A DNA stretch of 64,000 bases from Arthrobacter sp. PAMC 25486 (GTDB lineage: Bacteria; Actinomycetota; Actinomycetes; Actinomycetales; Micrococcaceae), in NCBI RefSeq assembly GCF_000785535.1, contig NZ_CP007595.1, positions 4,114,439 to 4,178,438 on the forward strand, in the 5' to 3' direction. Under the pieces are notes generated by a model. The model was not told the origin of the DNA and ran no database searches. It worked only from the letters and a program-made list of their open reading frames with translations. The position numbers and the translations under genes were made by a program. Shown here piece after piece: positions 1 to 64,000 of the stretch (positions are counted from its first letter, which is position 1; every line of letters begins with the position of its first letter).

Positions 1-1
1 C

Positions 2-130
2 AACGGCTTCTTCTTCGCCGTGAGCCCGGCCATGCAACGGAAAGTGTGGCCGTGGGAGGACTATTCGCTGATTGAATCCCGGGTGCCCACCACCGGACCC
101 GAGAACGACCTGTTCGCTGGCCTACGATAG
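2..130 (+). CDS. mca: Mycothiol S-conjugate amidase Mca, C-terminal fragment
   Basis: Only the last 42 codons lie in the window; the gene begins off the left edge and stops at TAG 128-130. The tail reads WPWEDYSLIESRV and ends near NDLFAGLR. This resembles the C-terminal end of mycothiol S-conjugate amidases, cytoplasmic zinc hydrolases that cleave mycothiol conjugates so the mercapturic acid can be exported. The zinc-binding residues are outside the window, so identification rests on this tail and on the next two genes, which match the order mca / small membrane protein / DUF255 protein known in mycobacteria. The paralogue MshB is a less likely alternative, because MshB lacks this tail. Confidence 0.7.
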   Translation, partial: NGFFFAVSPAMQRKVWPWEDYSLIESRVPTTGPENDLFAGLR

Positions 131-188
131 ATAGTGGACGTTTTCCCGCAAGCACCGAGCTGCGGGGGATGAAAACGAAAGACGAATT

Positions 189-581
189 GTGCTCAAACTG
201 ATTTTGCTGGCCGCCACCGACCCCGCCATTCCTACCCAGCCTGGCCTGCGCCCCGGCCTGACCGAGGACCAGATCACGCCCGGCCTGCTGGGCTTTGTCG
301 TGACCTTCGGCATTGTGCTGGTCATGGTTTTCCTCATCCGTGACATGGTCAAGCGCATCCGCCGCGTCCGCTACCGGGCCCAGATTGAGGAGGGCCAGGC
401 CGGCGGTTCACATGGCCCCAATGCCGAGCACATGGGCATTCCCATGATGAGCGAGCAAGCCATGAGGGAAGCCAGCTACCTGCACGACGCCGGTCCCCAG
501 ACTACCGCTGACCCGACAGCCACCGCTGTGGACACGGAGTCGGACGGCTCCGCGCAGGGTCCCAAGCAGCCCAGGGCATGA
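189..581 (+). CDS. Small single-pass membrane protein downstream of mca
   Basis: This 130-residue protein has one hydrophobic segment at about residues 33-50 (LLGFVVTFGIVLVMVFLI), followed by a strongly basic stretch (KRIRRVRYR), so the hydrophilic tail is probably cytoplasmic. The tail from about residue 70 is rich in Ala, Thr and Pro and looks disordered. The start is GTG 189, with only a weak purine-rich stretch upstream. Its stop overlaps the next gene's start by four bases (ATGA), implying translational coupling. A short protein of unknown function occupies the same slot between mca and the DUF255 gene in mycobacteria. I assign no function. Confidence 0.75.
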   Translation: MLKLILLAATDPAIPTQPGLRPGLTEDQITPGLLGFVVTFGIVLVMVFLIRDMVKRIRRVRYRAQIEEGQAGGSHGPNAEHMGIPMMSEQAMREASYLHDAGPQTTADPTATAVDTESDGSAQGPKQPRA

Positions 582-2710
582 ACAGGCTGGCGGGTGAGCC
601 CAGTGCCTACCTCCGCCAGCATGCAACAAACCCTGTCGATTGGCAGCCCTATGACGGGGCGGCCTTTGCCGACGCCATGGCACGCGATGTTCCCATTTTT
701 CTTTCCGTGGGCTACGCTGCGTGCCATTGGTGTCATGTCATGGCGGGGGAGTCCTTCCAGGATCCCGCCATTGCCGCATACCTGAACGAGCACTTTGTCT
801 CCATCAAGGTGGACCGTGAGGAACGCCCCGACGTGGACGACGCCTACATGGCGGCCACCCAGGCCCTGAGCGGCGAGGGCGGCTGGCCCATGACCGTTTT
901 CCTGACACCCGACGGGAACGCGTTTTACGCCGGCACATATTTTCCGCCCCGCCCCGGCACCGGCCGCCCCTCATTCCGGCAGGTGCTTGAGGCTGTCACC
1001 GAGGCCTGGCGTGAGCGACGGGATCAGGTGCTCCAAACAGCCGCTTCCCTCGCCGAGACGCTGGCACAGCCGCTGTGGCAGGTGCGCACAACGGCGGCCC
1101 AAACAGTGCAGGCACCATCCGCCGTCGAACTTCAGGCAGGGCCGGAAAACAGCTGGACGGAGGCGGCCCGGCTGGCTGTTGCCGCCATGCTGCGGGCCGA
1201 GGATCCCGTGCATGGCGGGTTGGGGCAGGCTCCGAAGTTTCCGCCCACGCCCGGGCTCGAGTTCCTGCTGCGGCACGCCGCCGCCGTCCCGTCGTCAGAG
1301 GCGCGCGGTTTGGCCGGCCGGACGCTGGGCGCCATGGTGCGATCGGCCCTGTTTGACCGGTTGGGTGGCGGATTTGCCCGCTACTCGGTCACGGCGGACT
1401 GGTCCGAGCCGCACTACGAGAAAATGCTGTATGACAACGCCGGGCTGTTGCGCGTGCTGGTGCACTGGATCCGGCTGGCCGGTGAGACCTCCCAGGACAT
1501 GCCCGACGGCGGCACCTCCACCGGCGGTCCCGCGCCGCTGGGTGCCGCCGAGGCAGCGGACGCCGTGGCTGCGACCATCGGCTGGCTCATGGCGGAGATG
1601 CGGTTGCCGGGCGGGGCGTTTGCGTCGTCGCTGGATGCCGACACCGTCATTGACGGCGTGCACCATGAGGGTGCCAGCTACCAGTGGACGGTTGCCGAGC
1701 TGGAAGCCGCTGACCGGGAACTCGCGGCCCAGGTGGCCGGATTCATGGGGATCGGTGCGGGGCAGGCCAGTCCGTTGCATCCGGGCCGGGAACTTTCCGC
1801 GGCAGAACAAGCCCAGTGGGCGCGCATCAAGCCGGCCCTGCTGGCCATGCGGGCCCGCAGAATCATGCCCGCCCGGGACGAGAAGGTCGTGGCGGCCTGG
1901 AACGCCATGCTCATGGCCGCGCTTGCCGAAGCCGCCATGGTGCGCCAGGAGCCGGAGTGGCTGGCGGCCGCCGTCGAACTGGGTGAGTATTTGCGGTCGG
2001 TGCATTGGGACGGGCAGCTGCTGCACCGGGTGTCCCACGCCGGGCAGACACGCGGCATCAAGGGCCTGCTGGAGGATTATGCTGCCAGTGCCAACGGCTA
2101 TTTGAGTCTGTATGCGGCCACGGGGGATGCCCGCTGGTTTGAGTTTGCCGGGGAACTTGTCCGGGCCATCGAGCAGGAGTTCATCGCCGACGGCGTGGTC
2201 CTGAACCGGGGAGTCACGGATGGTTCGGACGGGGCCGTGCCTGGTTCGCGCACCGCCGATCCTTTCGACAATGCAACGGCAAGCGGGGTGGCCATGCTGG
2301 CGGAGGCCTTCATCTCGTGGTCGGCCTACACGGGTTCCGGGCGGCACCGGGCCATGGCGGCGGCCATGCTGGCGAGTGTTCCGGAGCTTGCCCGGCGGGC
2401 GCCGCGCTCGGCCGGCGGGCTGCTCGGTGCTGCGCTGGCACTGGCTGCAGGTCCCCTGGAGATTGCCATTGTTGGGCCAGCTGGTGCGGAGCGGGACGTC
2501 CTGGTGCGTCAGGCGTGGGCCGCGTCGAAACCCGGCCTGGTTGTGGCGGTGTGGGACGGGCTCGGCGCTGCGCCCGTGACGCTGCTTGAAGGACGGTTGC
2601 TGGCCGAACGTTTCGAGGCCGGAACGGAGCCGTTGGCCTACGTCTGCCGGAACATGGTGTGCGCCCGCCCCGTGGCGACCGTGACGGAGTTGCGGCAATT
2701 GTTGCGCTAA
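578..2710 (+). CDS. DUF255 / thioredoxin-domain protein (YyaL/SSP411 family)
   Basis: This is a 710-residue protein with an N-terminal thioredoxin-like domain and a long C-terminal alpha/alpha-barrel resembling N-acylglucosamine 2-epimerases. The redox motif C49-H-W-C52 lies in GYAACHWCHVM, followed by the family-typical KVDREERPDVD and GGWPMTVFLTPDG. A conserved barrel segment includes DPVHGGLGQAPKFP. The length fits the family (about 650-750 residues). The start ATG 578 overlaps the previous stop by four bases, so the gene is probably in one operon with mca. Members are often annotated as thioredoxin-domain or spermatogenesis-associated protein 20-like; the bacterial substrate is not known to me. 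Confidence 0.9.
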   Translation: MNRLAGEPSAYLRQHATNPVDWQPYDGAAFADAMARDVPIFLSVGYAACHWCHVMAGESFQDPAIAAYLNEHFVSIKVDREERPDVDDAYMAATQALSGEGGWPMTVFLTPDGNAFYAGTYFPPRPGTGRPSFRQVLEAVTEAWRERRDQVLQTAASLAETLAQPLWQVRTTAAQTVQAPSAVELQAGPENSWTEAARLAVAAMLRAEDPVHGGLGQAPKFPPTPGLEFLLRHAAAVPSSEARGLAGRTLGAMVRSALFDRLGGGFARYSVTADWSEPHYEKMLYDNAGLLRVLVHWIRLAGETSQDMPDGGTSTGGPAPLGAAEAADAVAATIGWLMAEMRLPGGAFASSLDADTVIDGVHHEGASYQWTVAELEAADRELAAQVAGFMGIGAGQASPLHPGRELSAAEQAQWARIKPALLAMRARRIMPARDEKVVAAWNAMLMAALAEAAMVRQEPEWLAAAVELGEYLRSVHWDGQLLHRVSHAGQTRGIKGLLEDYAASANGYLSLYAATGDARWFEFAGELVRAIEQEFIADGVVLNRGVTDGSDGAVPGSRTADPFDNATASGVAMLAEAFISWSAYTGSGRHRAMAAAMLASVPELARRAPRSAGGLLGAALALAAGPLEIAIVGPAGAERDVLVRQAWAASKPGLVVAVWDGLGAAPVTLLEGRLLAERFEAGTEPLAYVCRNMVCARPVATVTELRQLLR

Positions 2711-2812
2711 TTGTGTTGCTGCTTACCCTCCGCGACGGTGTTTATCGACTAGATTGATCAGATGCACTTCTCCGTCCGGGGACTTGTGGGGAAAATCCGG
2801 AAGGAATCAAGC

Positions 2813-3880
2813 ATGCGAGTTTTGCGCCGAATTGTTTTTCCAATTTTGTGGTTGTTGCTCTTCAGCATCATCGCCGCAGCACTGGTCAAACTGGCCTTCT
2901 TTGACGGGCTGAAAGACCAGGGCGAACATATGGTTCCCGGAGCCAGCATCCAGGTGCCCGTCATTGAAACCGCCCGCGGCACCGTGACGAACACGGTGGA
3001 GCTGACCGGGGCCGTACAGAGCGACGCCGCCGTGCCGGTCCGGTCGACGGCAGCCGGGAAAGTAGTGTACTTCTTCGTGGAAGAGGGCGCCCAGGTTGCC
3101 TCCGGTGACAGGCTGTTCCAGGTCCGCGCCGAAGTTGCCCCTGAACCCACGGCCTTTGTGCCGGAGCCTGACTCCGAAGACGGCAAGGATGCACCGACCG
3201 CGCAGTCCGCACCCCCTGCCCCGGTCTACAGCTACACCGATGTACTCGCCCCGGCCGCCGGCACACTCGGCACCTTGACGGTGCTGCTGGATCAGGAAGT
3301 CAGCGTCGGCGAGAACGCCGGAACCGTCGCCCCGGGCAGCTTTTCCATCACGGGATCCCTGACCACGGCGCAGCAGTTCCGCCTGCTGGGCAAGCCCGCC
3401 ACGGCCACGGGAACCGTCACGAACGGCCCGGCACCGTTCGCCTGCCAAAACGTACAGCTCAGCAACAAGGAAACAACCGCCGACAGCGGGCGGAATTCCG
3501 ATCCCGGCATGGGCGCCGTGGCTCCGGTGGCGCAGGGCGAAGGATCCGGCCAGGTCAGCTGCGCCGTGCCAGCGGATGTAACCGTCTTTCCAGGACTCGG
3601 TGCCACGATCACACTGGTCGCGGGGGAGTCGCAGAATGTGCTGACCCTGCCGCTGACGGCCGTGAAGGGCAGCGTCCAGAACGGCCTCGTGTGGATCCCC
3701 GCGGCCGATGGCAGCGGAACGTCCGAGGAACGCAAGGTGGTCCTTGGCCTGAACGACGGCGAGCAGGTTGAGATTGTCGAGGGCCTGGCCGAAGGTGAAC
3801 CGGTGCTCGAATTCGTCCCTGGCGTGGATGCCGTGCTGCCTGACGGGCAGATGGCCGGCTTCGGCATGATGGGCGGATAG
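2813..3880 (+). CDS. MacA-like periplasmic-adaptor-type membrane fusion protein
   Basis: This gene encodes a 355-residue secreted or membrane-anchored adaptor of the HlyD/MacA type. It has an N-terminal transmembrane anchor (about residues 7-25), then a barrel-like region (VELTGAVQSDAAVPV, GKVVYFFVEEGAQVASGDRLF) typical of biotinyl-lipoyl-like hairpin domains, and a C-terminal section (LPLTAVKGSVQNGLVWI) typical of adaptor beta-barrels. ATG 2813 is chosen because AAGGA sits seven bases upstream; an in-frame ATG at 2762 lacks such a site. The gene is followed two bases later by an ABC ATPase and then an FtsX permease, forming a MacAB-type export operon. Substrate unknown; peptides, lipids or drugs are possible. 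Confidence 0.85.
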   Translation: MRVLRRIVFPILWLLLFSIIAAALVKLAFFDGLKDQGEHMVPGASIQVPVIETARGTVTNTVELTGAVQSDAAVPVRSTAAGKVVYFFVEEGAQVASGDRLFQVRAEVAPEPTAFVPEPDSEDGKDAPTAQSAPPAPVYSYTDVLAPAAGTLGTLTVLLDQEVSVGENAGTVAPGSFSITGSLTTAQQFRLLGKPATATGTVTNGPAPFACQNVQLSNKETTADSGRNSDPGMGAVAPVAQGEGSGQVSCAVPADVTVFPGLGATITLVAGESQNVLTLPLTAVKGSVQNGLVWIPAADGSGTSEERKVVLGLNDGEQVEIVEGLAEGEPVLEFVPGVDAVLPDGQMAGFGMMGG

Positions 3881-3882
3881 CC

Positions 3883-4680
3883 ATGACTGGCATATTTCCT
3901 GAAGACAGGGAGGGCGCGGCAGCCGCACAGCGGACCCACGACTCCGACGGCGCAAACCCACCCCTGGTTGACCTGAACAACGTCACCCGGACAGTTCTCC
4001 TGCCCGATGATGAGGAACTGCACATCCTGCGCGGCATCGACCTGCAGATCCGGGTGGGCGACCACACAGCAATCGTGGGCCGCTCCGGCTGCGGCAAGTC
4101 AACGCTGTTGAACATCCTGGGCCTGCTGGATTCCCCCAGCACCGGAACCATGCACTTTGAGGGAACACCCGTGACGAAGCTGCGTAACAACGCGCGCGCC
4201 AAGCTGCGCGGGGCCAGCATCGGCTTCGTGTTCCAGCAATTCAACCTCCTCCCGGGCCGCACCGCCCTGGAAAACGTCATGACACCGCTCATGTACGGCA
4301 GCGGGAAGGAGTTTTGGCGCCGCAACACGATCGCCATGGACATGCTTGACCGGGTGGGACTTGCCGCCCGCGCCGCCACGCAGCCGCACATGCTCTCCGG
4401 CGGCGAGCAGCAGCGCGTGGCCATTGCCCGCGCCCTCGTGCGGCGGCCGCGGCTGATCCTCGCCGATGAGCCCACCGGTGCCCTGGACGTGGAAACCGGG
4501 CAGGCCGTCATGGACCTGCTGGACACCATTGCCACTGAATCCGGCGCGGCCCTGGTGACCATCACGCACGACCACAATGTTGCAGCGCGTGCCCGCACCC
4601 GCTACCGGCTGGACGCGGGTGTGCTCACGGCCACCGACGGCGCCCTGGCCGATCCGATGCTGGCGGGGGTGGGCGCATGA
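3883..4680 (+). CDS. MacB/LolD-type ABC transporter ATP-binding protein
   Basis: This 265-residue cytoplasmic ATPase shows a complete nucleotide-binding domain. Walker A is GRSGCGKST (about residues 66-74), the Q-loop is FVFQQFNLL, the ABC signature is LSGGEQQR (about 171-178), and Walker B is LILADEPTGALD (about 191-202), followed by an H-loop in TITHDHN. About 25 extra N-terminal residues precede the usual domain start. The gene lies two bases after the adaptor gene, and its stop overlaps the permease start by four bases (ATGA), so the three should form one transporter. The sequence belongs to the lipoprotein/macrolide export group rather than to importers. Confidence 0.93.
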   Translation: MTGIFPEDREGAAAAQRTHDSDGANPPLVDLNNVTRTVLLPDDEELHILRGIDLQIRVGDHTAIVGRSGCGKSTLLNILGLLDSPSTGTMHFEGTPVTKLRNNARAKLRGASIGFVFQQFNLLPGRTALENVMTPLMYGSGKEFWRRNTIAMDMLDRVGLAARAATQPHMLSGGEQQRVAIARALVRRPRLILADEPTGALDVETGQAVMDLLDTIATESGAALVTITHDHNVAARARTRYRLDAGVLTATDGALADPMLAGVGA

Positions 4681-5888
4681 CGGCGTTCATCTCCACCATG
4701 GTGGAGGCGTGGTCAGAGCTGCGCATCCACAAGACCCGTGTGCTGCTGGCCCTCGTGGGCGTCGCCCTTTCGGTGGCCGTCCTGACCACGGTGGTGGGCG
4801 TGGGGAATCTTGCCCGGGAAGGCATGCGCCTGGACTCCGAGCGCAACGGCGGACGCGAGGCCACCCTGTCCGTGTCCATCTACCCCGGCGGCGACGGCAG
4901 TCAGGCCGTGGACCAGGCCGAGACCTCCAAAATCCTCGACGCCACCATCGAACGGTTTGGCTTCACCCACGCCTCTCAGTACAAACAGGCGCAGGGGCGC
5001 TTCCAGTTCCCCGACGGAGTTCAGACCGTTGAGTTGGCGGTGGTGGACCCGTCCTACGGTGACATCACCCGGGTCGACGTCTCCCAAGGCGGCTGGTTTG
5101 CAGCGGACGACGCCGACCGGCTGGCTCCCGCCGTCGTCGTCAATGAAGCATTTTATGCGGCCGCGGGACGGCCCGACCTCACCACCAACCCGCAGCTCAC
5201 CGTTTTGGGTGCCAACAGGACCACCGCGGTCATGATCGGGGTTATGCCCAACCGGTACCCCGAAGAGATGGCGCGGGCGTACATGCTGACCGAGTCGGCG
5301 GCAGCCGTCGGCATCAGCGACGATCCTTGGGGTGGCGGCATGGGCCAAGAACTGCGGATTTGGGTTCCCGCCGGGACCGCGGATGAGCTGATGCAGGTGC
5401 TCAATACCGACCTTGCCCAACAGCTGCCCGAATCGTCCGTCAGTGTTTACCGCAGCGACTACGCGGCCTACGGCGACCCGTTCGCCATGATCCAGCTAAT
5501 GGTGGGCGGCATTGCGGCCCTGATCCTGCTGCTGGGTGCGGTGGGGCTGTTGAACATCTCCATGGTCACGGTGAAGTACAGGGTGCGTGAGATCGGCATC
5601 AGACGCAGTTTTGGTGCCACCTCGGGACGCATCTTCACCGGCGTCATGATGGAGTCCGTCGTCGCCACCACGGTTGCGGGTGCGCTCGGCGTCATGCTGG
5701 CCGTGGCCGTCGTGAAGAACCCCTGGGTGGAATCCAAGGTGGCGCCGGGGCTGGACATCTACCCGGCATTCCCTGTGGAGGCCGCGCTGCTCGGCCTCGG
5801 CGCGGCCGTGCTGGTGGGTGCCCTCGCGGGCGCCATTCCGGCGCTCGTGGCCATCCGTGTCAAGGTCATCGACGCCATCCGCTTCTAG
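4677..5888 (+). CDS. MacB/FtsX-type ABC transporter permease
   Basis: This 403-residue permease has the four-helix FtsX/MacB layout. One N-terminal helix lies at about residues 19-41 (TRVLLALVGVALSVAVLTTVV). A large extracytoplasmic domain runs to about residue 270, and three C-terminal helices follow (MIQLMVGGIAALILLLGAVGL, then VVATTVAGALGVMLAVAVV, then LLGLGAAVLVGALAGAIPAL). The FtsX-like RVREIGIRRSFGAT motif follows the second helix. It completes the transporter encoded by the two upstream genes and overlaps the ATPase gene by four bases. Mechanotransmission rather than true transport is possible for this class. Confidence 0.9.
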   Translation: MTAFISTMVEAWSELRIHKTRVLLALVGVALSVAVLTTVVGVGNLAREGMRLDSERNGGREATLSVSIYPGGDGSQAVDQAETSKILDATIERFGFTHASQYKQAQGRFQFPDGVQTVELAVVDPSYGDITRVDVSQGGWFAADDADRLAPAVVVNEAFYAAAGRPDLTTNPQLTVLGANRTTAVMIGVMPNRYPEEMARAYMLTESAAAVGISDDPWGGGMGQELRIWVPAGTADELMQVLNTDLAQQLPESSVSVYRSDYAAYGDPFAMIQLMVGGIAALILLLGAVGLLNISMVTVKYRVREIGIRRSFGATSGRIFTGVMMESVVATTVAGALGVMLAVAVVKNPWVESKVAPGLDIYPAFPVEAALLGLGAAVLVGALAGAIPALVAIRVKVIDAIRF

Positions 5889-5926
5889 CCCCTGCGTCAA
5901 ACTCCGCGTTCAAACCCCAACCTTCA

Positions 5927-6060
5927 AACGCTCCTGCAGATAACGGCGTGTTTTTCAAGACGCTCCTGCAGATAACGGGGTATTTTTCAGGACGCTCCTG
6001 CAGATAACGGGGTATTTTGGCGGACGCTCCTGCAGATCCCGGTGCGTTTTGGCGGACGCC
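5927..6060. repeat. Four tandem 32-bp repeats
   Basis: Four head-to-tail copies begin at 5927, 5959, 5991 and 6023, and a fifth starts at 6055 but breaks off after GACGC. Each copy begins (G/A)ACGCTCCTGCAGAT, followed by a variable middle (AACGGSGTRTTTTT in the first three, CCCGGTGCGTTTT in the fourth). The array fills the gap between the export permease and the convergent acetyltransferase gene. Each copy contains the PstI-type palindrome CTGCAG, as do the dispersed palindromes elsewhere in the window. There are no unique spacers, so it is not a CRISPR array. Confidence 0.9.
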
Positions 6061-6102
6061 ACCAGGCGTGTGACAGCGCCTGGTGGCGAGCTATCGCTGC
6101 TG

Positions 6103-6708
6103 TCAGGGCGTTCGGTGGTTTCCTCTGCGGGCCGGCCAAGGCAACGGCGATCCCAATACGCGCACGGTGGTTGAGCCGTCACGTGGTTCCACCGTGCCGA
6201 GTTCTTGGAAGTCCCACTTGCGGTACATTGCGTAAGCTGCGTCGGCTTGGCCGTAGACGCCCAAGACCGCGTGCGTTTCAGGGCGGTCGGCCAGCAGCCT
6301 GCGCATGCATTCCTTGGCGATGCCTCGGCCGCGATGCTCCGCCGACACAGCAAGTTCTTGAATGACCACCAGATTTTCCGGCGGAGTGGACATGGCTCGG
6401 ACGTCACGGCCGGGCCCAGTTGTTTCCCACAGAATCTTTTGCCATGGCTGGTCGTCAACAATTCCATGGGACAGGGCGATACCCGCCACCACTCCGGCCA
6501 TGTAGGCAACCACAAGCCTTCCGCCCCGCTGCGCCAGTTGTTCAGGGCCCCAACTGGCAATGGTGTCCAGCTCGGCCGGATCCTCTAAGTAGGGGGCAGC
6601 AGAGAACGCAGCAGTGAAAACAGTTCTCACATCAGCCCAAACTTCGGACGGCGCAGCGCCCTCGTAGATTTTGAATTGAGGTGCTGCGGGAGGAGTGGTT
6701 TGGGGCAT
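6103..6708 (-). CDS. GNAT family N-acetyltransferase
   Basis: This gene encodes a predicted cytoplasmic acetyl-CoA-dependent N-acyltransferase of about 201 residues. The acetyl-CoA-binding motif A is visible as VIQELAVSAEHRGRGIAKEC (beta4 followed by the R/Q-x-x-G-x-G/A loop), and the C-terminal part contains the family-like GQADAAYAMYRKWDF. ATG 6708 is used; an in-frame GTG at 6789 would add 27 low-complexity residues, and neither start has a convincing ribosome binding site. It stands alone and converges with the ABC operon across the 32-bp repeat array. The substrate cannot be inferred. Confidence 0.8.
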   Translation of the reverse strand: MPQTTPPAAPQFKIYEGAAPSEVWADVRTVFTAAFSAAPYLEDPAELDTIASWGPEQLAQRGGRLVVAYMAGVVAGIALSHGIVDDQPWQKILWETTGPGRDVRAMSTPPENLVVIQELAVSAEHRGRGIAKECMRRLLADRPETHAVLGVYGQADAAYAMYRKWDFQELGTVEPRDGSTTVRVLGSPLPWPARRGNHRTP

Positions 6709-6913
6709 CTGATGAGACCACGGCGGCTGTGCCGCCTGCCCAAGTGTTACGTGAACGTTGGGCTTCTGTTGTGTTCCTCTGCCCACCAAAGCTCTCTGGA
6801 GCCGCAGCTTGCAGGCCTAAAATAGCTGCACCGTAAGGCTCCAGGCAGCGCTCGATGAAGACACCCGGAGCGGGACAGTCTCAGGGCCCGAGTCGCCGCA
6901 ACTGATTTGCACC

Positions 6914-6964
6914 GGCGCACGGTTTGGCCTCAACCGTGCGCCGCTCCATGAGTGGCGCACGGTT
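6914..6964. terminator. Hairpin with 11-bp arms plus a third copy of one arm
   Basis: GGCGCACGGTT at 6914-6924 pairs perfectly with AACCGTGCGCC at 6932-6942 across a seven-base loop, and the same 11-mer recurs at 6954-6964. It lies downstream of the leftward hemolysin III gene, so it may end that transcript, but there is no T-run. The rest of the 388-base gap (6709-7096) holds only the 8-bp tandem repeat below and no supportable gene. Confidence 0.5.
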
Positions 6965-6995
6965 GACAGCAACCCGTCCGCAGGCCCAAAGTTTG

Positions 6996-7067
6996 GACAG
7001 CCAGACAGCCAGACAGCCAGACAGCCAGACAGCCAGACAGCTGGACAGCCAGGCAGCCAGACAGCCA
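6996..7067. repeat. 8-bp microsatellite, nine units of GACAGCCA
   Basis: Nine consecutive 8-bp units occupy 6996-7067. Seven are identical (GACAGCCA) and two differ (GACAGCTG at 7036, GGCAGCCA at 7052). The array ends about 30 bases past the stop codon of the leftward hemolysin III gene, inside the likely 3' untranslated region. Such tracts change length by slippage. It is not in a reading frame I can support. Confidence 0.95.
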
Positions 7068-7096
7068 GCGGTCCAGCCCAATAGTTAGCCAGTCAG

Positions 7097-7738
7097 TCAG
7101 CCGAAGACGACGAGCACGATCGCCAGGAAGTGCGTGGCGAAGGCGGCCACGGTCAGTGCATGGAACATCTCGTGGAAGCCAAAGTGGCGGTGGCTGAAGT
7201 TGGGCTTCTTGATTCCGTAGATGACGGCTCCGGCAATGTACAAGGCGCCGCCCAGACAGATCAGGACGGTGGGGAGAGCGCCGGCCGCCCAGAACTGCGG
7301 CAGGAAGAACAACGCCGTGATGCCCAACAGGACGTAGATCGGCACGTACAGCCAGCGTGGGGCGCCCACCCACACCACGCGGAAGATGACCCCGGCGATG
7401 GCGCCGGACCAGATCATCCACAGCAGCAAGGTAGCCGTGGGCCGGGGAAGCATCAGGTAGGAGAGCGGCGTGTAAGAGCCGGCAATGACCATCATGATGT
7501 TGCTGTGGTCCAGGCGCTTGAGCGTGGCCTTGGCAGTGGGTGACCAGTTCCCACGGTGATAAAGCGCACTTGTGCCAAAAAGCAAGACACCGGTAATGGC
7601 GTAGATGGCGCAGCTGACTTTGGCACCCGTACTGGGGGCAAATGCCACCAGGAGGGTGCCCGCAATGAGCACCAGGGGTGCTGTGCCTGCGTGCAGCCAG
7701 CCGCGCCATGTCGGCTTGAGTTCAAGGGGGCTGGTCAT
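7097..7738 (-). CDS. Hemolysin III / TrhA (PAQR-family) membrane protein
   Basis: This is a 213-residue seven-helix integral membrane protein of the progestin/adipoQ-receptor-like (hemolysin III, TrhA/YqfA) family. The conserved signatures are SALYHRGNW, LDHSNIMMVIAGSYTPL and the C-terminal HRHFGFHEMFHALTV, which carries the histidines thought to bind a metal. Despite the name, most bacterial members are not proven hemolysins and are linked to membrane homeostasis. It is transcribed divergently from the cis-prenyltransferase gene (154-base gap), an arrangement that I recall as Rv1085c/Rv1086 in M. tuberculosis. Confidence 0.92.
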   Translation of the reverse strand: MTSPLELKPTWRGWLHAGTAPLVLIAGTLLVAFAPSTGAKVSCAIYAITGVLLFGTSALYHRGNWSPTAKATLKRLDHSNIMMVIAGSYTPLSYLMLPRPTATLLLWMIWSGAIAGVIFRVVWVGAPRWLYVPIYVLLGITALFFLPQFWAAGALPTVLICLGGALYIAGAVIYGIKKPNFSHRHFGFHEMFHALTVAAFATHFLAIVLVVFG

Positions 7739-7892
7739 GGTGAAAGCCTAGCGCAACCGTAAATAAGTTACTTTCAGGTAGCAAGGTGCCGGGATCAGCC
7801 TGATAAGAATTCCCTGCCCGTGCGGGTACTCTTGAGCTAGCAACATTCGTACGGCCGCAGGGCCATTATTCGCAAAGGTCCGGTGCACTTAT

Positions 7893-8675
7893 ATGCGGTT
7901 GTCCACCGCCTCCGTGCGGATGCCAAAGCTGTTGTACAACTTCTATGAACGCCGCCTGGCCAGATCCCTTGACCTGTCCAGCGTCCCCGCCCACATCGGG
8001 GTCATGGTTGACGGCAACCGACGCTGGGCCAAACAGTTCAACGCCCCCACAAGCCAGGGACACCAGGCCGGGGCCGACAAAATCTTGGAGTTTCTGGGCT
8101 GGTGCCAGGACTTGGGCATCAAGGTTGTCACGTTGTACATGCTCTCCACCGACAACATGAGCCGCTCGGCCGAAGAACTTGACGAGCTCATGGGCATCAT
8201 CGCCAACACCCTTGATTTGCTCGACGCCGACACAGACATCAGCGTCCACGCCATGGGCGCCCCGGAGCTGCTCCCGGACTATCTGGCTGCACGGCTGTCA
8301 TCGCTGACAGCCCGCGTCCCGGCCAAGGAGCGCATCCACGTCAACATGGCGATCGGCTATGGCGGCCGGCGTGAAATTGTCGACGCCGTCCGCGAACTCC
8401 TGCATGACGCGGACTCCGCGGGGCGCACCATGGCAGACGTTGCCGACAGCCTTACCGTCGATGACATCTCCAAGTTCCTGTACACGCGCGGCCAGCCAGA
8501 TCCGGACCTGGTAATCCGCACCTCCGGGGAACAGCGCCTCTCGGGATTCTTGATGTGGCAAAGCGCCTACAGTGAGTTTTACTTTTGTGAGGCCCTCTGG
8601 CCGGCCTTCCGAAAAATCGACTTCCTCCGGGCCCTGCGCGACTACGCCGGGCGCAGCCGCCGCTTCGGTAGCTAG
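7893..8675 (+). CDS. uppS: Cis-prenyltransferase (isoprenyl diphosphate synthase, UppS family)
   Basis: This 260-residue cytoplasmic or membrane-associated enzyme condenses isopentenyl diphosphate onto an allylic primer in cis configuration to make polyprenyl carriers for wall synthesis. The catalytic motif HIGVMVDGNRRWAKQ is near residues 29-43, and the C-terminal DLVIRTSGEQRLSGFLMWQS and SEFYFCEALWP are diagnostic. Actinobacteria often carry two paralogues, one making short Z-farnesyl-type products and one making decaprenyl diphosphate; synteny with mycobacterial Rv1086 favours the short-chain type. AAAGG lies 13 bases before ATG 7893; ATG 7920 is an alternative start. Confidence 0.92.
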   Translation: MRLSTASVRMPKLLYNFYERRLARSLDLSSVPAHIGVMVDGNRRWAKQFNAPTSQGHQAGADKILEFLGWCQDLGIKVVTLYMLSTDNMSRSAEELDELMGIIANTLDLLDADTDISVHAMGAPELLPDYLAARLSSLTARVPAKERIHVNMAIGYGGRREIVDAVRELLHDADSAGRTMADVADSLTVDDISKFLYTRGQPDPDLVIRTSGEQRLSGFLMWQSAYSEFYFCEALWPAFRKIDFLRALRDYAGRSRRFGS

Positions 8676-8687
8676 GCCCACGCCGCA

Positions 8688-9362
8688 TTGCAAAGCCACC
8701 TCCGCTCCGAGATGATCCTTGCCTGTGTGCTCTCCAGCGCGGCCGGATTCGTTGATGCCGTAGGCTTCATCCACTTGGGCGGCTACTTTGTCTCCTTCAT
8801 GAGCGGGAACTCCACCCGCGGCGGCACGGCCCTGGCCGAGGGGAACTGGATGGGCTTCGCCCTCGCGTTTGGCCTGGTCGCAGCGTTCTTTTTCGGCGTT
8901 GTCAGCGCCGCGATCCTGCGACGGCTCGTCCCGTCCCGCAAACGGATGGCGGTATTACTGTACGTGACGCTGGCACTCGCGTCCGCCGTCGTACTCTTTG
9001 ATTTGGGTGTGGGAAGCTGGCTGGCCCCGGCCATGATGGCGGTGGCGATGGGGGCCGAGAACGTCATTTTTGAGCGCGACGGCGAGGTCAGCATCGGCCT
9101 GACGTACATGACCGGCACGCTGGTGAAGATGGGCCAGCACATTGCCAATGCGCTGACCGGCGGAGAAAAACGGCTGTGGCGGCGGTACCTGCTGCTGTGG
9201 CTCTCGCTCACCACGGGCTCGATCATTGGCGGGCTGGCCTACCTTGCGCTGAACCTGAACGCACTGTGGATCGCTGTGGGAGTGCTGGTGCTGTCGGTGG
9301 TCTTCAACGGCTGGCTGCGCAGAAGTCCGCGCCGCCTGGGCTCCACCCGCGTCATCTTGTAG
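8688..9362 (+). CDS. DUF1275 / YoaK-like membrane protein
   Basis: This 224-residue protein has about six transmembrane helices. The N-terminal signature of the YoaK/DUF1275 family is plain: SSAAGFVDAVGFIHLGGYFV, then FMSGNSTRGG. A second conserved block is TYMTGTLVKMGQHIANAL. It lies 12 bases after the cis-prenyltransferase gene and is probably co-transcribed. The start used is TTG 8688; ATG 8712 is an alternative that removes eight residues. Function is unknown, though the family is sometimes annotated as a permease. Confidence 0.85.
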   Translation: MQSHLRSEMILACVLSSAAGFVDAVGFIHLGGYFVSFMSGNSTRGGTALAEGNWMGFALAFGLVAAFFFGVVSAAILRRLVPSRKRMAVLLYVTLALASAVVLFDLGVGSWLAPAMMAVAMGAENVIFERDGEVSIGLTYMTGTLVKMGQHIANALTGGEKRLWRRYLLLWLSLTTGSIIGGLAYLALNLNALWIAVGVLVLSVVFNGWLRRSPRRLGSTRVIL

Positions 9363-9487
9363 CGTCGCATCACGTTCATCCAACGTTCACAGACGGTTGT
9401 GGCGTGGCGCCCACGCAGCCCCGAAAACCGGCGTAGTTTGGGCATAACGGAGGGCAACTCCGCCCGACGTACCGAGAAGAGTTCCGG

Positions 9488-10879
9488 TTGTTCCCAGCGG
9501 CCGGAAGGGCTGGAGCCGACGTGGTTGAAACATTGCACACCGAGCAGCATTCCCCCAACCAGCAAGCCCCCAATCAGCAAGCAGGCGCGAAATTGCGCAC
9601 TTACGTCCTTGACACCTCCGTTTTGCTCTCTGACCCGCGCGCCATCACCCGCTTTGCCGAACACCATGTGGTTCTGCCCATCGTTGTCGTCTCGGAGTTG
9701 GAGGCCAAGCGCCACGATCCCGAGCTGGGCTATTTTGCCCGCGTCGCCCTGCGCCTGCTGGATGATTTGAGTCGCGAGCATGGTGGGCTGGCCTCGCCTG
9801 TTCCCCTGGGGCACGACGGCGGTACTTTGCGTGTGGAGCTCAACCACGTTTCGCTTGAGGTGCTTCCGGCGGGCATGCGCGGCATGGACAACGACTCGCG
9901 CATTCTTGCCGTGGCGAAGAACCTGGCCCGGGACGGTCACGAGGTGACCGTCGTGTCCAAGGACGTGCCCATGCGGGTCAAGGCTTCCGCGCTGGGGCTG
10001 GTGGCACAGGAGTACCGGAACGAGCTCGTGCCGGATTCCGGGTGGACGGGCGTGGCGGAAGTGGATGCCACGGAGGCTGAGATCACCGCCCTGTACAACC
10101 ACGAGCCCGTGCCGATTCCGGACGCTGCGGTGCTGCCCGTCAACACCTCGCTGATCATCAGCAGCAACAGGGGCTCAGCACTGGGCAGGGTGGGCGCAGA
10201 CCAGCAGGTGCGGCTGGTGCGCGGGGACAGGGAGGTGTTTGGCCTGCACGGCCGCTCGGCTGAACAACGCCTTGCCCTCGACCTGCTCTCTGACCCGGAA
10301 GTCGGCATCGTCTCACTGGGAGGCAGGGCCGGCACCGGCAAGAGCGCGCTGGCCCTGTGCGCAGGGCTGGAGGCCGTGCTGGAACGCAACGAGCACCGCA
10401 AGGTGGTGGTGTTCCGGCCGCTGTACGCCGTGGGCGGGCAGGAGCTGGGCTACCTGCCGGGATCCGAAAGCGAGAAGATGAACCCGTGGGCGCAGGCCGT
10501 CTTTGACACCCTTGGCTCGGTGGTTTCCGAGACGCTCATGGATGAAATTATGGAGCGCGGCATGCTTGAAGTCCTGCCGCTGACACACATCCGGGGGCGC
10601 TCCCTGCATGATTCCTTTGTCATTGTGGACGAGGCCCAGTCCCTCGAGAAGAATGTCCTGCTGACGGTCATGAGCCGGATCGGCCAGCGTTCGAAGATTG
10701 TGCTGACCCACGACGTTGCCCAGCGCGACAACCTCCGTGTTGGCAGGCACGACGGGGTGGCGGCCGTGGTGGAAACGCTCAAGGGGCACCCCCTCTTTGG
10801 CCACGTGACGCTGACCCGGTCGGAGCGTTCGCCGATCGCCGCGCTGGTCACTGAGATGCTGGAACGGGCCGAAATCTAG
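9488..10879 (+). CDS. phoH2: PIN-PhoH fusion ATPase (PhoH2 type)
   Basis: This 463-residue protein fuses an N-terminal PIN ribonuclease domain to a PhoH-type P-loop ATPase, an architecture reported to act as an RNA helicase/ribonuclease in mycobacterial PhoH2. The PIN start is [12 protein letters not shown] (about residues 39-50), with further acidic residues in SELEAKRHD and [10 protein letters not shown]. Walker A is [11 protein letters not shown] (about 277-287) and Walker B is FVIVDEAQS (about 377-385). The start taken is TTG 9488 after a weak AGAG site, leaving a Gln/Asn-rich leader before the PIN domain. It ends just before a strong bidirectional hairpin. Confidence 0.93.
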
Positions 10880-10890
10880 CCTGCCACGCT

Positions 10891-10915
10891 CCTGCCACAC
10901 AGAGGGTGTGGCAGG
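10891..10915. terminator. Bidirectional hairpin between phoH2 and the convergent unknown gene
   Basis: CCTGCCACAC and GTGTGGCAGG form perfect 10-bp arms around the loop AGAGG. It sits 11 bases after the phoH2 stop and eight bases before the stop of the leftward gene, so it is well placed to end both transcripts. There is no T-tract, as is common in actinobacteria. Confidence 0.75.
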
Positions 10916-10923
10916 AAGTGAGC

Positions 10924-11781
10924 TCAGGCGTTGGGGCCCAGATCCCACGGGATGTGGGCCCGCACATCTGTCAGGCCCATGCTCACTTCCTCAAAGAGGT
11001 CGTCGAGCATGTACTCGTCGACGCCCAGCAGCACCATCCAGTGCCCCGCGCCGGCGGTGTCGCCATCCAGGGACTGGGACGCCACGCAGATTCCCGTCTC
11101 AAGGTCGATGCGCACCGCCGTGCGGCCCTGAAACAACAAGGGCGCGTCGGGAAACAGCGGGTGATAGCTGGAATTGGGTGTCAGCACAGCCTCCACCGCG
11201 GTCCGCCCATGGTGGGACACCACAGCGATGTCCTCAATCTCGGCGACGTTGGCAAACGGTGCTTCCAGCGGAACGGGGCGGTCACCGGCCAGCTCTACCG
11301 GATCAAGCGAGGCGGCAGCCCTCCCGGAACCGTAGGCCGGTTCGCCATAGAGTGCCTCGGGGCGTCGCACCACGAAACCGTCGGCGTCCTTCACCGGGTT
11401 GACCAGCGACGGCGGCAACAACCACGGCTTGCGGTTGCCGCTGATAAACAGTGAATCCCGCGACTCGTTGATCTTGGTGGTGCTGGCCAGCAGCTTCCCG
11501 TCAAGGGTCTCCACACGCAGGGCACCGGGACGGCGCACCCAACAATTCAGGGACAACGTGGGGTCGGCTTCCTCCGCAAGCGATGCCGCCCCGGCACCCG
11601 CCCGTGCGGCGTTGCCGGGGCCGGCCACGGCGCCAGCCGCCGGCACCCACGAACGGCCGGGACCGCCGTCGTACGCGGTGGGAAACTTCCGGTGCAGCTC
11701 AAAGCGAACCGTCTGCCAGCGCCACGGTGAGGAACGGGCGATGTGCCGGAAAGTGTCGGCGGTGTAGGGGGATGCGCTCAT
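10924..11781 (-). CDS. Conserved hypothetical protein
   Basis: This is a soluble-looking protein of about 285 residues, with no signal peptide or transmembrane segment and no motif I can assign. It has an aromatic N-terminus (SSPWRWQTVRFELHRKFP), an Ala-rich linker and a conserved-looking core (DADGFVVRRPEALYGEPAYG). It ends in an acidic, hydrophobic tail (DEYMLDDLFEEVSMGL). I believe similar proteins occur across Arthrobacter, but I cannot name a family. ATG 11781 is chosen over the in-frame GTG two codons earlier. It is convergent with phoH2 and divergent from the peptidase gene. Confidence 0.7.
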   Translation of the reverse strand: MSASPYTADTFRHIARSSPWRWQTVRFELHRKFPTAYDGGPGRSWVPAAGAVAGPGNAARAGAGAASLAEEADPTLSLNCWVRRPGALRVETLDGKLLASTTKINESRDSLFISGNRKPWLLPPSLVNPVKDADGFVVRRPEALYGEPAYGSGRAAASLDPVELAGDRPVPLEAPFANVAEIEDIAVVSHHGRTAVEAVLTPNSSYHPLFPDAPLLFQGRTAVRIDLETGICVASQSLDGDTAGAGHWMVLLGVDEYMLDDLFEEVSMGLTDVRAHIPWDLGPNA

Positions 11782-11839
11782 ATCCACAGCTTAGTCCCGG
11801 GGCCGCGAAATAGTGCCCGGGCGCTGGTAGCATCGCGCT

Positions 11840-12349
11840 ATGGTCACGCGACTGATGGAGTTCTGGGAGAGCAGCATTCCAGCACTGCTGCTTGCCGTGG
11901 TGGCGTGCTTCTACCTGCTGTGGCTCTCCGTGTCCCTGAGCGTCATCGACATCCGCACCCACACCCTGCCCAACCGCTACGTCCTGCCGGCGTACCCCAT
12001 TGCCGGGGCGCTGCTGCTGGCCGCGTCGCTCACGGCCGGTTCGCCCAAATACGCTGCCGTGGCTGCCGGCGGTGCACTGGTCATGGCCGCCCTGTACTGG
12101 GCTTTGTGGGCGGTGTATCCGGCAGGTATGGGCTTCGGGGATGTGAAGCTGGCCGGCGTGCTGGGCTTGTTCCTGGGTTTCCTTGGCTGGCAGCATGTGG
12201 TGTTCGGCATGGCCGCCGGATTCGTGGTGGGCGGGCTGTGGGGCGTGGTGCTCATCATCAGCCGCCGCGCCACCGCCAAATCAGCCATCCCATTCGGACC
12301 GTCCATGCTGGCCGGGACGCTGGCAGTCATGCTGTTGCTCCCGGCTTGA
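11840..12349 (+). CDS. A24-family prepilin peptidase
   Basis: This 169-residue protein has about five to six transmembrane helices and both catalytic aspartate motifs of type IV prepilin peptidases. The first is IDIRTHTLPN (Asp about residue 37) and the second GFGDVKL (Asp about residue 100). It lacks the N-terminal methyltransferase domain of PilD, as do TadV/CpaA-type enzymes. Such enzymes cleave prepilin leader peptides at the inner face of the membrane. No pilin, Tad ATPase or other pilus gene is in the window, so its substrate must be elsewhere. Confidence 0.88.
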   Translation: MVTRLMEFWESSIPALLLAVVACFYLLWLSVSLSVIDIRTHTLPNRYVLPAYPIAGALLLAASLTAGSPKYAAVAAGGALVMAALYWALWAVYPAGMGFGDVKLAGVLGLFLGFLGWQHVVFGMAAGFVVGGLWGVVLIISRRATAKSAIPFGPSMLAGTLAVMLLLPA

Positions 12350-12396
12350 GGGGATGGCCCGGCAGATGGCCCCGGCCGGGGACGCGCCCGGTAATG

Positions 12397-13059
12397 CTAC
12401 CGCGGGGCCACGCTATAACGGTGCTCGGGCCGGCCGGTGCTGCCGTAGCGCAGGGAGATGGCGACAGCCCCGTCGTCGGCCAGGCCGGAAAGATACCGCT
12501 GGGCGGTGGTCCGGGAAATTCCGACGGCGGCCGCGACATCCGCGGTCGACTGATCACCGCGGGTGCCCAAGGCCGCCAAAACCGCAGTTTCCGTGGCGGA
12601 CACGGCGCTGGGACCGGCTGCAGGGTTGGTGGGGTGCAGGGCCTGCCAGGCAGTTTCAAGCCGGTCCTGGCCAACGGAGCCGGTTTCGGACAGCAGGCGC
12701 CGGTACCGGGCGTAGCCGCGCAGCCGCGATTCCAACAGGCCGGCGGAGAACGGCTTGATCAGGTACGCCAACGCTCCGCGGCGCAACGCCGTCCGGATGG
12801 TCGCAGGATCGGAGGCGGCACTGAGCATCATCGCATCCACGTCGATGCTCCGCAGTAGGTCCAGGCCGGAGGCATCGGGGAGGTACACGTCGAGCAGGAC
12901 CAGATCTGGGCGTTCCGCGTGGATGGCCTTGTGCCCCTGGGCGGCCGTGGGAGCCGGCGGCAGCGCCCGGAAACCCGGCACCGCGTCAACATAGCCGGCA
13001 TGCAGGCGTCCCACATGAAAGTCGTCCTCAATGATGAGGACACTGAAATCATCGGTCAT
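12397..13059 (-). CDS. CitB/DcuR-type response regulator
   Basis: This 220-residue regulator has an N-terminal receiver domain with the acidic pair in IIEDD, phospho-acceptor Asp57 in LVLLDVYLPD and Lys102 in YLIKPF. A C-terminal winged-helix domain (about residues 165-220) carries STADVAAAVGISRTTAQRYL, the helix-turn-helix of the CitB/DctR group. ATG 13059 is supported by AAGGAG six bases upstream and overlaps the kinase stop by four bases (ATGA). Together with the kinase it should respond to a carboxylate such as citrate and control the divergent CitMHS gene. Confidence 0.9.
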   Translation of the reverse strand: MTDDFSVLIIEDDFHVGRLHAGYVDAVPGFRALPPAPTAAQGHKAIHAERPDLVLLDVYLPDASGLDLLRSIDVDAMMLSAASDPATIRTALRRGALAYLIKPFSAGLLESRLRGYARYRRLLSETGSVGQDRLETAWQALHPTNPAAGPSAVSATETAVLAALGTRGDQSTADVAAAVGISRTTAQRYLSGLADDGAVAISLRYGSTGRPEHRYSVAPR

Positions 13060-14855
13060 GGTTTCTCCTTGAAAGGGTGCGAAAGTGCAACAACGCCAGG
13101 CAGTCGGGCGCAAAACACTGCGCCGTGGGACTGGGGCCGGCCCGCATCGGCAACCCACACCTCACCGCCGCGGCGGCGGGCCAAATGCCGGATGAGCGCC
13201 AGGCCGACCCCGTGGCCGGCCACGGCGGCGGCCTCCGGCGGCTCGGCGGCGGCCGTTGAATAGCCGGCCGTGAAAATCAGTTCCCGGAGGTGGGCGGCGG
13301 GGATCCCGGAAGTGCCGGACCCTCCGGGGCTCCCTGCAGTTTCCGGCAGCCCGTCGCCGGAATCGGCCACCACCACGTGCAGCGTTCCGCCCGCGGCCGT
13401 GTGTTCATCCAGGAGCTCCACTTCCACCCATTTGTGCGGGGACGTACCCGCCGCCACCGCCGCCCTGATGGCGTTGTCCATGAGGTTGCCCAGCACCGCT
13501 GTGACGTCCTGCGGGTCAGTGATGTGTCCCCGGATCAAGGTGTGGGCACCGAGCCGCACGTCGACGCCGCGTTCATGCGCCTCTATGCTCTTGGCGCCGA
13601 CAAAGGCCTCCAGATACGGGTCGGAGAGAAGGCCCAGGTCCCGGGTTGGGTATTGGAGCGGTCCGTTGTCCATGATCTCAGCAAGGTAGCTGCGGGCCTC
13701 GGCACCCCGGTCAAGGTCCAGCAGGCCCGCCACGGTGTGGAGCCGGTTGGCGAATTCGTGCCGCTGCGCCCGCAGGGCCGTGCCGAGCGCGTTGACGGCG
13801 TCGAGCTGGCGGGTGAGTGCCTGCACCTCGGTCCGGTCCCTGACCATGATGACCCTGCCCAGTCCGTGCACACCGCCGTCGAGCCGCACGGGACGGGCCG
13901 TGACAATCACCACCCGATCGCCCAGCACATGCTCGGACGGGCCGTATTCCCCTTCTGCCGTCTGCGCTGCGGCGGCGAGAAATGCGGGCAGGCCGCTTTC
14001 CGCCAGGGGCAGGCCACCGTATTCGCCAGTGGATCCGGGGGCCAGCAGACGGCGGGCCCCTTCATTGAAAACGGTGATGGTGCCACTCTCCGCCACCCCG
14101 ATCACGCCTTCATCAACACCGCGCAGCACGGCCTCCTGGTCCTGCGCCAGCCCGGCAATCTCCTCCGGTTCCAGCCCGAGTGTGAGCCGCCGCAGCCGCG
14201 CCCCGATCAGCGCTGATGCCAGTGCCCCCAGCGCCAGTGACAACCCAGCAATCAGGGCAACAGGCACAACATTGCGCAGCATCCCGGCAACGATGTCGTC
14301 AGTGGAAAAGCCCACGCTCACTTCCCCGACCACGCCCACGCCCGTACCCGCGCCCGTACCCGAACCCGCGCCCGGCGCGTACACCGGCACCTTGGCCCGG
14401 GCCGAACGGCCCAAGGTGCCGTGCTCCTGGGAGGTGTCCTCGCCCCCGCCCAAGGCAACCGAGGGGTCCGTAGACACCTTTTGCCCCAACAGGGCCGGGT
14501 TGGGATGCGCAAGCCGCAGGCCGGCGTCGTCAGTGACCACGACGAACAGGGCGCCGGTGCGCTCCCGGGCCGACTCCGCATCTTGCTGCAGCGTACCGCC
14601 GGCCAGGTTGGCGGGCGTCAGGGCCGATTCCGGCCCGGCGGCCAGGACGGCAGTTTCGCGTCGCACGTCCTCCGAGGAGGCCACGGTGCGTGCCACGGAG
14701 AGTGCCCGCGCCTCGGCCTGCTCGCCGAGCCACTGATAAGTGAGGGCGGCAAACGTCCCGGCCGTGAGGAGCACTACCGCGAACACCACGGCCAGTTGCA
14801 CCAGCAGCACGCGTGTGGAGAAACGCAGCCTGGGGCCGGAACGTGCCTGCTTCAA
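13056..14855 (-). CDS. CitA/DcuS-type sensor histidine kinase
   Basis: This 599-residue membrane kinase begins with a transmembrane helix (VLLVQLAVVFAVVLLTAGTF). A periplasmic-type sensor domain follows, then a second helix (VVPVALIAGLSLALGALASAL) and a PAS-like region (GVDEGVIGVAESGTITVFNE). The phospho-acceptor His is in RAQRHEFANRLHTV (about residue 366), followed by an ATPase domain (NLMDNAIRAAV, DSGDGLP, GHGVGLALIRHL). TTG 14855 is chosen because AGGAG lies seven bases upstream. The sensor domain carries an unusual run of Gly-Thr-Ala repeats just before the second helix. The neighbouring transporter suggests citrate or another di/tricarboxylate as ligand. Confidence 0.9.
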   Translation of the reverse strand: MKQARSGPRLRFSTRVLLVQLAVVFAVVLLTAGTFAALTYQWLGEQAEARALSVARTVASSEDVRRETAVLAAGPESALTPANLAGGTLQQDAESARERTGALFVVVTDDAGLRLAHPNPALLGQKVSTDPSVALGGGEDTSQEHGTLGRSARAKVPVYAPGAGSGTGAGTGVGVVGEVSVGFSTDDIVAGMLRNVVPVALIAGLSLALGALASALIGARLRRLTLGLEPEEIAGLAQDQEAVLRGVDEGVIGVAESGTITVFNEGARRLLAPGSTGEYGGLPLAESGLPAFLAAAAQTAEGEYGPSEHVLGDRVVIVTARPVRLDGGVHGLGRVIMVRDRTEVQALTRQLDAVNALGTALRAQRHEFANRLHTVAGLLDLDRGAEARSYLAEIMDNGPLQYPTRDLGLLSDPYLEAFVGAKSIEAHERGVDVRLGAHTLIRGHITDPQDVTAVLGNLMDNAIRAAVAAGTSPHKWVEVELLDEHTAAGGTLHVVVADSGDGLPETAGSPGGSGTSGIPAAHLRELIFTAGYSTAAAEPPEAAAVAGHGVGLALIRHLARRRGGEVWVADAGRPQSHGAVFCARLPGVVALSHPFKEKP

Positions 14856-14978
14856 CGAAGGACTCCTCTGTGCCCGGCCGTCGTGCCGAGTCTCGTGTGC
14901 CCACCCCAAAATGGATGGGTTATATGGGCTAAAGCTATTCAATGGGCACTAGTTGGGTCAAGTGGACTTAACCCCAGC

Positions 14979-14994
14979 AGTGATCCAGCTCACT
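14979..14994. promoter_or_regulatory. CRP/GlxR-like palindrome upstream of the citrate transporter
   Basis: AGTGATCCAGCTCACT has the GTGA-N6-TCAC spacing of cyclic-AMP receptor protein/GlxR operators. It lies 53 bases before the transporter start, between the divergent kinase and transporter genes, and overlaps a TATACG that could be a -10 element. Catabolite control of citrate uptake would make sense, but binding is only inferred. Confidence 0.45.
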
Positions 14995-15046
14995 ATACGG
15001 TCATTGAAGCGGGTCACATATGCGGCCTCTGTACAAAGGAGTTCAC

Positions 15047-16594
15047 ATGTTGGTAATCCTCGGATTCGCCATGATAGCGGTGTTCATGGCGCTCATCATG
15101 ACAAAGAAACTGACGCCCGTGGTGGCGCTCATAGTTGTCCCCACCATCTTCGGACTGTTCGCCGGGGCCGGCCTTGGCATTGGCGACATGGTCATGGACT
15201 CCATGAAGTCCCTGACTTCAACGGCAGCCCTGCTCATGTTCGCGATCGTCTTCTTCGGCATGATGATCGACGTCGGCCTCTTCGACCCGCTCGTGAAACT
15301 GATCCTGCGCACCCTGGGCAACGACCCCGCCAAGGTGGTTGTCGGCACCGCGGTGCTGGCCGCCGTCGTCTCACTCGACGGCGACGGATCCACCACCTTC
15401 ATCCTGACCACGGCGGCCATGCTGCCCATCTACCTGCGCCTGGGCCTGAGCCCGGTGGTGCTGACCTGCGTGGCCGGCCTGGCCAACGGCACCATGAACA
15501 TCCTGCCGTGGGGCGGCCCCACCGCCCGCGCCGCCGCCGCACTGAAGGTCTCGCCCAGCGAAGTCTTCGTCCCCATGATCCCGTCACTGATTGCCGGCAT
15601 GATTGTCATCTTCTTCTTCGCCTGGCACCTGGGCATCCGCGAACGCCGCCGCCTGGCGCTGGCCGGGCGCCTGTGGGCCGGGGATGCCCCCTCCGCTGCA
15701 GATGCCACTGCCAAGCACGACGGCGGCACCCCCTCGGGCGGCACCGGCACCAAGGCGCGGGCCGGCAGGGCTGCTGCGGGCCAGGCCGCGGGCGGGTCCG
15801 GTGCGGCCGGCGCGGGATCACCCGCGGGATCCGCTGCCCTGCTGCTGGAGGTGAAGCCCCGCTCCGCCGCACAGGAACGTTTCGATCAGCAAGTCCTGGC
15901 CGTGGCCAACGATGATGCGGAGAGCGTCAACGCCTCGCTCGCCGATTCGCAGCTGGACCCGAATAGGGACACCCTGCGGCCCAAACTCTTTTGGTTCAAC
16001 CTGGTCCTGACCGTGACGCTCATGGTGGTGCTGGTCATGGATGTCCTGCCCCTGCCGTATGTGTTCATGATCGGTTCGGCCATCGCCCTCGTGGTCAACT
16101 TTCCCAAGGTCAAGGACCAGGCCAAGGCGCTGGTTTCGCACGCCGGCAGCATCGTCGCCGTCGTGTCCATGGTGATGGCCGCCGCCGTGCTCACCGGCGT
16201 GCTCAGTGGCACCGGCATGGTGGACGCCATGGCCGCCTGGCTGGTCAGCGTCATCCCCACCTCCATGGGCCCCTACATGGCCGTCATTACCGGCCTGCTG
16301 AGCATCCCCATGACGTTCTTCATGAGCAACGACGCGTTCTACTTCGGCGTGCTGCCGGTGCTCAGTGAAACGGCAGCACACTTTGGCATTGACCCGGCCG
16401 CCATGGCCCGCGCCTCCATCGCCGGCCAGCCGGTCCACATGCAAAGCCCGCTGGTGCCCGCCATCCTGCTGCTCGTCTCGCTCTCCCGCGTTGACCTGGG
16501 CGACCACCACAAGAAGGTGCTGTGGCGGGCACTGGTGGTCTCGCTGGTCATGCTGGCCGTGGCCATCGGCATCGGCGTCATCCCCTTCGGCTAG
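15047..16594 (+). CDS. CitMHS-family metal-citrate/proton symporter
   Basis: This 515-residue transporter has about 11-12 membrane helices. Family-typical blocks include MTKKLTPVVALIVVP, VVSLDGDGSTTFILT, NGTMNILPWGGP and FFMSNDAFYFGVLPVL. It should import citrate complexed with a divalent cation such as Mg, driven by protons. A central hydrophilic loop of about 80 residues (about 208-285) is very Ala/Gly-rich. ATG 15047 is preferred because AAAGGAG lies five bases upstream; an in-frame ATG at 15020 has none. It is divergent from the CitA/CitB-like pair. Confidence 0.92.
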   Translation: MLVILGFAMIAVFMALIMTKKLTPVVALIVVPTIFGLFAGAGLGIGDMVMDSMKSLTSTAALLMFAIVFFGMMIDVGLFDPLVKLILRTLGNDPAKVVVGTAVLAAVVSLDGDGSTTFILTTAAMLPIYLRLGLSPVVLTCVAGLANGTMNILPWGGPTARAAAALKVSPSEVFVPMIPSLIAGMIVIFFFAWHLGIRERRRLALAGRLWAGDAPSAADATAKHDGGTPSGGTGTKARAGRAAAGQAAGGSGAAGAGSPAGSAALLLEVKPRSAAQERFDQQVLAVANDDAESVNASLADSQLDPNRDTLRPKLFWFNLVLTVTLMVVLVMDVLPLPYVFMIGSAIALVVNFPKVKDQAKALVSHAGSIVAVVSMVMAAAVLTGVLSGTGMVDAMAAWLVSVIPTSMGPYMAVITGLLSIPMTFFMSNDAFYFGVLPVLSETAAHFGIDPAAMARASIAGQPVHMQSPLVPAILLLVSLSRVDLGDHHKKVLWRALVVSLVMLAVAIGIGVIPFG

Positions 16595-16600
16595 ACACGG

Positions 16601-16740
16601 CAACACCCAAACTAGCCCGCAGTAGACGGCGACGATAGCGTCAAAACGCATATTGTCGCCGGGCCACGACCGCGAGGGCCCCATCGAGGGACGAGTTGGG
16701 GGAGCGGTTGGGGTCTACTGCGGGCTACTTCGTGGTGTTG
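16601..16740. repeat. 140-bp inverted-repeat element enclosing a strong hairpin
   Basis: The outer arms 16601-16627 and 16713-16740 are inverted copies sharing TAGCCCGCAGTAGAC exactly, plus a CAACACC end. Inside, 16628-16660 folds as GGCGACGATAGCGT, loop CAAA, then ACGCATATTGTCGCC with one bulge. It fills the gap between the citrate transporter and the NUDIX gene. It could be a terminator complex, a structured RNA or a small non-autonomous element. I see no target duplication. Confidence 0.75.
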
Positions 16741-16786
16741 GGAAACAGCAGCGGTCCGTGGTTCCGCGGCCCGATAAGCTGAAACC

Positions 16787-17257
16787 ATGGGATCACCGGA
16801 CTTCATTCTCAAGCTGCGCGAAAAGATCGGCCACGACCCGCTCTGGCTCCCGGGCGTGCGCGCTGTGGTGTTCGACGACGCCGGCCGGGTCCTGCTCGGC
16901 GAACGCTCCGACACCGGCGGCTGGGCGCTCATCACCGGCATCCTGGACCCGGGGGAGGAGCCCGGCCCCGGCATGCTGCGCGAAATCTTCGAGGAGACGG
17001 CCGTCGTCGCACGGATTGAGCACCTGCTGGGCGTCGCCGCCGTGGGCCCGGTGACGTTCCCCAACGGCGACGTCTGCGACTTCCTGAACATCGAATTCAT
17101 TGCCAGGCGGGTTAGCGGCACCGCCCGCGTGAACGACGACGAATCCCTCGCCGTCGGCTGGTTCGCCATCGACGAGCTGCCGCCCCTGCGCCCCGGCCAC
17201 CTCGACTGCATCCACCGCGCCCTCACGTTTGACGGCGAACCCCACTTCCAACGCTGA
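16787..17257 (+). CDS. NUDIX hydrolase
   Basis: This 156-residue cytoplasmic pyrophosphohydrolase has the Nudix box at residues 51-73: G51 then E57, with R65-E66 and E69-E70 in REIFEETA. The last Gly of the consensus is replaced by Ala72, a tolerated change. The domain opens with GVRAVVFDDAGRVLL and closes with GWFAIDELPPL. Substrate class (ADP-ribose, NADH, 8-oxo-dGTP) cannot be read from the box. It is preceded by the 140-bp inverted-repeat element and is convergent with the small membrane gene seven bases after its stop. Confidence 0.9.
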   Translation: MGSPDFILKLREKIGHDPLWLPGVRAVVFDDAGRVLLGERSDTGGWALITGILDPGEEPGPGMLREIFEETAVVARIEHLLGVAAVGPVTFPNGDVCDFLNIEFIARRVSGTARVNDDESLAVGWFAIDELPPLRPGHLDCIHRALTFDGEPHFQR

Positions 17258-17264
17258 GCCAGGG

Positions 17265-17657
17265 TCAGTGCACGCCGGGGATGCGGCCCGGAAGCCGTGT
17301 CCTGGCCTCCCTGCGCTGCTGCACCAGGCTGAGGATAAGGTTCCCCGCGCAAATCACCGCTGCCGTCACTACCCCGGCACCGCCGCCCAGCATGGCTCCG
17401 AGGATGATGATCATGCCCCGCAGGTCCAGGCCGCTCCCGGAGGCGAAATACTCGTCATAGGGTGGCGGGAACACTTTCACGGCGAGCCCGCCCGCCAGCC
17501 AGGCGTAAATAATCGAGCCCAGCGGCGCCAGAAAAAAGAACCACGGCATGCGCCGCTGTGCTTGCCTCAGGCACCACATGCCGATTGCTGAAACGGCCAC
17601 GATGGGCACCAGTACAAGTACCGCACCCACCACGAGTTCCAGGTTGTCGTAGTCCAT
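17265..17657 (-). CDS. Small membrane protein of unknown function
   Basis: This 130-residue protein has three hydrophobic stretches: LVVGAVLVLVPIVAVSAIGM, FFFLAPLGSIIYAWLAGGLA and MIIILGAMLGGGAGVVTAAV. It ends in a basic tail (QQRREARTRLPGR). ATG 17657 is used because AAGGGGG lies three bases upstream; an earlier in-frame start at 17756 would add a hydrophilic leader without such a site. I recognise no family. Confidence 0.65.
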   Translation of the reverse strand: MDYDNLELVVGAVLVLVPIVAVSAIGMWCLRQAQRRMPWFFFLAPLGSIIYAWLAGGLAVKVFPPPYDEYFASGSGLDLRGMIIILGAMLGGGAGVVTAAVICAGNLILSLVQQRREARTRLPGRIPGVH

Positions 17658-17794
17658 GGGCCCCCTTATCCGGGCCGTGTGGCCCACTGACGAGTCAAAC
17701 ACACGGGACAGCGGGTGCGCATTCGGCGGTTCGCCCAGCACCGGCCTCAACCGCAACCGCCATCCGAAACCACCGTGGATGGCGGGTTAAGCAC

Positions 17795-17850
17795 AAAAGG
17801 CGCGTGCCGCCGTCGTACGTGGAGCAGTACGACGGCGGCACGCGCCTTTT
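17795..17850. terminator. Perfect 24-bp-arm hairpin terminator
   Basis: The arms at 17795-17818 and 17827-17850 are perfect inverted copies around an eight-base loop. They begin AAAAGG and end CCTTTT, so a T-run follows the stem on either strand. The stem contains GTACGACGGCGG. It lies ten bases beyond the stop of the leftward efflux gene and should end that transcript. Confidence 0.9.
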
Positions 17851-17860
17851 CGGCGCAATC

Positions 17861-20224
<2,364 letters not shown>

Positions 20225-20241
<17 letters not shown>

Positions 20242-20278
20242 AAAGTAAAAGTTTGCACTATTTCTGCCGGAGTGCAAA
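20225..20278. promoter_or_regulatory. Candidate TetR operator, TTTGCACT sites
   Basis: TTTGCACT at 20252-20259 and AGTGCAAA at 20271-20278 form an inverted pair separated by 11 bases, right upstream of the repressor start. A third copy, TTTGCACT at 20225-20232, lies inside the first codons, 27 bases from the second in direct orientation. Binding by the adjacent TetR protein is inferred. Confidence 0.65.
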
Positions 20279-20330
20279 ATTATGTGGAGGTGGTCTTCCT
20301 CACACGCGCTGTGGTGCTGCACAAGCCGGT

Positions 20331-20434
20331 GCGGGGGTAGTTGTTACCATTCGCACCTACAACGGCAAGCGCGGGGGTAGTTGTTACCCTTCGCACCCGG
20401 TAGACCGTGGGCGATTGGTAACAACTACCCCCGC
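20331..20434. repeat. Three copies of the 18-mer GCGGGGGTAGTTGTTACC
   Basis: Exact copies lie at 20331-20348 and 20371-20388 on the + strand, and at 20417-20434 inverted. The first two also share TTCGCACC after the 18-mer, and the inverted copy has a similar extension, giving a unit of about 27 bp. Copies two and three could pair into a hairpin. They lie in the gene-free stretch between tetR and fumC. Confidence 0.9.
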
Positions 20435-20442
20435 GACCTTAA

Positions 20443-20500
20443 AGTACGACGGCGGGAGGCCGCCTTTTTGTCAAAAAAGGTGTCCTCCCGCCGTCGTACT
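20443..20500. terminator. 58-bp palindromic hairpin with inner T/A stem
   Basis: AGTACGACGGCGGGAGG at 20443-20459 pairs perfectly with 20484-20500. Inside, CCTTTTT and AAAAAAGG extend the stem to a very short loop. It shares the GTACGACGGCGG core with the hairpin at 17795. No gene abuts it closely, so its role as a terminator (probably for leftward fumC read-through) is inferred. Confidence 0.6.
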
Positions 20501-20520
20501 GTGGCAGAAGCTCCGCGAGG

Positions 20521-20736
20521 CGTGAGATAAGGCGACTAATGCGTATCCGGTTTGCTCAGGTTGGGTCAGCGGCAGCCGTCAAGCGAGCTCGAATCAGTCT
20601 TATTCGTCGCAGAACCCATTCTGGCGCTCCTGAAACGTCCATGGTTGGCGCAACTTCGGATGGACATCCAGTCAACCTGAGCTAACCGGATACGCACTAG
20701 GCGACTTTCAACCCTCGAAAGTCGCCTTAGCTCACG
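20521..20736. other. 20-bp-arm hairpin split by an insertion
   Basis: If 20537-20705 is removed, CGTGAGATAAGGCGACTTTC (20521-20536 joined to 20706-20709) pairs with 20717-20736 at 19 of 20 positions. This reconstructs an ordinary hairpin downstream of the leftward fumC gene, probably its original terminator. The insertion falls after GGCGAC in the left arm. The right flank to 20810 has no gene. Confidence 0.75.
20537..20699. mobile_element. 163-bp MITE-like element with 27-bp terminal inverted repeats
   Basis: The left end reads TAATGCGTATCCGGTT and the inverted right end TAGTGCGTATCCGGTT. The two ends match at 25 of 27 positions, through GCTCAGGTTG. GGCGAC flanks both ends (20531-20536 and 20700-20705) as a six-base target duplication, and removing the element plus one copy restores a hairpin. 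There is no coding capacity, so it would need a transposase in trans. The parental IS family is not identified. Confidence 0.85.
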
Positions 20737-20810
20737 GTTCGCTGCCGCTCACTGCTCGCAAGCTCGCAGCGGGACCCTCGGCAGCGCTCTTATCCGGACG
20801 CGGCCGCAGG

Positions 20811-22241
20811 TTATTTCGGGGCGCGGGTCATCGCGAGCACGTCGAGCCCGGAATCCAGCTGCTCCAACGTGATTTCGCCGCGGTCCACGAAGCCCAGGGC
20901 CAGCACGGCTTCACGGATGGTCAGGCCCTCGGCGATGGCGTGCTTGGCGATCTTGGAGCCGTTTTCGTAGCCGATGTACTTGTTCAGCGGCGTCACGATC
21001 GACGGTGAGGCCTCGGCCAGGAAGCGGGCGCGCTCGACGTTGGCGGTGAGGCCGTCGATCATCTTGTCGGCCATGACGCGGCTCGTGTTGGTGAGCAGGC
21101 GGATGGACTGCAGCAGGTTCGAGGCCATGACCGGGATGCCCACGTTCAGCTCGAACGCGCCGTTCGTGGAGGACAGTGCGATCGTGGTGTCGTTGCCGAT
21201 GACCTGGGCGGCCACCATGATGGCTGCCTCGGCGATGACCGGGTTGACCTTGCCGGGCATGATCGAGGAGCCGGGCTGCAGGTCGGGGATGTTGATCTCG
21301 CCCAGGCCGGTGTTGGGGCCGGAGCCCAACCAGCGCAGGTCGTTGTTGATCTTCATGATCGAGTACGCGATGGTGCGCAGCTGGCCGGAGGCTTCGATGA
21401 GGCCGTCGCGGTTGGCCTGGGCCTCGAAGTGGTTGCGGGCTTCGGTCAGCGGCAGGCCGGTGTCCTGGGCGAGCAGGGCGATGACGCGCTGCGGGAAGCC
21501 GGCCGGGGTGTTGATGCCGGTGCCGACGGCGGTGCCGCCCAGGGGGACCTCTGCCACGCGGGCAATGGAAGATTCGACGCGCTCGATGCCGTAGCGGATC
21601 TGCGCAGCGTAGCCACCAAATTCCTGGCCGAGCGTGACGGGGGTGGCATCCATCAAGTGGGTGCGCCCGGACTTCACCACGGTGGCGAACTCGGCTTCCT
21701 TGCGCTCCAGCGACTCGGCCAGGTAGGCCAGTGCCGGGATCAGGTCATTGATCAGGGCGGAGGTGGCTGCCACGTGGACCGAGGTGGGGAACACGTCGTT
21801 GGAGGACTGCGAGGCGTTGACGTGGTCGTTCGGGTGGACCACCTTCTCCGAGCCGGCAGCAACGAGCGCGCGGTTGGCCAGGGTTGCCAGGACCTCGTTC
21901 ATGTTCATGTTCGAGGAGGTTCCGGAACCGGTCTGGAACACGTCGATGGGGAAGTCGCCGTCGAACCGGCCGGAAGCCACGAGATCGGCTGCACCCTCGA
22001 TGGCGCGGGCCAACTCGGCGTCGAGCACACCCAATTCGGCGTTGGTGGTGGCGGCAGCCTTCTTGATGCGCGCCAGTGCGCCAATGTGGGCCGACTCCAG
22101 TGTCATGCCCGAAATCGGGAAGTTCTCGACGGCGCGCTGGGTCTGGGCGCTGTACAAGGCGTTGACCGGAACCCGGACCTCGCCCATCGTGTCATGTTCA
22201 ATACGGAATTCTTGTGCGGTGCCCGCGGCAGTATCAGTCAT
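20811..22241 (-). CDS. fumC: Fumarate hydratase class II
   Basis: This 476-residue enzyme interconverts fumarate and malate in the TCA cycle as a cytoplasmic homotetramer. The superfamily signature [12 protein letters not shown] is at about residues 322-333, and other family blocks include [32 protein letters not shown] and the [12 protein letters not shown] loop. Length and motifs are normal for class II enzymes. It follows the carbonic anhydrase gene in the same direction but behind two hairpins, so it probably has its own promoter between 22242 and 22274. Its downstream terminator appears to be the one broken by the MITE-like insertion. Confidence 0.97.
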
Positions 22242-22274
22242 GCTTCCACCATATCGCCGCCGCGCCCGGGACCG

Positions 22275-22359
22275 AAAACCGGCGGCCCGGTTTTAGCCCT
22301 CCCGGCCATAAACAAGGCAAGCCCGACGGCGGGACTCAAGTTCCGCCGTCGGGCTTGCC
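22275..22359. terminator. Two hairpins between carbonic anhydrase and fumC
   Basis: The outer hairpin, GGCAAGCCCGACGGCGG at 22316-22332 with its complement at 22343-22359, has 17-bp perfect arms. In the leftward direction it is followed by TTGTTTA, as expected for the carbonic anhydrase terminator. A second, AAAACCGG-CGGC-CCGGTTTT at 22275-22294, lies 34 bases upstream of the fumC start and may be a second terminator or part of the leader. Confidence 0.8.
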
Positions 22360-22373
22360 AAAGTTTGAGCTGC

Positions 22374-23033
22374 TCAGGCCCCGATGTGGCCGTTGCTGTA
22401 TACGAGGTCTGCGGTGCCGTCGTTAAGGCGGTAGGTCAGGCCCACCACGGCGGTGCGCTGACGGGCGACGGCGTTGGCGATGATGGGGGAGTTTTCCACG
22501 AGGCGGGCGGCCGTCTGCTTCACGTGCTCCTCCACCATGTCGTTGACGGAGCTGTCCGAATCCTTGCGCAGTGAGGCCAGCACCGAGGGGGTGATGCGCT
22601 CGACGAGGTCGCGGACGAATCCGGCGGGCATTTTGCCGGTGGCGACGGCGGACTTGGTGGCCGTGACGGCCCCGCAGCTGTCATGGCCCAGGACCACAAT
22701 CAGCGGCACGTCGAGGTATTCCACGCCGTACTCCAGCGAGCCGAGCGCCGTGTTGTCAACAACGTGGCCGGCGGTGCGGACCACGAAGGCGTCGCCCAGT
22801 CCAAGGTCAAAGATGATTTCGGCGGCCAGGCGCGAGTCCGAGCAGCCAAAGATCATGACAAAGGGGTGCTGGGTGGACAGCAGGGACGCACGGCGCGCGG
22901 CATCCTGGTTGGGGTGGTTGGAAGTGCCTTCCACAAACCGGGTGTTGCCGGCCATCAGTGTGGCCCAGGCCTCCGCCGGGGTATGGGGATGAGCCGAAAT
23001 TGCGTTGATGTTGCCGTCTTCTCCGCCGCTCAT
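22374..23033 (-). CDS. Beta-class carbonic anhydrase
   Basis: This 219-residue cytoplasmic zinc enzyme hydrates CO2 to bicarbonate. The zinc ligands are C64 in FGCSDSR (with the D66-R68 dyad) and H117 and C120 in LGHDSCGAV, all intact. Length is normal for beta-class enzymes. Its start overlaps the stop of the upstream DUF4245 gene by one base (TAATG), so the two are translationally coupled. It ends before two hairpins that separate it from fumC. Confidence 0.95.
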   Translation of the reverse strand: MSGGEDGNINAISAHPHTPAEAWATLMAGNTRFVEGTSNHPNQDAARRASLLSTQHPFVMIFGCSDSRLAAEIIFDLGLGDAFVVRTAGHVVDNTALGSLEYGVEYLDVPLIVVLGHDSCGAVTATKSAVATGKMPAGFVRDLVERITPSVLASLRKDSDSSVNDMVEEHVKQTAARLVENSPIIANAVARQRTAVVGLTYRLNDGTADLVYSNGHIGA

Positions 23034-23644
23034 TATTTGCTGTCCTTTGCTGTTGGGGTGCTGTTTTCACCGAGCAGGGCGCTTGACCCGCCGGCCAGAA
23101 TGTCAAAGTCCGTAAAGTCGGCTGCGCCTGTCAGAACGATAGTCGTTTCTCCGCTGGTCAGCACCAGGCTGCGCTCACCCTTGGGCGCATCACGCAGTTC
23201 CCAATCATGGCCGTCGATGGTGCGGGTGCCCGTGACCGGGGCCTGCTGGGCCTGGACGGCAACCCATGTGGGGTTGGCCGTAATGGATTCTCGCAGGGCA
23301 ATGAATGTGTCATTGGCTGTCACATAACCGACGTCCCAATACGCCACACCATCGGCGCCCGGGGGATTCCACCGCGCGTAGTTCGCCGACCAGCCCTCGG
23401 GCAGCTCCGGGGCAACGGGGTGGAACCCTGCCGTGTCGGCGGCATGTCCTGCCACCGTGGCCACATCGATGTTCGTACGGTAGGTGTCCGCCTTGGGCTC
23501 CGGGTTGAGCCATACAACTGTCAGCACAATGGCCACGGTTGAGAGCATGGCCAGCAACATGCCCATCACGGAGGCGTTGGCCCGCTTGGCGGCGCCGGCA
23601 GCAATAACGGGCTTCACGGCAGGGGTGGGGTTAGAGTCGCTCAC
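23033..23644 (-). CDS. DUF4245 membrane-anchored protein
   Basis: This 203-residue protein has a short cytoplasmic N-terminus, one transmembrane helix at about residues 25-46 and an extracytoplasmic domain. The domain contains LPEGWSANYARW, then WELRDAPKGERSLVLT and TIVLTGAADFTDF, features I associate with the actinobacterial DUF4245 family. Its function is unknown. A DUF4245 gene beside glpX and fumarase is a recurrent actinobacterial neighbourhood (Rv1098c-Rv1100). It is divergent from glpX here, with a 176-base gap. Confidence 0.85.
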   Translation of the reverse strand: MSDSNPTPAVKPVIAAGAAKRANASVMGMLLAMLSTVAIVLTVVWLNPEPKADTYRTNIDVATVAGHAADTAGFHPVAPELPEGWSANYARWNPPGADGVAYWDVGYVTANDTFIALRESITANPTWVAVQAQQAPVTGTRTIDGHDWELRDAPKGERSLVLTSGETTIVLTGAADFTDFDILAGGSSALLGENSTPTAKDSK

Positions 23645-23820
23645 CTGACCATCTTCCCAGATTTGCCGGCGGCAAAATTACCCCGGCCCCTGCTGGTGGC
23701 GCAGCTCACGCCGTATTCGGCGGTGCTCTCGCCTATGATTGTCCAAGTAGGTAATAACGTCAGTGGTGCGCACCGCTGCGCACATAGAAACTGTACCTAC
23801 CTGAACAATGGGGTTTATAC

Positions 23821-24852
23821 GTGGCTGAAAAAGCACAACTTGATTATTCGCAATTGTCCCGGTCCCTGGCCGTGGGTGATGACGAACCAGACCGCAACCT
23901 GGCCCTTGAACTGGTGCGTGTCACCGAAGCTGCCGCCATTGCCGGCGGGCACTGGGTGGGCTTCGGCGAGAAAAACCTGGCCGACGGCGCAGCCGTGGAT
24001 GCCATGCGCTCCCTCTTGTCAACAGTGCACTTCAACGGTGTCGTGGTCATTGGTGAGGGCGAAAAGGATGAAGCCCCCATGCTGTTCAACGGCGAAGTTG
24101 TGGGCGACGGCTCCGGCCCCGAATGCGACGTCGCCGTGGACCCCATCGATGGCACCCGCCTGACCGCCATGGGCATCAACAACGCGATTGCCGTGCTGGC
24201 CGTGGCCGAACGCGGCACCATGTTCGACCCCTCCGCCGTGTTCTACATGGAAAAACTGGTGACCGGCCCCGAGGCGGCCGACATGGTGGACCTGCGCCTG
24301 CCGGTGAAGCAGAACCTGCACCTGATCGCCAAGGCCAAGGGCGTGAAAATCAACCAGCTGACCGTCATGGTGCTGGATCGTGACCGCCACCAGCCTCTCA
24401 TCGCGGAAATCCGCGAGGCCGGCGCCCGCACCAAGATCATCCTCGACGGCGACGTGGCCGGCGCCATTGCGGCCGTCCGCACCGGCACCGGCGTAGACGC
24501 GCTGATGGGCATCGGCGGCACACCCGAGGGAATCGTGGCAGCCTGCGCCATCAAGACCCTCGGAGGCGTCATCCAGGGCCGGCTCTGGCCCACCGACGAT
24601 GACGAAAAGCAGAAAGCGATCGACGCCGGACACGACCTCGACCGGGTCCTCTCCACCAACGATTTGGTCACGAGCGACAACTGCTACTTCGCCGCCACCG
24701 GCATCACCGACGGCGACCTGCTCAAGGGTGTGCGCTACGACAAGGGCCGGGTGCTGACCCAGTCGATCGTGATGCGCTCCAAGTCAGGCACCATCCGCTT
24801 CGTTGAGGGCGAGCACCAGGCCGCCAAGTGGGAAACCTACGCCCGCCGCTGA
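23821..24852 (+). CDS. glpX: Fructose-1,6-bisphosphatase class II
   Basis: This 343-residue gluconeogenic enzyme removes the C1 phosphate from fructose 1,6-bisphosphate. The metal- and substrate-binding motifs [11 protein letters not shown] and [16 protein letters not shown] are intact, as is the C-terminal [11 protein letters not shown]. It starts at GTG 23821 with a G-rich site (GGGG) about seven bases upstream. It is divergent from the DUF4245 gene and stands alone. It ends just before the first of the CTGCAGATATGGCGAT palindrome loci. Confidence 0.96.
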
Positions 24853-24892
24853 CCGCCGGACGGAGCCGCCCCGGGCAGCTGACCCCCTGGCC

Positions 24893-25010
24893 GGGTTCCA
24901 AATAGCAGATATGGCGATACCGGACCCGGTTTGAGTGCTGGTGGGGTTCCAAACCGCAGATATGGCGATGATTTCAGCTAAATCATCGCCATATCTGCAG
25001 TCTCGATCAG
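24893..25010. repeat. CTGCAGATATGGCGAT palindrome locus 1
   Basis: A perfect palindrome at 24956-24998 has 19-bp arms (GCAGATATGGCGATGATTT) around a five-base loop, and a lone half-site GCAGATATGGCGAT lies at 24905-24918. Both are preceded by GGTTCCAAA, and the right arm is followed by AGTCTCGAT. It lies between the convergent glpX and FemAB genes. The rest of the 266-base gap shows nothing else. Related loci are at about 47.6 and 60.3 kb. Confidence 0.92.
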
Positions 25011-25118
25011 AAGGTCCGCTGTTGGCAGGCCCGTGCCGGCGAGCGAGGTGCCGCGCCGTGCAACCTGGCCCCGTTCTAGCGGCGGGCCCTGCAGCGGGAC
25101 CAGGCGACCGATCAGAAA

Positions 25119-26111
25119 CTAGCCCCTGCCTAGCTTGCCCCGAAGGCTTCCAACCGTGGTGCGTGCAGTTTTCAGGGCACCGCGCAGGAGCGTCCGCGCC
25201 TTGCGGCTGGCCCCATAGGTGTTGTACATGAGTGTGTTCACCGGCAGGTCCCAGGTGCCCGGATACTCCACTTCTGCCCCGCCAAAGGAACGCTTGAAAC
25301 GGGAGAAACCTGCCCAGGCGTGGTCGGGTTCGTCTTCGGGGCTGACACCCCACATGTCGAACTCGGTGATGCCGTCCGCCTTGGCATCCAGCATCATCGT
25401 CACCAAGAGCGGGATCCCGGCGTTGAGTTTGCGGTGTGCGTCGTCGGCGGCCGCATGTGCGTAGACGCGGGTATCGGCGGTGTCATAGGACAACGCTGCT
25501 GCGATGGGCGCCCCGTCGAGGCGGGCGATGAACAGCTTCGCCGCACCTTCCGGCATGAGCACCTCAGCCGCCCGCGTCAGGTAGTTGCTGGACTGGGCGG
25601 TGAATTCTGCACGGCCGGAGACTTTTTCCAGGAAGCCCAACAGGATCGGCAGCTCCGCCGGATCGGTGGAAATATCGAAGGTGACACCCTTTTTGTGGAT
25701 GTTCCGGTACAGGTTCCGGCTGGTGCTGCGCATCCCCTTGAGCAGCTCGCCCTCATCCTGGGACAGGTCAACCTTCCAACTCAGGTGCGGCTGGACATCC
25801 GTGGGGGCTTTCACCAGGCCCCTGGCGGCGAGGGTGCGTGCGGCATCCGATCCCAAGCCTGCGGCCACCGGTTCCACCCGCACATAGTGCGCCTTCTTGG
25901 CCTTCGCCAGCTCGGTCAGGGCAGCCAGGGCGCCGTCCAATGCAGCGACATTGTCGGCACACGGTCCGTACGGCGCGTAAAGGTACATGCCCAGGGGTGT
26001 TTTTTCCTCCACGGCCAGAAAACTCCAGCCGGGGCCGGACCTTTCGTGGACGGTTTTGCCCAGGCGCCGTTGGAAGCGGGCCCAGACGGGTGTTTGCAAG
26101 ATGGTGTTCAC
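25119..26111 (-). CDS. FemAB-family peptidyltransferase
   Basis: This 330-residue protein resembles FemX/FemAB aminoacyltransferases, which add residues to the peptidoglycan stem peptide from aminoacyl-tRNA. It shows the two-GNAT-fold pattern: an N-terminal LYAPYGPCA, then LSWKVDLSQDEGELLKGMRS, then NLYRNIHKKGV. The C-terminal TEFDMWGVSPEDEPDHAWAGFSRFKRSFGG is typical. The start GTG 26111 overlaps the manA stop (GTGA), so the two are coupled. A role in building an interpeptide bridge fits Micrococcaceae, but the amino acid added cannot be read from sequence. Confidence 0.9.
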   Translation of the reverse strand: MNTILQTPVWARFQRRLGKTVHERSGPGWSFLAVEEKTPLGMYLYAPYGPCADNVAALDGALAALTELAKAKKAHYVRVEPVAAGLGSDAARTLAARGLVKAPTDVQPHLSWKVDLSQDEGELLKGMRSTSRNLYRNIHKKGVTFDISTDPAELPILLGFLEKVSGRAEFTAQSSNYLTRAAEVLMPEGAAKLFIARLDGAPIAAALSYDTADTRVYAHAAADDAHRKLNAGIPLLVTMMLDAKADGITEFDMWGVSPEDEPDHAWAGFSRFKRSFGGAEVEYPGTWDLPVNTLMYNTYGASRKARTLLRGALKTARTTVGSLRGKLGRG

Positions 26112-27367
26112 GAGTTAAATGCCCCACAGGTGATGGCGAACAGTACGGAGGTTTCCTCGGCCGCGTCGGCATGCGGGTGGACCATGACGGGGTTTTCCAC
26201 GGCCGGGACAAAGACGGAACCGCCCCGGCCCAGCTGCAGGTCGCCGCGGGGTGAATCCAGCAGCACCGATCCGGAGATGGCAAGCACAATCATCGGCCCG
26301 TTTTGAACGAGCGGAACAGGGTCGTCGGACGCGCCGATTTCCACCCTTTGCAGGGCGAACTCGGCGAAGGGCGGCTCCCACACCTGCTGGCCCAAAGCGG
26401 TGGTTCTGGTGGGGACCACGGGGACGTCGCTCGGGGCGAAGTCGACTGTTTCCAGCAGCTCGGGCACGTCCACGTGCTTGCCGGTCAGCCCACCGCGCAT
26501 CACGTTGTCCGAGGACGCCATGACCTCCAGGCCCAGCCCGTTCAAATAGGCGTGGATGTTTCCGGCGGGCAGGTAGATGGCATCGCCGGGTGCCAACGAG
26601 ACACGGTTGAGCAGCAGCGACACCAGGACGCCCGAGTCGCCGGGGTACTGCCTGGCCAGTTCAATCACGCTCAGCAGGGCGGGGGAGAGCTCGGCGCCTG
26701 CCGCGGCGGAGGCCACCAACGCAGGCGCGGCCAGTTCCACCAGTTCGGTGGTTTCGGTGCCGCCGCCAATCAATGTTTCAAAGGCCTTGCGGACCACCAT
26801 GGGGGCCGCCATGCGTGAATTGAGTGTCATTTCAACACGGCCCAGCAGCTTCGGCACGGGTGCCCCCGTGGCGGCAATGGCCGAGCCCACGGTGCGGAAC
26901 AGCTCCGCGGCTTCCGCGCATGGGCGGAACCCGCACAGTGCCTCGAACGGTGTCAGGGCCAGGATCATCTCCGGCTTGTGGTTCTCGTCCTTGTAATTGC
27001 GGTTCGCCGCACTGCGGGGTACCCCGGCAGCCTCCTCCTCGGCGAAACGTTCCCTGGCACGCTCCCGGGTGGGGTGGACCTGCAGGGACAGGGCCGTCTC
27101 GGCGGCGAGCAGCTTGGCCAGAAACGGCAGCCTTGCACCAAAGGCGGCATGCACTTCTTCGCCCAGTGTGGTGTCGGGGTGCTCGGCAATCAGCCGGTCC
27201 AGTGCCACAGGACCTTCGGGGGTGCCGGCGACAGAGGGCGAATCCGGGTGCGCACCCATCCACAATTCAGCTTCGGGACGGCCGCTGGGCGGGGTCCCCA
27301 GCAGCGTGGCGATGGCGGTGGGAGAGCCCCAGGCGTAGTCGCGGGTGACGTTGGTCAGTGCAAACAT
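26108..27367 (-). CDS. manA: Mannose-6-phosphate isomerase, class I
   Basis: This 420-residue zinc enzyme interconverts fructose 6-phosphate and mannose 6-phosphate, feeding GDP-mannose and glycan synthesis. The N-terminal YAWGSPTAIATLLG and WMGAHPDSPS are family-typical, and zinc ligands are in SLQVHPTRERARE and YKDENHKPEMI. The later AGNIHAYLNGLGLEVMASSDNVMRGG block carries the active-site segment. ATG 27367 is chosen because AAGGA lies nine bases upstream; the frame is open for 53 more codons through a low-complexity stretch. It is coupled by overlap to the FemAB gene. Confidence 0.95.
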   Translation of the reverse strand: MFALTNVTRDYAWGSPTAIATLLGTPPSGRPEAELWMGAHPDSPSVAGTPEGPVALDRLIAEHPDTTLGEEVHAAFGARLPFLAKLLAAETALSLQVHPTRERARERFAEEEAAGVPRSAANRNYKDENHKPEMILALTPFEALCGFRPCAEAAELFRTVGSAIAATGAPVPKLLGRVEMTLNSRMAAPMVVRKAFETLIGGGTETTELVELAAPALVASAAAGAELSPALLSVIELARQYPGDSGVLVSLLLNRVSLAPGDAIYLPAGNIHAYLNGLGLEVMASSDNVMRGGLTGKHVDVPELLETVDFAPSDVPVVPTRTTALGQQVWEPPFAEFALQRVEIGASDDPVPLVQNGPMIVLAISGSVLLDSPRGDLQLGRGGSVFVPAVENPVMVHPHADAAEETSVLFAITCGAFNS

Positions 27368-27510
27368 TGGAATCGTTCCTTCTGGTCCAAGACAAACTGC
27401 TGGTGAAATGAAAGGGCGGGCACCCCCCCCATTTATTGGTTGGGGGCAACCCTGGACGGGGGCAACCCCGGGCTGGGGCAGATCCTGGTTGGGGCCACCG
27501 ACCGGACCGG
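27368..27510. repeat. Low-complexity G/C repeats and a C8 run upstream of manA
   Basis: The gap between the LCP gene and manA has a run of eight C (27423-27430; G8 on the manA strand), then imperfect copies of GGTTGGGGGCAACC and GGGGCAACCCC. These can form small hairpins and may end the LCP transcript. The homopolymer is about 56 bases upstream of the manA start codon. No gene is supported here. Confidence 0.6.
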
Positions 27511-29097
27511 TTAGCCCGGTGAGCACGTGCCGTTGTTGGCCAGCAAGAGACCCAACGTCGCATCGTCCCCGTTGATGGCCAATTGTTGCAGATACTCCGC
27601 CGTAAGGTCCGGCGACGGCGCTGCCGGAACCTCCGGGGCCTCGGTCACCTCGGGTGCTGGCGCGTCCGGCTGAGTTTCACCGGGAACGGACTCGGACTCG
27701 GGCGCCGGTGCCGGTGCGGGTGCCGCCGGGTTCAGCAGTTCCTGCACACGCTGGTGGATGACCTCAAAGTCGGGGTACGTGGGCATGTCCTGTGAGAAGT
27801 CCGGCGGGCCGATGGTCAGCCGGGCCAGGTCGTGGGACTTGGCCTTCAGTGCCAGGGAGGCGAAGCTGCCCAATTGCCCGGCCGGCAGGTCTGACTCCAT
27901 GAGCTTGGAGCCGGCCGCGGCAATCGCGTTGAACTTGGTCAGCACGGTGGCGGGGTCCATCTGGGCCAGGATGGCGGACTGGATGCACTGCTGGCGCTCG
28001 CTGCGGGCGTAGTCGGTGGCCCATTCTCGGGAGCGGGCAAACCACAGTGCGTGATAGCCGTTCAAGGTCTGCACACCTGGGGAAATCCAGCCCGTGGGAG
28101 GCAGGTGCAGGCCGTTGCCGACGTCGTTGCCGCTGATGGGCACCCAGCCGCCCACATTGACCTTGACCCCGCCCAAGGCGTCAATGAGTGTGGCGAAGCC
28201 GGCCATGTCAATGAGCACATAGCCTTGGATCTCCAGCCCCAGCACACCGCCGGCGGCATCCATCATGGCGGAGGCGCCCGGATCCTGCTCGTTCGGATAC
28301 AGGTCGGCGTGGTTGTTGGTCACGTCCGTGTACAGCGAGTTGATGATGCAGTCGTCGCCACAGTTGTACCCTTCCGGATACACGCCCCACAGCGGCGAAC
28401 CCGTCGAGAACTGCGCATTTTGCAGGTTGCGCGGGATGCTGATGGTGGCAGCCTCACCGGATTTTGCATCAACACTGACCACGATGATGGAGTCGGGCCG
28501 CCGTCCGCTGCGGTCCTCCCCGGCGTCGCCGCCCATCACCAGGAAGTTGTAGCGTCCGTCTACGGGATCCATGTCCGGGCCAGCCTGAAAAATACTGGAA
28601 ATGGCGTTACGCCCGGAATTGATCAGGAGGGCGCCGTAGCCCAGTGAACCGCTCGTGGCCACCATGAGCACCACTAGCGCACCGCCCACGAGCCCGCGCA
28701 TGCCCGGCGCCAGCAGTGAGGGCCGGATGATCTTCAGCGTGTTCAGGAACATGATGGCCCAGCCCACCGCGGCCGCGGCCATGGCCACAATGATGGGCAG
28801 CGACGTCCACGGATTCGTGAACAGGTTCAGCAGCGCTTCACGGTTCACCACTGCCAGTACGACGGCGGCAATCACCAATACCCAGACCGCGAAAGTAATG
28901 CGCAGGGCGAGTCGGCCAACGCGCTTGTTGCCGGCCAGGATTTGGGCCGAACCAGGCAACACCAGCGTCAGCAGCAACAGGAACCAGGCACGTTTAGAAC
29001 GCACGGGTGCCGACGCCGATTCCGGGTACCGGAACGGGTTGGTCAACGCCGGCGGACGGTTTGAGACGCTGGTGGCCTTGGGGCTGCTGAAACTCAT
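27511..29097 (-). CDS. LytR-CpsA-Psr family wall-polymer ligase
   Basis: This 528-residue membrane protein has three to four N-terminal transmembrane helices (about residues 38-160), an extracellular LCP domain and an acidic Pro/Ala-rich tail. LCP hallmarks are GRRPDSIIVVSVDAKSG, TISIPRNLQ, DALGGVKVNVGG and the arginine-rich ALWFARSREW followed by YARSERQQ. LCP enzymes transfer undecaprenyl-linked polymers to peptidoglycan. ATG 29097 is taken because the frame continues back into purE without a better site. It follows purE by ten bases and is probably co-transcribed with purK-purE. Confidence 0.9.
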   Translation of the reverse strand: MSFSSPKATSVSNRPPALTNPFRYPESASAPVRSKRAWFLLLLTLVLPGSAQILAGNKRVGRLALRITFAVWVLVIAAVVLAVVNREALLNLFTNPWTSLPIIVAMAAAAVGWAIMFLNTLKIIRPSLLAPGMRGLVGGALVVLMVATSGSLGYGALLINSGRNAISSIFQAGPDMDPVDGRYNFLVMGGDAGEDRSGRRPDSIIVVSVDAKSGEAATISIPRNLQNAQFSTGSPLWGVYPEGYNCGDDCIINSLYTDVTNNHADLYPNEQDPGASAMMDAAGGVLGLEIQGYVLIDMAGFATLIDALGGVKVNVGGWVPISGNDVGNGLHLPPTGWISPGVQTLNGYHALWFARSREWATDYARSERQQCIQSAILAQMDPATVLTKFNAIAAAGSKLMESDLPAGQLGSFASLALKAKSHDLARLTIGPPDFSQDMPTYPDFEVIHQRVQELLNPAAPAPAPAPESESVPGETQPDAPAPEVTEAPEVPAAPSPDLTAEYLQQLAINGDDATLGLLLANNGTCSPG

Positions 29098-29107
29098 GCT
29101 CTCGTAC

Positions 29108-29680
29108 TCACACTCCAGACGACGGGGAGGATGCCGGCCGCGGAACAGCCAGCGGGTATTTTGCCCCCGCGGCGGCGCGCAGCGCAGCACCCTTGGCGGA
29201 GGCCTGGTCGTTGAGTTCCTGGGCGAAGACAGCAAGCTTGTCGGACAGGGAGCCGGCCAGGGCATCAGTTCCGGAGGCCAGCATGCGCACAGCCAGCAGG
29301 CCGGCATTGCGGGCCCCGCCAATGGAAACCGTCGCCACGGGGACACCGGCAGGCATCTGGACAATGGAGAGCAGCGAGTCCATGCCGTCGAGCGTCTTCA
29401 ACGGAACGGGGACGCCAACCACGGGCAGCGTCGTCACGGAAGCCAGCATGCCCGGCAGGTGTGCGGCGCCGCCGGCACCGGCGATGATGACGCGAATCCC
29501 GCGGGCTGCCGCGGTTTGCCCGTAGGCGATCATTTCGGTGGGCATGCGGTGGGCGGAGACGACGTCGGTCTCGAACGGAATACCAAATTCGGACAGTGCC
29601 GCCGCGGCCGCTTCCATGACGGGCCAGTCTGAGTCTGAGCCCATGACGATGCCAACAAGGGGGGTGGGGAAATCGCTCAT
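29108..29680 (-). CDS. purE: 5-(carboxyamino)imidazole ribonucleotide mutase
   Basis: This 190-residue enzyme of purine synthesis moves the carboxyl group from N5-CAIR to give CAIR. The [12 protein letters not shown] substrate loop, SAHRMP, and [11 protein letters not shown] followed by GVPVP are all present. The C-terminal 25 residues are an extra Ala/Pro/Ser tail. The start ATG 29680 lies four bases after the purK stop, indicating an operon with purK and probably the LCP gene downstream. Confidence 0.97.
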
Positions 29681-29684
29681 GGAT

Positions 29685-30839
29685 TTATGCTCCGTCTCGG
29701 ATGATGTTTGCCACGGTGGTGGCGCGGGCGCGGGCGGCGGTGACGTCGTCGTGCTTGGAAGCAATCACGTTGACATGGCCGATCTTCCGGCCGGGGCGCA
29801 CCGACTTGCCGTAGCTGTGCACCTTCACGGTGGGCTCGGCGGTGAGGGCTGCGGGGTAGGCGCTGAACAGGTCCTGGTTGGCCCCGCCCAGGAAATTCTT
29901 CATCACCACAATCTCGCCCAGGGCGTCGGTGGCGCCGAGCGGCAGGTCAAGCACAGCGCGCAGGTGCTGCTCAAACTGGCCGGTGACGGCGCCGTCCATG
30001 GTCCAGTGGCCCGTGTTGTGCGGGCGCATGGCCAGCTCGTTGATGAGGAAGCCGGGGGCCCGGCCGGGCGTCTCGAAGAGCTCGGCGGCCATGACGCCGG
30101 TGACGCCGAGTTCGTTGGCGATGCGCAGTGCAGCGGCCTGCGCGGTGGCGGCAACGTCGGCGGGAATCAGCGGGGCTGGGGCGATGACTTCATCGCAGAC
30201 GCCGTCGACCTGGATGGATTCGGCCACCGGCCAGGCGCGGGATTCCCCGGAGGGGGTGCGGGCGATTAGGGCCGAAAGTTCGCGGGAGAAATCAACCATC
30301 TCCTCCACAAGCAGCGGGTTCATGGCCGCAAACCAGTCGGCGGCAGCGGCGGCGTCGGTGGCGGAACGCAGCACCTTCACACCCTTGCCGTCGTAGCCGC
30401 CGCGCGGCATCTTCAGCACCACGGGCCAGCCGTGGGTGTCGCCGAACGCGGTGATCTCGGCGGCGGACCCGACGGCGGCCCAGGCAGGGTTGGGCAGGCC
30501 GAGACGCTCAATGGCTGCGCGCATGACGAGCTTGTCCTGGGCGTTGACCAGTGCGTCGGGGCGCGGCTGGACGTTGACGCCTTCGGCGATGAGTGTCTGC
30601 AGGTGCTCGTTGGGAACGTGTTCGTGGTCAAAGGTGAGCACGTCCACGTCGCGGGCAAAGGCACGCAAAGTGTCCAGGTCCTTGTAGTCGCCGACAGGGG
30701 CGTGGGCCACAACGGGCACGGCACATACCTCGGGCGATTCAGCCAGGACACGCAATTCAAAACCAAGGGCTACGGCTGCGGGGGCCATCATGCGGGCCAG
30801 TTGCCCGCCGCCCACCACACCGATTACAGGAAAAGTCAC
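29685..30839 (-). CDS. purK: 5-(carboxyamino)imidazole ribonucleotide synthase
   Basis: This 384-residue ATP-grasp enzyme makes N5-CAIR from AIR, bicarbonate and ATP. It opens with the nucleotide-binding [20 protein letters not shown] and has the ATP-grasp segments [17 protein letters not shown], then [19 protein letters not shown] and [20 protein letters not shown]. The start is GTG 30839. It is the first gene of a leftward purK-purE-LCP run and is divergent from the GtrA gene with a 214-base gap. Confidence 0.96.
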
Positions 30840-31053
30840 AGTCCCCAGCGTACCGAAAGACTTCCGGGTTCTTGTCTTTTGCCCCGCCCGGGGCCGCCAA
30901 ACAGATGTTATTAGGGGAGATTCACAGGCAGGGGTGGGGTAATTCCCAGCCCCATGGCGCCCAGGGGTGATTGATTGGGCGGATTCTGGGATTAGAATTT
31001 ACGGGAGGCGCCAGCGTGATTCGACCGTTTAGCCCTGAGCCTGACGGAGGATC

Positions 31054-31578
31054 ATGATTCAAACGCTCGTACACCGCATCAAGGGACTGATGGGCCTTTT
31101 TTGGCGTGAAGTCGCCAAATTCGGCGTGGTGGGTGGCATTGCGTTTGTCATCGACACCAGCATATTCGCGTGGCTGCTGTCCGGCACCATGGGAGACCAT
31201 CCCACTCGCGCCAAGATCATCGCCGCCGCCGTTGCCACCGTTTTCTCCTGGGTGGCCAACCGCTACTGGACGTTCCGCCACCGGCGCCAGGCCAATGTGC
31301 TGTGCGAGGTGACACTGTTCATCATCATGAACGGGATCGGCTTGGGCATTGCGTCCGCCTGTGTGTACATCTCCCACTGGGTGCTGGGCTTTGAATCTGC
31401 CAGGGCGGACATCATTGCCGGCTCCGTGGTGGGCCTGGTGTTGGGCACCATCTTCCGCTTCTTTGCCTACAGGTTCTGGGTGTTTACCGACCAGCTGGAT
31501 GCCGATCCAGAATTTGCGGGGGATCAAAAACTTCTTGCACCCGATGCACCGGTCCGGCCCACCGACACCGGCCACTAG
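31054..31578 (+). CDS. GtrA-family membrane protein
   Basis: This 174-residue protein has four transmembrane helices in the GtrA pattern: FGVVGGIAFVIDTSIFAWLL, KIIAAAVATVFSWVANRYWTF, FIIMNGIGLGIASACVYI and GSVVGLVLGTIFRFFAYRFWVF. GtrA proteins are thought to flip or help transfer lipid-linked sugars for surface glycans. ATG 31054 has GGAGG seven bases upstream. It is next to purK, as I recall for mycobacterial Rv3277 beside Rv3276c. Confidence 0.9.
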   Translation: MIQTLVHRIKGLMGLFWREVAKFGVVGGIAFVIDTSIFAWLLSGTMGDHPTRAKIIAAAVATVFSWVANRYWTFRHRRQANVLCEVTLFIIMNGIGLGIASACVYISHWVLGFESARADIIAGSVVGLVLGTIFRFFAYRFWVFTDQLDADPEFAGDQKLLAPDAPVRPTDTGH

Positions 31579-31639
31579 GCCGCAACGCCAGCCGGCGGTT
31601 CGCCAGCCCCTGCCTTGTGCCTGCCCGTCGGTACGGCGC

Positions 31640-32383
31640 CTACCCGGCGGTCACGTTTTCACTGCTGCGCAACGCGTCGGTGGCTTCCACTCCGGCACCC
31701 AGCAGGACCACTGAGCCGCCTGCCGCCCAGGCCTCAAGGGCTGCAGGGACGACGGCGGCCCACCCGTCCCGCGCCTGCAGCAGCAACCGCTGGGGTGCTT
31801 GGGCGGAAACGCCGGCAGCCGGTGCCAGCAGCTGCCCATAGCTGAGCGCCGACTCTTCATGGCGCCAGGCGGTGTCGGCCGTAGCGGGGGTGTCATCGGC
31901 AAAGAACACGTCGGCGTGGGAGCGCACATCGCCGCAGTAGTCCAGTGTGCGCGGGGGCAGTTCGCCAAGCCAACGCATCGCCAGCGCCGGCAGCGCAACA
32001 GCCACTACGAGCGGGCCGGGCTTCGTGCCGCCGTGCAATTCGTGTGCGGCGACCGGATCGGTGGTGGCAACAATGTCGACAGCCACGTCAGCAGCGGCGG
32101 CTTCCCCTCCCGTCACGGCGGTGGCCCCAACCGCCCAGCTGGCCAGGAGCCACACCAGGGAACGCCAGTGCAGCGGAAGGTCAACGGCCACGATGGTGCC
32201 GGGTTCGGCGTCGAGCTCGTCAACGAGGTAGTTGGCGCTCTTGGCCACCCAGTTCTCCAATACGCGGCCGGAGAACTCCACGCGTTCACCCTCGGGGCCG
32301 TACCAGGACAGCCTGGGTGAGGTGGGGTGCAGGGTGCGGAAGGCTTCAAGCAGTGCGGTGGGGGTCTTGGGAAGGAGGTCCAT
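31640..32383 (-). CDS. TIGR03089 family protein
   Basis: This 247-residue cytoplasmic protein resembles the actinobacterial TIGR03089 family, which looks like a shortened N-terminal part of acyl-CoA synthetase/AMP-binding enzymes. Visible features are LSWYGPEGERVEFSGRVLEN and NYLVDELDAEPGTIVAVDLP near the N-terminus, and WAAVVPAALEAWAAGGSVVL at the C-terminus. The catalytic AMP-binding loop is not seen, so it may not be an active ligase. ATG 32383 is preferred; ATG 32392 and an upstream start near 32491 are possible. It converges with the GtrA gene. Confidence 0.8.
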   Translation of the reverse strand: MDLLPKTPTALLEAFRTLHPTSPRLSWYGPEGERVEFSGRVLENWVAKSANYLVDELDAEPGTIVAVDLPLHWRSLVWLLASWAVGATAVTGGEAAAADVAVDIVATTDPVAAHELHGGTKPGPLVVAVALPALAMRWLGELPPRTLDYCGDVRSHADVFFADDTPATADTAWRHEESALSYGQLLAPAAGVSAQAPQRLLLQARDGWAAVVPAALEAWAAGGSVVLLGAGVEATDALRSSENVTAG

Positions 32384-32770
32384 GACTGCCATCTTTCCAT
32401 GGCGGGACCGCCCACAGCAGCGAGCCAACGTCCATCGTTTGGACAAAAGACTAAATGTTACGTGATCTGCGTTACATGGCGGTGGTGGCAACTTGAAATA
32501 ATGTGCACAGAAAGCCCCGGATCACCGGGAGTTCACGTGATATTCACCATCGACCGGCGTGAACATGCGGATGTATTGATATGAAATTGCTGGGCGTGGC
32601 GTGCAGGAACAACATGGCGAGTACTGGTTATGATCTCCGCCGCTTGACGTATGAGACTTACATGGATGTAATTAGACCCACGAACCGCTTTCACTAGCAC
32701 TAAAAACCGCACATCGCGGGAACCGGGGAACCGGGCAGAAGTGTCGGCGGCAACATTCAGGAGGACGATT
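32384..32770 (+). promoter_or_regulatory. 387-bp whiB control region
   Basis: This gene-free region between the divergent TIGR03089 and whiB genes is less GC-rich than its surroundings. It holds GTTCACG at 32531-32537 with inverted CGTGAAC at 32558-32564 (20 bases between), the palindrome TCACGTGA at 32532-32539, and the promoter described separately. No short gene is convincing. Confidence 0.55.
32644..32672 (+). promoter_or_regulatory. Sigma-70-type promoter for whiB
   Basis: TTGACG at 32644-32649 and TGTAAT at 32667-32672 are separated by exactly 17 bases and each match the housekeeping consensus at five of six positions. Transcription would start near 32679, leaving a leader of about 90 bases before the AGGAGG ribosome binding site and ATG 32771. 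Confidence 0.75.
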
Positions 32771-33304
32771 ATGGGGCAAGCTCAGCTGAGTGTGACAAAT
32801 CTTTACAATGATTCATTGGCAGCACAGGCCGCCGACACCTACCGTTCGCGTGGGGTGCCCACCGATTGGTATGTGGATCCGGCAGACCCGGACGCGGCCG
32901 CATTTCACGAGCAGTCCAACCAGACGGCACTGGAAGATGCTGCCACCGCATTCCTTACCTCCCACGAGGTGGACGATCCCGCAGTGACCCATCCCGCGAC
33001 CATCCCAGCGGTTCTTCCCGACACCGGTGATGATGCGGTGTGGATAGGATTTCGGCCCGGTCTTGAGGACTTCAGCGACGAAGGTGAACTAGGCTGGCAG
33101 ACTGATGCTTTGTGCGCGCAGACTGACCCGGAAGCGTTCTTCCCTGAAAAGGGCGGCTCCACCCGGGATGCCAAAAAAGTTTGTGGCGCCTGCAACGTCA
33201 AGGCGAAATGCCTTGAATACGCTCTTGCCAACGATGAGCGGTTTGGAATCTGGGGTGGCCTGTCGGAGCGTGAGCGTCGGCGGCTGCGGAAACGAGCGGT
33301 CTAA
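32771..33304 (+). CDS. whiB2: WhiB-family iron-sulfur transcriptional regulator
   Basis: This 177-residue regulator has the four cluster-binding cysteines C115, C138, C141 and C147 (C-x2-C-x5-C at the end), the GIWGG turn at 159-163 and a basic tail (RERRRLRKRAV). Proteins of this family bind a 4Fe-4S cluster and usually work with the principal sigma factor. The N-terminal 100 residues are an acidic extension. The setting (LCP, GtrA, manA, DUF3499 and metallopeptidase nearby) matches mycobacterial whiB2, an essential septation regulator, so I name it so with some caution. AGGAGG lies six to seven bases before ATG 32771. Confidence 0.88.
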   Translation: MGQAQLSVTNLYNDSLAAQAADTYRSRGVPTDWYVDPADPDAAAFHEQSNQTALEDAATAFLTSHEVDDPAVTHPATIPAVLPDTGDDAVWIGFRPGLEDFSDEGELGWQTDALCAQTDPEAFFPEKGGSTRDAKKVCGACNVKAKCLEYALANDERFGIWGGLSERERRRLRKRAV

Positions 33305-36300
33305 TTCTTGATGCAGTAAAAGTCACGGCCGTTCTGGTTGCCCACAACGGCGGTGCCTACCTCCCTACAGTTTTATCCGCACTGGCTGCACAAACTCGAC
33401 CGGCCGATCACGTGTTGGCCGTTGACACGGGATCTACAGATAACTCTGGGGAGTTACTGCGCAAGGAACTGGGCGAACGAAACGTGCTGTCCCTCGGCGG
33501 GCGCAAAGGCTACGGTGCTGCTGTTGACGCAGCCCTGGAACACCAGGCACGGGTTCAGACCGGTGCAAGTGTGTCATCCCGCGCCGGCACCGGCGGCGTA
33601 GCCGTCCTTGACGCGCCGAAGACCGCCAGCAACGAATGGATCTGGCTGCTCCAGGACGACGCAGAACCGGCACCCAACGCCTTGGCGCTGCTGCTGGAAG
33701 CAACCGAACGGGCCACCACTGCAACAGTTGTCGGCTGCAAGCAGCTGGACTGGGACAACCACCGCCGGCTCGTCGACGTAGGGCTGTGGGCCAACAAGTG
33801 GTTTGACCGTTTCACGCTGGTGGGCCTTGACGAACAAGACCAGGGCCAGTACGACGACCATGCCGACATGTTTGCCGTCAACACGGCAGGCATGTTGGTG
33901 CGCCGTGACGTCTTTGAAAAGCTTGGCGGCCTCGATCCTGCCCTTCCAGGCACCGGAGACGACCTGGACTTTTGCGCCCGTGTGCGGTTGGCAGGGGACC
34001 GTGTCCTTGTTGTTCCGGACGCCCACATGTACCACGTGGTGCACCGGCCCGAGGGCATGGGCAGCGCTGTGGCCGCCCGCAAGGCCGGTATCTTCATGCG
34101 ACTCAAGCACGCCTCCGCCTGGTCCCTGCCGTTCGTGGCCATCGGCACGTTCCTGGCCGCACTGTACTGGCTTGTGGCCGGATTTGTGCTGAAGGCGCCG
34201 GGGCACGCTGTGCGCATGTTTGCCGCCACGTGTGCCGGCTTGCTGCGCCCCGTCACCTTGTTCCGCAGCCGCAGGGCTCTTGCGGCCCAGCGCAGCAAGC
34301 CAAGATCAAGCCACCGCGGCCTGTTGGTGGACAACCGGGCGGCCAAGGCGCACCTGAAAATGCTGCGTGAAACGTTGGGTGCCGATGATGATGCCCCGCT
34401 AGACATCAGCAACACGCCCTCCATCCTGGAACCAACGGGTGAAACCCACCAGCAATCGGTGACGCCACTGGCCGCCGTCAAAACAGCACCCATTGTCAGC
34501 GCCCTCGCCCTGACAGTGCTGCTGGCCATCCTCTCGCTCCTTGCCCTGTCTCGTTTCCTCGGCGCCCCCGCCCTGACCGGCGGTGCCCTGCTGCCCGTAT
34601 CCGAACAGTTGGAAACGATCTGGCAGCACGCCACCAACTGGTGGATTTCGCTCGGTTCCGGGCTGCCCGGCCGCGGCAACCCCTTTAATTTTGTGCTTGC
34701 GCTGCTGGCTTCCTTGGGCGGCAATGGCTCGGTGGCGGTGCTGTGGATGGTGCTGCTGGCACTGCCACTCTCAGCCTTCACCGCATGGCTCGGCGCCGGA
34801 GCACTGACCCTGAAGCGCTGGCCCCGCATTGTTGCCGGCCTGCTCTGGGCAGGCACTCCCGTGCTGTTGGTCGGCATGGGCCAAGGCCGGGTTGGTGCCA
34901 TCCTGGCCCACATCCTGATCCCCATCGTCATGCTCGGAGTGATCCGCGCCGTGGGCGGTGCGGCCGCACCCCAGCCCCAGTCCGTTCTCATTCCGGGAGC
35001 CATGGCCGGTTCCGACACCGTGACCATCACTAAAATGGGCCGTCCCGGCGTTGGCGGCAACCCGTCATGGACCGCTGCCGGAGCCGCAGGTTTGGCGCTG
35101 GCCATTGTCACGGCAGCCGCACCCAGCCTGTTCCCCGTCGCTGTGGTCGGCATCCTGCTGACCGCCCTGTTCATGGGACGGCGCGGGAAAACCGTGTGGT
35201 GGGCGATCGTGCCACCCGCAGCCCTCTTTGCTCCGCTGATCTGGTCCGCCTGGGAGAACCCGCGGGCGCTGCTGGCCGATCCCGGCATGCCGTTGCCGTC
35301 CGCGCCTGGGCCAGTGTGGCAGCAGCTTTTGGGCTTCCCCGAAAATGTTGACCCTGCGGCGGGACTGCTGGGCCTGGGCAGTTTTGCCGCCATGTCCTGG
35401 ATGGGCTGGCTGGCCGTGTTCCTCATCGGTGCACCCGTGGTTTTGGCCGCGATGCTGGCATTGGTGCTTCCCCTGCGCCGTGCAGCCATGGCGCGCACCC
35501 TGTGGCTTGTGGCGCTGCTCGGCCTGGCCGGCGCCTATGCCAGCAAGTTCATTGCTGTGGCGTTCGACGGCGTCACCCTGGTCACGCCGTTCAATGGCCC
35601 TGCCGTCTCACTCACCATTTTTGCCCTGCTGGGCGCTGCGCTGCTGGGCCTGGATGCCGTCCTCGGCCGTGCCTGGGAACCAGCACGCGACACCGGCGGG
35701 CACAGGACCGCCCGGACCACGGCCACCGTACTCTCGGTGCTCATGGTTGCCGCACCCATCGCGAGCCTAGGCCTGTGGAGCGCCCAACAATTCTCCGGCC
35801 AGACCGCTACGCAAACGTTGACGGGCGCTTTCTTGCCGCAGGCTGCTGTGGCGGGGGCCATTCCCGCCACAGCGGCAGACCGCGGCACGGGCCCCGAAGC
35901 GAGCCGCACCATCGTCATGACAGTACTGTCCGACGGCAGTGTGCACGCCTCGCTGATGCAGGGCTCGGGCACAACGCTCGATGCCATGTCAGCCATTGCG
36001 ACGGCGGCGCGCATCTCCGGACTGCCCGGAGCAGAGCAGCTGGTGCCCGCCGATACCGCCACCGAAGTCCTGACGGACAGTGTGGCCACCATCCTGTCCA
36101 AATCAGGCATTGACCCGCGGCCCGGACTTGTTGAACTCGGTGTGGGCTTTGTGGTGCTGCGCCCCGGCGACACCGCAGCCGAGCTGCTGGCCAGCGAGCT
36201 TGAGGCCGTTCCAGGCCTTGACACCGTGGGGCCAACAGAGTCCGGCTGGCTATGGCGGGTCAAGCCCGACTATGCCGACGAGAACAGCAGTGATGTTGTC

Positions 36301-36687
36301 AACAGGGTCCGGCTGCTCGATGCTGCCGGTGCCGTTGTGGCACCCGTCCCCTCCGACGGGCAGTCCGTCGCCGCGGACATCGCGGCAGGGGAGGGACCCC
36401 GGAAGGTGGTGCTTGCCGAGCGCTCCGACGCCGGCTGGCAGGCATGGTTTGACGGGCAGCCTTTGAAGGCCAGCAACGCTGGCTGGGCGCAGGCCTTCGA
36501 GCTGCCAGCCGCTGCGGGGAAGCTGGAAATTCGTTACGTTCATCCGATGAACCTCGTCCTGGGGCTCGTGCAACTGGTGCTGTTTGGCCTGACGCTCCTG
36601 CTGGCCCTGCCGGTGCGGGCACGTCGTGGCCGCACCGGGGCGTATCGGGATGAAGCATCATTGCAAAGGGTTGGTAGAGGTGCCTGA
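33304..36687 (+). CDS. Large GT2-family membrane glycosyltransferase
   Basis: This protein of about 1,100 residues has an N-terminal GT-A domain: VTAVLVAHNGGAYLP, VDTGSTDNSGELL, the DxD-like WLLQDDAEP, and GDDLDFCARVRLAG. A dozen or so transmembrane helices and an extracellular C-terminal region follow. The first ATG/GTG/TTG in frame is GTG 33412, which would cut off the first beta-strand of the GT fold. The frame is open back to a stop at 33271, so the coordinate given is the ATT next to the whiB stop. The true start is unresolved. The gene probably builds a cell-surface glycan and is followed one base later by the DUF5719 gene. Confidence 0.85.
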   Translation: MLDAVKVTAVLVAHNGGAYLPTVLSALAAQTRPADHVLAVDTGSTDNSGELLRKELGERNVLSLGGRKGYGAAVDAALEHQARVQTGASVSSRAGTGGVAVLDAPKTASNEWIWLLQDDAEPAPNALALLLEATERATTATVVGCKQLDWDNHRRLVDVGLWANKWFDRFTLVGLDEQDQGQYDDHADMFAVNTAGMLVRRDVFEKLGGLDPALPGTGDDLDFCARVRLAGDRVLVVPDAHMYHVVHRPEGMGSAVAARKAGIFMRLKHASAWSLPFVAIGTFLAALYWLVAGFVLKAPGHAVRMFAATCAGLLRPVTLFRSRRALAAQRSKPRSSHRGLLVDNRAAKAHLKMLRETLGADDDAPLDISNTPSILEPTGETHQQSVTPLAAVKTAPIVSALALTVLLAILSLLALSRFLGAPALTGGALLPVSEQLETIWQHATNWWISLGSGLPGRGNPFNFVLALLASLGGNGSVAVLWMVLLALPLSAFTAWLGAGALTLKRWPRIVAGLLWAGTPVLLVGMGQGRVGAILAHILIPIVMLGVIRAVGGAAAPQPQSVLIPGAMAGSDTVTITKMGRPGVGGNPSWTAAGAAGLALAIVTAAAPSLFPVAVVGILLTALFMGRRGKTVWWAIVPPAALFAPLIWSAWENPRALLADPGMPLPSAPGPVWQQLLGFPENVDPAAGLLGLGSFAAMSWMGWLAVFLIGAPVVLAAMLALVLPLRRAAMARTLWLVALLGLAGAYASKFIAVAFDGVTLVTPFNGPAVSLTIFALLGAALLGLDAVLGRAWEPARDTGGHRTARTTATVLSVLMVAAPIASLGLWSAQQFSGQTATQTLTGAFLPQAAVAGAIPATAADRGTGPEASRTIVMTVLSDGSVHASLMQGSGTTLDAMSAIATAARISGLPGAEQLVPADTATEVLTDSVATILSKSGIDPRPGLVELGVGFVVLRPGDTAAELLASELEAVPGLDTVGPTESGWLWRVKPDYADENSSDVVNRVRLLDAAGAVVAPVPSDGQSVAADIAAGEGPRKVVLAERSDAGWQAWFDGQPLKASNAGWAQAFELPAAAGKLEIRYVHPMNLVLGLVQLVLFGLTLLLALPVRARRGRTGAYRDEASLQRVGRGA

Positions 36688-36688
36688 C

Positions 36689-38671
36689 ATGAACGACAAG
36701 CCGGACAATAGCGACAAGCCTGACTTCACTGGCAACGACGCAGTCACGAATGACATCGACACTGCGCAGGACCACGCGGGGCAGAAACACGCAGCCCAAA
36801 CAGCTGGCCCCGCCGCCGCAGCCGGAGCGCCGGCCAAGGCTGACATGAGCGATGCCAAGCCAGCCGCAGCCAAGGCTGACGCCGAAGCGAAACCGGCCAA
36901 GGCGTCGGCCATGCCCGCCGCAGCCAAGGCTGACGTCGAAGCGAAACCGGCCAAGGCGTCGGCCATGCCCGCCGCAGCCAAGGCTGACGTGAGCGATGCC
37001 ATGCCCGCCCCAGCCAAGCCTGCCGCAGCCGAAGCCACGCCTGGCAAGGGCAAGGCGAGGCGGGCCAAGGGTGCCCGACGGGAAAAAGCCAGGGTCCGCC
37101 GTCGTTGGCCTGCCGTAGTGGCCGGAACCGCAACGTTGGCGCTGGCCGCTGCCGCCGTGGGCGCCGGAACCCTGTTTCCGGGAGCGAACGCCACGGCACA
37201 GACCGAACTCGTCCCGCACCTGCTGCCGGTGGGGGATGCCATGGCCAATTGCCAGGGGCCCACACAGCTGCTGGCGGGATCGGCAGAAGGTGCTGATCCG
37301 GAGTTCTCGGCCAGCTCCTCCAGCACCAAGGCCAGGCTCGACGCCGTGGTCCTCAGCAGTGCGAAGGGGGACCTCCCGGCTGCGGCTGTGCAATCCCTTG
37401 ATGGCAGTCTCTCACCGCTGTTCACGGTCTCAGAAGCCAGTGCGGCAACGGAGGCCACCCCGGCGACGGTGACAGGCGAGCCGAAGATGCGTGCCAAGGT
37501 GCTGCGCGGCCAAGATGCCGGGGCGCCCTCGGCGCTGCGCATCGCACCCCAGGGCGAAGAAGTTCCGCAAGGGTCAGCCTCGGTGGTTGTTGCCGCCGAT
37601 GACGGGGACCTCAGCGGCTTGGCTGCCGCCACCTGCCAGACGCCGTCCAATGAGCTGTGGCTGTCCGGTGCCAGCACCTCCATTGGGCGCACAGCAGTCC
37701 TGTCCTTGGCCAACTCCTCAGCCAGTCCCGCCACAGTGTCGCTTGACTTGTACTCGGGCCAGGGACCCGTTCAGACAGCCGGCGGCAAGGGACTCGCTGT
37801 GGCTCCGGGCGCCGTCAAACAGGTAGTCCTGGCAGGGTTGGCCCCGGACCAGGAACTGTTGAGCGTACACGTCAAGAGCGTCGGCGGGGCGGTCAGTGCC
37901 GTCATCCAGCAATCCATTTTGCGCGGACTGACCCCCGGCGGCATTGACTACCTGGCGCCGGTGCAGGCACCCGCCACGACACTGTCGATCCCCGGAGTGC
38001 GCGTACAGGCACCCGACGTTGCGGCCAAGATTTCTGCGCAGGACGGCTACGCCGATGCCAGCACGGCCATGGTCATCACCGTGCCGGGCGCCCGGGATGC
38101 CGTCGTGGAGGTCAAGGCCTACGGACCCAAAGGCCAGGTGGCCTTGCCCGACGGCGGGGTGTTCACGGCTGCTGCCGGCACGGCCAGCTCCATGGCACTG
38201 ACAGGGCTGCCCGAGGGCAACTACTCCTTCAGCGTTTCCTCCGATGAATCGGTGACCGCCACAGTGCGCATGGTCAACTCCACCAAGCCCGGTGACGCCG
38301 TGGATGTGGCGTTTGCACCCTCAACCGCACGACTGGGCGGCTCCCACCTGCTGTCGCTCACGCAGGACGCGAGCTCAACTCTGGTGTTCACCGCCCCCGA
38401 GGGTTCTGCCACCGTGCGGCTGGTGCCGATTGCCGGCAACGGTGAACTGGGTGCGGCCAAGGACATTGAACTCAATCAAGGGTCCACCTCGAGCATCGAT
38501 CCCAGGGCCCTTCTCGGCGACAAGACGGCGGCGGTACTGGTTTCGGTGGCCGGGGCGCCCACATTCGGTTCACAACTTCTGGGCAGCAAGGACTCGGCCG
38601 ACGTCGCCGTGCTCCCCATCCCCGGCACCACGGCAGGAAGCCACTCCATGACCATCGTCACGGGGTACTGA
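36689..38671 (+). CDS. DUF5719 family secreted/membrane-anchored protein
   Basis: This protein has about 660 residues. A charged, Ala/Lys-rich cytoplasmic N-terminus (about 135 residues) is followed by one transmembrane helix (WPAVVAGTATLALAAAAVGA) and a large extracellular part. The extracellular part has beta-rich repeats such as AVLSLANSSASPATVSLDLY and SVHVKSVGGAVSAVIQQS, which I associate with the actinobacterial DUF5719 family. ATG 36689 lies one base after the glycosyltransferase stop with AGAGG eight bases upstream; earlier in-frame starts at 36626 and 36650 would overlap that gene. Coupling suggests they act on the same envelope process. Confidence 0.8.
   Translation: MNDKPDNSDKPDFTGNDAVTNDIDTAQDHAGQKHAAQTAGPAAAAGAPAKADMSDAKPAAAKADAEAKPAKASAMPAAAKADVEAKPAKASAMPAAAKADVSDAMPAPAKPAAAEATPGKGKARRAKGARREKARVRRRWPAVVAGTATLALAAAAVGAGTLFPGANATAQTELVPHLLPVGDAMANCQGPTQLLAGSAEGADPEFSASSSSTKARLDAVVLSSAKGDLPAAAVQSLDGSLSPLFTVSEASAATEATPATVTGEPKMRAKVLRGQDAGAPSALRIAPQGEEVPQGSASVVVAADDGDLSGLAAATCQTPSNELWLSGASTSIGRTAVLSLANSSASPATVSLDLYSGQGPVQTAGGKGLAVAPGAVKQVVLAGLAPDQELLSVHVKSVGGAVSAVIQQSILRGLTPGGIDYLAPVQAPATTLSIPGVRVQAPDVAAKISAQDGYADASTAMVITVPGARDAVVEVKAYGPKGQVALPDGGVFTAAAGTASSMALTGLPEGNYSFSVSSDESVTATVRMVNSTKPGDAVDVAFAPSTARLGGSHLLSLTQDASSTLVFTAPEGSATVRLVPIAGNGELGAAKDIELNQGSTSSIDPRALLGDKTAAVLVSVAGAPTFGSQLLGSKDSADVAVLPIPGTTAGSHSMTIVTGY
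36872..36988 (+). repeat. 54-bp tandem coding repeat in the DUF5719 gene
   Basis: AAGGCTGAC recurs at 36872, 36926 and 36980, marking two nearly identical 54-bp units. They encode the 18-residue repeat KAD(A/V)EAKPAKASAMPAAA, and a third, diverged unit follows. It lies in the cytoplasmic Ala/Lys-rich region before the membrane helix and is likely to vary in copy number between strains. Confidence 0.9.
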
Positions 38672-38682
38672 CGCACTGAAAC

Positions 38683-39267
38683 TCAGTGGCCGCGAAAGTG
38701 CCCAAACAGCGGGTCAACCGTGTCGGGATCGATGTTCAACAACCCCGCCACCTGCTCGATCATGACCTCGTGGACGAGCTCCCGGACCTGGCCCGGGGTG
38801 TCGCACAACGACTCCACGGGGTGGCGGTAGATCGCGATGAGGGGTGGCTGTTCCGGGGTGTCTGCCGTAGCGGGCGTCCCGCGCGAGTACTTCCCCAGTG
38901 GGGCCGCACGGCCGGAGGCCAGCAGCGCCTCAAGCTCCTGCGGAATCTCCTCCACCAGGTAGCCCACGTCCGCCAGCGCCGAGGGCCACAGCTCGCGCAG
39001 CCGCTCAGCGGAGTCAACCACCAGGTCCTCAAACTTTTCGCTGCGCGTGCGTGAAGCTGGCAGGCCGTACGGCACCAGCGGCCCGCGCAGCCCCCTGCCA
39101 TGCCTGTCCCGGCGCCTCGTTTCAAAGGAGCGGGGCACGCCACTGGCACCCGGAACGGCCCCTGCCGGGTTCGGATCGCCCACTAGCGGATCCGGGTCGC
39201 CCGCCAATTGGACCGGGTCGAGCGAGATCGACAGCGAATGCTCGCCGCTGCTGGCCTTGAACTGCAT
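38683..39267 (-). CDS. Metallopeptidase-family protein with degenerate zinc motif
   Basis: This 194-residue protein resembles the small zincin-like metallopeptidase family (PF06262 type), with FEDLVVDSAERLRELWP and the conserved LIAIYRHPVE segment. The expected HExxH motif is HEVMIEQ at 166-172, so the second His is missing, and a family-typical acidic residue is not obvious either. Activity as a protease is therefore doubtful. ATG 39267 has AAGGAG five bases upstream. It is divergent from DUF3499, the same pairing I recall for mycobacterial Rv3258c/Rv3259. Confidence 0.85.
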   Translation of the reverse strand: MQFKASSGEHSLSISLDPVQLAGDPDPLVGDPNPAGAVPGASGVPRSFETRRRDRHGRGLRGPLVPYGLPASRTRSEKFEDLVVDSAERLRELWPSALADVGYLVEEIPQELEALLASGRAAPLGKYSRGTPATADTPEQPPLIAIYRHPVESLCDTPGQVRELVHEVMIEQVAGLLNIDPDTVDPLFGHFRGH

Positions 39268-39304
39268 CAGAACTCCTTGAACTGGATCAAAACTCCTTGA
39301 AGTC
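39255..39304 (-). repeat. 20-bp tandem duplication of the metallopeptidase start region
   Basis: On the gene strand, TTCAAGGAGTT and the following bases repeat with a 20-bp period. One copy carries the true AAGGAG and ATG; the upstream copy has AAGGAG and ATC in place of ATG. A partial third copy lies in the first codons. The result is two good ribosome binding sites in tandem, only one leading to a start codon. Confidence 0.8.
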
Positions 39305-39374
39305 CGTCAATTCACTGTAGGCCGGGGAGGCGCCAAGGGGAAATATTGCCGCCGTAAGGGTAGTCTTGGGAACC

Positions 39375-39776
39375 GTGGGAACCCTTCGTCAATGCACAAG
39401 ATCAGCCTGCCGTGATGCGGCAGTGGCAACTTTGACGTACGTATACGCCGATTCAACGGCCGTTTTGGGCCCGCTGGCCACCTTCGCCGAACCACATTGT
39501 TACGACTTGTGCGCCAAGCACTCGGCCCGGCTGACGGCACCGCTGGGCTGGGAGGTCATCCACCTGGCCCGCTCCAACAAGCCGCCGGCACCCGGCCCCG
39601 ACGACCTTTTGGCGTTGGCCGACGCTGTGCGTGAGGCTGCCAATGGTGAGCCGGCCGACGCCGGAGCTCCCGCCGCCAGGCGCGAATTCCGCGGCACCCT
39701 GGAACCCCCGGCAAGCGCACCCATGGGTGTCCCCACACCTGGGCGGCGCGGCCACCTGCGCATTTTGCGCGACTAG
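39375..39776 (+). CDS. DUF3499 family protein
   Basis: This 133-residue soluble protein contains LTYVYADSTAVLGPLA, the hallmark of the actinobacterial DUF3499 family. Two cysteine pairs, C7/C12 and C42/C46 (PHCYDLCAKH), could bind zinc. The C-terminal third is Pro/Ala-rich. GTG 39375 gives the N-terminus closest to what I expect for the family; TTG 39366 is three codons earlier. It is divergent from the metallopeptidase gene. Function is unknown. Confidence 0.87.
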   Translation: MGTLRQCTRSACRDAAVATLTYVYADSTAVLGPLATFAEPHCYDLCAKHSARLTAPLGWEVIHLARSNKPPAPGPDDLLALADAVREAANGEPADAGAPAARREFRGTLEPPASAPMGVPTPGRRGHLRILRD

Positions 39777-39850
39777 ACTTTAACCCCTGCACTGCTGGTG
39801 CATTGGCTGGACACCCTGCGGGAATTCTAAGAATAGGGAATTGGAAGATC

Positions 39851-40030
39851 ATGGCGAACATTAACGAAAAATTGATGGCAATCCTGCGCTGCCCCGTCAC
39901 CGGATCCGCGCTGGTCCAGGAAGGGCCGGAGCTGGTCAGCACCGGCAACGGCCCAGAAGGCGTGCCCCTGCGCTACACGATTGACGAAGGCATCGCGCTC
40001 CTGTTGCGCCCCGAGCAGATCACGGCATAG
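39851..40030 (+). CDS. Trm112-family small protein
   Basis: This 59-residue protein has the Trm112/UPF0434 layout: LMAILRCPVTGSALVQEG followed by LRYTIDEGIALLLRPEQ. Trm112 proteins act as small partners or zinc-binding activators of methyltransferases, though the zinc cysteines are mostly absent here (only one Cys). ATG 39851 has GGAAGA four bases upstream. In related genomes I recall this gene next to a phosphomannomutase and manA; here it leads directly into ahcY. Confidence 0.85.
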   Translation: MANINEKLMAILRCPVTGSALVQEGPELVSTGNGPEGVPLRYTIDEGIALLLRPEQITA

Positions 40031-40066
40031 CCTTCCTCTTAACACCCACTTAAATAAGGACGTGTC

Positions 40067-41560
40067 ATGAGCCCCCTGTCAGCAGCGACCCCCACCCCTG
40101 CCGATTACAAGGTGGCCGACATCGGCCTGGCCGCGGCAGGTCGGCACCAAATCCGCCTGGCCGAGTTTGAAATGCCCGGCCTCATGAGCCTGCGCGCGGA
40201 ATACCGGGACAGCCAGCCGCTCAAGGGAGCCCGCATTGCCGGTTCCCTGCATATGACAGTCCAGACGGCGGTGCTCATCGAGACGCTGACGGTGCTGGGC
40301 GCCGAGGTTCGCTGGGCCTCCTGCAACATTTTCTCCACCCAGGACGAGGCCGCCGCGGCAGTTGTTGTGGGCGCGGGAACCCCGGAGCGCCCCGCTGGTG
40401 TCCCGGTCTTTGCCTGGAAGGGCGAGACGCTTGAGGAATATTGGTGGACGGCCCAGCAGATCTTCACCTGGCCCGGCGCCGCTGAGGACCCGTCCAAGGG
40501 AGCCAACATGATCCTGGACGACGGCGGAGACGCCACCATGCTGGTCCACAAGGGTGGCGAGTTTGAGGCCGCCGGAAAAGTCCCGGACACCACTGACAAG
40601 GATTCCGCCGAAGGCGCCGTCTTCCTGGCGGTCCTGCGCGAATCCCTCACACAAGACAAAAACAGGTGGACCCGCATCGGTGCCCACATCCACGGCGTCA
40701 CGGAGGAAACCACCACCGGCGTGCACCGCCTGTACCAGCTGGCAACCGAGGGCAAGCTGCACTTCCCCGCCATCAACGTCAACGACTCCGTCACGAAGTC
40801 CAAGTTCGACAACAAATACGGCATCCGCCACTCCCTGCCCGACGGCCTGATGCGTGCCACGGACGTGCTCATTGGCGGGAAGGTCGCCGTCGTCTGCGGT
40901 TACGGCGATGTTGGCAAGGGCTCGGCCGAGGCGCTGCGCGGCCAGGGCGCCCGCGTCATCGTCACCGAAATCGACCCCATCTGCGCGCTCCAGGCGGCCA
41001 TGGACGGCTACCAGGTGGCCAGGCTCGAATCGGTGCTGGGACAGGGCGACATCTTCATCACCGCCACCGGCGGCAGGTCCATCATCACGGCCGCCGACAT
41101 GCTGAAGATGAAAAATAAGGCGATCGTGGGCAATGTCGGCCACTTTGACAATGAGATCGACATGGCCGGACTGGCCAGGGTCGACGGCGTTGCCAAGGTG
41201 GAGATCAAGGCGCAGGTTCACGAGTGGGTCTTCGAGCAGGGCACCGCAGCCGAGCGCTCCATCATCGTGCTCTCCGAGGGTCGCCTGCTGAACCTGGGCA
41301 ACGCCACTGGCCACCCCTCGTTCGTCATGTCCAACTCGTTTACCAACCAGGTCATCGCGCAGATTGAGATCTTCACCAAGGTGGGCACGGGGGAGTATGG
41401 CAAGGACGTGTACGTGCTGCCCAAGATTCTCGACGAGAAGGTGGCGCGGCTGCACCTGGCCGCACTTGGCGTGGAACTGACCGAACTCACCGCAGAGCAG
41501 GCCGCGTACCTCGACCTGGATCCGGCCGGGCCGTACAAGCCCAACCACTACCGCTACTGA
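40067..41560 (+). CDS. ahcY: Adenosylhomocysteinase
   Basis: This 497-residue NAD-dependent enzyme splits S-adenosylhomocysteine into adenosine and homocysteine, keeping methyltransferases active. Visible features are [26 protein letters not shown]-like [16 protein letters not shown], the Rossmann loop [20 protein letters not shown], the substrate block [11 protein letters not shown] and the C-terminal KPNHYRY. The extra length compared with the human enzyme fits the insertion seen in actinobacterial and plant enzymes. AAGGA lies about eight bases before ATG 40067. It is followed by a hydrolase gene 21 bases later. Confidence 0.97.
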
Positions 41561-41581
41561 GACGACGGCAAAGGACAAAAC

Positions 41582-42394
41582 GTGACAAGGGAGTCAGAGA
41601 TTGACACGACGTGGGAAAGCATTGGTGCACTGGCGCGGCGCAGGCGGTCGGAAAATCCCGGCCCCATGACCTTAGACGGGACAAATTCCTATGTCCTGGC
41701 TGCTCCCGATGCCGCCGGCGTCGTGGTGGTTGACCCGGGCCCGCTCCTTGAGGGCCATCTCGCCGAGCTGGCCGGCGCGGGCGCCGTTGAATTGATCCTG
41801 ATCACCCACCACCATGGCGACCACACGGACGGCAGCGCCCGGCTGCACGAGTTGACGGGCGCCCCGGTGCGCGCCGCCCTGCCGGAGTTTTGCCACGGCG
41901 GAACGGCCCTGTTCGACGGCGAGCTCATCCAGGCGGGCGGCCTCACCATCGAGGTGCTCGCCACCCCGGGACACACCAGCGACTCCCTGTGCTTCGTATT
42001 GAATAACGACGGCGGGCACGGCTTGGTCTTGACCGGCGACACGGTCTTGGGCCGGGGGACAACGATGCTGGACCATCCCGATGGCAAGCTGGGGGACTAC
42101 TTGGCATCGCTGGAGAGGCTGAGGCAGCTTGGCTCCCTGACGGGGTCGATGGTCGTCCTGCCCGGGCACGGTCCCGTGCTGCCGGACCTCTCAGCCGCGG
42201 TTTTGGGGTACCAGGCGCACCGGAGGGAGAGGCTGGCCCAAGTACGTGCCGCCGTCGATGAGCTGCGAAAGAAGAATGGTTTTGAACCAATCGCCGCAGA
42301 CGTTGTTGCGGTGGTTTACGCCGACGTTCCGGCCAATGTGCTGGGGGCTGCAGAGCTGTCCGTTCAGGCGCAGCTGGAGTATCTGCGCGGCTGA
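41582..42394 (+). CDS. MBL-fold metallo-hydrolase
   Basis: This 270-residue hydrolase has the metallo-beta-lactamase signature THHHGDHTDG (H76, H78, D80, H81), further metal ligands in TPGHTSDSLCF and LTGDTVLG, and the terminal PGHGP. The C-terminal helix bundle resembles LACTB2-like members, some of which are endoribonucleases, but glyoxalase II-like activity cannot be excluded. GTG 41582 has AAAGGA nearby. It is probably co-transcribed with ahcY. Confidence 0.9.
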   Translation: MTRESEIDTTWESIGALARRRRSENPGPMTLDGTNSYVLAAPDAAGVVVVDPGPLLEGHLAELAGAGAVELILITHHHGDHTDGSARLHELTGAPVRAALPEFCHGGTALFDGELIQAGGLTIEVLATPGHTSDSLCFVLNNDGGHGLVLTGDTVLGRGTTMLDHPDGKLGDYLASLERLRQLGSLTGSMVVLPGHGPVLPDLSAAVLGYQAHRRERLAQVRAAVDELRKKNGFEPIAADVVAVVYADVPANVLGAAELSVQAQLEYLRG

Positions 42395-42632
42395 GAACTT
42401 CCGGGGCAGGAGGTTGGCGGAAATTGGGCAGGACATCAAGAGCACCATCGTGGGCTTGCCAAAACAGGCCCCGATTCTTCCCGGCTTCAGCTTGCCTTGC
42501 ACCAGGCATTTGGGGCCTGCGCCTGTGCTGGCTGAGTCCTTATTGCCCGTGGCGCAGGCGTAGTATTTGATCGTTAGCGCAGATTAATGCACGTGCCGAC
42601 CTTGTGGAGCCGTGCACCTATCGGAGAACTTA

Positions 42633-43883
42633 ATGCCTCAGCCGGATCAGTCCAGGAAGCCTCGACGGGGCTTGAAGATCGCCTTGTTCGCAGCGATTAC
42701 TGTGGCAATTGCCACCGGCGGTGTCGGCGCGGCAACGGCAAACTCTTGGCTGCCACTGACGCATTCCGAAGCTGGCCAGTCGCCCACGACATCGCCATCG
42801 GCGGTGCCAACCACGCCCGCGGCGAAACCCGTCACCCTGGCCGTAGCACCCAAGACTGGTGCCACCTTCGTCAACCCCGCAGCCGAGGTCACGGCCCAAG
42901 CTGACAACGGCACGCTCTACAGTGCGGTGCTGAAGGAGACTGCCACAGGAGAAAACACTGACGGTGAGCTGTTCGTCAGCGGGCGCAAATGGGTCAGCAG
43001 CGCGCCATTGAAGTTTGACACCGACTACACCTTCGACGTCACCACGCTGGATGAAGATGGGAACCGTTCCACCACCGTCAGCACTTTCAGCACGGTGCCG
43101 GCGTCGAACGAGGCAGATCTGGCCATGTTCCCGGCCGCTGGCTCCACGGTTGGCGTGGCGCAGCCGCTGCAATTCACCTTCAGCGAACCTGTGACCAACA
43201 AGGAAGCCGTGGAGCAGGCCATTTCCGTCACGGCCTCCTCCGGCCAGAAGGGCGCCTTCCGCTGGTATTCGGACACGTTGCTGAGATACCGTGCGGAGGA
43301 TTTCTGGGTGGCAAACACAAAACTGACCGTCGAAATGAAGCTTTTTGGTGTTGAACTGGGCAACGGGCAGATCGGCAATTTCAACAAGACCAACGTTGTC
43401 CAGATTGGCAACCGCGTGGAAATGGTGGCGGACGCCGCCAATCTGCAGGCCAGCATCTATGTCAATGGCGTCTTGGTGAAGCAATACCCCGTCACCATGG
43501 GGGACGAGCGCTTCCCCTCAGCGTCCGGCTATCTGGTGGTGCTCTCAGACAAGCAGCGCTACGCCCACTTTGTCGCCTCCACCATCGGACTCAAACCGGG
43601 CGACCCTGCCAACTACGGAGAGGTTGATGTCGAGTTCGCCACCCGCCTCACACCCAGCGGTGAGTTCATTCACCAGGCGACGGACAGTGCCGCCCCGTAC
43701 CTGGGCCGGGTCAACCTGTCGCATGGTTGCATCGGCATGTCTGCTGAGGGTGCCGGCTGGGTGTTCAACAACATGACCACCGGCGATCTGGTCCACGTGG
43801 TGGGCAGCCCCAACGAGACCATCGCGCCCACGGACGGCTTTGGCGACTGGAACATCCCCTTCGCCCAGTACGCACAGCGATAG
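42633..43883 (+). CDS. L,D-transpeptidase with Ig-like domains, membrane-anchored
   Basis: This 416-residue wall enzyme has an N-terminal transmembrane anchor (LKIALFAAITVAIATGGVGA), a Thr/Pro-rich spacer, two bacterial Ig-like domains and a C-terminal YkuD catalytic domain. The nucleophile motif is LSHGCIGMS (Cys about residue 365), preceded by FIHQATDS. Such enzymes make 3-3 cross-links or attach proteins to peptidoglycan. ATG 42633 has GGAG seven bases upstream; GTG 42612 is rejected because it lies before that site. It is the first of two tandem paralogues. Confidence 0.93.
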   Translation: MPQPDQSRKPRRGLKIALFAAITVAIATGGVGAATANSWLPLTHSEAGQSPTTSPSAVPTTPAAKPVTLAVAPKTGATFVNPAAEVTAQADNGTLYSAVLKETATGENTDGELFVSGRKWVSSAPLKFDTDYTFDVTTLDEDGNRSTTVSTFSTVPASNEADLAMFPAAGSTVGVAQPLQFTFSEPVTNKEAVEQAISVTASSGQKGAFRWYSDTLLRYRAEDFWVANTKLTVEMKLFGVELGNGQIGNFNKTNVVQIGNRVEMVADAANLQASIYVNGVLVKQYPVTMGDERFPSASGYLVVLSDKQRYAHFVASTIGLKPGDPANYGEVDVEFATRLTPSGEFIHQATDSAAPYLGRVNLSHGCIGMSAEGAGWVFNNMTTGDLVHVVGSPNETIAPTDGFGDWNIPFAQYAQR

Positions 43884-44037
43884 CACTTCCGCCGGACACC
43901 CATTGGTTATGCAAACGTGACGCTGCCGTTGCTGGCGGAGGATCAATGGCCATCAAACATGACGTAAAATGGCTATTTGGCGTAATATGCGTCACTGTTG
44001 AGCATTGTGGAGTTTATCCACCGAATGGGGAGTATGC

Positions 44038-45273
44038 ATGGCTGAGGTAAAAGAGACCAGTAGCACCCGCAAGGGATGGCGGAACGTCATGGTTTCCCTG
44101 GTCGCTTTAGGAATTGCAGCCAGCGTTGTGGCCTGCTCGCCCACCACTCAAGCCGGCACCAAGCCCGCCACGGAACAAACCACGGCTGCTCCCGCCCCCA
44201 CCACGCCTCCAGCCCCTCTGGCCACCATCGCGGTGATCCCGGAGAGCGGCGCCGACTTTGTGAATCCCGTGAACGAGGTCGTGGCCGAGGTCAGCAACGG
44301 CACCGTGGTCTCGGCCATCCTGTCGGAAACCGAAAGCGGCGTTGTGACCGACGGCGAGCTGTCGGTCAGCGACAAAAAGTGGGTCGCCAATGCCCCACTG
44401 AAGTTTGCCATGTCCTACACCTTCAACGTCACGGCCGTTGACGCCGCCGGCACGAAGACCGACCAGGTCAGCACCTTCACCACCGTGCCGCCCTCACACG
44501 AGGCCAACGCCGTCCTGTACCCCAACGCGGACGCCCAGGTTGGCGTGGCCCAGCCGCTGCAGTGGTCCTTCAGCGAGCCGGTGCTGAACAAGGAGGCCGT
44601 GGAGAACGCCATCAAGGTCACCTCCAGCACGGGCCAGGTGGGCGCGTTCCGCTGGTACTCGGACACCCTGCTGCGCTACCGTGCCGCCGACTACTGGCCC
44701 GCCAACTCGGTTCTCAACGTTGACATGCAACTTTTCGGCCTGGACTTCGGCAACGGCATGATCGGCAACTTCAACAAGAATTACAACGTGAACATCGGCA
44801 ACAAGGTGGTCATGGAAGCCGACGCGGCAGCCCACAGCGTGAGCATCCTGGTCAACGACCAGGTGGTGCAGACCTACCCGGCGACGCTGGGCGACGCCGA
44901 CTTCCCGTCGGCCTCGGGCTACATGGTGCTCACGGCCGACAAGCAGCGCTTCGCCACGTTCAAGGCCGCCAGCATTGGCCTGAAGCCCGGCGATCCGGGC
45001 GATTACGGCTCGGTCGATGTGGAGTACGCCGTCCGGCTCTCCAACAGCGGCATCTTCATCCACCAGGCAACAACGTCGGCCATGCCCTACCTGGGCGTTA
45101 GGAACCTGTCCCACGGTTGCATCGGCCTGGGGCCGGACGCTGCCAGCTGGGTGTTTGCGAACATGGGCCCGGGCGACATCGTCCACACCGTGGGCACCCC
45201 GAATGAAACCATCGCCCCCACCGACGGATTTGGCGACTGGAACATTCCGTTCGAGCAATACGCCTCGCGGTAG
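44038..45273 (+). CDS. L,D-transpeptidase with Ig-like domains, lipoprotein
   Basis: This 411-residue paralogue of the preceding gene has the same Ig-like and YkuD layout, with LSHGCIGLG holding the catalytic Cys. Instead of a plain anchor it has a lipoprotein signal peptide with lipobox SVVAC (Cys33), so it should be lipid-anchored outside the membrane. ATG 44038 has GGGGAG five bases upstream. A 154-base gap separates it from the first copy. The two proteins are clearly homologous along their whole length, indicating a tandem duplication followed by a change of anchoring. Confidence 0.93.
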   Translation: MAEVKETSSTRKGWRNVMVSLVALGIAASVVACSPTTQAGTKPATEQTTAAPAPTTPPAPLATIAVIPESGADFVNPVNEVVAEVSNGTVVSAILSETESGVVTDGELSVSDKKWVANAPLKFAMSYTFNVTAVDAAGTKTDQVSTFTTVPPSHEANAVLYPNADAQVGVAQPLQWSFSEPVLNKEAVENAIKVTSSTGQVGAFRWYSDTLLRYRAADYWPANSVLNVDMQLFGLDFGNGMIGNFNKNYNVNIGNKVVMEADAAAHSVSILVNDQVVQTYPATLGDADFPSASGYMVLTADKQRFATFKAASIGLKPGDPGDYGSVDVEYAVRLSNSGIFIHQATTSAMPYLGVRNLSHGCIGLGPDAASWVFANMGPGDIVHTVGTPNETIAPTDGFGDWNIPFEQYASR

Positions 45274-45280
45274 TTCCGGC

Positions 45281-45363
45281 AGCCCGCCCCAGGTAGAGCC
45301 CGCCCCAGGTAGAGCCCGCTCCGCACCCTGGGTCGAGCCCACCGCACTCCGCGTCGAACCCAC
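45281..45363. repeat. 16-bp direct repeats after the second transpeptidase
   Basis: AGCCCGCCCCAGGTAG occurs at 45281 and 45297, and a diverged third copy starts at 45313. A second short repeat, GTCGARCCCACC, follows at about 45332 and 45352. No gene is supported. Confidence 0.7.
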
Positions 45364-45373
45364 CAGGCATTGA

Positions 45374-45415
45374 CAGAACGGCCCGGAATTCCAACATGGA
45401 TTCCGGGCCGCTCTG
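45374..45415. terminator. Hairpin between transpeptidase and RDD genes
   Basis: CGGCCCGGAAT at 45379-45389 pairs with ATTCCGGGCCG at 45400-45410, with CAGA/TCTG extending the stem after one mismatch. It separates two convergent genes and probably ends both transcripts. Confidence 0.7.
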
Positions 45416-45479
45416 CGTTGCCGGAGCGGCGTTACTGGAGTCCCGGCGCCGCCGGGGCGTTACCCCGATGCGGCAGCAC

Positions 45480-46283
45480 CTATTTGGCGTGCACGCCGTG
45501 GTGCTCAAGCCGGGCCCGCAGCTTTTCGGCCTGTTCCTGCGCGTGGGATAGGCGGGCCAGTTCGCGTTCGCGGCGCTCGGCGATCAGCGAGGATAAGAAC
45601 ACTGCCGGATCCGTGCCGGCCGGCGGCAGTGGCGCCACATAGTGACTGGCCTCATTCGCCAGTTCCACACCCAGGGCGTGTCGTGAGGCCGGTGCCATGG
45701 CCTGGCCCTGGCGCAACAGCATGGAGATGCGCCGGGCCAGGCTGTCGGGCAGCCGGCCAATGTCGGCCAGGGCCGCCCACGGGGCAAGCGCAGGCGCCAC
45801 GAAAACCTGCAGCGGGGCGATCTTCGGGGCCCGGTCGCGAATCGCATAGGTGCCGGCCATCATGTCCCCGAGCCGCTTCGATTTGCCGTTGAACAGCGAA
45901 ACCAGGCAGGCCAGCGAACCTAGCAGCATGTAAATTTCAAGCACAGCCAGCAGTGCGCGGACCAGGGCGTGGCGAAAACGGATGGACCCGCCGTCGTCCC
46001 TCACAATGCGCAAGCCCATGACGAGCTTGCCCAGTGACTTGCCCCGGCTCAGCGTCTCGACCGTGATGGGCACCACCACCAGCAGCACCACCAGCGCGGA
46101 GATCAGCACGGCCTTCACGGCGGCGGAGTCAAGGGACAGTGGAGTGGCGCCCAGGAGGAACAGCAGCCCCACGGCCACGAGCACCGTGGCCAGCACGTCG
46201 ATCGCCGTGCCGAGGGAGCGGGCGGCAAAGGAGGCGGGCCGGAGCTCGAGGACAACGGCTTCACCGGTGATGATGGCGGACAT
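45480..46283 (-). CDS. RDD family membrane protein
   Basis: This 267-residue protein has three to four transmembrane helices in the RDD pattern, with the Arg of the first block in RPASFAARSLGTAIDVLATVLV and SRGKSLGKLVMGLRIVRDDG as the second. A long soluble C-terminal region of about 120 residues follows. It is divergent from the SpoIIM gene, and RDD and SpoIIM genes commonly neighbour each other in actinobacteria. Function is unknown; some RDD proteins are linked to ion transport. Confidence 0.9.
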   Translation of the reverse strand: MSAIITGEAVVLELRPASFAARSLGTAIDVLATVLVAVGLLFLLGATPLSLDSAAVKAVLISALVVLLVVVPITVETLSRGKSLGKLVMGLRIVRDDGGSIRFRHALVRALLAVLEIYMLLGSLACLVSLFNGKSKRLGDMMAGTYAIRDRAPKIAPLQVFVAPALAPWAALADIGRLPDSLARRISMLLRQGQAMAPASRHALGVELANEASHYVAPLPPAGTDPAVFLSSLIAERRERELARLSHAQEQAEKLRARLEHHGVHAK

Positions 46284-46333
46284 GCATTCAGTCTAGCCAC
46301 GCACCACGGCTCCGGGGCTATAGGCTGGTGGTG

Positions 46334-47326
46334 ATGGACATGGACGCCTTTACCTCAGTGCACGCCCCACAATGGGCACGGCTGGCAGTGCTGGCCCGGA
46401 AACGGCGCCTCACCGGAAATGAAGCCGATGAACTGCTCGAGCTGTACCAGCGTGTCTCAGCCCAGCTGTCGCTGATTCGCTCGGTGGACGGGGAAAGCCC
46501 GCTCTCGGCGTCCCTGTCGGCCACCCTGGCCAACGCCCGCACCCGGTTCACCGGCGCCAAATCCAATATTTTCGTTGACATTGCCCGCTTCTTCGCCGTC
46601 TCGCTGCCGGCAGCGTTTTACCGGCTGCGCTGGCTCACGGTCATCGTGGGGGCCGTGTTTGTGCTGATCGGCACCCTGTTCGCCGTGTGGGCCGCCGGAA
46701 ACCCCGACGTGCTCGCCACGATGGGCAGCGACGCCCGCCTGCGCCAGCTCGTGGACCACGACTTCGTTGACTACTACTCGGAAAACCCGGCCGCCTCCTT
46801 TGCCGGTGCCGTGTGGACCAACAACGCCTGGATCGCCGCCCAGTGCGTGGCCTTCGGTGTCACCGGCGTGTTCATCCCGTACCAAATCTTCCTCAACGCC
46901 CAGAACGTGGGCATGACGGCCGGGGTCATGTTCGCCTACGACCGCGGCGACATCTTCTTCAGCTACATCCTCCCGCATGGCCTCATGGAACTGACCGCCA
47001 TCTTCATCGCCGCCGCGGCAGGGCTGCGCATCTTCTGGGCGTGGGTCAGCCCCGGCCCGCGCAGCCGGCTCGACTCGCTCGCCCTCGAAGGCCGGTCCCT
47101 GATCACCGTGGCCGCCGGGCTCGTGCTCGTACTTTTTGTGTCGGGCCTCGTCGAAGCCTTCGTCACGCCCAGCCCGCTGCCCGTCTGGGCGAAGATCACC
47201 ATTGGCTCCCTCGTCTTGGCGGCCTACTGGGCGTACACGTTGATCCTTGGTCGCCGGGCTGTTCTGGCCGGTGAGATCGGCGATCTTGACGAGGACGACG
47301 CCGGAGCCTCCGTCCGCTCGGCCTGA
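46334..47326 (+). CDS. SpoIIM-family (stage II sporulation protein M) membrane protein
   Basis: This protein of about 330 residues has a soluble N-terminal helical domain (ADELLELYQRVSAQLSLIR) and five or so transmembrane helices. Family-like segments include YYSENPAASFAGAVWTNNAWIA and SYILPHGLMELTAIFIAAAAG. Despite the name, actinobacterial members are not tied to endospores. Several starts (GTG 46328, GTG 46331, ATG 46334) are possible; I use the ATG. Confidence 0.88.
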   Translation: MDMDAFTSVHAPQWARLAVLARKRRLTGNEADELLELYQRVSAQLSLIRSVDGESPLSASLSATLANARTRFTGAKSNIFVDIARFFAVSLPAAFYRLRWLTVIVGAVFVLIGTLFAVWAAGNPDVLATMGSDARLRQLVDHDFVDYYSENPAASFAGAVWTNNAWIAAQCVAFGVTGVFIPYQIFLNAQNVGMTAGVMFAYDRGDIFFSYILPHGLMELTAIFIAAAAGLRIFWAWVSPGPRSRLDSLALEGRSLITVAAGLVLVLFVSGLVEAFVTPSPLPVWAKITIGSLVLAAYWAYTLILGRRAVLAGEIGDLDEDDAGASVRSA

Positions 47327-47380
47327 GGCGCCCGCCGGGGTGTCTTTGGCTGACATTGACGACTGCGTGCCTCTGCTTTC

Positions 47381-47479
47381 GGATCGTCCGTGTAACCTGG
47401 CCCTTCCGCTGACGGATCGTCCGCGAAACCTGGTCCCTCCGGTGACGGATCGTCCACGAAACCTGGCCCCTCCTCCGTC
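47381..47479. repeat. Three 33-bp tandem repeats
   Basis: Copies beginning GGATCGTCC start at 47381, 47414 and 47447 with a strict 33-bp period and share AACCTGG in the middle. They lie in the 467-base gap after the SpoIIM gene. Because 33 is a multiple of three, they create open frames on both strands, but none has other coding support. Confidence 0.88.
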
Positions 47480-47575
47480 CGTGCCGGCGCCGGTTCCGGC
47501 CGGGCCGGTGCGATTCTGACGTGGAAACAGCCGCTGATGCGATCTCTTCGCACGGGTTCCGGCGCCCGGCACATC

Positions 47576-47717
47576 GAGACAGCAGATCTGGCGGTTTCTT
47601 GGCCTCGCGGAATTTGAAACTGCAGATCTGGCGACGATTCCACCGAATTTATCGCCTGATCTGCAGTTTGGATCCCGGGAATCATCGGCGCATCGCCTGA
47701 TCTGCAGTTTCGAATCA
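47576..47717. repeat. CTGCAGATATGGCGAT palindrome locus 2
   Basis: Four half-sites occur here: GCAGATCTGGCG at 47582-47593, AAACTGCAGATCTGGCGA at 47617-47634, and the inverted TCGCCTGATCTGCAGTTT at 47652-47669 and again exactly at 47693-47710. The second and third form a near-perfect palindrome. The last two are a direct repeat with a 41-bp offset. Flanks again carry GATTC-like bases. The rest of this gap shows nothing else. Confidence 0.9.
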
Positions 47718-47793
47718 CCGATGCACCTGGTGGCAGCTTCGGGCCTGTGGATAACCCTGAACGCTTCGCGCAAGATTGAGTCAGACTTGATTC

Positions 47794-48717
47794 ATGGTCA
47801 CCCGCCCACGCACGTTCAAGTTTCTGGCCCGGCGGTCCTTTACTTTGGTGGAAGGACGCGCCGCCGGTGCCACGCGCAGTCATCTGCGTGGTTCGAGCTT
47901 AAGCACACCCAGCAGGGAGGTTCGGGTGCCACGCGGACAACAGCAAAGTTTGCTCGATCGGGTCCGTCCCTACACCGTGTTATGCAGTGAAAGTTGTGCC
48001 TCGCACATTACCGCGGCCCAACTCCATGGGATGCCGCTGCCGTGGTTTGACGATGACATCAAGACCATCCATCTGACCCGGCCGGCAGGCGCTGCACAAC
48101 CGCGGCGCAAAAACGTGGTCGGCCACGCCACGACCCTGGAAGATGCAGAAATCATGCTCGTTGGCGGTGTTCCGGTCACCACGCACGCCCGCACATTTCT
48201 TGACCTGGCCTCGCTCCTGACACTTGACCAGTTGGTGGCAGTGGCGGATTACCTCATTTGTGAACACGATCGCCCGTTCGAGCCGCCCAAGATCGCGATC
48301 GTGCCGGCAGCGACCCTGCGACGCTATATCCAGAGCAAGCACCACGTGCGGGGACTCACCCTGGCCACGGCTGCCGTGGGACTGATGCGCGTGGGTGTGG
48401 ATTCCCCACCGGAAACACAACTTCGCCTCCTGCTCCACCGCGCCGGGCTGCCCGAATTCACCACGAACTACGCCATCGCGGGCGACCCGACGGTCTGGCC
48501 CGATGTGGCGTGCGAGGAGTACAAGACCAGCGGCCAGTACGAAGGCGAAATCCACAAGACCACACAGAAACAGTTGTATGACAGGAACCGGGACGAACGC
48601 AGTGCCACCCGCGGCTGGCTGCAGGTCAAGGTCTACAGCGCCGACATGCGCAGAGGCGACACCCACGTGGCTGAAATGTTCAAGCAGGCACTCCGCCAAC
48701 ACGGCTGGCAGGGATAA
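47794..48717 (+). CDS. AbiEi-antitoxin / DUF559-like protein
   Basis: This 307-residue protein has the layout of a group common in actinobacteria. It has an antitoxin-like middle (REVRVPRGQQQSLLDRVRPY, then SHITAAQLHGMPLP) and a C-terminal Vsr/DUF559-like nuclease fold (VDSPPETQLRLLLHRAGLPE, and CEEYKTSGQYEGEIHKTTQKQ). The acidic and Lys residues (D-x-ACEEYK, GEIH) resemble a degraded or variant endonuclease core. No partner toxin gene lies next to it. ATG 47794 is the only good start. Its role is unknown; a full toxin-antitoxin function is not supported here. Confidence 0.7.
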   Translation: MVTRPRTFKFLARRSFTLVEGRAAGATRSHLRGSSLSTPSREVRVPRGQQQSLLDRVRPYTVLCSESCASHITAAQLHGMPLPWFDDDIKTIHLTRPAGAAQPRRKNVVGHATTLEDAEIMLVGGVPVTTHARTFLDLASLLTLDQLVAVADYLICEHDRPFEPPKIAIVPAATLRRYIQSKHHVRGLTLATAAVGLMRVGVDSPPETQLRLLLHRAGLPEFTTNYAIAGDPTVWPDVACEEYKTSGQYEGEIHKTTQKQLYDRNRDERSATRGWLQVKVYSADMRRGDTHVAEMFKQALRQHGWQG

Positions 48718-48750
48718 CCGGCCCAGCCGCGGGATCTCAAATTGCTCCTT

Positions 48751-48822
48751 TCCCAAATGGGGCGGACGCCCCTGTCCCAAATGGGGAGGCCGCTGCTGTC
48801 CCAAATGGGACGTCGCTCCTGC
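48751..48822. repeat. Three 24-bp tandem repeats upstream of the SGNH hydrolase
   Basis: TCCCAAATGGG starts at 48751, 48775 and 48799 with an exact 24-bp period; the rest of each unit is diverged but keeps CTG at its end. The core is nearly self-complementary. The array ends 39 bases before the hydrolase start, so it occupies the promoter region. Confidence 0.88.
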
Positions 48823-48860
48823 CCCTTACAAGAATCGTGTGATGGGTGCACGATGGGCTT

Positions 48861-49766
48861 ATGGAACATGACGGCGCCGACCCCAGCCCAAAGCTTGAGT
48901 TGCCGGCCAGCGGTTCGTCGGGACTTTCCCTGACAGCCAGCGGTTCGTCGGGACTTTCCCTGCCGGCCCTCATCCTGCCCCCGCATCCGTGGCGGCGTTT
49001 CGTGGCGTTGGGAGACTCCTTCACCGAAGGCCTGGATGATCCCGAACCCCGCAACCCGGGCGGGTATCGCGGCTGGGCCGACAGGGCGGCGGAGGAGATG
49101 AGCATCGGCGTTCCTGAATTCTCGTACGCGAATCTGGCCGTGCGGGGACAGACGATCCACGAAGTGGTGGAAACCCAGCTAGGGCCGGCCCTGGCCTTGA
49201 AGCCCGACCTCGTCTCGATGCAGGCCGGTGGCAACGATCTGCTGCGCCCGGGCGCCGACCCTGACAAGCTGGCAGCCCTGCTTGAGGAGGCGGTGGTGCG
49301 GCTGCGGCTGCAGGGCGTCACCGTGGTGATCTTCGCCGGACCCGACTCCGGGCGGTCGACGATCATGGGCCAATTTCGCACCAAGATTGCCATCTTCAAT
49401 GAAAACATGCGCAGCATCGCCGAACACCACGACGCGATCATCGCCGATTTGTGGGCCATGACGGAGCTGCACGATTCCCGCATGTGGGGCCCTGACCGGC
49501 TGCACCCTTCAGCCCTGGGCCACCATGCGGTGGCGGCGATGGTGCTGCAAACGCTCAGCGTTCCACATTCGCTGCTGCCGCTGACGCCCAAGCCGCTGCC
49601 GGAGCGGAGCTGGCGGCGGGCACGCGCGGGTGACATTGAGTGGGCCCGCGCATATCTGATGCCGTGGGTGTTGCGGGGCATCCGGCGTGAATCGCCCAGC
49701 AACGGCTTTGGTCCCAAACGTCCCATCCCGGGGCCCATCCAGGAACAGCCCCGGGACAACAGCTAA
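48861..49766 (+). CDS. SGNH/GDSL-family hydrolase
   Basis: This esterase-like enzyme of about 301 residues has the four SGNH blocks: RRFVALGDSFTEGL (Ser53), the Gly block in NLAVRGQTIHE, AGGNDLLRPG, and the catalytic Asp-His in GPDRLHPSALGHH. It lacks a signal peptide, so it is probably cytoplasmic. The substrate may be an acyl ester of a sugar, lipid or wall component. ATG 48861 is used; GTG 48846 is five codons earlier. The N-terminal 35 residues contain a duplicated ASGSSGLSL segment not needed for the fold. Confidence 0.9.
   Translation: MEHDGADPSPKLELPASGSSGLSLTASGSSGLSLPALILPPHPWRRFVALGDSFTEGLDDPEPRNPGGYRGWADRAAEEMSIGVPEFSYANLAVRGQTIHEVVETQLGPALALKPDLVSMQAGGNDLLRPGADPDKLAALLEEAVVRLRLQGVTVVIFAGPDSGRSTIMGQFRTKIAIFNENMRSIAEHHDAIIADLWAMTELHDSRMWGPDRLHPSALGHHAVAAMVLQTLSVPHSLLPLTPKPLPERSWRRARAGDIEWARAYLMPWVLRGIRRESPSNGFGPKRPIPGPIQEQPRDNS
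48906..48962 (+). repeat. 27-bp exact direct duplication in the hydrolase N-terminus
   Basis: The same 27 bases, beginning GCCAGCGGTTCGTCGGG, occur at 48906-48932 and 48936-48962. They encode two copies of ASGSSGLSL in frame. The identity at DNA level indicates a recent duplication. Confidence 0.92.
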
Positions 49767-49868
49767 ACGGATCCTGTGGATCTGGTGACAGTTTGGCATC
49801 GGCCCGGGGTGGCAGCCTCCCTGCAGGGGCTGCTGGCGGTATCGTTGCGAATTGTGAGTGAGAATTCA

Positions 49869-51107
49869 ATGCCCCAGGACGCTGCCAAGACCCCCGAACG
49901 TGAGCCTGTCACGGAGGTGGGTGCCGTCGTCGTGCCCGGCAGCGATGCCGCGTCCGCCACTGCCGGCACTGCCGGCACAGCGAGCGTTCCCGCGCGCAAG
50001 ATCAAGCTCGACGGCGCCTCCTCCACCGAGCCCATGCGCCCCGCGGGCCGGCTGCCGCTGCTTCCCAGCGACGAAGAGTTGGCCGCGGCAGTCACAACTC
50101 CCGTTGTGGCAGCCACCCCTGCGGCCCCGACCGCACGCGCCAAAACCACCGCACGCACCACAGCGGAGCCCGCCAATCCTGCTCCCACCGCACCCACTCC
50201 GGCTGCCGCTGGCACGGCACCCACGGCTGCGATCGGGAAGACGCCTGTGACGGAGCCTGTGTATGTTGAGGCGAACCCCACCTCCATGATTACGATGCGT
50301 CCGCCGGCCGAAGACGTTGCCAAGCGCCAGGCCGCCATGGCAAAAGCCGCCAACACCAAACCGGTGCTGACCCGGGTGTTCCAGGTGCTAATCGCAGTAT
50401 TTTATCCAATAGTCTTGCTTGTCTTGGCCATTCGGCTGGTCACCTCCTCCGTTTTCCTGTGGGTTGAGTACCACCGTCCGGGCTTCCCCGCCGACTCCTT
50501 CGGCTTTAGCACTGACGACAGAATCACCTACGGTTCCTACACGATTGACTATCTGCTGAATTTTGCCCCGCCACGCTACTTGGGGGATCTGGTCGACAAG
50601 CTGGGCAACCCGTTGTTCCTGGCCCGCGAGGTGGGGCACATGGCGGACGTCAAGTCCGTCATCGTCTTGGCCTTCCTGGCGGGGCTTGTGCTGGCCATCG
50701 TCATGCTCATAGGCATGATCTACCTGGCACCCCGCACACGGGGTGGCATCCGGCGTGGACTGTTCGCCGGATCCATCGCCACATTGGCGCTGATCATTGC
50801 CCTGGGTGTTTTTGCCGTGACTGGCTGGGAAAAATTCTTCACCGAATTCCACAAGATTTTCTTCGCCGACGGCACCTGGACGTTCTACACCGACGACACC
50901 TTGATCCGCCTCTTCCCCAGCCAGTTCTGGATGGATGCAGGCATCTTCATCGGTGCGTTTGTGCTCATAGTTTCCTCGCTGACACTGGCCTTTACCTGGC
51001 CCACCAAGGACCGTCGCCGGCCCAAGGCGGCCGAGGTGGCAGCCTCCGCATCGGCTTCGGCGGCAGAGCCGGCGTCAGCCAAACGTTCGGGACGCCGCGC
51101 CGCTTAG
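49869..51107 (+). CDS. TIGR01906-family integral membrane protein
   Basis: This protein of about 412 residues has a long Ala/Pro/Thr-rich cytoplasmic leader (about 165 residues), then four or five transmembrane helices with an extracellular domain. The segments FGFSTDDRITYGSYTIDYLL, LAREVGHMADVKSVI, and FFADGTWTFYTDDTLIRLFP followed by FW are hallmarks of the TIGR01906 family. Its function is unknown. ATG 49869 is preferred; GTG 49854 and an earlier start at 49776 are possible. It follows the SGNH gene in the same direction and may share its promoter. Confidence 0.85.
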   Translation: MPQDAAKTPEREPVTEVGAVVVPGSDAASATAGTAGTASVPARKIKLDGASSTEPMRPAGRLPLLPSDEELAAAVTTPVVAATPAAPTARAKTTARTTAEPANPAPTAPTPAAAGTAPTAAIGKTPVTEPVYVEANPTSMITMRPPAEDVAKRQAAMAKAANTKPVLTRVFQVLIAVFYPIVLLVLAIRLVTSSVFLWVEYHRPGFPADSFGFSTDDRITYGSYTIDYLLNFAPPRYLGDLVDKLGNPLFLAREVGHMADVKSVIVLAFLAGLVLAIVMLIGMIYLAPRTRGGIRRGLFAGSIATLALIIALGVFAVTGWEKFFTEFHKIFFADGTWTFYTDDTLIRLFPSQFWMDAGIFIGAFVLIVSSLTLAFTWPTKDRRRPKAAEVAASASASAAEPASAKRSGRRAA

Positions 51108-51135
51108 CACCGCCAATGGCACAGACTGTCGCCTC

Positions 51136-51225
51136 GCAAACATTCAGCTAATATATGTGTTCGAAAAAAATAAGCAATGATCCCCTCTGTTAGAATATTT
51201 CTATATTCAATTACTGACAGTTTGG
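51136..51225 (+). promoter_or_regulatory. AT-rich control region upstream of the BY-kinase
   Basis: This roughly 90-base stretch is markedly A/T-rich (by eye over 60 percent) in an otherwise GC-rich window. It contains CTAATATATG, TTCGAAAAAAATAAG and TTAGAATATTTCTATATTC. It should hold the promoter of the polysaccharide-control gene that follows. The composition suggests binding by a nucleoid protein such as Lsr2, which is an inference. Confidence 0.55.
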
Positions 51226-52851
51226 ATGGTCTTGGAAGACGAGCAATTAGGAAACGCGGAAAAATCCCTCGATGTAAGGGACTATGTACGGGTTTTTAGG
51301 CAGCATGGGCTGGGGGTTATTGCCCTTGCGCTCATCGGCATTCTGTGCAGCGCGGGCTGGCTGTTTCTTCAGAAACCGATCTATGCCGCAAATTCGATCG
51401 GCTACGTTTCCATCCCGGGCGGGGACAACATGGGCTCGGCGCTGGCCGGTGACAACTTGGCGAAATCCAAGGCCACCAGCTATGCCAGCTTTGCCGGTTC
51501 ACGTCCCGTGGCGGAATCTGTCATCAACACTTTGGGCCTGAATATCGCGCCGGACGTGTTGCTGAAGCAGATCTCGGTCACGGCGGCCAAGGACACCGCC
51601 CAAATCAAGATTGCCGCATCGGCTGAAAGTGCGCTGGAGGCGCAGCAACTGGCCAACGCCTGGGTGGTTGCCCTGGCCGAACAGGTCGGGATTTTGGAAT
51701 CTGCTCCCAACCCACTTGATCCCGCTGCTCCGCCGGTCGATTCGATCATCAAGATCGTGCCACTCGGTGATGCGCCGCTGCCGCAGTCGCCAGTATCCCC
51801 GAACAAGAAGATGACGCTGATCGTCGGTGCCCTTGCAGGCCTGATCATCGGTGTTGGCTATGCGCTTGTGCGCAACCACCTCGACCGGCGAATCCGTTCT
51901 GTGGAGATGGTTGAAAAGGCCATTGGCACCGCCGTGGTGGGTACCATCCCTGTGGATGACAGGCTCCGCAACGGCCGTCATGTGGTGGAGAGCGGTGTCA
52001 TTGACCATGGCAACACCGAGGGCTATGCCATGTCGGAGGCGCTGCGGGAACTTCGCACCAACCTGCACTACATGAACGTGGACAACCCGCCCCGGGTCAT
52101 CGTCATCACCAGTTCCATTCCGGGTGAGGGAAAGTCAACCATTGCAGCGAACCTGGCGGTCACCATTGCGGCCACCGGCCAGCGTGTTGTCTTGATTGAC
52201 GGCGACCTCCGGCGCCCGGTTGTTGCAGAATTCTTCGGCATGGCAAGTGGCGGCGGGCTGACTGACATCCTCAGTGGCCAGGCCACGCTTGACGATGTCC
52301 TGCAGGTGTACCGCCCCGTCCCGGCCCTTGCCGTCCTGGGCGCTGGGCGCATCCCGCCCAATCCCAGTGAGCTGCTGGGCTCCCAGGCCATGAAGCGTCT
52401 TCTGGAGCGCCTGTCTGAGAGTGCAGTGGTGCTGATCGATGCCCCGCCGCTGCTGCCGGTCACCGACGCAGCCATCCTGGCCCGCTCCACCGACGGCGCC
52501 CTTGTGGTTGCGGGGGCCGGGAAGACCACCATTGATGAGTTGGAGAAGGCCGTGGCAACACTGGCCAAGGTCCAGGCGCCCCTTTTGGGTGCCGTGCTGA
52601 ACAGGGTTCCTACAACCGGCGGCCAGGCTGCCGGCTATGGCTACTACGGCAAGTCGTACCATTACCACCAGTCAGTCAAGGGTGCCAAGGCGCGCTATAA
52701 GCGGACGAGAAACAGTGCGCCTGCAGCCCCACCCGTTGCGGAACCGGCAGCCGCCAACGAGGCTGATGTGCAGAGCCGCGAAGCGGAGTTTGAGCAGCTA
52801 CTCAGCCCGTCAACCGACAATGCAACACGCAGGATGACTCGGAGCCGCTAG
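51226..52851 (+). CDS. Wzz/BY-kinase fusion (polysaccharide co-polymerase tyrosine autokinase)
   Basis: This 541-residue membrane protein fuses a chain-length-determinant domain (helices at about residues 30-50 and 197-216) to a bacterial tyrosine kinase. Walker A is SSIPGEGKST (about 295-304), Walker A' is VVLIDGDLRRP (about 321-331) and Walker B is VVLIDAPPLLP (about 401-411). The autophosphorylation tail is the tyrosine cluster GYGYYGKSYHYH. Such proteins control capsule or exopolysaccharide polymerisation. ATG 51226 lacks a clear ribosome binding site. The opposing LMW phosphatase nearby is the natural partner. No Wzx/Wzy or glycan glycosyltransferase is adjacent. Confidence 0.92.
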   Translation: MVLEDEQLGNAEKSLDVRDYVRVFRQHGLGVIALALIGILCSAGWLFLQKPIYAANSIGYVSIPGGDNMGSALAGDNLAKSKATSYASFAGSRPVAESVINTLGLNIAPDVLLKQISVTAAKDTAQIKIAASAESALEAQQLANAWVVALAEQVGILESAPNPLDPAAPPVDSIIKIVPLGDAPLPQSPVSPNKKMTLIVGALAGLIIGVGYALVRNHLDRRIRSVEMVEKAIGTAVVGTIPVDDRLRNGRHVVESGVIDHGNTEGYAMSEALRELRTNLHYMNVDNPPRVIVITSSIPGEGKSTIAANLAVTIAATGQRVVLIDGDLRRPVVAEFFGMASGGGLTDILSGQATLDDVLQVYRPVPALAVLGAGRIPPNPSELLGSQAMKRLLERLSESAVVLIDAPPLLPVTDAAILARSTDGALVVAGAGKTTIDELEKAVATLAKVQAPLLGAVLNRVPTTGGQAAGYGYYGKSYHYHQSVKGAKARYKRTRNSAPAAPPVAEPAAANEADVQSREAEFEQLLSPSTDNATRRMTRSR

Positions 52852-52886
52852 GCCGTGCCTGCACTGCGACACGTGCCTGCACAGCG

Positions 52887-52920
52887 AAGGGCCCGGCTGC
52901 CAACTGGCGGCCGGGCCCTT
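52887..52920. terminator. Bidirectional hairpin between BY-kinase and phosphatase
   Basis: AAGGGCCCGGC at 52887-52897 pairs with GCCGGGCCCTT at 52910-52920, and an inner GCC-AACT-GGC extends the stem. It lies between two convergent genes and is likely to end both transcripts. Confidence 0.85.
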
Positions 52921-52951
52921 TCACATCTTGGGACCTTCGTGCGGCGGGGAC

Positions 52952-53548
52952 TTATGCCGGTTGGGAGCACCAAGCCTCGAACGCAAGAATTTCCTCCACG
53001 GCAGGCAACAGTTCCTCGGTCATGCGGCGGTGGGTTTCAGGGCTGCGGCGGTACGGGTCCACGACGTCGTCGCCTGCCTCTGAGGGTTTGCTGGCGGACC
53101 TGTAGCTGGCGGCCAGTGCGGGTAGTTCCTCCCAGCGCTGCTGCACCGCCTCAGCTGCCGTGCCCCTGGGGAGCTGCGTGTTTTTATCCAGCCGGATGCT
53201 GCGCAGGATCCGGGCAAACTCGATCAGGGTATAGGCCCGCTTCAACATGCGCGGGCTCATCCGGATGACCGCGTCGCGGTGGGCCACCGTCATGGCCAAG
53301 ACCAGGTTCGACTCAGCCAGCATGGCAGGTGTCAGCTGGCGGGAGACGAAGCCTTCGTCCGAGCCGCCAAAGGAAGCCAGGAGCTGGGCAGACTCGGCCT
53401 CCATACCGTGGCCGACCAGGGCTTCCGTGCCGGCGCTTTGGACCTGGAAGAGACCGGGATGCAGTGCCGCAAGCTCTGTCGCCAGCATTCGTTCACCAAA
53501 AGGCGAGCGGCAGATATTTCCGGTGCAAACAGTCAACAAATGAATCAT
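52952..53548 (-). CDS. Low-molecular-weight protein tyrosine phosphatase
   Basis: This 198-residue cytoplasmic phosphatase has the P-loop CTGNICRSP (C8 to R14) right at the N-terminus and the general-acid Asp in VVDPYRRS (about residue 169). It is longer than the usual 150-residue enzymes, with an extra helical stretch. ATG 53548 starts directly before the first beta-strand; the open frame upstream is not family-like. It converges with the BY-kinase gene and presumably dephosphorylates its tyrosine tail. Confidence 0.9.
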   Translation of the reverse strand: MIHLLTVCTGNICRSPFGERMLATELAALHPGLFQVQSAGTEALVGHGMEAESAQLLASFGGSDEGFVSRQLTPAMLAESNLVLAMTVAHRDAVIRMSPRMLKRAYTLIEFARILRSIRLDKNTQLPRGTAAEAVQQRWEELPALAASYRSASKPSEAGDDVVDPYRRSPETHRRMTEELLPAVEEILAFEAWCSQPA

Positions 53549-53557
53549 GAATTGATC

Positions 53558-53574
53558 ATAGCCGTCTTGGCTAT
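53558..53574. promoter_or_regulatory. Operator-like palindrome between phosphatase and signal peptidase
   Basis: ATAGCC-GTCTT-GGCTAT is a six-base-arm palindrome nine bases upstream of the phosphatase start, in the divergent region shared with the signal peptidase gene. A TATACT at about 53572-53577 overlaps it and could be a -10 element. Function is inferred only. Confidence 0.35.
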
Positions 53575-53691
53575 ACTCGTTGGGGCACGAAATGCTTGCA
53601 GCAACGGCTGTCTTTTGTGATATTCCATAAACTCGGCAGGCGCCGGAGCAGGCCCATAAATAATATTCTCCATAAAGGAAACGTCCCCCGC

Positions 53692-54435
53692 ATGACTGAT
53701 CAAGTGCACACCAACCCGCACGGCACACCGTCAGGAAACGGGGGCCGGTTGCGGGCTTTTCGCCGCAGTACGCTGGGATCCGTGCTGATCAACCTCGTGG
53801 CCGCGGTGGTGGTGATTGCCCTGGTCCAGACGTTCTTTGTAAAGATGTACGTGGTGCCGTCGGGGTCCATGCAGGGCACGCTGCTCATTGGCGACAGGAT
53901 CCTGGTCAACAGGACTGCCTATGCTGGCGCGGTCCCGCCCAGGGGCGACGTGGTGGTGTTTTCCGCTGATGAGACCTGGGATGAGGCGGGACAGAAAAAG
54001 GGCAATCCGGTGAAGGAGATGGCACGCTATTTTGGTGACGTCACAGGCATCGGACCCTCCCATGAGAAATTCCTGGTGAAGCGTGTCATCGGAGTCCCGG
54101 GTGACGTTGTTGATTGCTGCAGTGCGGCCGGGGCGTTGCAGGTCAACGGTGTGGCTCAGGAGGAGCCGTACATTCAGGGCGACCTGCCCTTCGATGAGGC
54201 CGGCCCCAACTGCGAAAGTACGCCGCGCAGCGCCCGATGCTTTGGCCCCGTCACAGTTCCCGAGGGGAAGTTGCTGGTGCTGGGGGACCACCGCGGCAAT
54301 TCAAATGATTCCGTCTACGCGTGCCGCGGCACCGCAGAGACAGGGGACTGCCTGAAATTAGTGCCGGTGGAGAATGTCATCGGCCACACCTTCGCCACGG
54401 TGCTGCCGCTGCAACGCATCGGCGCTGTGCGCTGA
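53692..54435 (+). CDS. lepB: Type I signal peptidase
   Basis: This 247-residue membrane peptidase removes signal peptides from exported proteins. It has one N-terminal transmembrane helix (about residues 31-50), the catalytic Ser59 in VPSGSMQGTL, Lys130 in LVKRVIGVPGD and the later GDHRGNSNDS box. ATG 53692 is used; the site AAAGGAA is somewhat distant. A housekeeping signal peptidase normally sits with rplS and rnhB, so this copy in a polysaccharide-type island may be a dedicated second enzyme. Confidence 0.93.
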   Translation: MTDQVHTNPHGTPSGNGGRLRAFRRSTLGSVLINLVAAVVVIALVQTFFVKMYVVPSGSMQGTLLIGDRILVNRTAYAGAVPPRGDVVVFSADETWDEAGQKKGNPVKEMARYFGDVTGIGPSHEKFLVKRVIGVPGDVVDCCSAAGALQVNGVAQEEPYIQGDLPFDEAGPNCESTPRSARCFGPVTVPEGKLLVLGDHRGNSNDSVYACRGTAETGDCLKLVPVENVIGHTFATVLPLQRIGAVR

Positions 54436-54487
54436 GACCAAAAACGCAGCCGCTGTACTCCAGGCCTAAAAACGCGGACGTCGTGCG

Positions 54488-55585
54488 CTAAGCGAGTTCG
54501 AGGACGCCGCGGGCGAGCAGCTCTTCCAGTGCTGCCTCCAGCAGGGATCCGGCGGAGGGGTGTGCACCGAGGACGGCAACAACTCCCTCAAGCAGCGCGT
54601 CCTTGCTGATCCAGTCCCCGGACAGCTCCCAGATCAGTGCGCCCAGCGGGCTCAGTTCCATGACCTGCGATTCTGCCAACAGGAACACTGTGCCGTCGGC
54701 CTCCACCGCATCCTGCACCGAGGCACGGCGGATGCCCGTGCCGGTCACCGCAGATCCTGGGGAGGGGGCGCACTCCAGCGCGGCCCACTCAGGCGGGGTC
54801 CCGCCGTCGTGCGTTGAAAATTGGGGAAGCACGCCGGCAATGTCGCGGGCCTCGGCATAGCGGATGCGCTTCACGCCGCCGCAGGCCTCGATCATGGCGC
54901 ATAACTGGACCAGGCCCCGCTCGAGGCGTGCCAGTGCGGAAAGTTGCGGGGTGAGCTCCAAGAGCGCGTCGGCCAGCGCCACGTCCTCCACGGAAATCCT
55001 GTCGTTGCCGGGGACCCTGCTCAGGAGAACTATCGACTGCAGTGTGGGAGCCGCTGGGGTGTCGCCCAGCTGGTGCTGCTCCGGACCCTCCTGGCGCTTC
55101 GGCACTCCGGGTTCCGGCTGCTTGACCGACAGCGGTTTCGGGTACGGGGTGATGGAAAGGTCCGCCGCCACGGCAATGGTTTCGTCGCTGACATACCCAC
55201 GCGCGGTGCCAAGGGTGCGGGCAAGGGTGGTCTTCCCGGTGCCGGACGGTGCAATGAAGGCGATGGTGGCCCCGGTCAACGGATCGGCAAGGCCGCAGGC
55301 GTGGAACATCATGCGCCGCCCCGCCTGCTGCTCAATGGCGGCCAGCGTAATGTGCGACGTCAGTGATTCGTTGGCCCGGGCAAAGTCGCCCGGCATCCGC
55401 TGGACGGTTGCCGCTGCCGGGTGCTCAGGGCCCGCCAGGCACCGGCTCCAGGCTGTCCTGAATTCGGCAGCCTCCGGCGCGGAGAGGCCCTCGACATCAA
55501 TGATGACACCCAGTGCCGACACCTTGACCGTCCCGGTGCCGGGGGTGGCCGCCAGGGCTGTGGGTATTGTGGTCGTCTCAGACAT
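54488..55585 (-). CDS. HprK-like P-loop kinase fused to a PqqD-like domain
   Basis: This 365-residue protein has an N-terminal region resembling HPr kinase/PEPCK-type P-loop proteins, with the Walker A APSGTGKTTLA (about residues 112-122) and GYVSDETIAVAADL downstream. Its last 80 residues (VEADGTVFLLAESQVMELSP, then GALIWELSGDW) look like PqqD, a domain that grips the leader of a modified peptide. In many bacteria these two occur as separate genes beside S24/S26 peptidases and lasso-type B2 proteins. Here they are fused, with the signal peptidase as neighbour, and no precursor or B2 gene is visible. Confidence 0.75.
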   Translation of the reverse strand: MSETTTIPTALAATPGTGTVKVSALGVIIDVEGLSAPEAAEFRTAWSRCLAGPEHPAAATVQRMPGDFARANESLTSHITLAAIEQQAGRRMMFHACGLADPLTGATIAFIAPSGTGKTTLARTLGTARGYVSDETIAVAADLSITPYPKPLSVKQPEPGVPKRQEGPEQHQLGDTPAAPTLQSIVLLSRVPGNDRISVEDVALADALLELTPQLSALARLERGLVQLCAMIEACGGVKRIRYAEARDIAGVLPQFSTHDGGTPPEWAALECAPSPGSAVTGTGIRRASVQDAVEADGTVFLLAESQVMELSPLGALIWELSGDWISKDALLEGVVAVLGAHPSAGSLLEAALEELLARGVLELA

Positions 55586-55657
55586 GAAAAGATCCTGTCG
55601 CTTGCAAAATCAATGGGTGGGGTGTGCTGCTCGGAGCGCAAGGAAAATCGGGCTGGC

Positions 55658-57427
55658 TTAAATCCAGCTGGGCAGCCACATGTGCAGGCGCCAGTACTCG
55701 GTGGGGATGACCTCTGCCGCCCAAATCGGGTAGAAGAAGGCGCTGAGGGCCACGGCCGACGCCAGGAACAGTCCCACGATGACGGCCCCCTGCTGGCGCC
55801 GCCACGGCGGATCGCCGACCTTGCCCAGCACCATGCCCAACACCATGACGATAGCAAGGATCATGAAGGGTTCGTACGCGATGGCGTAGAAGAAGAAGAT
55901 GGTGCGTTCCGGGTAGAACAGCCACGGCACAAAGCCCGCGGCAAAACCGGCCAGAATGGCCCCGGCCCGCCAGTCGCGCCTGGCGACCCACACACCAATC
56001 AGGACCAGGATTGCGAGGGAGCCTCCCCACCAGATCAGCGGGTTGCCCAGGCTGGTGATGGCTGCCGTGCACTTGTCGACGGTGCAGCCGCCGTCGCCGT
56101 TTTCGTAGTTCTCCACATAGAAGGAGGTAGGCCTGCCCATGACAAACCAGGACCAGGCGTTGGCCTTGTACGGGTGGTCCGAGGCCAACCCCGTGTGGAA
56201 GTTGAAGGCGGTGGAATGGTAGTGCCACAGGGACCGCAAGGAGTCCGGAACCCAGCCCCACGTGGTGGACGGGTTCTCTGTGGCCCAGTTCCTGTCGTAG
56301 GCGTCGTTGGAGCGGAACCAACCGGTCCATGACGCAAGGTAGGTGGCCGCGGCGACGGGCACCATGCTGATAAACGCGGCAATGCCGTCCTTGCCGACGG
56401 TTCCCAACACCCAGTACTTGATGCCGGCAATGCGGCGGGCATTCATGTCCCAGATGACACTCATCAGGCCAAAGACGGCAAGGAAGAACAGGCCGGACCA
56501 TTTGGTGCCAATGCACAGGCCCAGGGCCACGCCCGCGGCCAGGCGCCACCAGCGGATCCCCAGCCAGGGCCCGTACAGCAGCGCTTTGGCGCGAACTTTT
56601 CCATCCGCCGCGGCGAGGGATGACAGCCTGGCCGCCAGCCGCCGTCGTCCATCATCACGGTCCATGAGCAGGGCGCCAAAGCCCAACAGTGCAAAGAACA
56701 TCACGAAGATGTCCAGCAGCGAGGTGCGGGACTGGACGATGGCGTGCCCGTCAACGGCGAAGAGCAGCCCGGCAGTGGCCCCCAGCAGCGTGGAGCGGAA
56801 CATTTTTTGGGCGATCAGGGCAAGGATGAAGATGGACAGGGTTCCCACGAGGGCCGCGGAAAAGCGCCAGCCAAACGTGCTGTCGGGGCCGAAAAGCCAC
56901 ATGCCGAAGGCGATCATCCACTTGCCCACGGGCGGGTGAACCACGTATTCGGCGGTGTTTTCAAGGCTGGTGAAGATGCCCTGGTTGAAGAGGTCGTTGG
57001 CCTTCTCAGCCCAGTTGCGCTCGTAGCCGCTCTGCAAGTAGCTGTAGGCGTCCTTGACGTAGTACGTCTCGTCGAAGATCAGTGATGGCGGCTGGCCCAG
57101 GCGCACAAAGCGCAACGCTCCGCCGATCAGTGCGGTCAGGGCCGGGGCGAGCCAGAACCACAGGCGCAGGCTGGCGGGCGCCTTGGAAATCCCCAGGCGG
57201 GCGGTCAGGGCGGTGCGGGTGAATGCCTGAGCCGGGTCCTGCACCCAACGGGAGCCTTGACGCACCGTGCGGCGGGCATGCCGGGACGTTGCCGCCGGAT
57301 GGCCGGGGGCAGGCTCGGCAGCGCTGAAAGCAGGCTCGGCAGCGCCGGAGGCGGGTTCGGGGGAGGGGCCGGGCGCTGCCGGGACGGTGTCGATGGCTGG
57401 GGGTTGCACGGTGTCAATGCTACCCAA
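55658..57427 (-). CDS. Dolichyl-phosphate-mannose--protein mannosyltransferase (PMT)
   Basis: This integral membrane GT39 enzyme of about 589 residues has roughly 11 helices and moves mannose from polyprenyl phosphate to Ser/Thr of exported proteins. The catalytic acidic pair is in IFDETYYVKDAYSYL (about residues 117-131), followed by VHPPVGKWMIAFG. The C-terminus ends in the family-like WRLHMWLPSWI. TTG 57427 or GTG 57409 are the only starts close to the divergent rsmI gene; neither has a ribosome binding site. The 36-base gap to rsmI is a conserved actinobacterial pairing (Rv1002c/Rv1003). Confidence 0.92.
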   Translation of the reverse strand: MGSIDTVQPPAIDTVPAAPGPSPEPASGAAEPAFSAAEPAPGHPAATSRHARRTVRQGSRWVQDPAQAFTRTALTARLGISKAPASLRLWFWLAPALTALIGGALRFVRLGQPPSLIFDETYYVKDAYSYLQSGYERNWAEKANDLFNQGIFTSLENTAEYVVHPPVGKWMIAFGMWLFGPDSTFGWRFSAALVGTLSIFILALIAQKMFRSTLLGATAGLLFAVDGHAIVQSRTSLLDIFVMFFALLGFGALLMDRDDGRRRLAARLSSLAAADGKVRAKALLYGPWLGIRWWRLAAGVALGLCIGTKWSGLFFLAVFGLMSVIWDMNARRIAGIKYWVLGTVGKDGIAAFISMVPVAAATYLASWTGWFRSNDAYDRNWATENPSTTWGWVPDSLRSLWHYHSTAFNFHTGLASDHPYKANAWSWFVMGRPTSFYVENYENGDGGCTVDKCTAAITSLGNPLIWWGGSLAILVLIGVWVARRDWRAGAILAGFAAGFVPWLFYPERTIFFFYAIAYEPFMILAIVMVLGMVLGKVGDPPWRRQQGAVIVGLFLASAVALSAFFYPIWAAEVIPTEYWRLHMWLPSWI

Positions 57428-57463
57428 GTGGGACGGGAAGCCGCGGCCCACTACGCTGGAGAC

Positions 57464-58399
57464 ATGGAAGATGACTTTGGCCCGGATCCGGACAGCGCAC
57501 ACGACGAAGACGGCCTGGCCGAAGAACCCCTTGATGCGAGCCTGGCCCCAGCCACCGCGCCGGGGGAGGGCTACATTATTTTGGCTGCCACGCCCATTGG
57601 CAACATGGGAGATGCCAGCGCTCGCCTCATCGCCTGGCTGGGGGCTGCCGACATCGTTGCCGCCGAGGACACCCGCCGGCTGCACCGCCTCGTCACCAGC
57701 CTGGGCGTCAAGGTGGGCGGGCAGATCATCAGCTACCACGAGCACAATGAGGCCACTAAGACTGCAGAGTTGCTGACCCAGGTCCAGACCGGCAAGGTCC
57801 TGCTGATGGTGACCGACGCCGGCATGCCGTCCGTCTCCGATCCTGGTTTCCGGCTCGTGGCGGGCGCCGTTGAAGCAGGGGTTCGAGTCACGGCGGCACC
57901 CGGGCCGTCGGCCGTGCTGACGGCGCTGGCACTGTCGGGGCTGCCCACCGACAGATTTTGTTTTGAGGGATTCCTGCCGCGCAAGTCGGGGGAGCGGGCT
58001 GCCCGGCTGCACGAACTGGCGGTGGAAAAGCGCACCATGGTGTTCTTTGAGGCGCCGCACCGACTCGAAGCCATGCTGCGTGCGCTGCACACGGCGTTTG
58101 GGCCCGCCCGCCCGGCCGCCGTGTGCCGGGAATTGACCAAGACGTATGAGGAAGTGGTTCGAAAGCCGCTGTCAGGTCTGCTGGAATGGGCCGAGGCCAC
58201 GCAGATTCGCGGTGAGATTGCCATTGTCGTTGGTGGCGCACCGGACGCTGACCCCGGCACACCCGAAGACCAGGTGGCAGCCGTGAACGAACTCATCGCC
58301 CAGGGCATGCGACTGAAGGAAGCGGTGGCGGTGATCGCCCACGACGTCCACGTCAGCAAGCGTGAGCTGTACAGCGCGGTTCTGGCCGCCCGCAGCTAG
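57464..58399 (+). CDS. rsmI: 16S rRNA (cytidine(1402)-2'-O)-methyltransferase
   Basis: This 311-residue methyltransferase modifies C1402 in the ribosomal decoding centre. It starts with an acidic extension of about 25 residues, then IILAATPIGNMGDASARL, VAAEDTRRLHRL, and VTDAGMPSVSDPGFRLV. The later AAPGPSAVLTALALSGLP and GFLPRKSGER segments are typical of RsmI. ATG 57464 has TGGAG unusually close (two bases). It is divergent from PMT and ends before a strong hairpin. Confidence 0.95.
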   Translation: MEDDFGPDPDSAHDEDGLAEEPLDASLAPATAPGEGYIILAATPIGNMGDASARLIAWLGAADIVAAEDTRRLHRLVTSLGVKVGGQIISYHEHNEATKTAELLTQVQTGKVLLMVTDAGMPSVSDPGFRLVAGAVEAGVRVTAAPGPSAVLTALALSGLPTDRFCFEGFLPRKSGERAARLHELAVEKRTMVFFEAPHRLEAMLRALHTAFGPARPAAVCRELTKTYEEVVRKPLSGLLEWAEATQIRGEIAIVVGGAPDADPGTPEDQVAAVNELIAQGMRLKEAVAVIAHDVHVSKRELYSAVLAARS

Positions 58400-58446
58400 T
58401 TTTTGCAGGGTCCTGGTTCGGATTGTTTATGCTCCGCACCGGGACG

Positions 58447-58470
58447 GGCATGGCGCAGTGGCGCCATGCC
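58447..58470. terminator. Hairpin terminator after rsmI
   Basis: GGCATGGCGC and GCGCCATGCC form perfect 10-bp arms around AGTG, 47 bases after the rsmI stop. No T-run follows. Confidence 0.7.
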
Positions 58471-58752
58471 TGCCCTCACGCTTGCGCTTAAGTTTGCCCG
58501 AGCACAATCATGCTCGACACAGGAACGGTACGAAGCGCATCATGCCTATGGGGGGCCGCCGTGCTGTTCCTGCACCGGCCCTGAGCCGCCCCGAGATTGT
58601 CCACGCCGCCATCAGCTGTACAAGTGCACAGTGAAACCCATGACGACAGTGCGGGCAAGGCTAGACACTGTTGTTCGCTGAGAACTACCGTGAACAGGAA
58701 CACACCCTGCGCCGCCAGCCTTGCACTGCGGCACCCGATATGAGGAGTCATC
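58471..58752 (+). other. Gene-free leader of the aldehyde dehydrogenase gene
   Basis: These 282 bases after the rsmI hairpin show no supportable gene and no clear repeat. They should contain the promoter of the downstream dehydrogenase; I see no unambiguous -35/-10 pair. GAGGAG at 58742-58747 is that gene's ribosome binding site. Confidence 0.4.
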
Positions 58753-60240
58753 ATGACCGTGAGCGCTGCCATGGACGTCAACGAACGCGAAATTGCCTTG
58801 CTGGCCAGCATCCCCACCGGGCTGCTCATCAACGGTGAGTGGCGGCCGGCCGCCTCCGGGCAGACCTTCTCCGTGGAGGATCCCGCCACCGGAAAGGTGC
58901 TGCTGGAAGTGGCCGACGCCGGAGCCCAAGATGGTGCCGACGCCCTGGACGCCGCTGTGGCCGCCCAAGACGGGTGGGCCGCAACGGCTCCCCGTGAACG
59001 TGCCGAGATTCTGCGCCGTGCCTTTGACCTGGTCATGGCCCGCGCCGACGACTTTGCCCTGCTCATGACCCTTGAAATGGGCAAGCCGCTGGCCGAAGCC
59101 ATGGGCGAGGTCAAATACGGCGCCGAGTTCCTGCGCTGGTTCTCCGAGGAAACCTCACGCTCCTTCGGGCGCTACTCGTCCAACCCCGAAGGCACCCAGC
59201 AGATCCTGGTCCAGAAGAAGCCGGTGGGCCCGTGCCTGCTGATCACCCCGTGGAACTTCCCACTTGCCATGGCCACCCGGAAGATCGCCCCGGCCATCGC
59301 CGCAGGCTGCACCATGGTTTTGAAGCCCGCCAACCTGACCCCGCTGACCAGCCACCTCTTCGCCCAGGTCCTCATCGAGGCCGGCCTGCCCGCCGGCGTG
59401 CTGAACGTCGTCTCCACCTCCGACGCCGGCGGCGTCACCGGTCCGCTGATCCAGGACAGCCGCCTGCGCAAGCTCTCCTTCACCGGATCCACCCCGGTGG
59501 GCAAGCGTCTCCTGGCCGACGCCTCCACCAACGTCCTGCGCACCTCCATGGAACTGGGCGGCAATGCCCCGTTCCTGGTCTTCGAAGACGCCGACCTTGA
59601 CGCCGCCGTCGACGGTGCCATGGCCGCCAAGCTGCGCAACATGGGTGAGGCCTGCACAGCAGCCAACCGCTTCCTCGTGCACGAATCCGTGGCCGGTGAA
59701 TTCGCCACGAAGTTCGCCGCCAAGATGGCCGCCATGACGCTGGGCCGCGGCACCGACCCGGACACCACGGTTGGCCCACTGATCGATGCCAAGAGCCGCG
59801 ACAAGGTCCACTCGCTCGTCTCCGACGCAGTGGCCGACGGTGCCACCGCCATCACCGGCGGCGCCCACGCCGAAGGCGCGGGCTACTTCTACCAGCCCAC
59901 CGTCCTGGCGGGCGTGGAGCCCGGTGCCCGCATCCTGGCCGAGGAGATCTTCGGCCCGGTGGCCCCGATCGTCACGTTCAAGAATGAGGACGAGGCAGTA
60001 GCCCTGGCCAACGACACCGAATACGGCCTGGTCGCCTACGTCTTCACGAAAGACCACAACCGCGGCCTGCGCATGGCCAACCGCATCGAAACCGGCATGA
60101 TGGGCCTGAACGCCGGCGTCATCTCCAACGCCGCCGCGCCGTTTGGCGGCGTCAAGCAGTCCGGCCTGGGCCGCGAGGGCAGCCTTGAGGGCATCGAGGA
60201 ATACCAGTACACCCAGTACATCGGCTTCCCCGCCCCGTAA
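58753..60240 (+). CDS. gabD: NAD(P)-dependent succinate-semialdehyde dehydrogenase type
   Basis: This 495-residue aldehyde dehydrogenase is closest to the succinate-semialdehyde group, which oxidises succinate semialdehyde to succinate. Visible features are LITPWNFPLAMATRKIAPAI, the Glu motif MELGGNAPFLVFEDADLD and the catalytic Cys in MGEACTAANRF (about residue 301). The AEEIFGPVAPI block, EYGLVAYVF and the terminal FGGVKQSGLGREG are also present. Length is normal. ATG 58753 has GAGGAG five bases upstream. No aminotransferase or regulator is adjacent, so a GABA pathway role is not proven. Confidence 0.9.
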   Translation: MTVSAAMDVNEREIALLASIPTGLLINGEWRPAASGQTFSVEDPATGKVLLEVADAGAQDGADALDAAVAAQDGWAATAPRERAEILRRAFDLVMARADDFALLMTLEMGKPLAEAMGEVKYGAEFLRWFSEETSRSFGRYSSNPEGTQQILVQKKPVGPCLLITPWNFPLAMATRKIAPAIAAGCTMVLKPANLTPLTSHLFAQVLIEAGLPAGVLNVVSTSDAGGVTGPLIQDSRLRKLSFTGSTPVGKRLLADASTNVLRTSMELGGNAPFLVFEDADLDAAVDGAMAAKLRNMGEACTAANRFLVHESVAGEFATKFAAKMAAMTLGRGTDPDTTVGPLIDAKSRDKVHSLVSDAVADGATAITGGAHAEGAGYFYQPTVLAGVEPGARILAEEIFGPVAPIVTFKNEDEAVALANDTEYGLVAYVFTKDHNRGLRMANRIETGMMGLNAGVISNAAAPFGGVKQSGLGREGSLEGIEEYQYTQYIGFPAP

Positions 60241-60299
60241 CTGCTTCACCCTCGCCGCTGGTCGATCTTGTCGAGATCCAGGTTTCGACGCGCCCCGCC

Positions 60300-60392
60300 G
60301 ATCGAGACTGCAGCTATGGCGATGATTTAGCCGAAATCATCGCCATAGCTGCAGTTTGGAATCCTGTATCGCCTTTTCTGCAGTCTCGAATC
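60300..60392. repeat. CTGCAGATATGGCGAT palindrome locus 3
   Basis: CTGCAGCTATGGCGATGAT at 60308-60326 begins a perfect palindrome with 21-bp arms ending at 60354, with a five-base loop AGCCG. A further inverted half-site, TATCGCCTTTTCTGCAGTCT, lies at 60367-60386 and is followed by CGAATC. It sits between the convergent dehydrogenase and TgpA genes. Outer bases ATCGAGA and TTTGGAATCC match the other two loci. The rest of the gap shows nothing. Confidence 0.93.
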
Positions 60393-60471
60393 CGCCGACG
60401 CGCAATCGAGAACGGGCACCAGGGTTTCACCAGGCCCGGCGGAGGGTGTTCGGGCCTGGCCAGCGGGTCTC

Positions 60472-63012
60472 TCACAGGCTCGACTTGTGGGAGGATGTCG
60501 GCAACAACGACGCCGGAGCAACCGTTGCACGCAGCCGCCGCCACGGTGGGGCTGATGATTGGAAACGGGCCACCAGGTGTTCCACGGCCTCGGCCAGCTC
60601 TTCCAACTCCGCCAGTTCCTCCAATTCGGCCAGCTTCTCCAGTTCTTCCGACGCATCCAGCCCTTCGGAACCGGAACCGGAACCGGAACCGGAACCGGAA
60701 CCATTCCCGGCCCCGGCTTCGAGACCGGCCCCGGCCCCGCGCCCGGGTCTGGCCGAAGTCGAAGCTGAAGCCGGGGCCCAGGCCGGCGCGCCCCCGTAGA
60801 CACTGCGTTCATAGGAGTGCAGCACGAGCTCCAGCCCGGGGGGCGACGTGGTGCCCAGGAATCCGGCAATGGCCGCTGCCTGCAGGGCCGGGGTCAGCGC
60901 CGGGTCCACAACGTAGCCGTGGTCGACGGCCGTGGCCAAGACCTCACGCCACGCAACCACGGCAGGGAAGACGCCCGGGCCGGGTGTGCGCACCTGTGCC
61001 AGCCGGCGCTGTCGGAGGGACCAGCGGACCACGGCCGGGATCGCCAGCACAAACAGTGCCAGGAGCACCCACCCTGTCCCCGCCAGCCAGCGGGCCGCGT
61101 TGATTTCACCGGGATCGGCTCCCGAAGCTGCGCCAGCTGTTGTGGCCGGGGCGGTCGTCGCGGCCGTGGATGCGCCCTGGTTGGCGCCGGTGGGATTGGC
61201 CTCCGGTGCTGGTGCGGGGGCGGCATCGTCCTGCGCATAGTCGGGGATGAAGCCGCGGGACGGGGTTGGTTCGAAGGGCACCCAGCCCAGGCCCTCAAAG
61301 TACAGTTCGGGCCAGGCATGGGCGTCGCGGCCGGTGACCTCATAGCCGCGCCACACAACGCCGTCGGCTCCGGTCTCATCGAGCGAGGAATCCTTGCTGC
61401 CTGCGGTATAGCCCACGGCAATGCGTGAAGGGATGCCAACCTCCCGCGCCATGACGGCCATGGCGGCCGAGAAGTGCACGCAATAGCCGCTCTTTTGTTC
61501 CAGGAAGTCGGCTAGCACGCCCATGCCCGAGCCGTCGTACCCCTCAACCACGGGGGTGCTGAGGCTGTAGCTGAACTCGTCGGAACGCAGGTAGTCCTGG
61601 ATCGCCATGGCCTTGCCGTACGGTGAGGGTGCAGCGGCGGTGACGGAGTCCGCCGTGCTGGCAACGATGTCCGGCACATCCTTGGGCAGCTGCGAAAACA
61701 CGGGATCCAAATCTGCCCGCGGCGGCGCGGTGGCATTGGCCAGGATCTGCGGCGTCAGCACGGGCATCTCGCTGCTCACCAGGTAGCTTCGCCCGGCCGT
61801 GGTGCTGTTTTGGGACTTGATGGTTTCGGTGGAGGGGTTCCAGAGCCACGTGCCGGGCAGCTGCTGCACGGAGGTGACCGACAGCGGCGCGGGCAGCCAC
61901 TCATCGCCGACGCCGGGAACGCTGATCCTGGTCTCGATCGTGGCGCGCGGCAGGGACGGCGACGGACCCGCCGCCGGGGCCAGGCCGCTCAGGGACGAGT
62001 CCAGGCCGTCCGGCAGCGGCGAGGGCTCCCAGATTTTGCCGCTGAAATTCTCCAGCGTGGTCAGGCGCATATACGGCGCCTCGGTCGCGGTGGTGCGGTA
62101 CCGCAGGGACACCCGGCTGGATTGTCCGCGCAGGTCATCGCCCAGGGACAGCATCGGATCCAGCGAACCACCACTGCCGGTGCCGTAAAGATGGGCGCCC
62201 TGCGGATACAGCCCCTGCGTGAAGCCGGGCATGGCCTGGGTGGCCAGTGTCATCAGAAGCACGACGGCGGCCCCCAGTGCCGCTGCCTTGCCCAGCACCC
62301 CGCTGGCTACTTTGGGCGTGTCTGTGCGCAGTTTGCCGTCGGGCGCGTACCAGCGGGCACAGCCCAGGATCAGCAGGAAGCCTGCCGCGGCCGCCACAAA
62401 GGAGGAGCCGGAGATCCCGGTGCTGGTGGTCAGGGCGCCCGGGAGCAGGATCAGCACGAGCCCCAGCGAACTGGCGGCGGGCATGGCCACCGTGATGGCC
62501 AGGGTGTCGATCAGCAGCGCGGCAAAGCCCAGCCCCGCGCTGAGCAGAAAATGCATGGACACGTGCGACGGCACCGGTGCCACGTTCGAGGTGATGACCG
62601 TTGAGGCGTGGGAGGCAAGGTCCAGCGCCTGGGACACGGTGGTGAGTGTGGGAAAGACGCCCAGGATCGCCGTGCCGGGGAAGTATACGAACGTCAGCGC
62701 CATGAACCAGCCCGCCAGCGCTCCGAGCGGGGCGAAGGGGCCCAGCGCCGGATGGCGCCGCATGAGGGCAGGGACCAGCAGCGTCCCGCCAACCACGACG
62801 GCGGCCTGCACCAACCAGCGCATGTCCCGGATCACCCCGCCCAGGCCCATGGACGTGACCATGACGGCGGCAAAGATGGCAACGGCCAGGACCCACCGGG
62901 CAGGCCCCGTCACTGGGGTGCCCAAAATCCTGCGCGGCGAGCGGCGCGGTGCCGGCCCTGCGCCGTCGTGCGTGGGGCCGGGGGGAGCGGGGGTGTGCAG
63001 CACACGGCTCAC
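60472..63012 (-). CDS. TgpA-type transglutaminase-like membrane protein (DUF3488)
   Basis: This 846-residue protein has about six N-terminal transmembrane helices, an extracellular transglutaminase-like domain, another helix and a cytoplasmic tail. The catalytic Cys is in SGYCVHFSAAM (about residue 510) and the His in GRDAHAWPEL (about 566); the third position is Glu in PFEPTP instead of the usual Asp, a variant I have seen in actinobacteria. The GTG start at 63012 overlaps the DUF58 stop (GTGA), so the pair is coupled. The C-terminal tail has a Gly-Ser run and a Leu/Glu heptad stretch. The likely process is wall or surface-protein maintenance. Confidence 0.9.
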   Translation of the reverse strand: MSRVLHTPAPPGPTHDGAGPAPRRSPRRILGTPVTGPARWVLAVAIFAAVMVTSMGLGGVIRDMRWLVQAAVVVGGTLLVPALMRRHPALGPFAPLGALAGWFMALTFVYFPGTAILGVFPTLTTVSQALDLASHASTVITSNVAPVPSHVSMHFLLSAGLGFAALLIDTLAITVAMPAASSLGLVLILLPGALTTSTGISGSSFVAAAAGFLLILGCARWYAPDGKLRTDTPKVASGVLGKAAALGAAVVLLMTLATQAMPGFTQGLYPQGAHLYGTGSGGSLDPMLSLGDDLRGQSSRVSLRYRTTATEAPYMRLTTLENFSGKIWEPSPLPDGLDSSLSGLAPAAGPSPSLPRATIETRISVPGVGDEWLPAPLSVTSVQQLPGTWLWNPSTETIKSQNSTTAGRSYLVSSEMPVLTPQILANATAPPRADLDPVFSQLPKDVPDIVASTADSVTAAAPSPYGKAMAIQDYLRSDEFSYSLSTPVVEGYDGSGMGVLADFLEQKSGYCVHFSAAMAVMAREVGIPSRIAVGYTAGSKDSSLDETGADGVVWRGYEVTGRDAHAWPELYFEGLGWVPFEPTPSRGFIPDYAQDDAAPAPAPEANPTGANQGASTAATTAPATTAGAASGADPGEINAARWLAGTGWVLLALFVLAIPAVVRWSLRQRRLAQVRTPGPGVFPAVVAWREVLATAVDHGYVVDPALTPALQAAAIAGFLGTTSPPGLELVLHSYERSVYGGAPAWAPASASTSARPGRGAGAGLEAGAGNGSGSGSGSGSGSEGLDASEELEKLAELEELAELEELAEAVEHLVARFQSSAPPWRRLRATVAPASLLPTSSHKSSL
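60667..60702 (-). repeat. Hexanucleotide repeat (GGAACC)6 coding for Gly-Ser
   Basis: Six exact GGAACC units encode the (GS)n run in the TgpA tail on the minus strand. It is immediately followed, in coding order, by 9- and 15-bp repeats that encode the Glu/Leu heptads. Copy-number change would alter linker length by two residues per unit without a frameshift. Confidence 0.93.
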
Positions 63013-64000
63013 GGCAGCGTCCCTCCCGTTGCGGCGAATTCGTCCAGGGCGATCCAGGCGTCGAGCAGGGCCGTGTTGGGTGTCATGGCCGTGGCACGCC
63101 AGCCGGCGCGGCGCAGGATCAGCAGCGCCGGTGCGGCCTGGGCGGGGTCCTGGCAGAGCAGGAGGGCGTAGGCCCCGTGGGCGTGCGTGGTTTCGGAGCT
63201 GCCGGCGAGGAGGAACGCCTCGGCCTCGCTCAGCAAACCGACGACGGCGAGCAGCGGCCCCTGGCGCTCGCCGCCATGCAGCTTTTGTGCCAGTGCGGCG
63301 GGCAGAGTCGCGTCGGCGGGTCCGGCCAGTTCCAGCGCGGCCAGGCCGGCGGCAACGTCGAACATGCCGTGGGGACCGGAGAACTCCTCGCAAGCCGGGT
63401 CAACGGCGGAGGCGGAACTGAGGAAGGCGGGCTCGCCGCGGTGGTCGAGGATGTGCAGGGTGTAGTCCAGCTCCAACAGGTGGGTGGCGATGGAGACGGC
63501 GGCAACGATGGCTGTTTCAAAGGCCGGTGTGGTCACCAGATCGGGCAGGCCGACCGTGCTGCGCCCGGCAATCTGAAACCGTTCCATGCTCCGGCCGGGG
63601 TCGCCGAACGCCAGATGGCGCCTGTCAAGGAACAAGGCGGCCTCCGGTGTGGCCACCGATTCCTCCGCCCGCACCATGAGCTTTCCCTGCCGGGCGGTGA
63701 CGGGCCAGTGCACCCGGCGCAACGGATCGCCATAACGGTATTCGCGGGTCATGACATCGTCCTGGCGGGCCTGGGCCAGTTCGCGTGTGCTGTGCGTGCC
63801 GTCCCTGCCCCGGCCGTCGGTGAGCGAAATGGCGGGCAGGTCCACGGCGGCAGGGGCAATGGTGAGGTGGTCGCCGTCGTCCATTCCCCGCTGCAGGAAC
63901 GCCACACCAAAGGGGTCGCCAAAACTGCCCCGCAGCGGGCCAACCGTGAACACGCCGCGATGGGCGGGGTGCAGCGTGTAGTGGTAATCGCTGCGCAGGC
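63009..64000 (-). CDS. DUF58 domain-containing protein, partial
   Basis: At least 330 codons are present; the gene starts beyond the right edge. It contains the DUF58 core YRYGDPLRRVHWPVTARQGKL and MVRAEESVATPEAALFLD, following GVFTVGPLRGSFGDPFGV. The C-terminal part is a poorly conserved vWA-like region. DUF58, TgpA and usually a MoxR ATPase form a conserved set; the MoxR gene would be expected just outside the window. Its stop overlaps the TgpA start. Confidence 0.9.
   Translation of the reverse strand, partial: LRSDYHYTLHPAHRGVFTVGPLRGSFGDPFGVAFLQRGMDDGDHLTIAPAAVDLPAISLTDGRGRDGTHSTRELAQARQDDVMTREYRYGDPLRRVHWPVTARQGKLMVRAEESVATPEAALFLDRRHLAFGDPGRSMERFQIAGRSTVGLPDLVTTPAFETAIVAAVSIATHLLELDYTLHILDHRGEPAFLSSASAVDPACEEFSGPHGMFDVAAGLAALELAGPADATLPAALAQKLHGGERQGPLLAVVGLLSEAEAFLLAGSSETTHAHGAYALLLCQDPAQAAPALLILRRAGWRATAMTPNTALLDAWIALDEFAATGGTLP

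Follow-up and report, generated by a model that had tools for sequence, protein, structure and literature searches.

The window, that is, the whole stretch of 64,000 nucleotides that was analysed, contains a short element in the region behind fumC. The fumC gene is on the minus strand and points at two hairpins, one of which is interrupted by the element. The next gene in the fumC direction encodes a TetR-type regulator (frame 19570-20322). The features are as follows.

20443 to 20500, strand not assigned: second, uninterrupted hairpin downstream of fumC
20521 to 20537, plus strand: left-arm bases of the interrupted hairpin that precede the element
20530 to 20537, plus strand: left copy of the 8-bp target duplication AGGCGACT
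20538 to 20698, strand not assigned: 161-bp non-autonomous element (MITE), recognised by its ends, the duplication and an identical second copy
20538 to 20563, plus strand: left terminal inverted repeat, 26 bp, matching the right end at 24/26 and the ends of the resident IS at 23/26 and 22/26
20567 to 20644, minus strand: stretch that aligns colinearly with the 5' region of an IS1595 transposase gene; directly weak, seen through the Arthrobacter bambusae relative
20673 to 20698, minus strand: right terminal inverted repeat, 26 bp, matching the ends of the resident IS1595-family IS at 25/26 and 24/26
20699 to 20706, plus strand: right copy of the 8-bp target duplication AGGCGACT
20699 to 20736, plus strand: remainder of the hairpin, with the duplicated and remaining left-arm bases, the loop and the whole right arm
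20811 to 22241, minus strand: fumC, fumarase class II (Pfam Lyase_1 and FumaraseC_C)

The element spans 161 bp and has the end bases AATGCG...CGCACT. Its ends are inverted repeats that are complementary at 24 of 26 positions; with 63,791 positions of the window examined in all, the best of the other 161-bp segments reached 18 of 26. The 8-bp sequence AGGCGACT flanks the element on both sides. The sequence-only reading had proposed a MITE-like insertion with a target duplication, and the inverted ends, the duplication and an identical second copy in the genome bear this out. Its measurements were slightly off. The length of 163 bp included one flanking base per side, the inverted repeats given as 25/27 are real and match at 24/26, and GGCGAC, taken as the duplication, is the inner six of the eight duplicated bases. 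No gene is recognisable inside the element, as had been supposed: the longest ATG frame has 48 codons and belongs to no Pfam family.

We searched the genome, a single contig of 4,593,579 bases, and found two full copies of the element only. The second copy is at an unrelated site on the other strand, at G000:C1 3711949-3712109, and is identical to the first in every letter over 161 bp. It is flanked by its own 8-bp duplication, GACGACGT. This copy interrupts a small cupin-type gene. Once its two flanks are joined, the frame of that gene continues uninterrupted through to the protein's end. A DNA search of 23 genus genomes gave no match spanning an empty second site. The matches, in 13 of the 23, were to a separate 79-bp repeat, to the element ends and, once, to a flank (G004:C52, 74% identity, covering part of the gene). 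Therefore, protein homologues were used to examine the junction. The front portion of the gene has matches in 17 of 100 family genomes (our own included). Five homologous loci taken from these, with 60 to 68% identity, align across the joined junction without a gap. The name cupin rests on one of these homologues, which Pfam assigns to Cupin_2; in the interrupted gene itself, the 60-aa front fragment had no Pfam match. Judged from these alignments, the interrupted gene gives further, independent evidence of insertion. The 79-bp repeat (L010 850-929) lies near the second copy and recurs in several genus genomes.

The earlier suggestion that the element depends on a transposase elsewhere led to a fitting candidate in the same genome. 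A full-length IS of 1,024 bp is present at G000:C1 262586-263609, flanked by the 8-bp duplication ACGGGTGT. Its own two ends are identical over 18 of 18 positions, and they match the element ends at 22 to 25 of 26 positions, depending on the end. The 322-aa transposase contains DDE_Tnp_IS1595 (PF12762, 1.2e-31) and Zn_ribbon_IS1595 (PF12760, 3e-13), both above the cut-offs, and matches NCBIfam transpos_IS1595 (NF033547) with 199 bits against a cut-off of 75. The family itself was reportedly defined by Siguier in 2009. In the plasmid collection, the best match had 64% identity (Rhodococcus sp. DMU1, annotated as IS1595 family transposase), and among solved structures there was no match for the transposase at an E value of 0.001. 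A one-ended relic begins at position 564526 of the genome. The resident IS is thus like the element in its ends, its 8-bp duplication and its target motif (see below), and differs from it in being 1,024 bp long with a transposase gene. We consider it the probable source of transposase, going by these sequence matches. However, the transposase has extra HCHCHC residues next to its zinc ribbon, contributed by a 6-bp tandem repeat (L009 1870-1900). This expansion is in frame and is absent from the three relatives whose motif was read, so the activity of the resident transposase is not assured.

These observations bear on whether the element is mobile DNA at all or a dispersed functional repeat, such as a REP-like sequence or a regulatory hairpin, that looks like a MITE merely through its complementary ends. 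The fumC-sense strand does have a strong predicted fold (-74.6 kcal/mol), and two other dispersed repeats adjoin the element. However, both copies carry 8-bp duplications, a full-length IS has nearly identical ends, and the second copy was inserted into a gene, with full copies numbering only two. A functional repeat is therefore hardly credible. We are highly confident that this is a non-autonomous miniature element of the IS1595 family, presumably mobilised in trans, and inserted at a symmetric target in an arm of the fumC hairpin.

The surroundings contain further repeats. A REP-like dispersed repeat with the core CTCACTGCTCGCAAGCTCGCAGCGGGACCCTC occupies 20731-20798 and has matches at many places in the genus genomes; at locus L058 it likewise precedes a hairpin. 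Copies of the motif TTTGCACT are located at 20222-20290, at the start of the TetR-type frame. A related string, TAGTGCAAACTT, is found no more than 450 nt behind fumC in 16 of the 23 loci examined; our own locus is among the 23, with its copy further off. The TTTGCACT and TAGTGCAAACTT motifs are a putative conserved operator or promoter.

The earlier call for a search for further copies of the ends was answered in the relatives as well as in the own genome. In a search of 395 family genomes (own included) that scored two candidates per genome, nine had any match to the element, mostly to its ends only; among the genus genomes, the number was 5 of 23. Scanning a collection of species genomes for the end pattern gave nine stretches from six organisms. 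Five of these are Arthrobacter wenxiniae, Arthrobacter sp. B2a2-09, Specibacter cremeus, Arthrobacter bambusae and Arthrobacter sp. H35-D1, and the sixth source is one contig filed as Planctomycetota. The plasmid collection had no match to the element, and the viral contigs had none to the end pattern. A 22-bp match to the interior in locus L033 was taken as chance, because the sequence there contains no element ends.

One relative of the element is in A. bambusae DP-A9 (L031/L090), where one copy was found. It is 161 bp long with the duplication AGGTCCAT, and it is like our element in length, ends, 8-bp duplication and a colinear interior, although that interior has diverged. Aligned with each other, the two elements score 48, and the best of 1000 dinucleotide shuffles scores 38. 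The A. bambusae interior is colinear with the 5' region of the transposase gene: for four of five IS, none of 1000 such shuffles did as well, and for the fifth, 15 did. Compared directly with the same five IS, the interior of our element gives weak alignments (39, 13, 60, 98 and 196 of 1000 shuffles were as good), colinear in three of the five. Therefore, the resident IS is not the near parent of the element. An origin by internal deletion is nevertheless well supported for the MITE lineage by these alignments, and it would by extension apply to this very copy. In this scenario, an internal deletion would have removed the bulk of the transposase gene from an ancestral IS of this group and spared its two ends together with roughly 100 bp from the 5' part of the gene.

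Elements with like ends occur in two other sources. In S. cremeus C1-50, a related miniature element is present in four incomplete copies (L013, L017, L020 and L027). They share the ends with our element and match it over 74 bp at 91% identity in two copies and over 64 bp at 89% in a third. However, they are broken by N in the draft, and at the other end the interior is dissimilar. The contig filed as Planctomycetota carries an element of 395 bp (L091 4602-4996) with similar ends, a 109-aa frame and a duplication matching at 7 of 8 positions. By eye, this frame resembles the front of an IS1595 transposase, and the element is perhaps a product of the same kind of shortening.

We then considered the interrupted hairpin. 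Without the element and one copy of the duplication, the flanks give a hairpin whose arms pair at 18 of 19 positions around a loop of 7 (-28.7 kcal/mol); counting the next pair outwards as well gives 19/20, as the sequence-only reading had claimed. Among 20,000 random deletions of similar size in the window, placed without regard to flanking repeats, the best hairpin spanning the junction had 17 of 19 pairs and arose once. The uninterrupted hairpin was absent from the fumC loci of 22 relatives; two of these loci stop 60 and 66 bases past fumC, and a third has 100 N. Searching 85 loci with the hairpin sequence gave no match in 78, and the seven that matched are overlapping loci of our own genome. 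Other strong hairpins are present behind fumC in many relatives, which fits some role of hairpins there. The second hairpin of our locus, at 20443-20500, resembles many places in the genome (36 matches, many counted on both strands), and similar hairpins with GACGGCGGGAGG arms are found behind fumC in several relatives.

Because of its position, the interrupted hairpin may once have been a terminator, and the insertion may have inactivated it, raising read-through from fumC into the downstream TetR-type gene. The outer nine arm positions, eight of them paired, are indeed now separated from the inner stem. However, the duplication rebuilds on the fumC side a perfect 11-bp stem with a 7-base loop (20699-20727, -18.4 kcal/mol). 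It is followed by the stronger hairpin at 20443-20500 (-44.2 kcal/mol), which is uninterrupted. Moreover, between 20150 and 20850 the fumC strand yielded no T-tailed terminator; the sole T-tailed site in this interval is on the opposite strand, and that number is what chance predicts (1 found, 1.0 expected). The hairpin does not combine a GC-rich stem with a T tract on the fumC strand, as an intrinsic terminator would. Actinobacterial terminators often have no T tract. Rfam gave nothing at the gathering score in 20150-20850. The damage to the fumC terminator suggested earlier is thus unsupported, and we regard increased read-through as unlikely; the supposed effect on fumC expression is unproven.

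The position of the element in a hairpin arm also raises the question of target choice. We aligned ten insertion sites chosen for having two ends and a duplication: two of this element, one of the A. bambusae element and seven of IS-sized elements (including L088, whose transposase was checked), with three of the ten from this genome. L063 was kept despite worn ends and a 7/8 duplication. Left out were the one-ended or gapped loci L011, L013, L016, L017, L020, L027, L032, L066, L077, L081 and L084, locus L064 (its two flanks do not match), locus L070 (its ends belong to another sequence group), and other transposase loci without found ends and duplication. The 8-bp duplication is exact at nine of the ten sites and 7/8 at one, in line with the value of 8 given in PMC3852290 and PMC12561309.

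The consensus of the ten sites is ATAA-N6-TTAT. With the first duplicated base as +1, the left half has A at -3 (8/10), T at -2 (10/10), A at -1 (8/10) and A at +1 (8/10). The right half has T at +8 (9/10), T at +9 (9/10), A at +10 (6/10, with T in 4/10) and T at +11 (9/10). The sites match the motif at 6.7 of 8 positions on average, compared with 1.54 for 31,198 flanking 20-mers. When each site was scored with itself left out, all ten were within the top 0.3% of these background 20-mers. The arm of the fumC hairpin contains GATAA-GGCGAC-TTTC, which matches 6 of the 8 motif positions, and the landing site is therefore explained without a preference for terminators.

A transposase that favours hairpins or terminators as such, and that picked the fumC hairpin for its structure, would account for the location in a hairpin arm. 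It would also suit the IS copy in L062 (around 1464 and 2470), which lies at the centre of a palindrome, ACACCATAA-N6-TTATGGTGT, where 8 of 8 further outer pairs are complementary. However, when L091 (duplication 7/8) was added for this count only, making 11 sites, the other ten had 0 to 4 of 8 outer pairs, around a background mean of 2.1. In addition, the second copy sits within a gene, and the common denominator of the sites is the short symmetric motif. We find a preference for structure quite improbable; from these sequences, the symmetric motif appears to explain the landing site better.

Together, these data suggest how the element came to lie behind fumC. The full-length IS, one copy of which is in the genome, would supply a transposase that recognises the element ends in trans. 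This transposase would insert the element with an 8-bp duplication at the symmetric target ATAA-N6-TTAT, and such a target in the left arm of the hairpin would have received it. Mobilisation in trans is what the identical copies and the full-length IS point to, and the element may have moved recently.

A MITE of the IS1595 family is already in print. According to PMC3852290, the ISHwa6-related MITE of Haloquadratum walsbyi is 165 bp long, occurs in 7 copies, and has inverted repeats of 25 and a duplication of 8. It is like our element in family, in length and in the size of its repeats and duplication, and differs in its archaeal host and in its copy number there; the likeness is one of description. 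ISApl4, another member of the IS1595 family, shares the 8-bp duplications, but these are described as A/T-rich, and it has 14-bp ends of another sequence and its own transposase (PMC12561309). A literature search on miniature inverted repeats and Arthrobacter gave a single paper, on natural transformation, and a limited literature search found no report of the ATAA-N6-TTAT motif for the IS1595 family.

The present element therefore adds an actinobacterial member to a published kind of IS1595-type MITE, of which it is a clear if unremarkable example. The case is clean in that a single genome holds the element, a second copy, a full-length partner, the duplications and two host sequences that were interrupted. 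We give about even weight to a broader proposal: this IS1595 subgroup would have a true symmetric target, (G/C)ATAA-N6-TTAT(G/C), that is read on either side of the cut by a symmetric transposase complex. The MITE lineage would have been kept mobile by it across Arthrobacter-like genera, with the interior drifting and the ends fixed. Among the by-products of the analysis, the symmetric target motif is the most useful, since it predicts insertion sites of this IS group.
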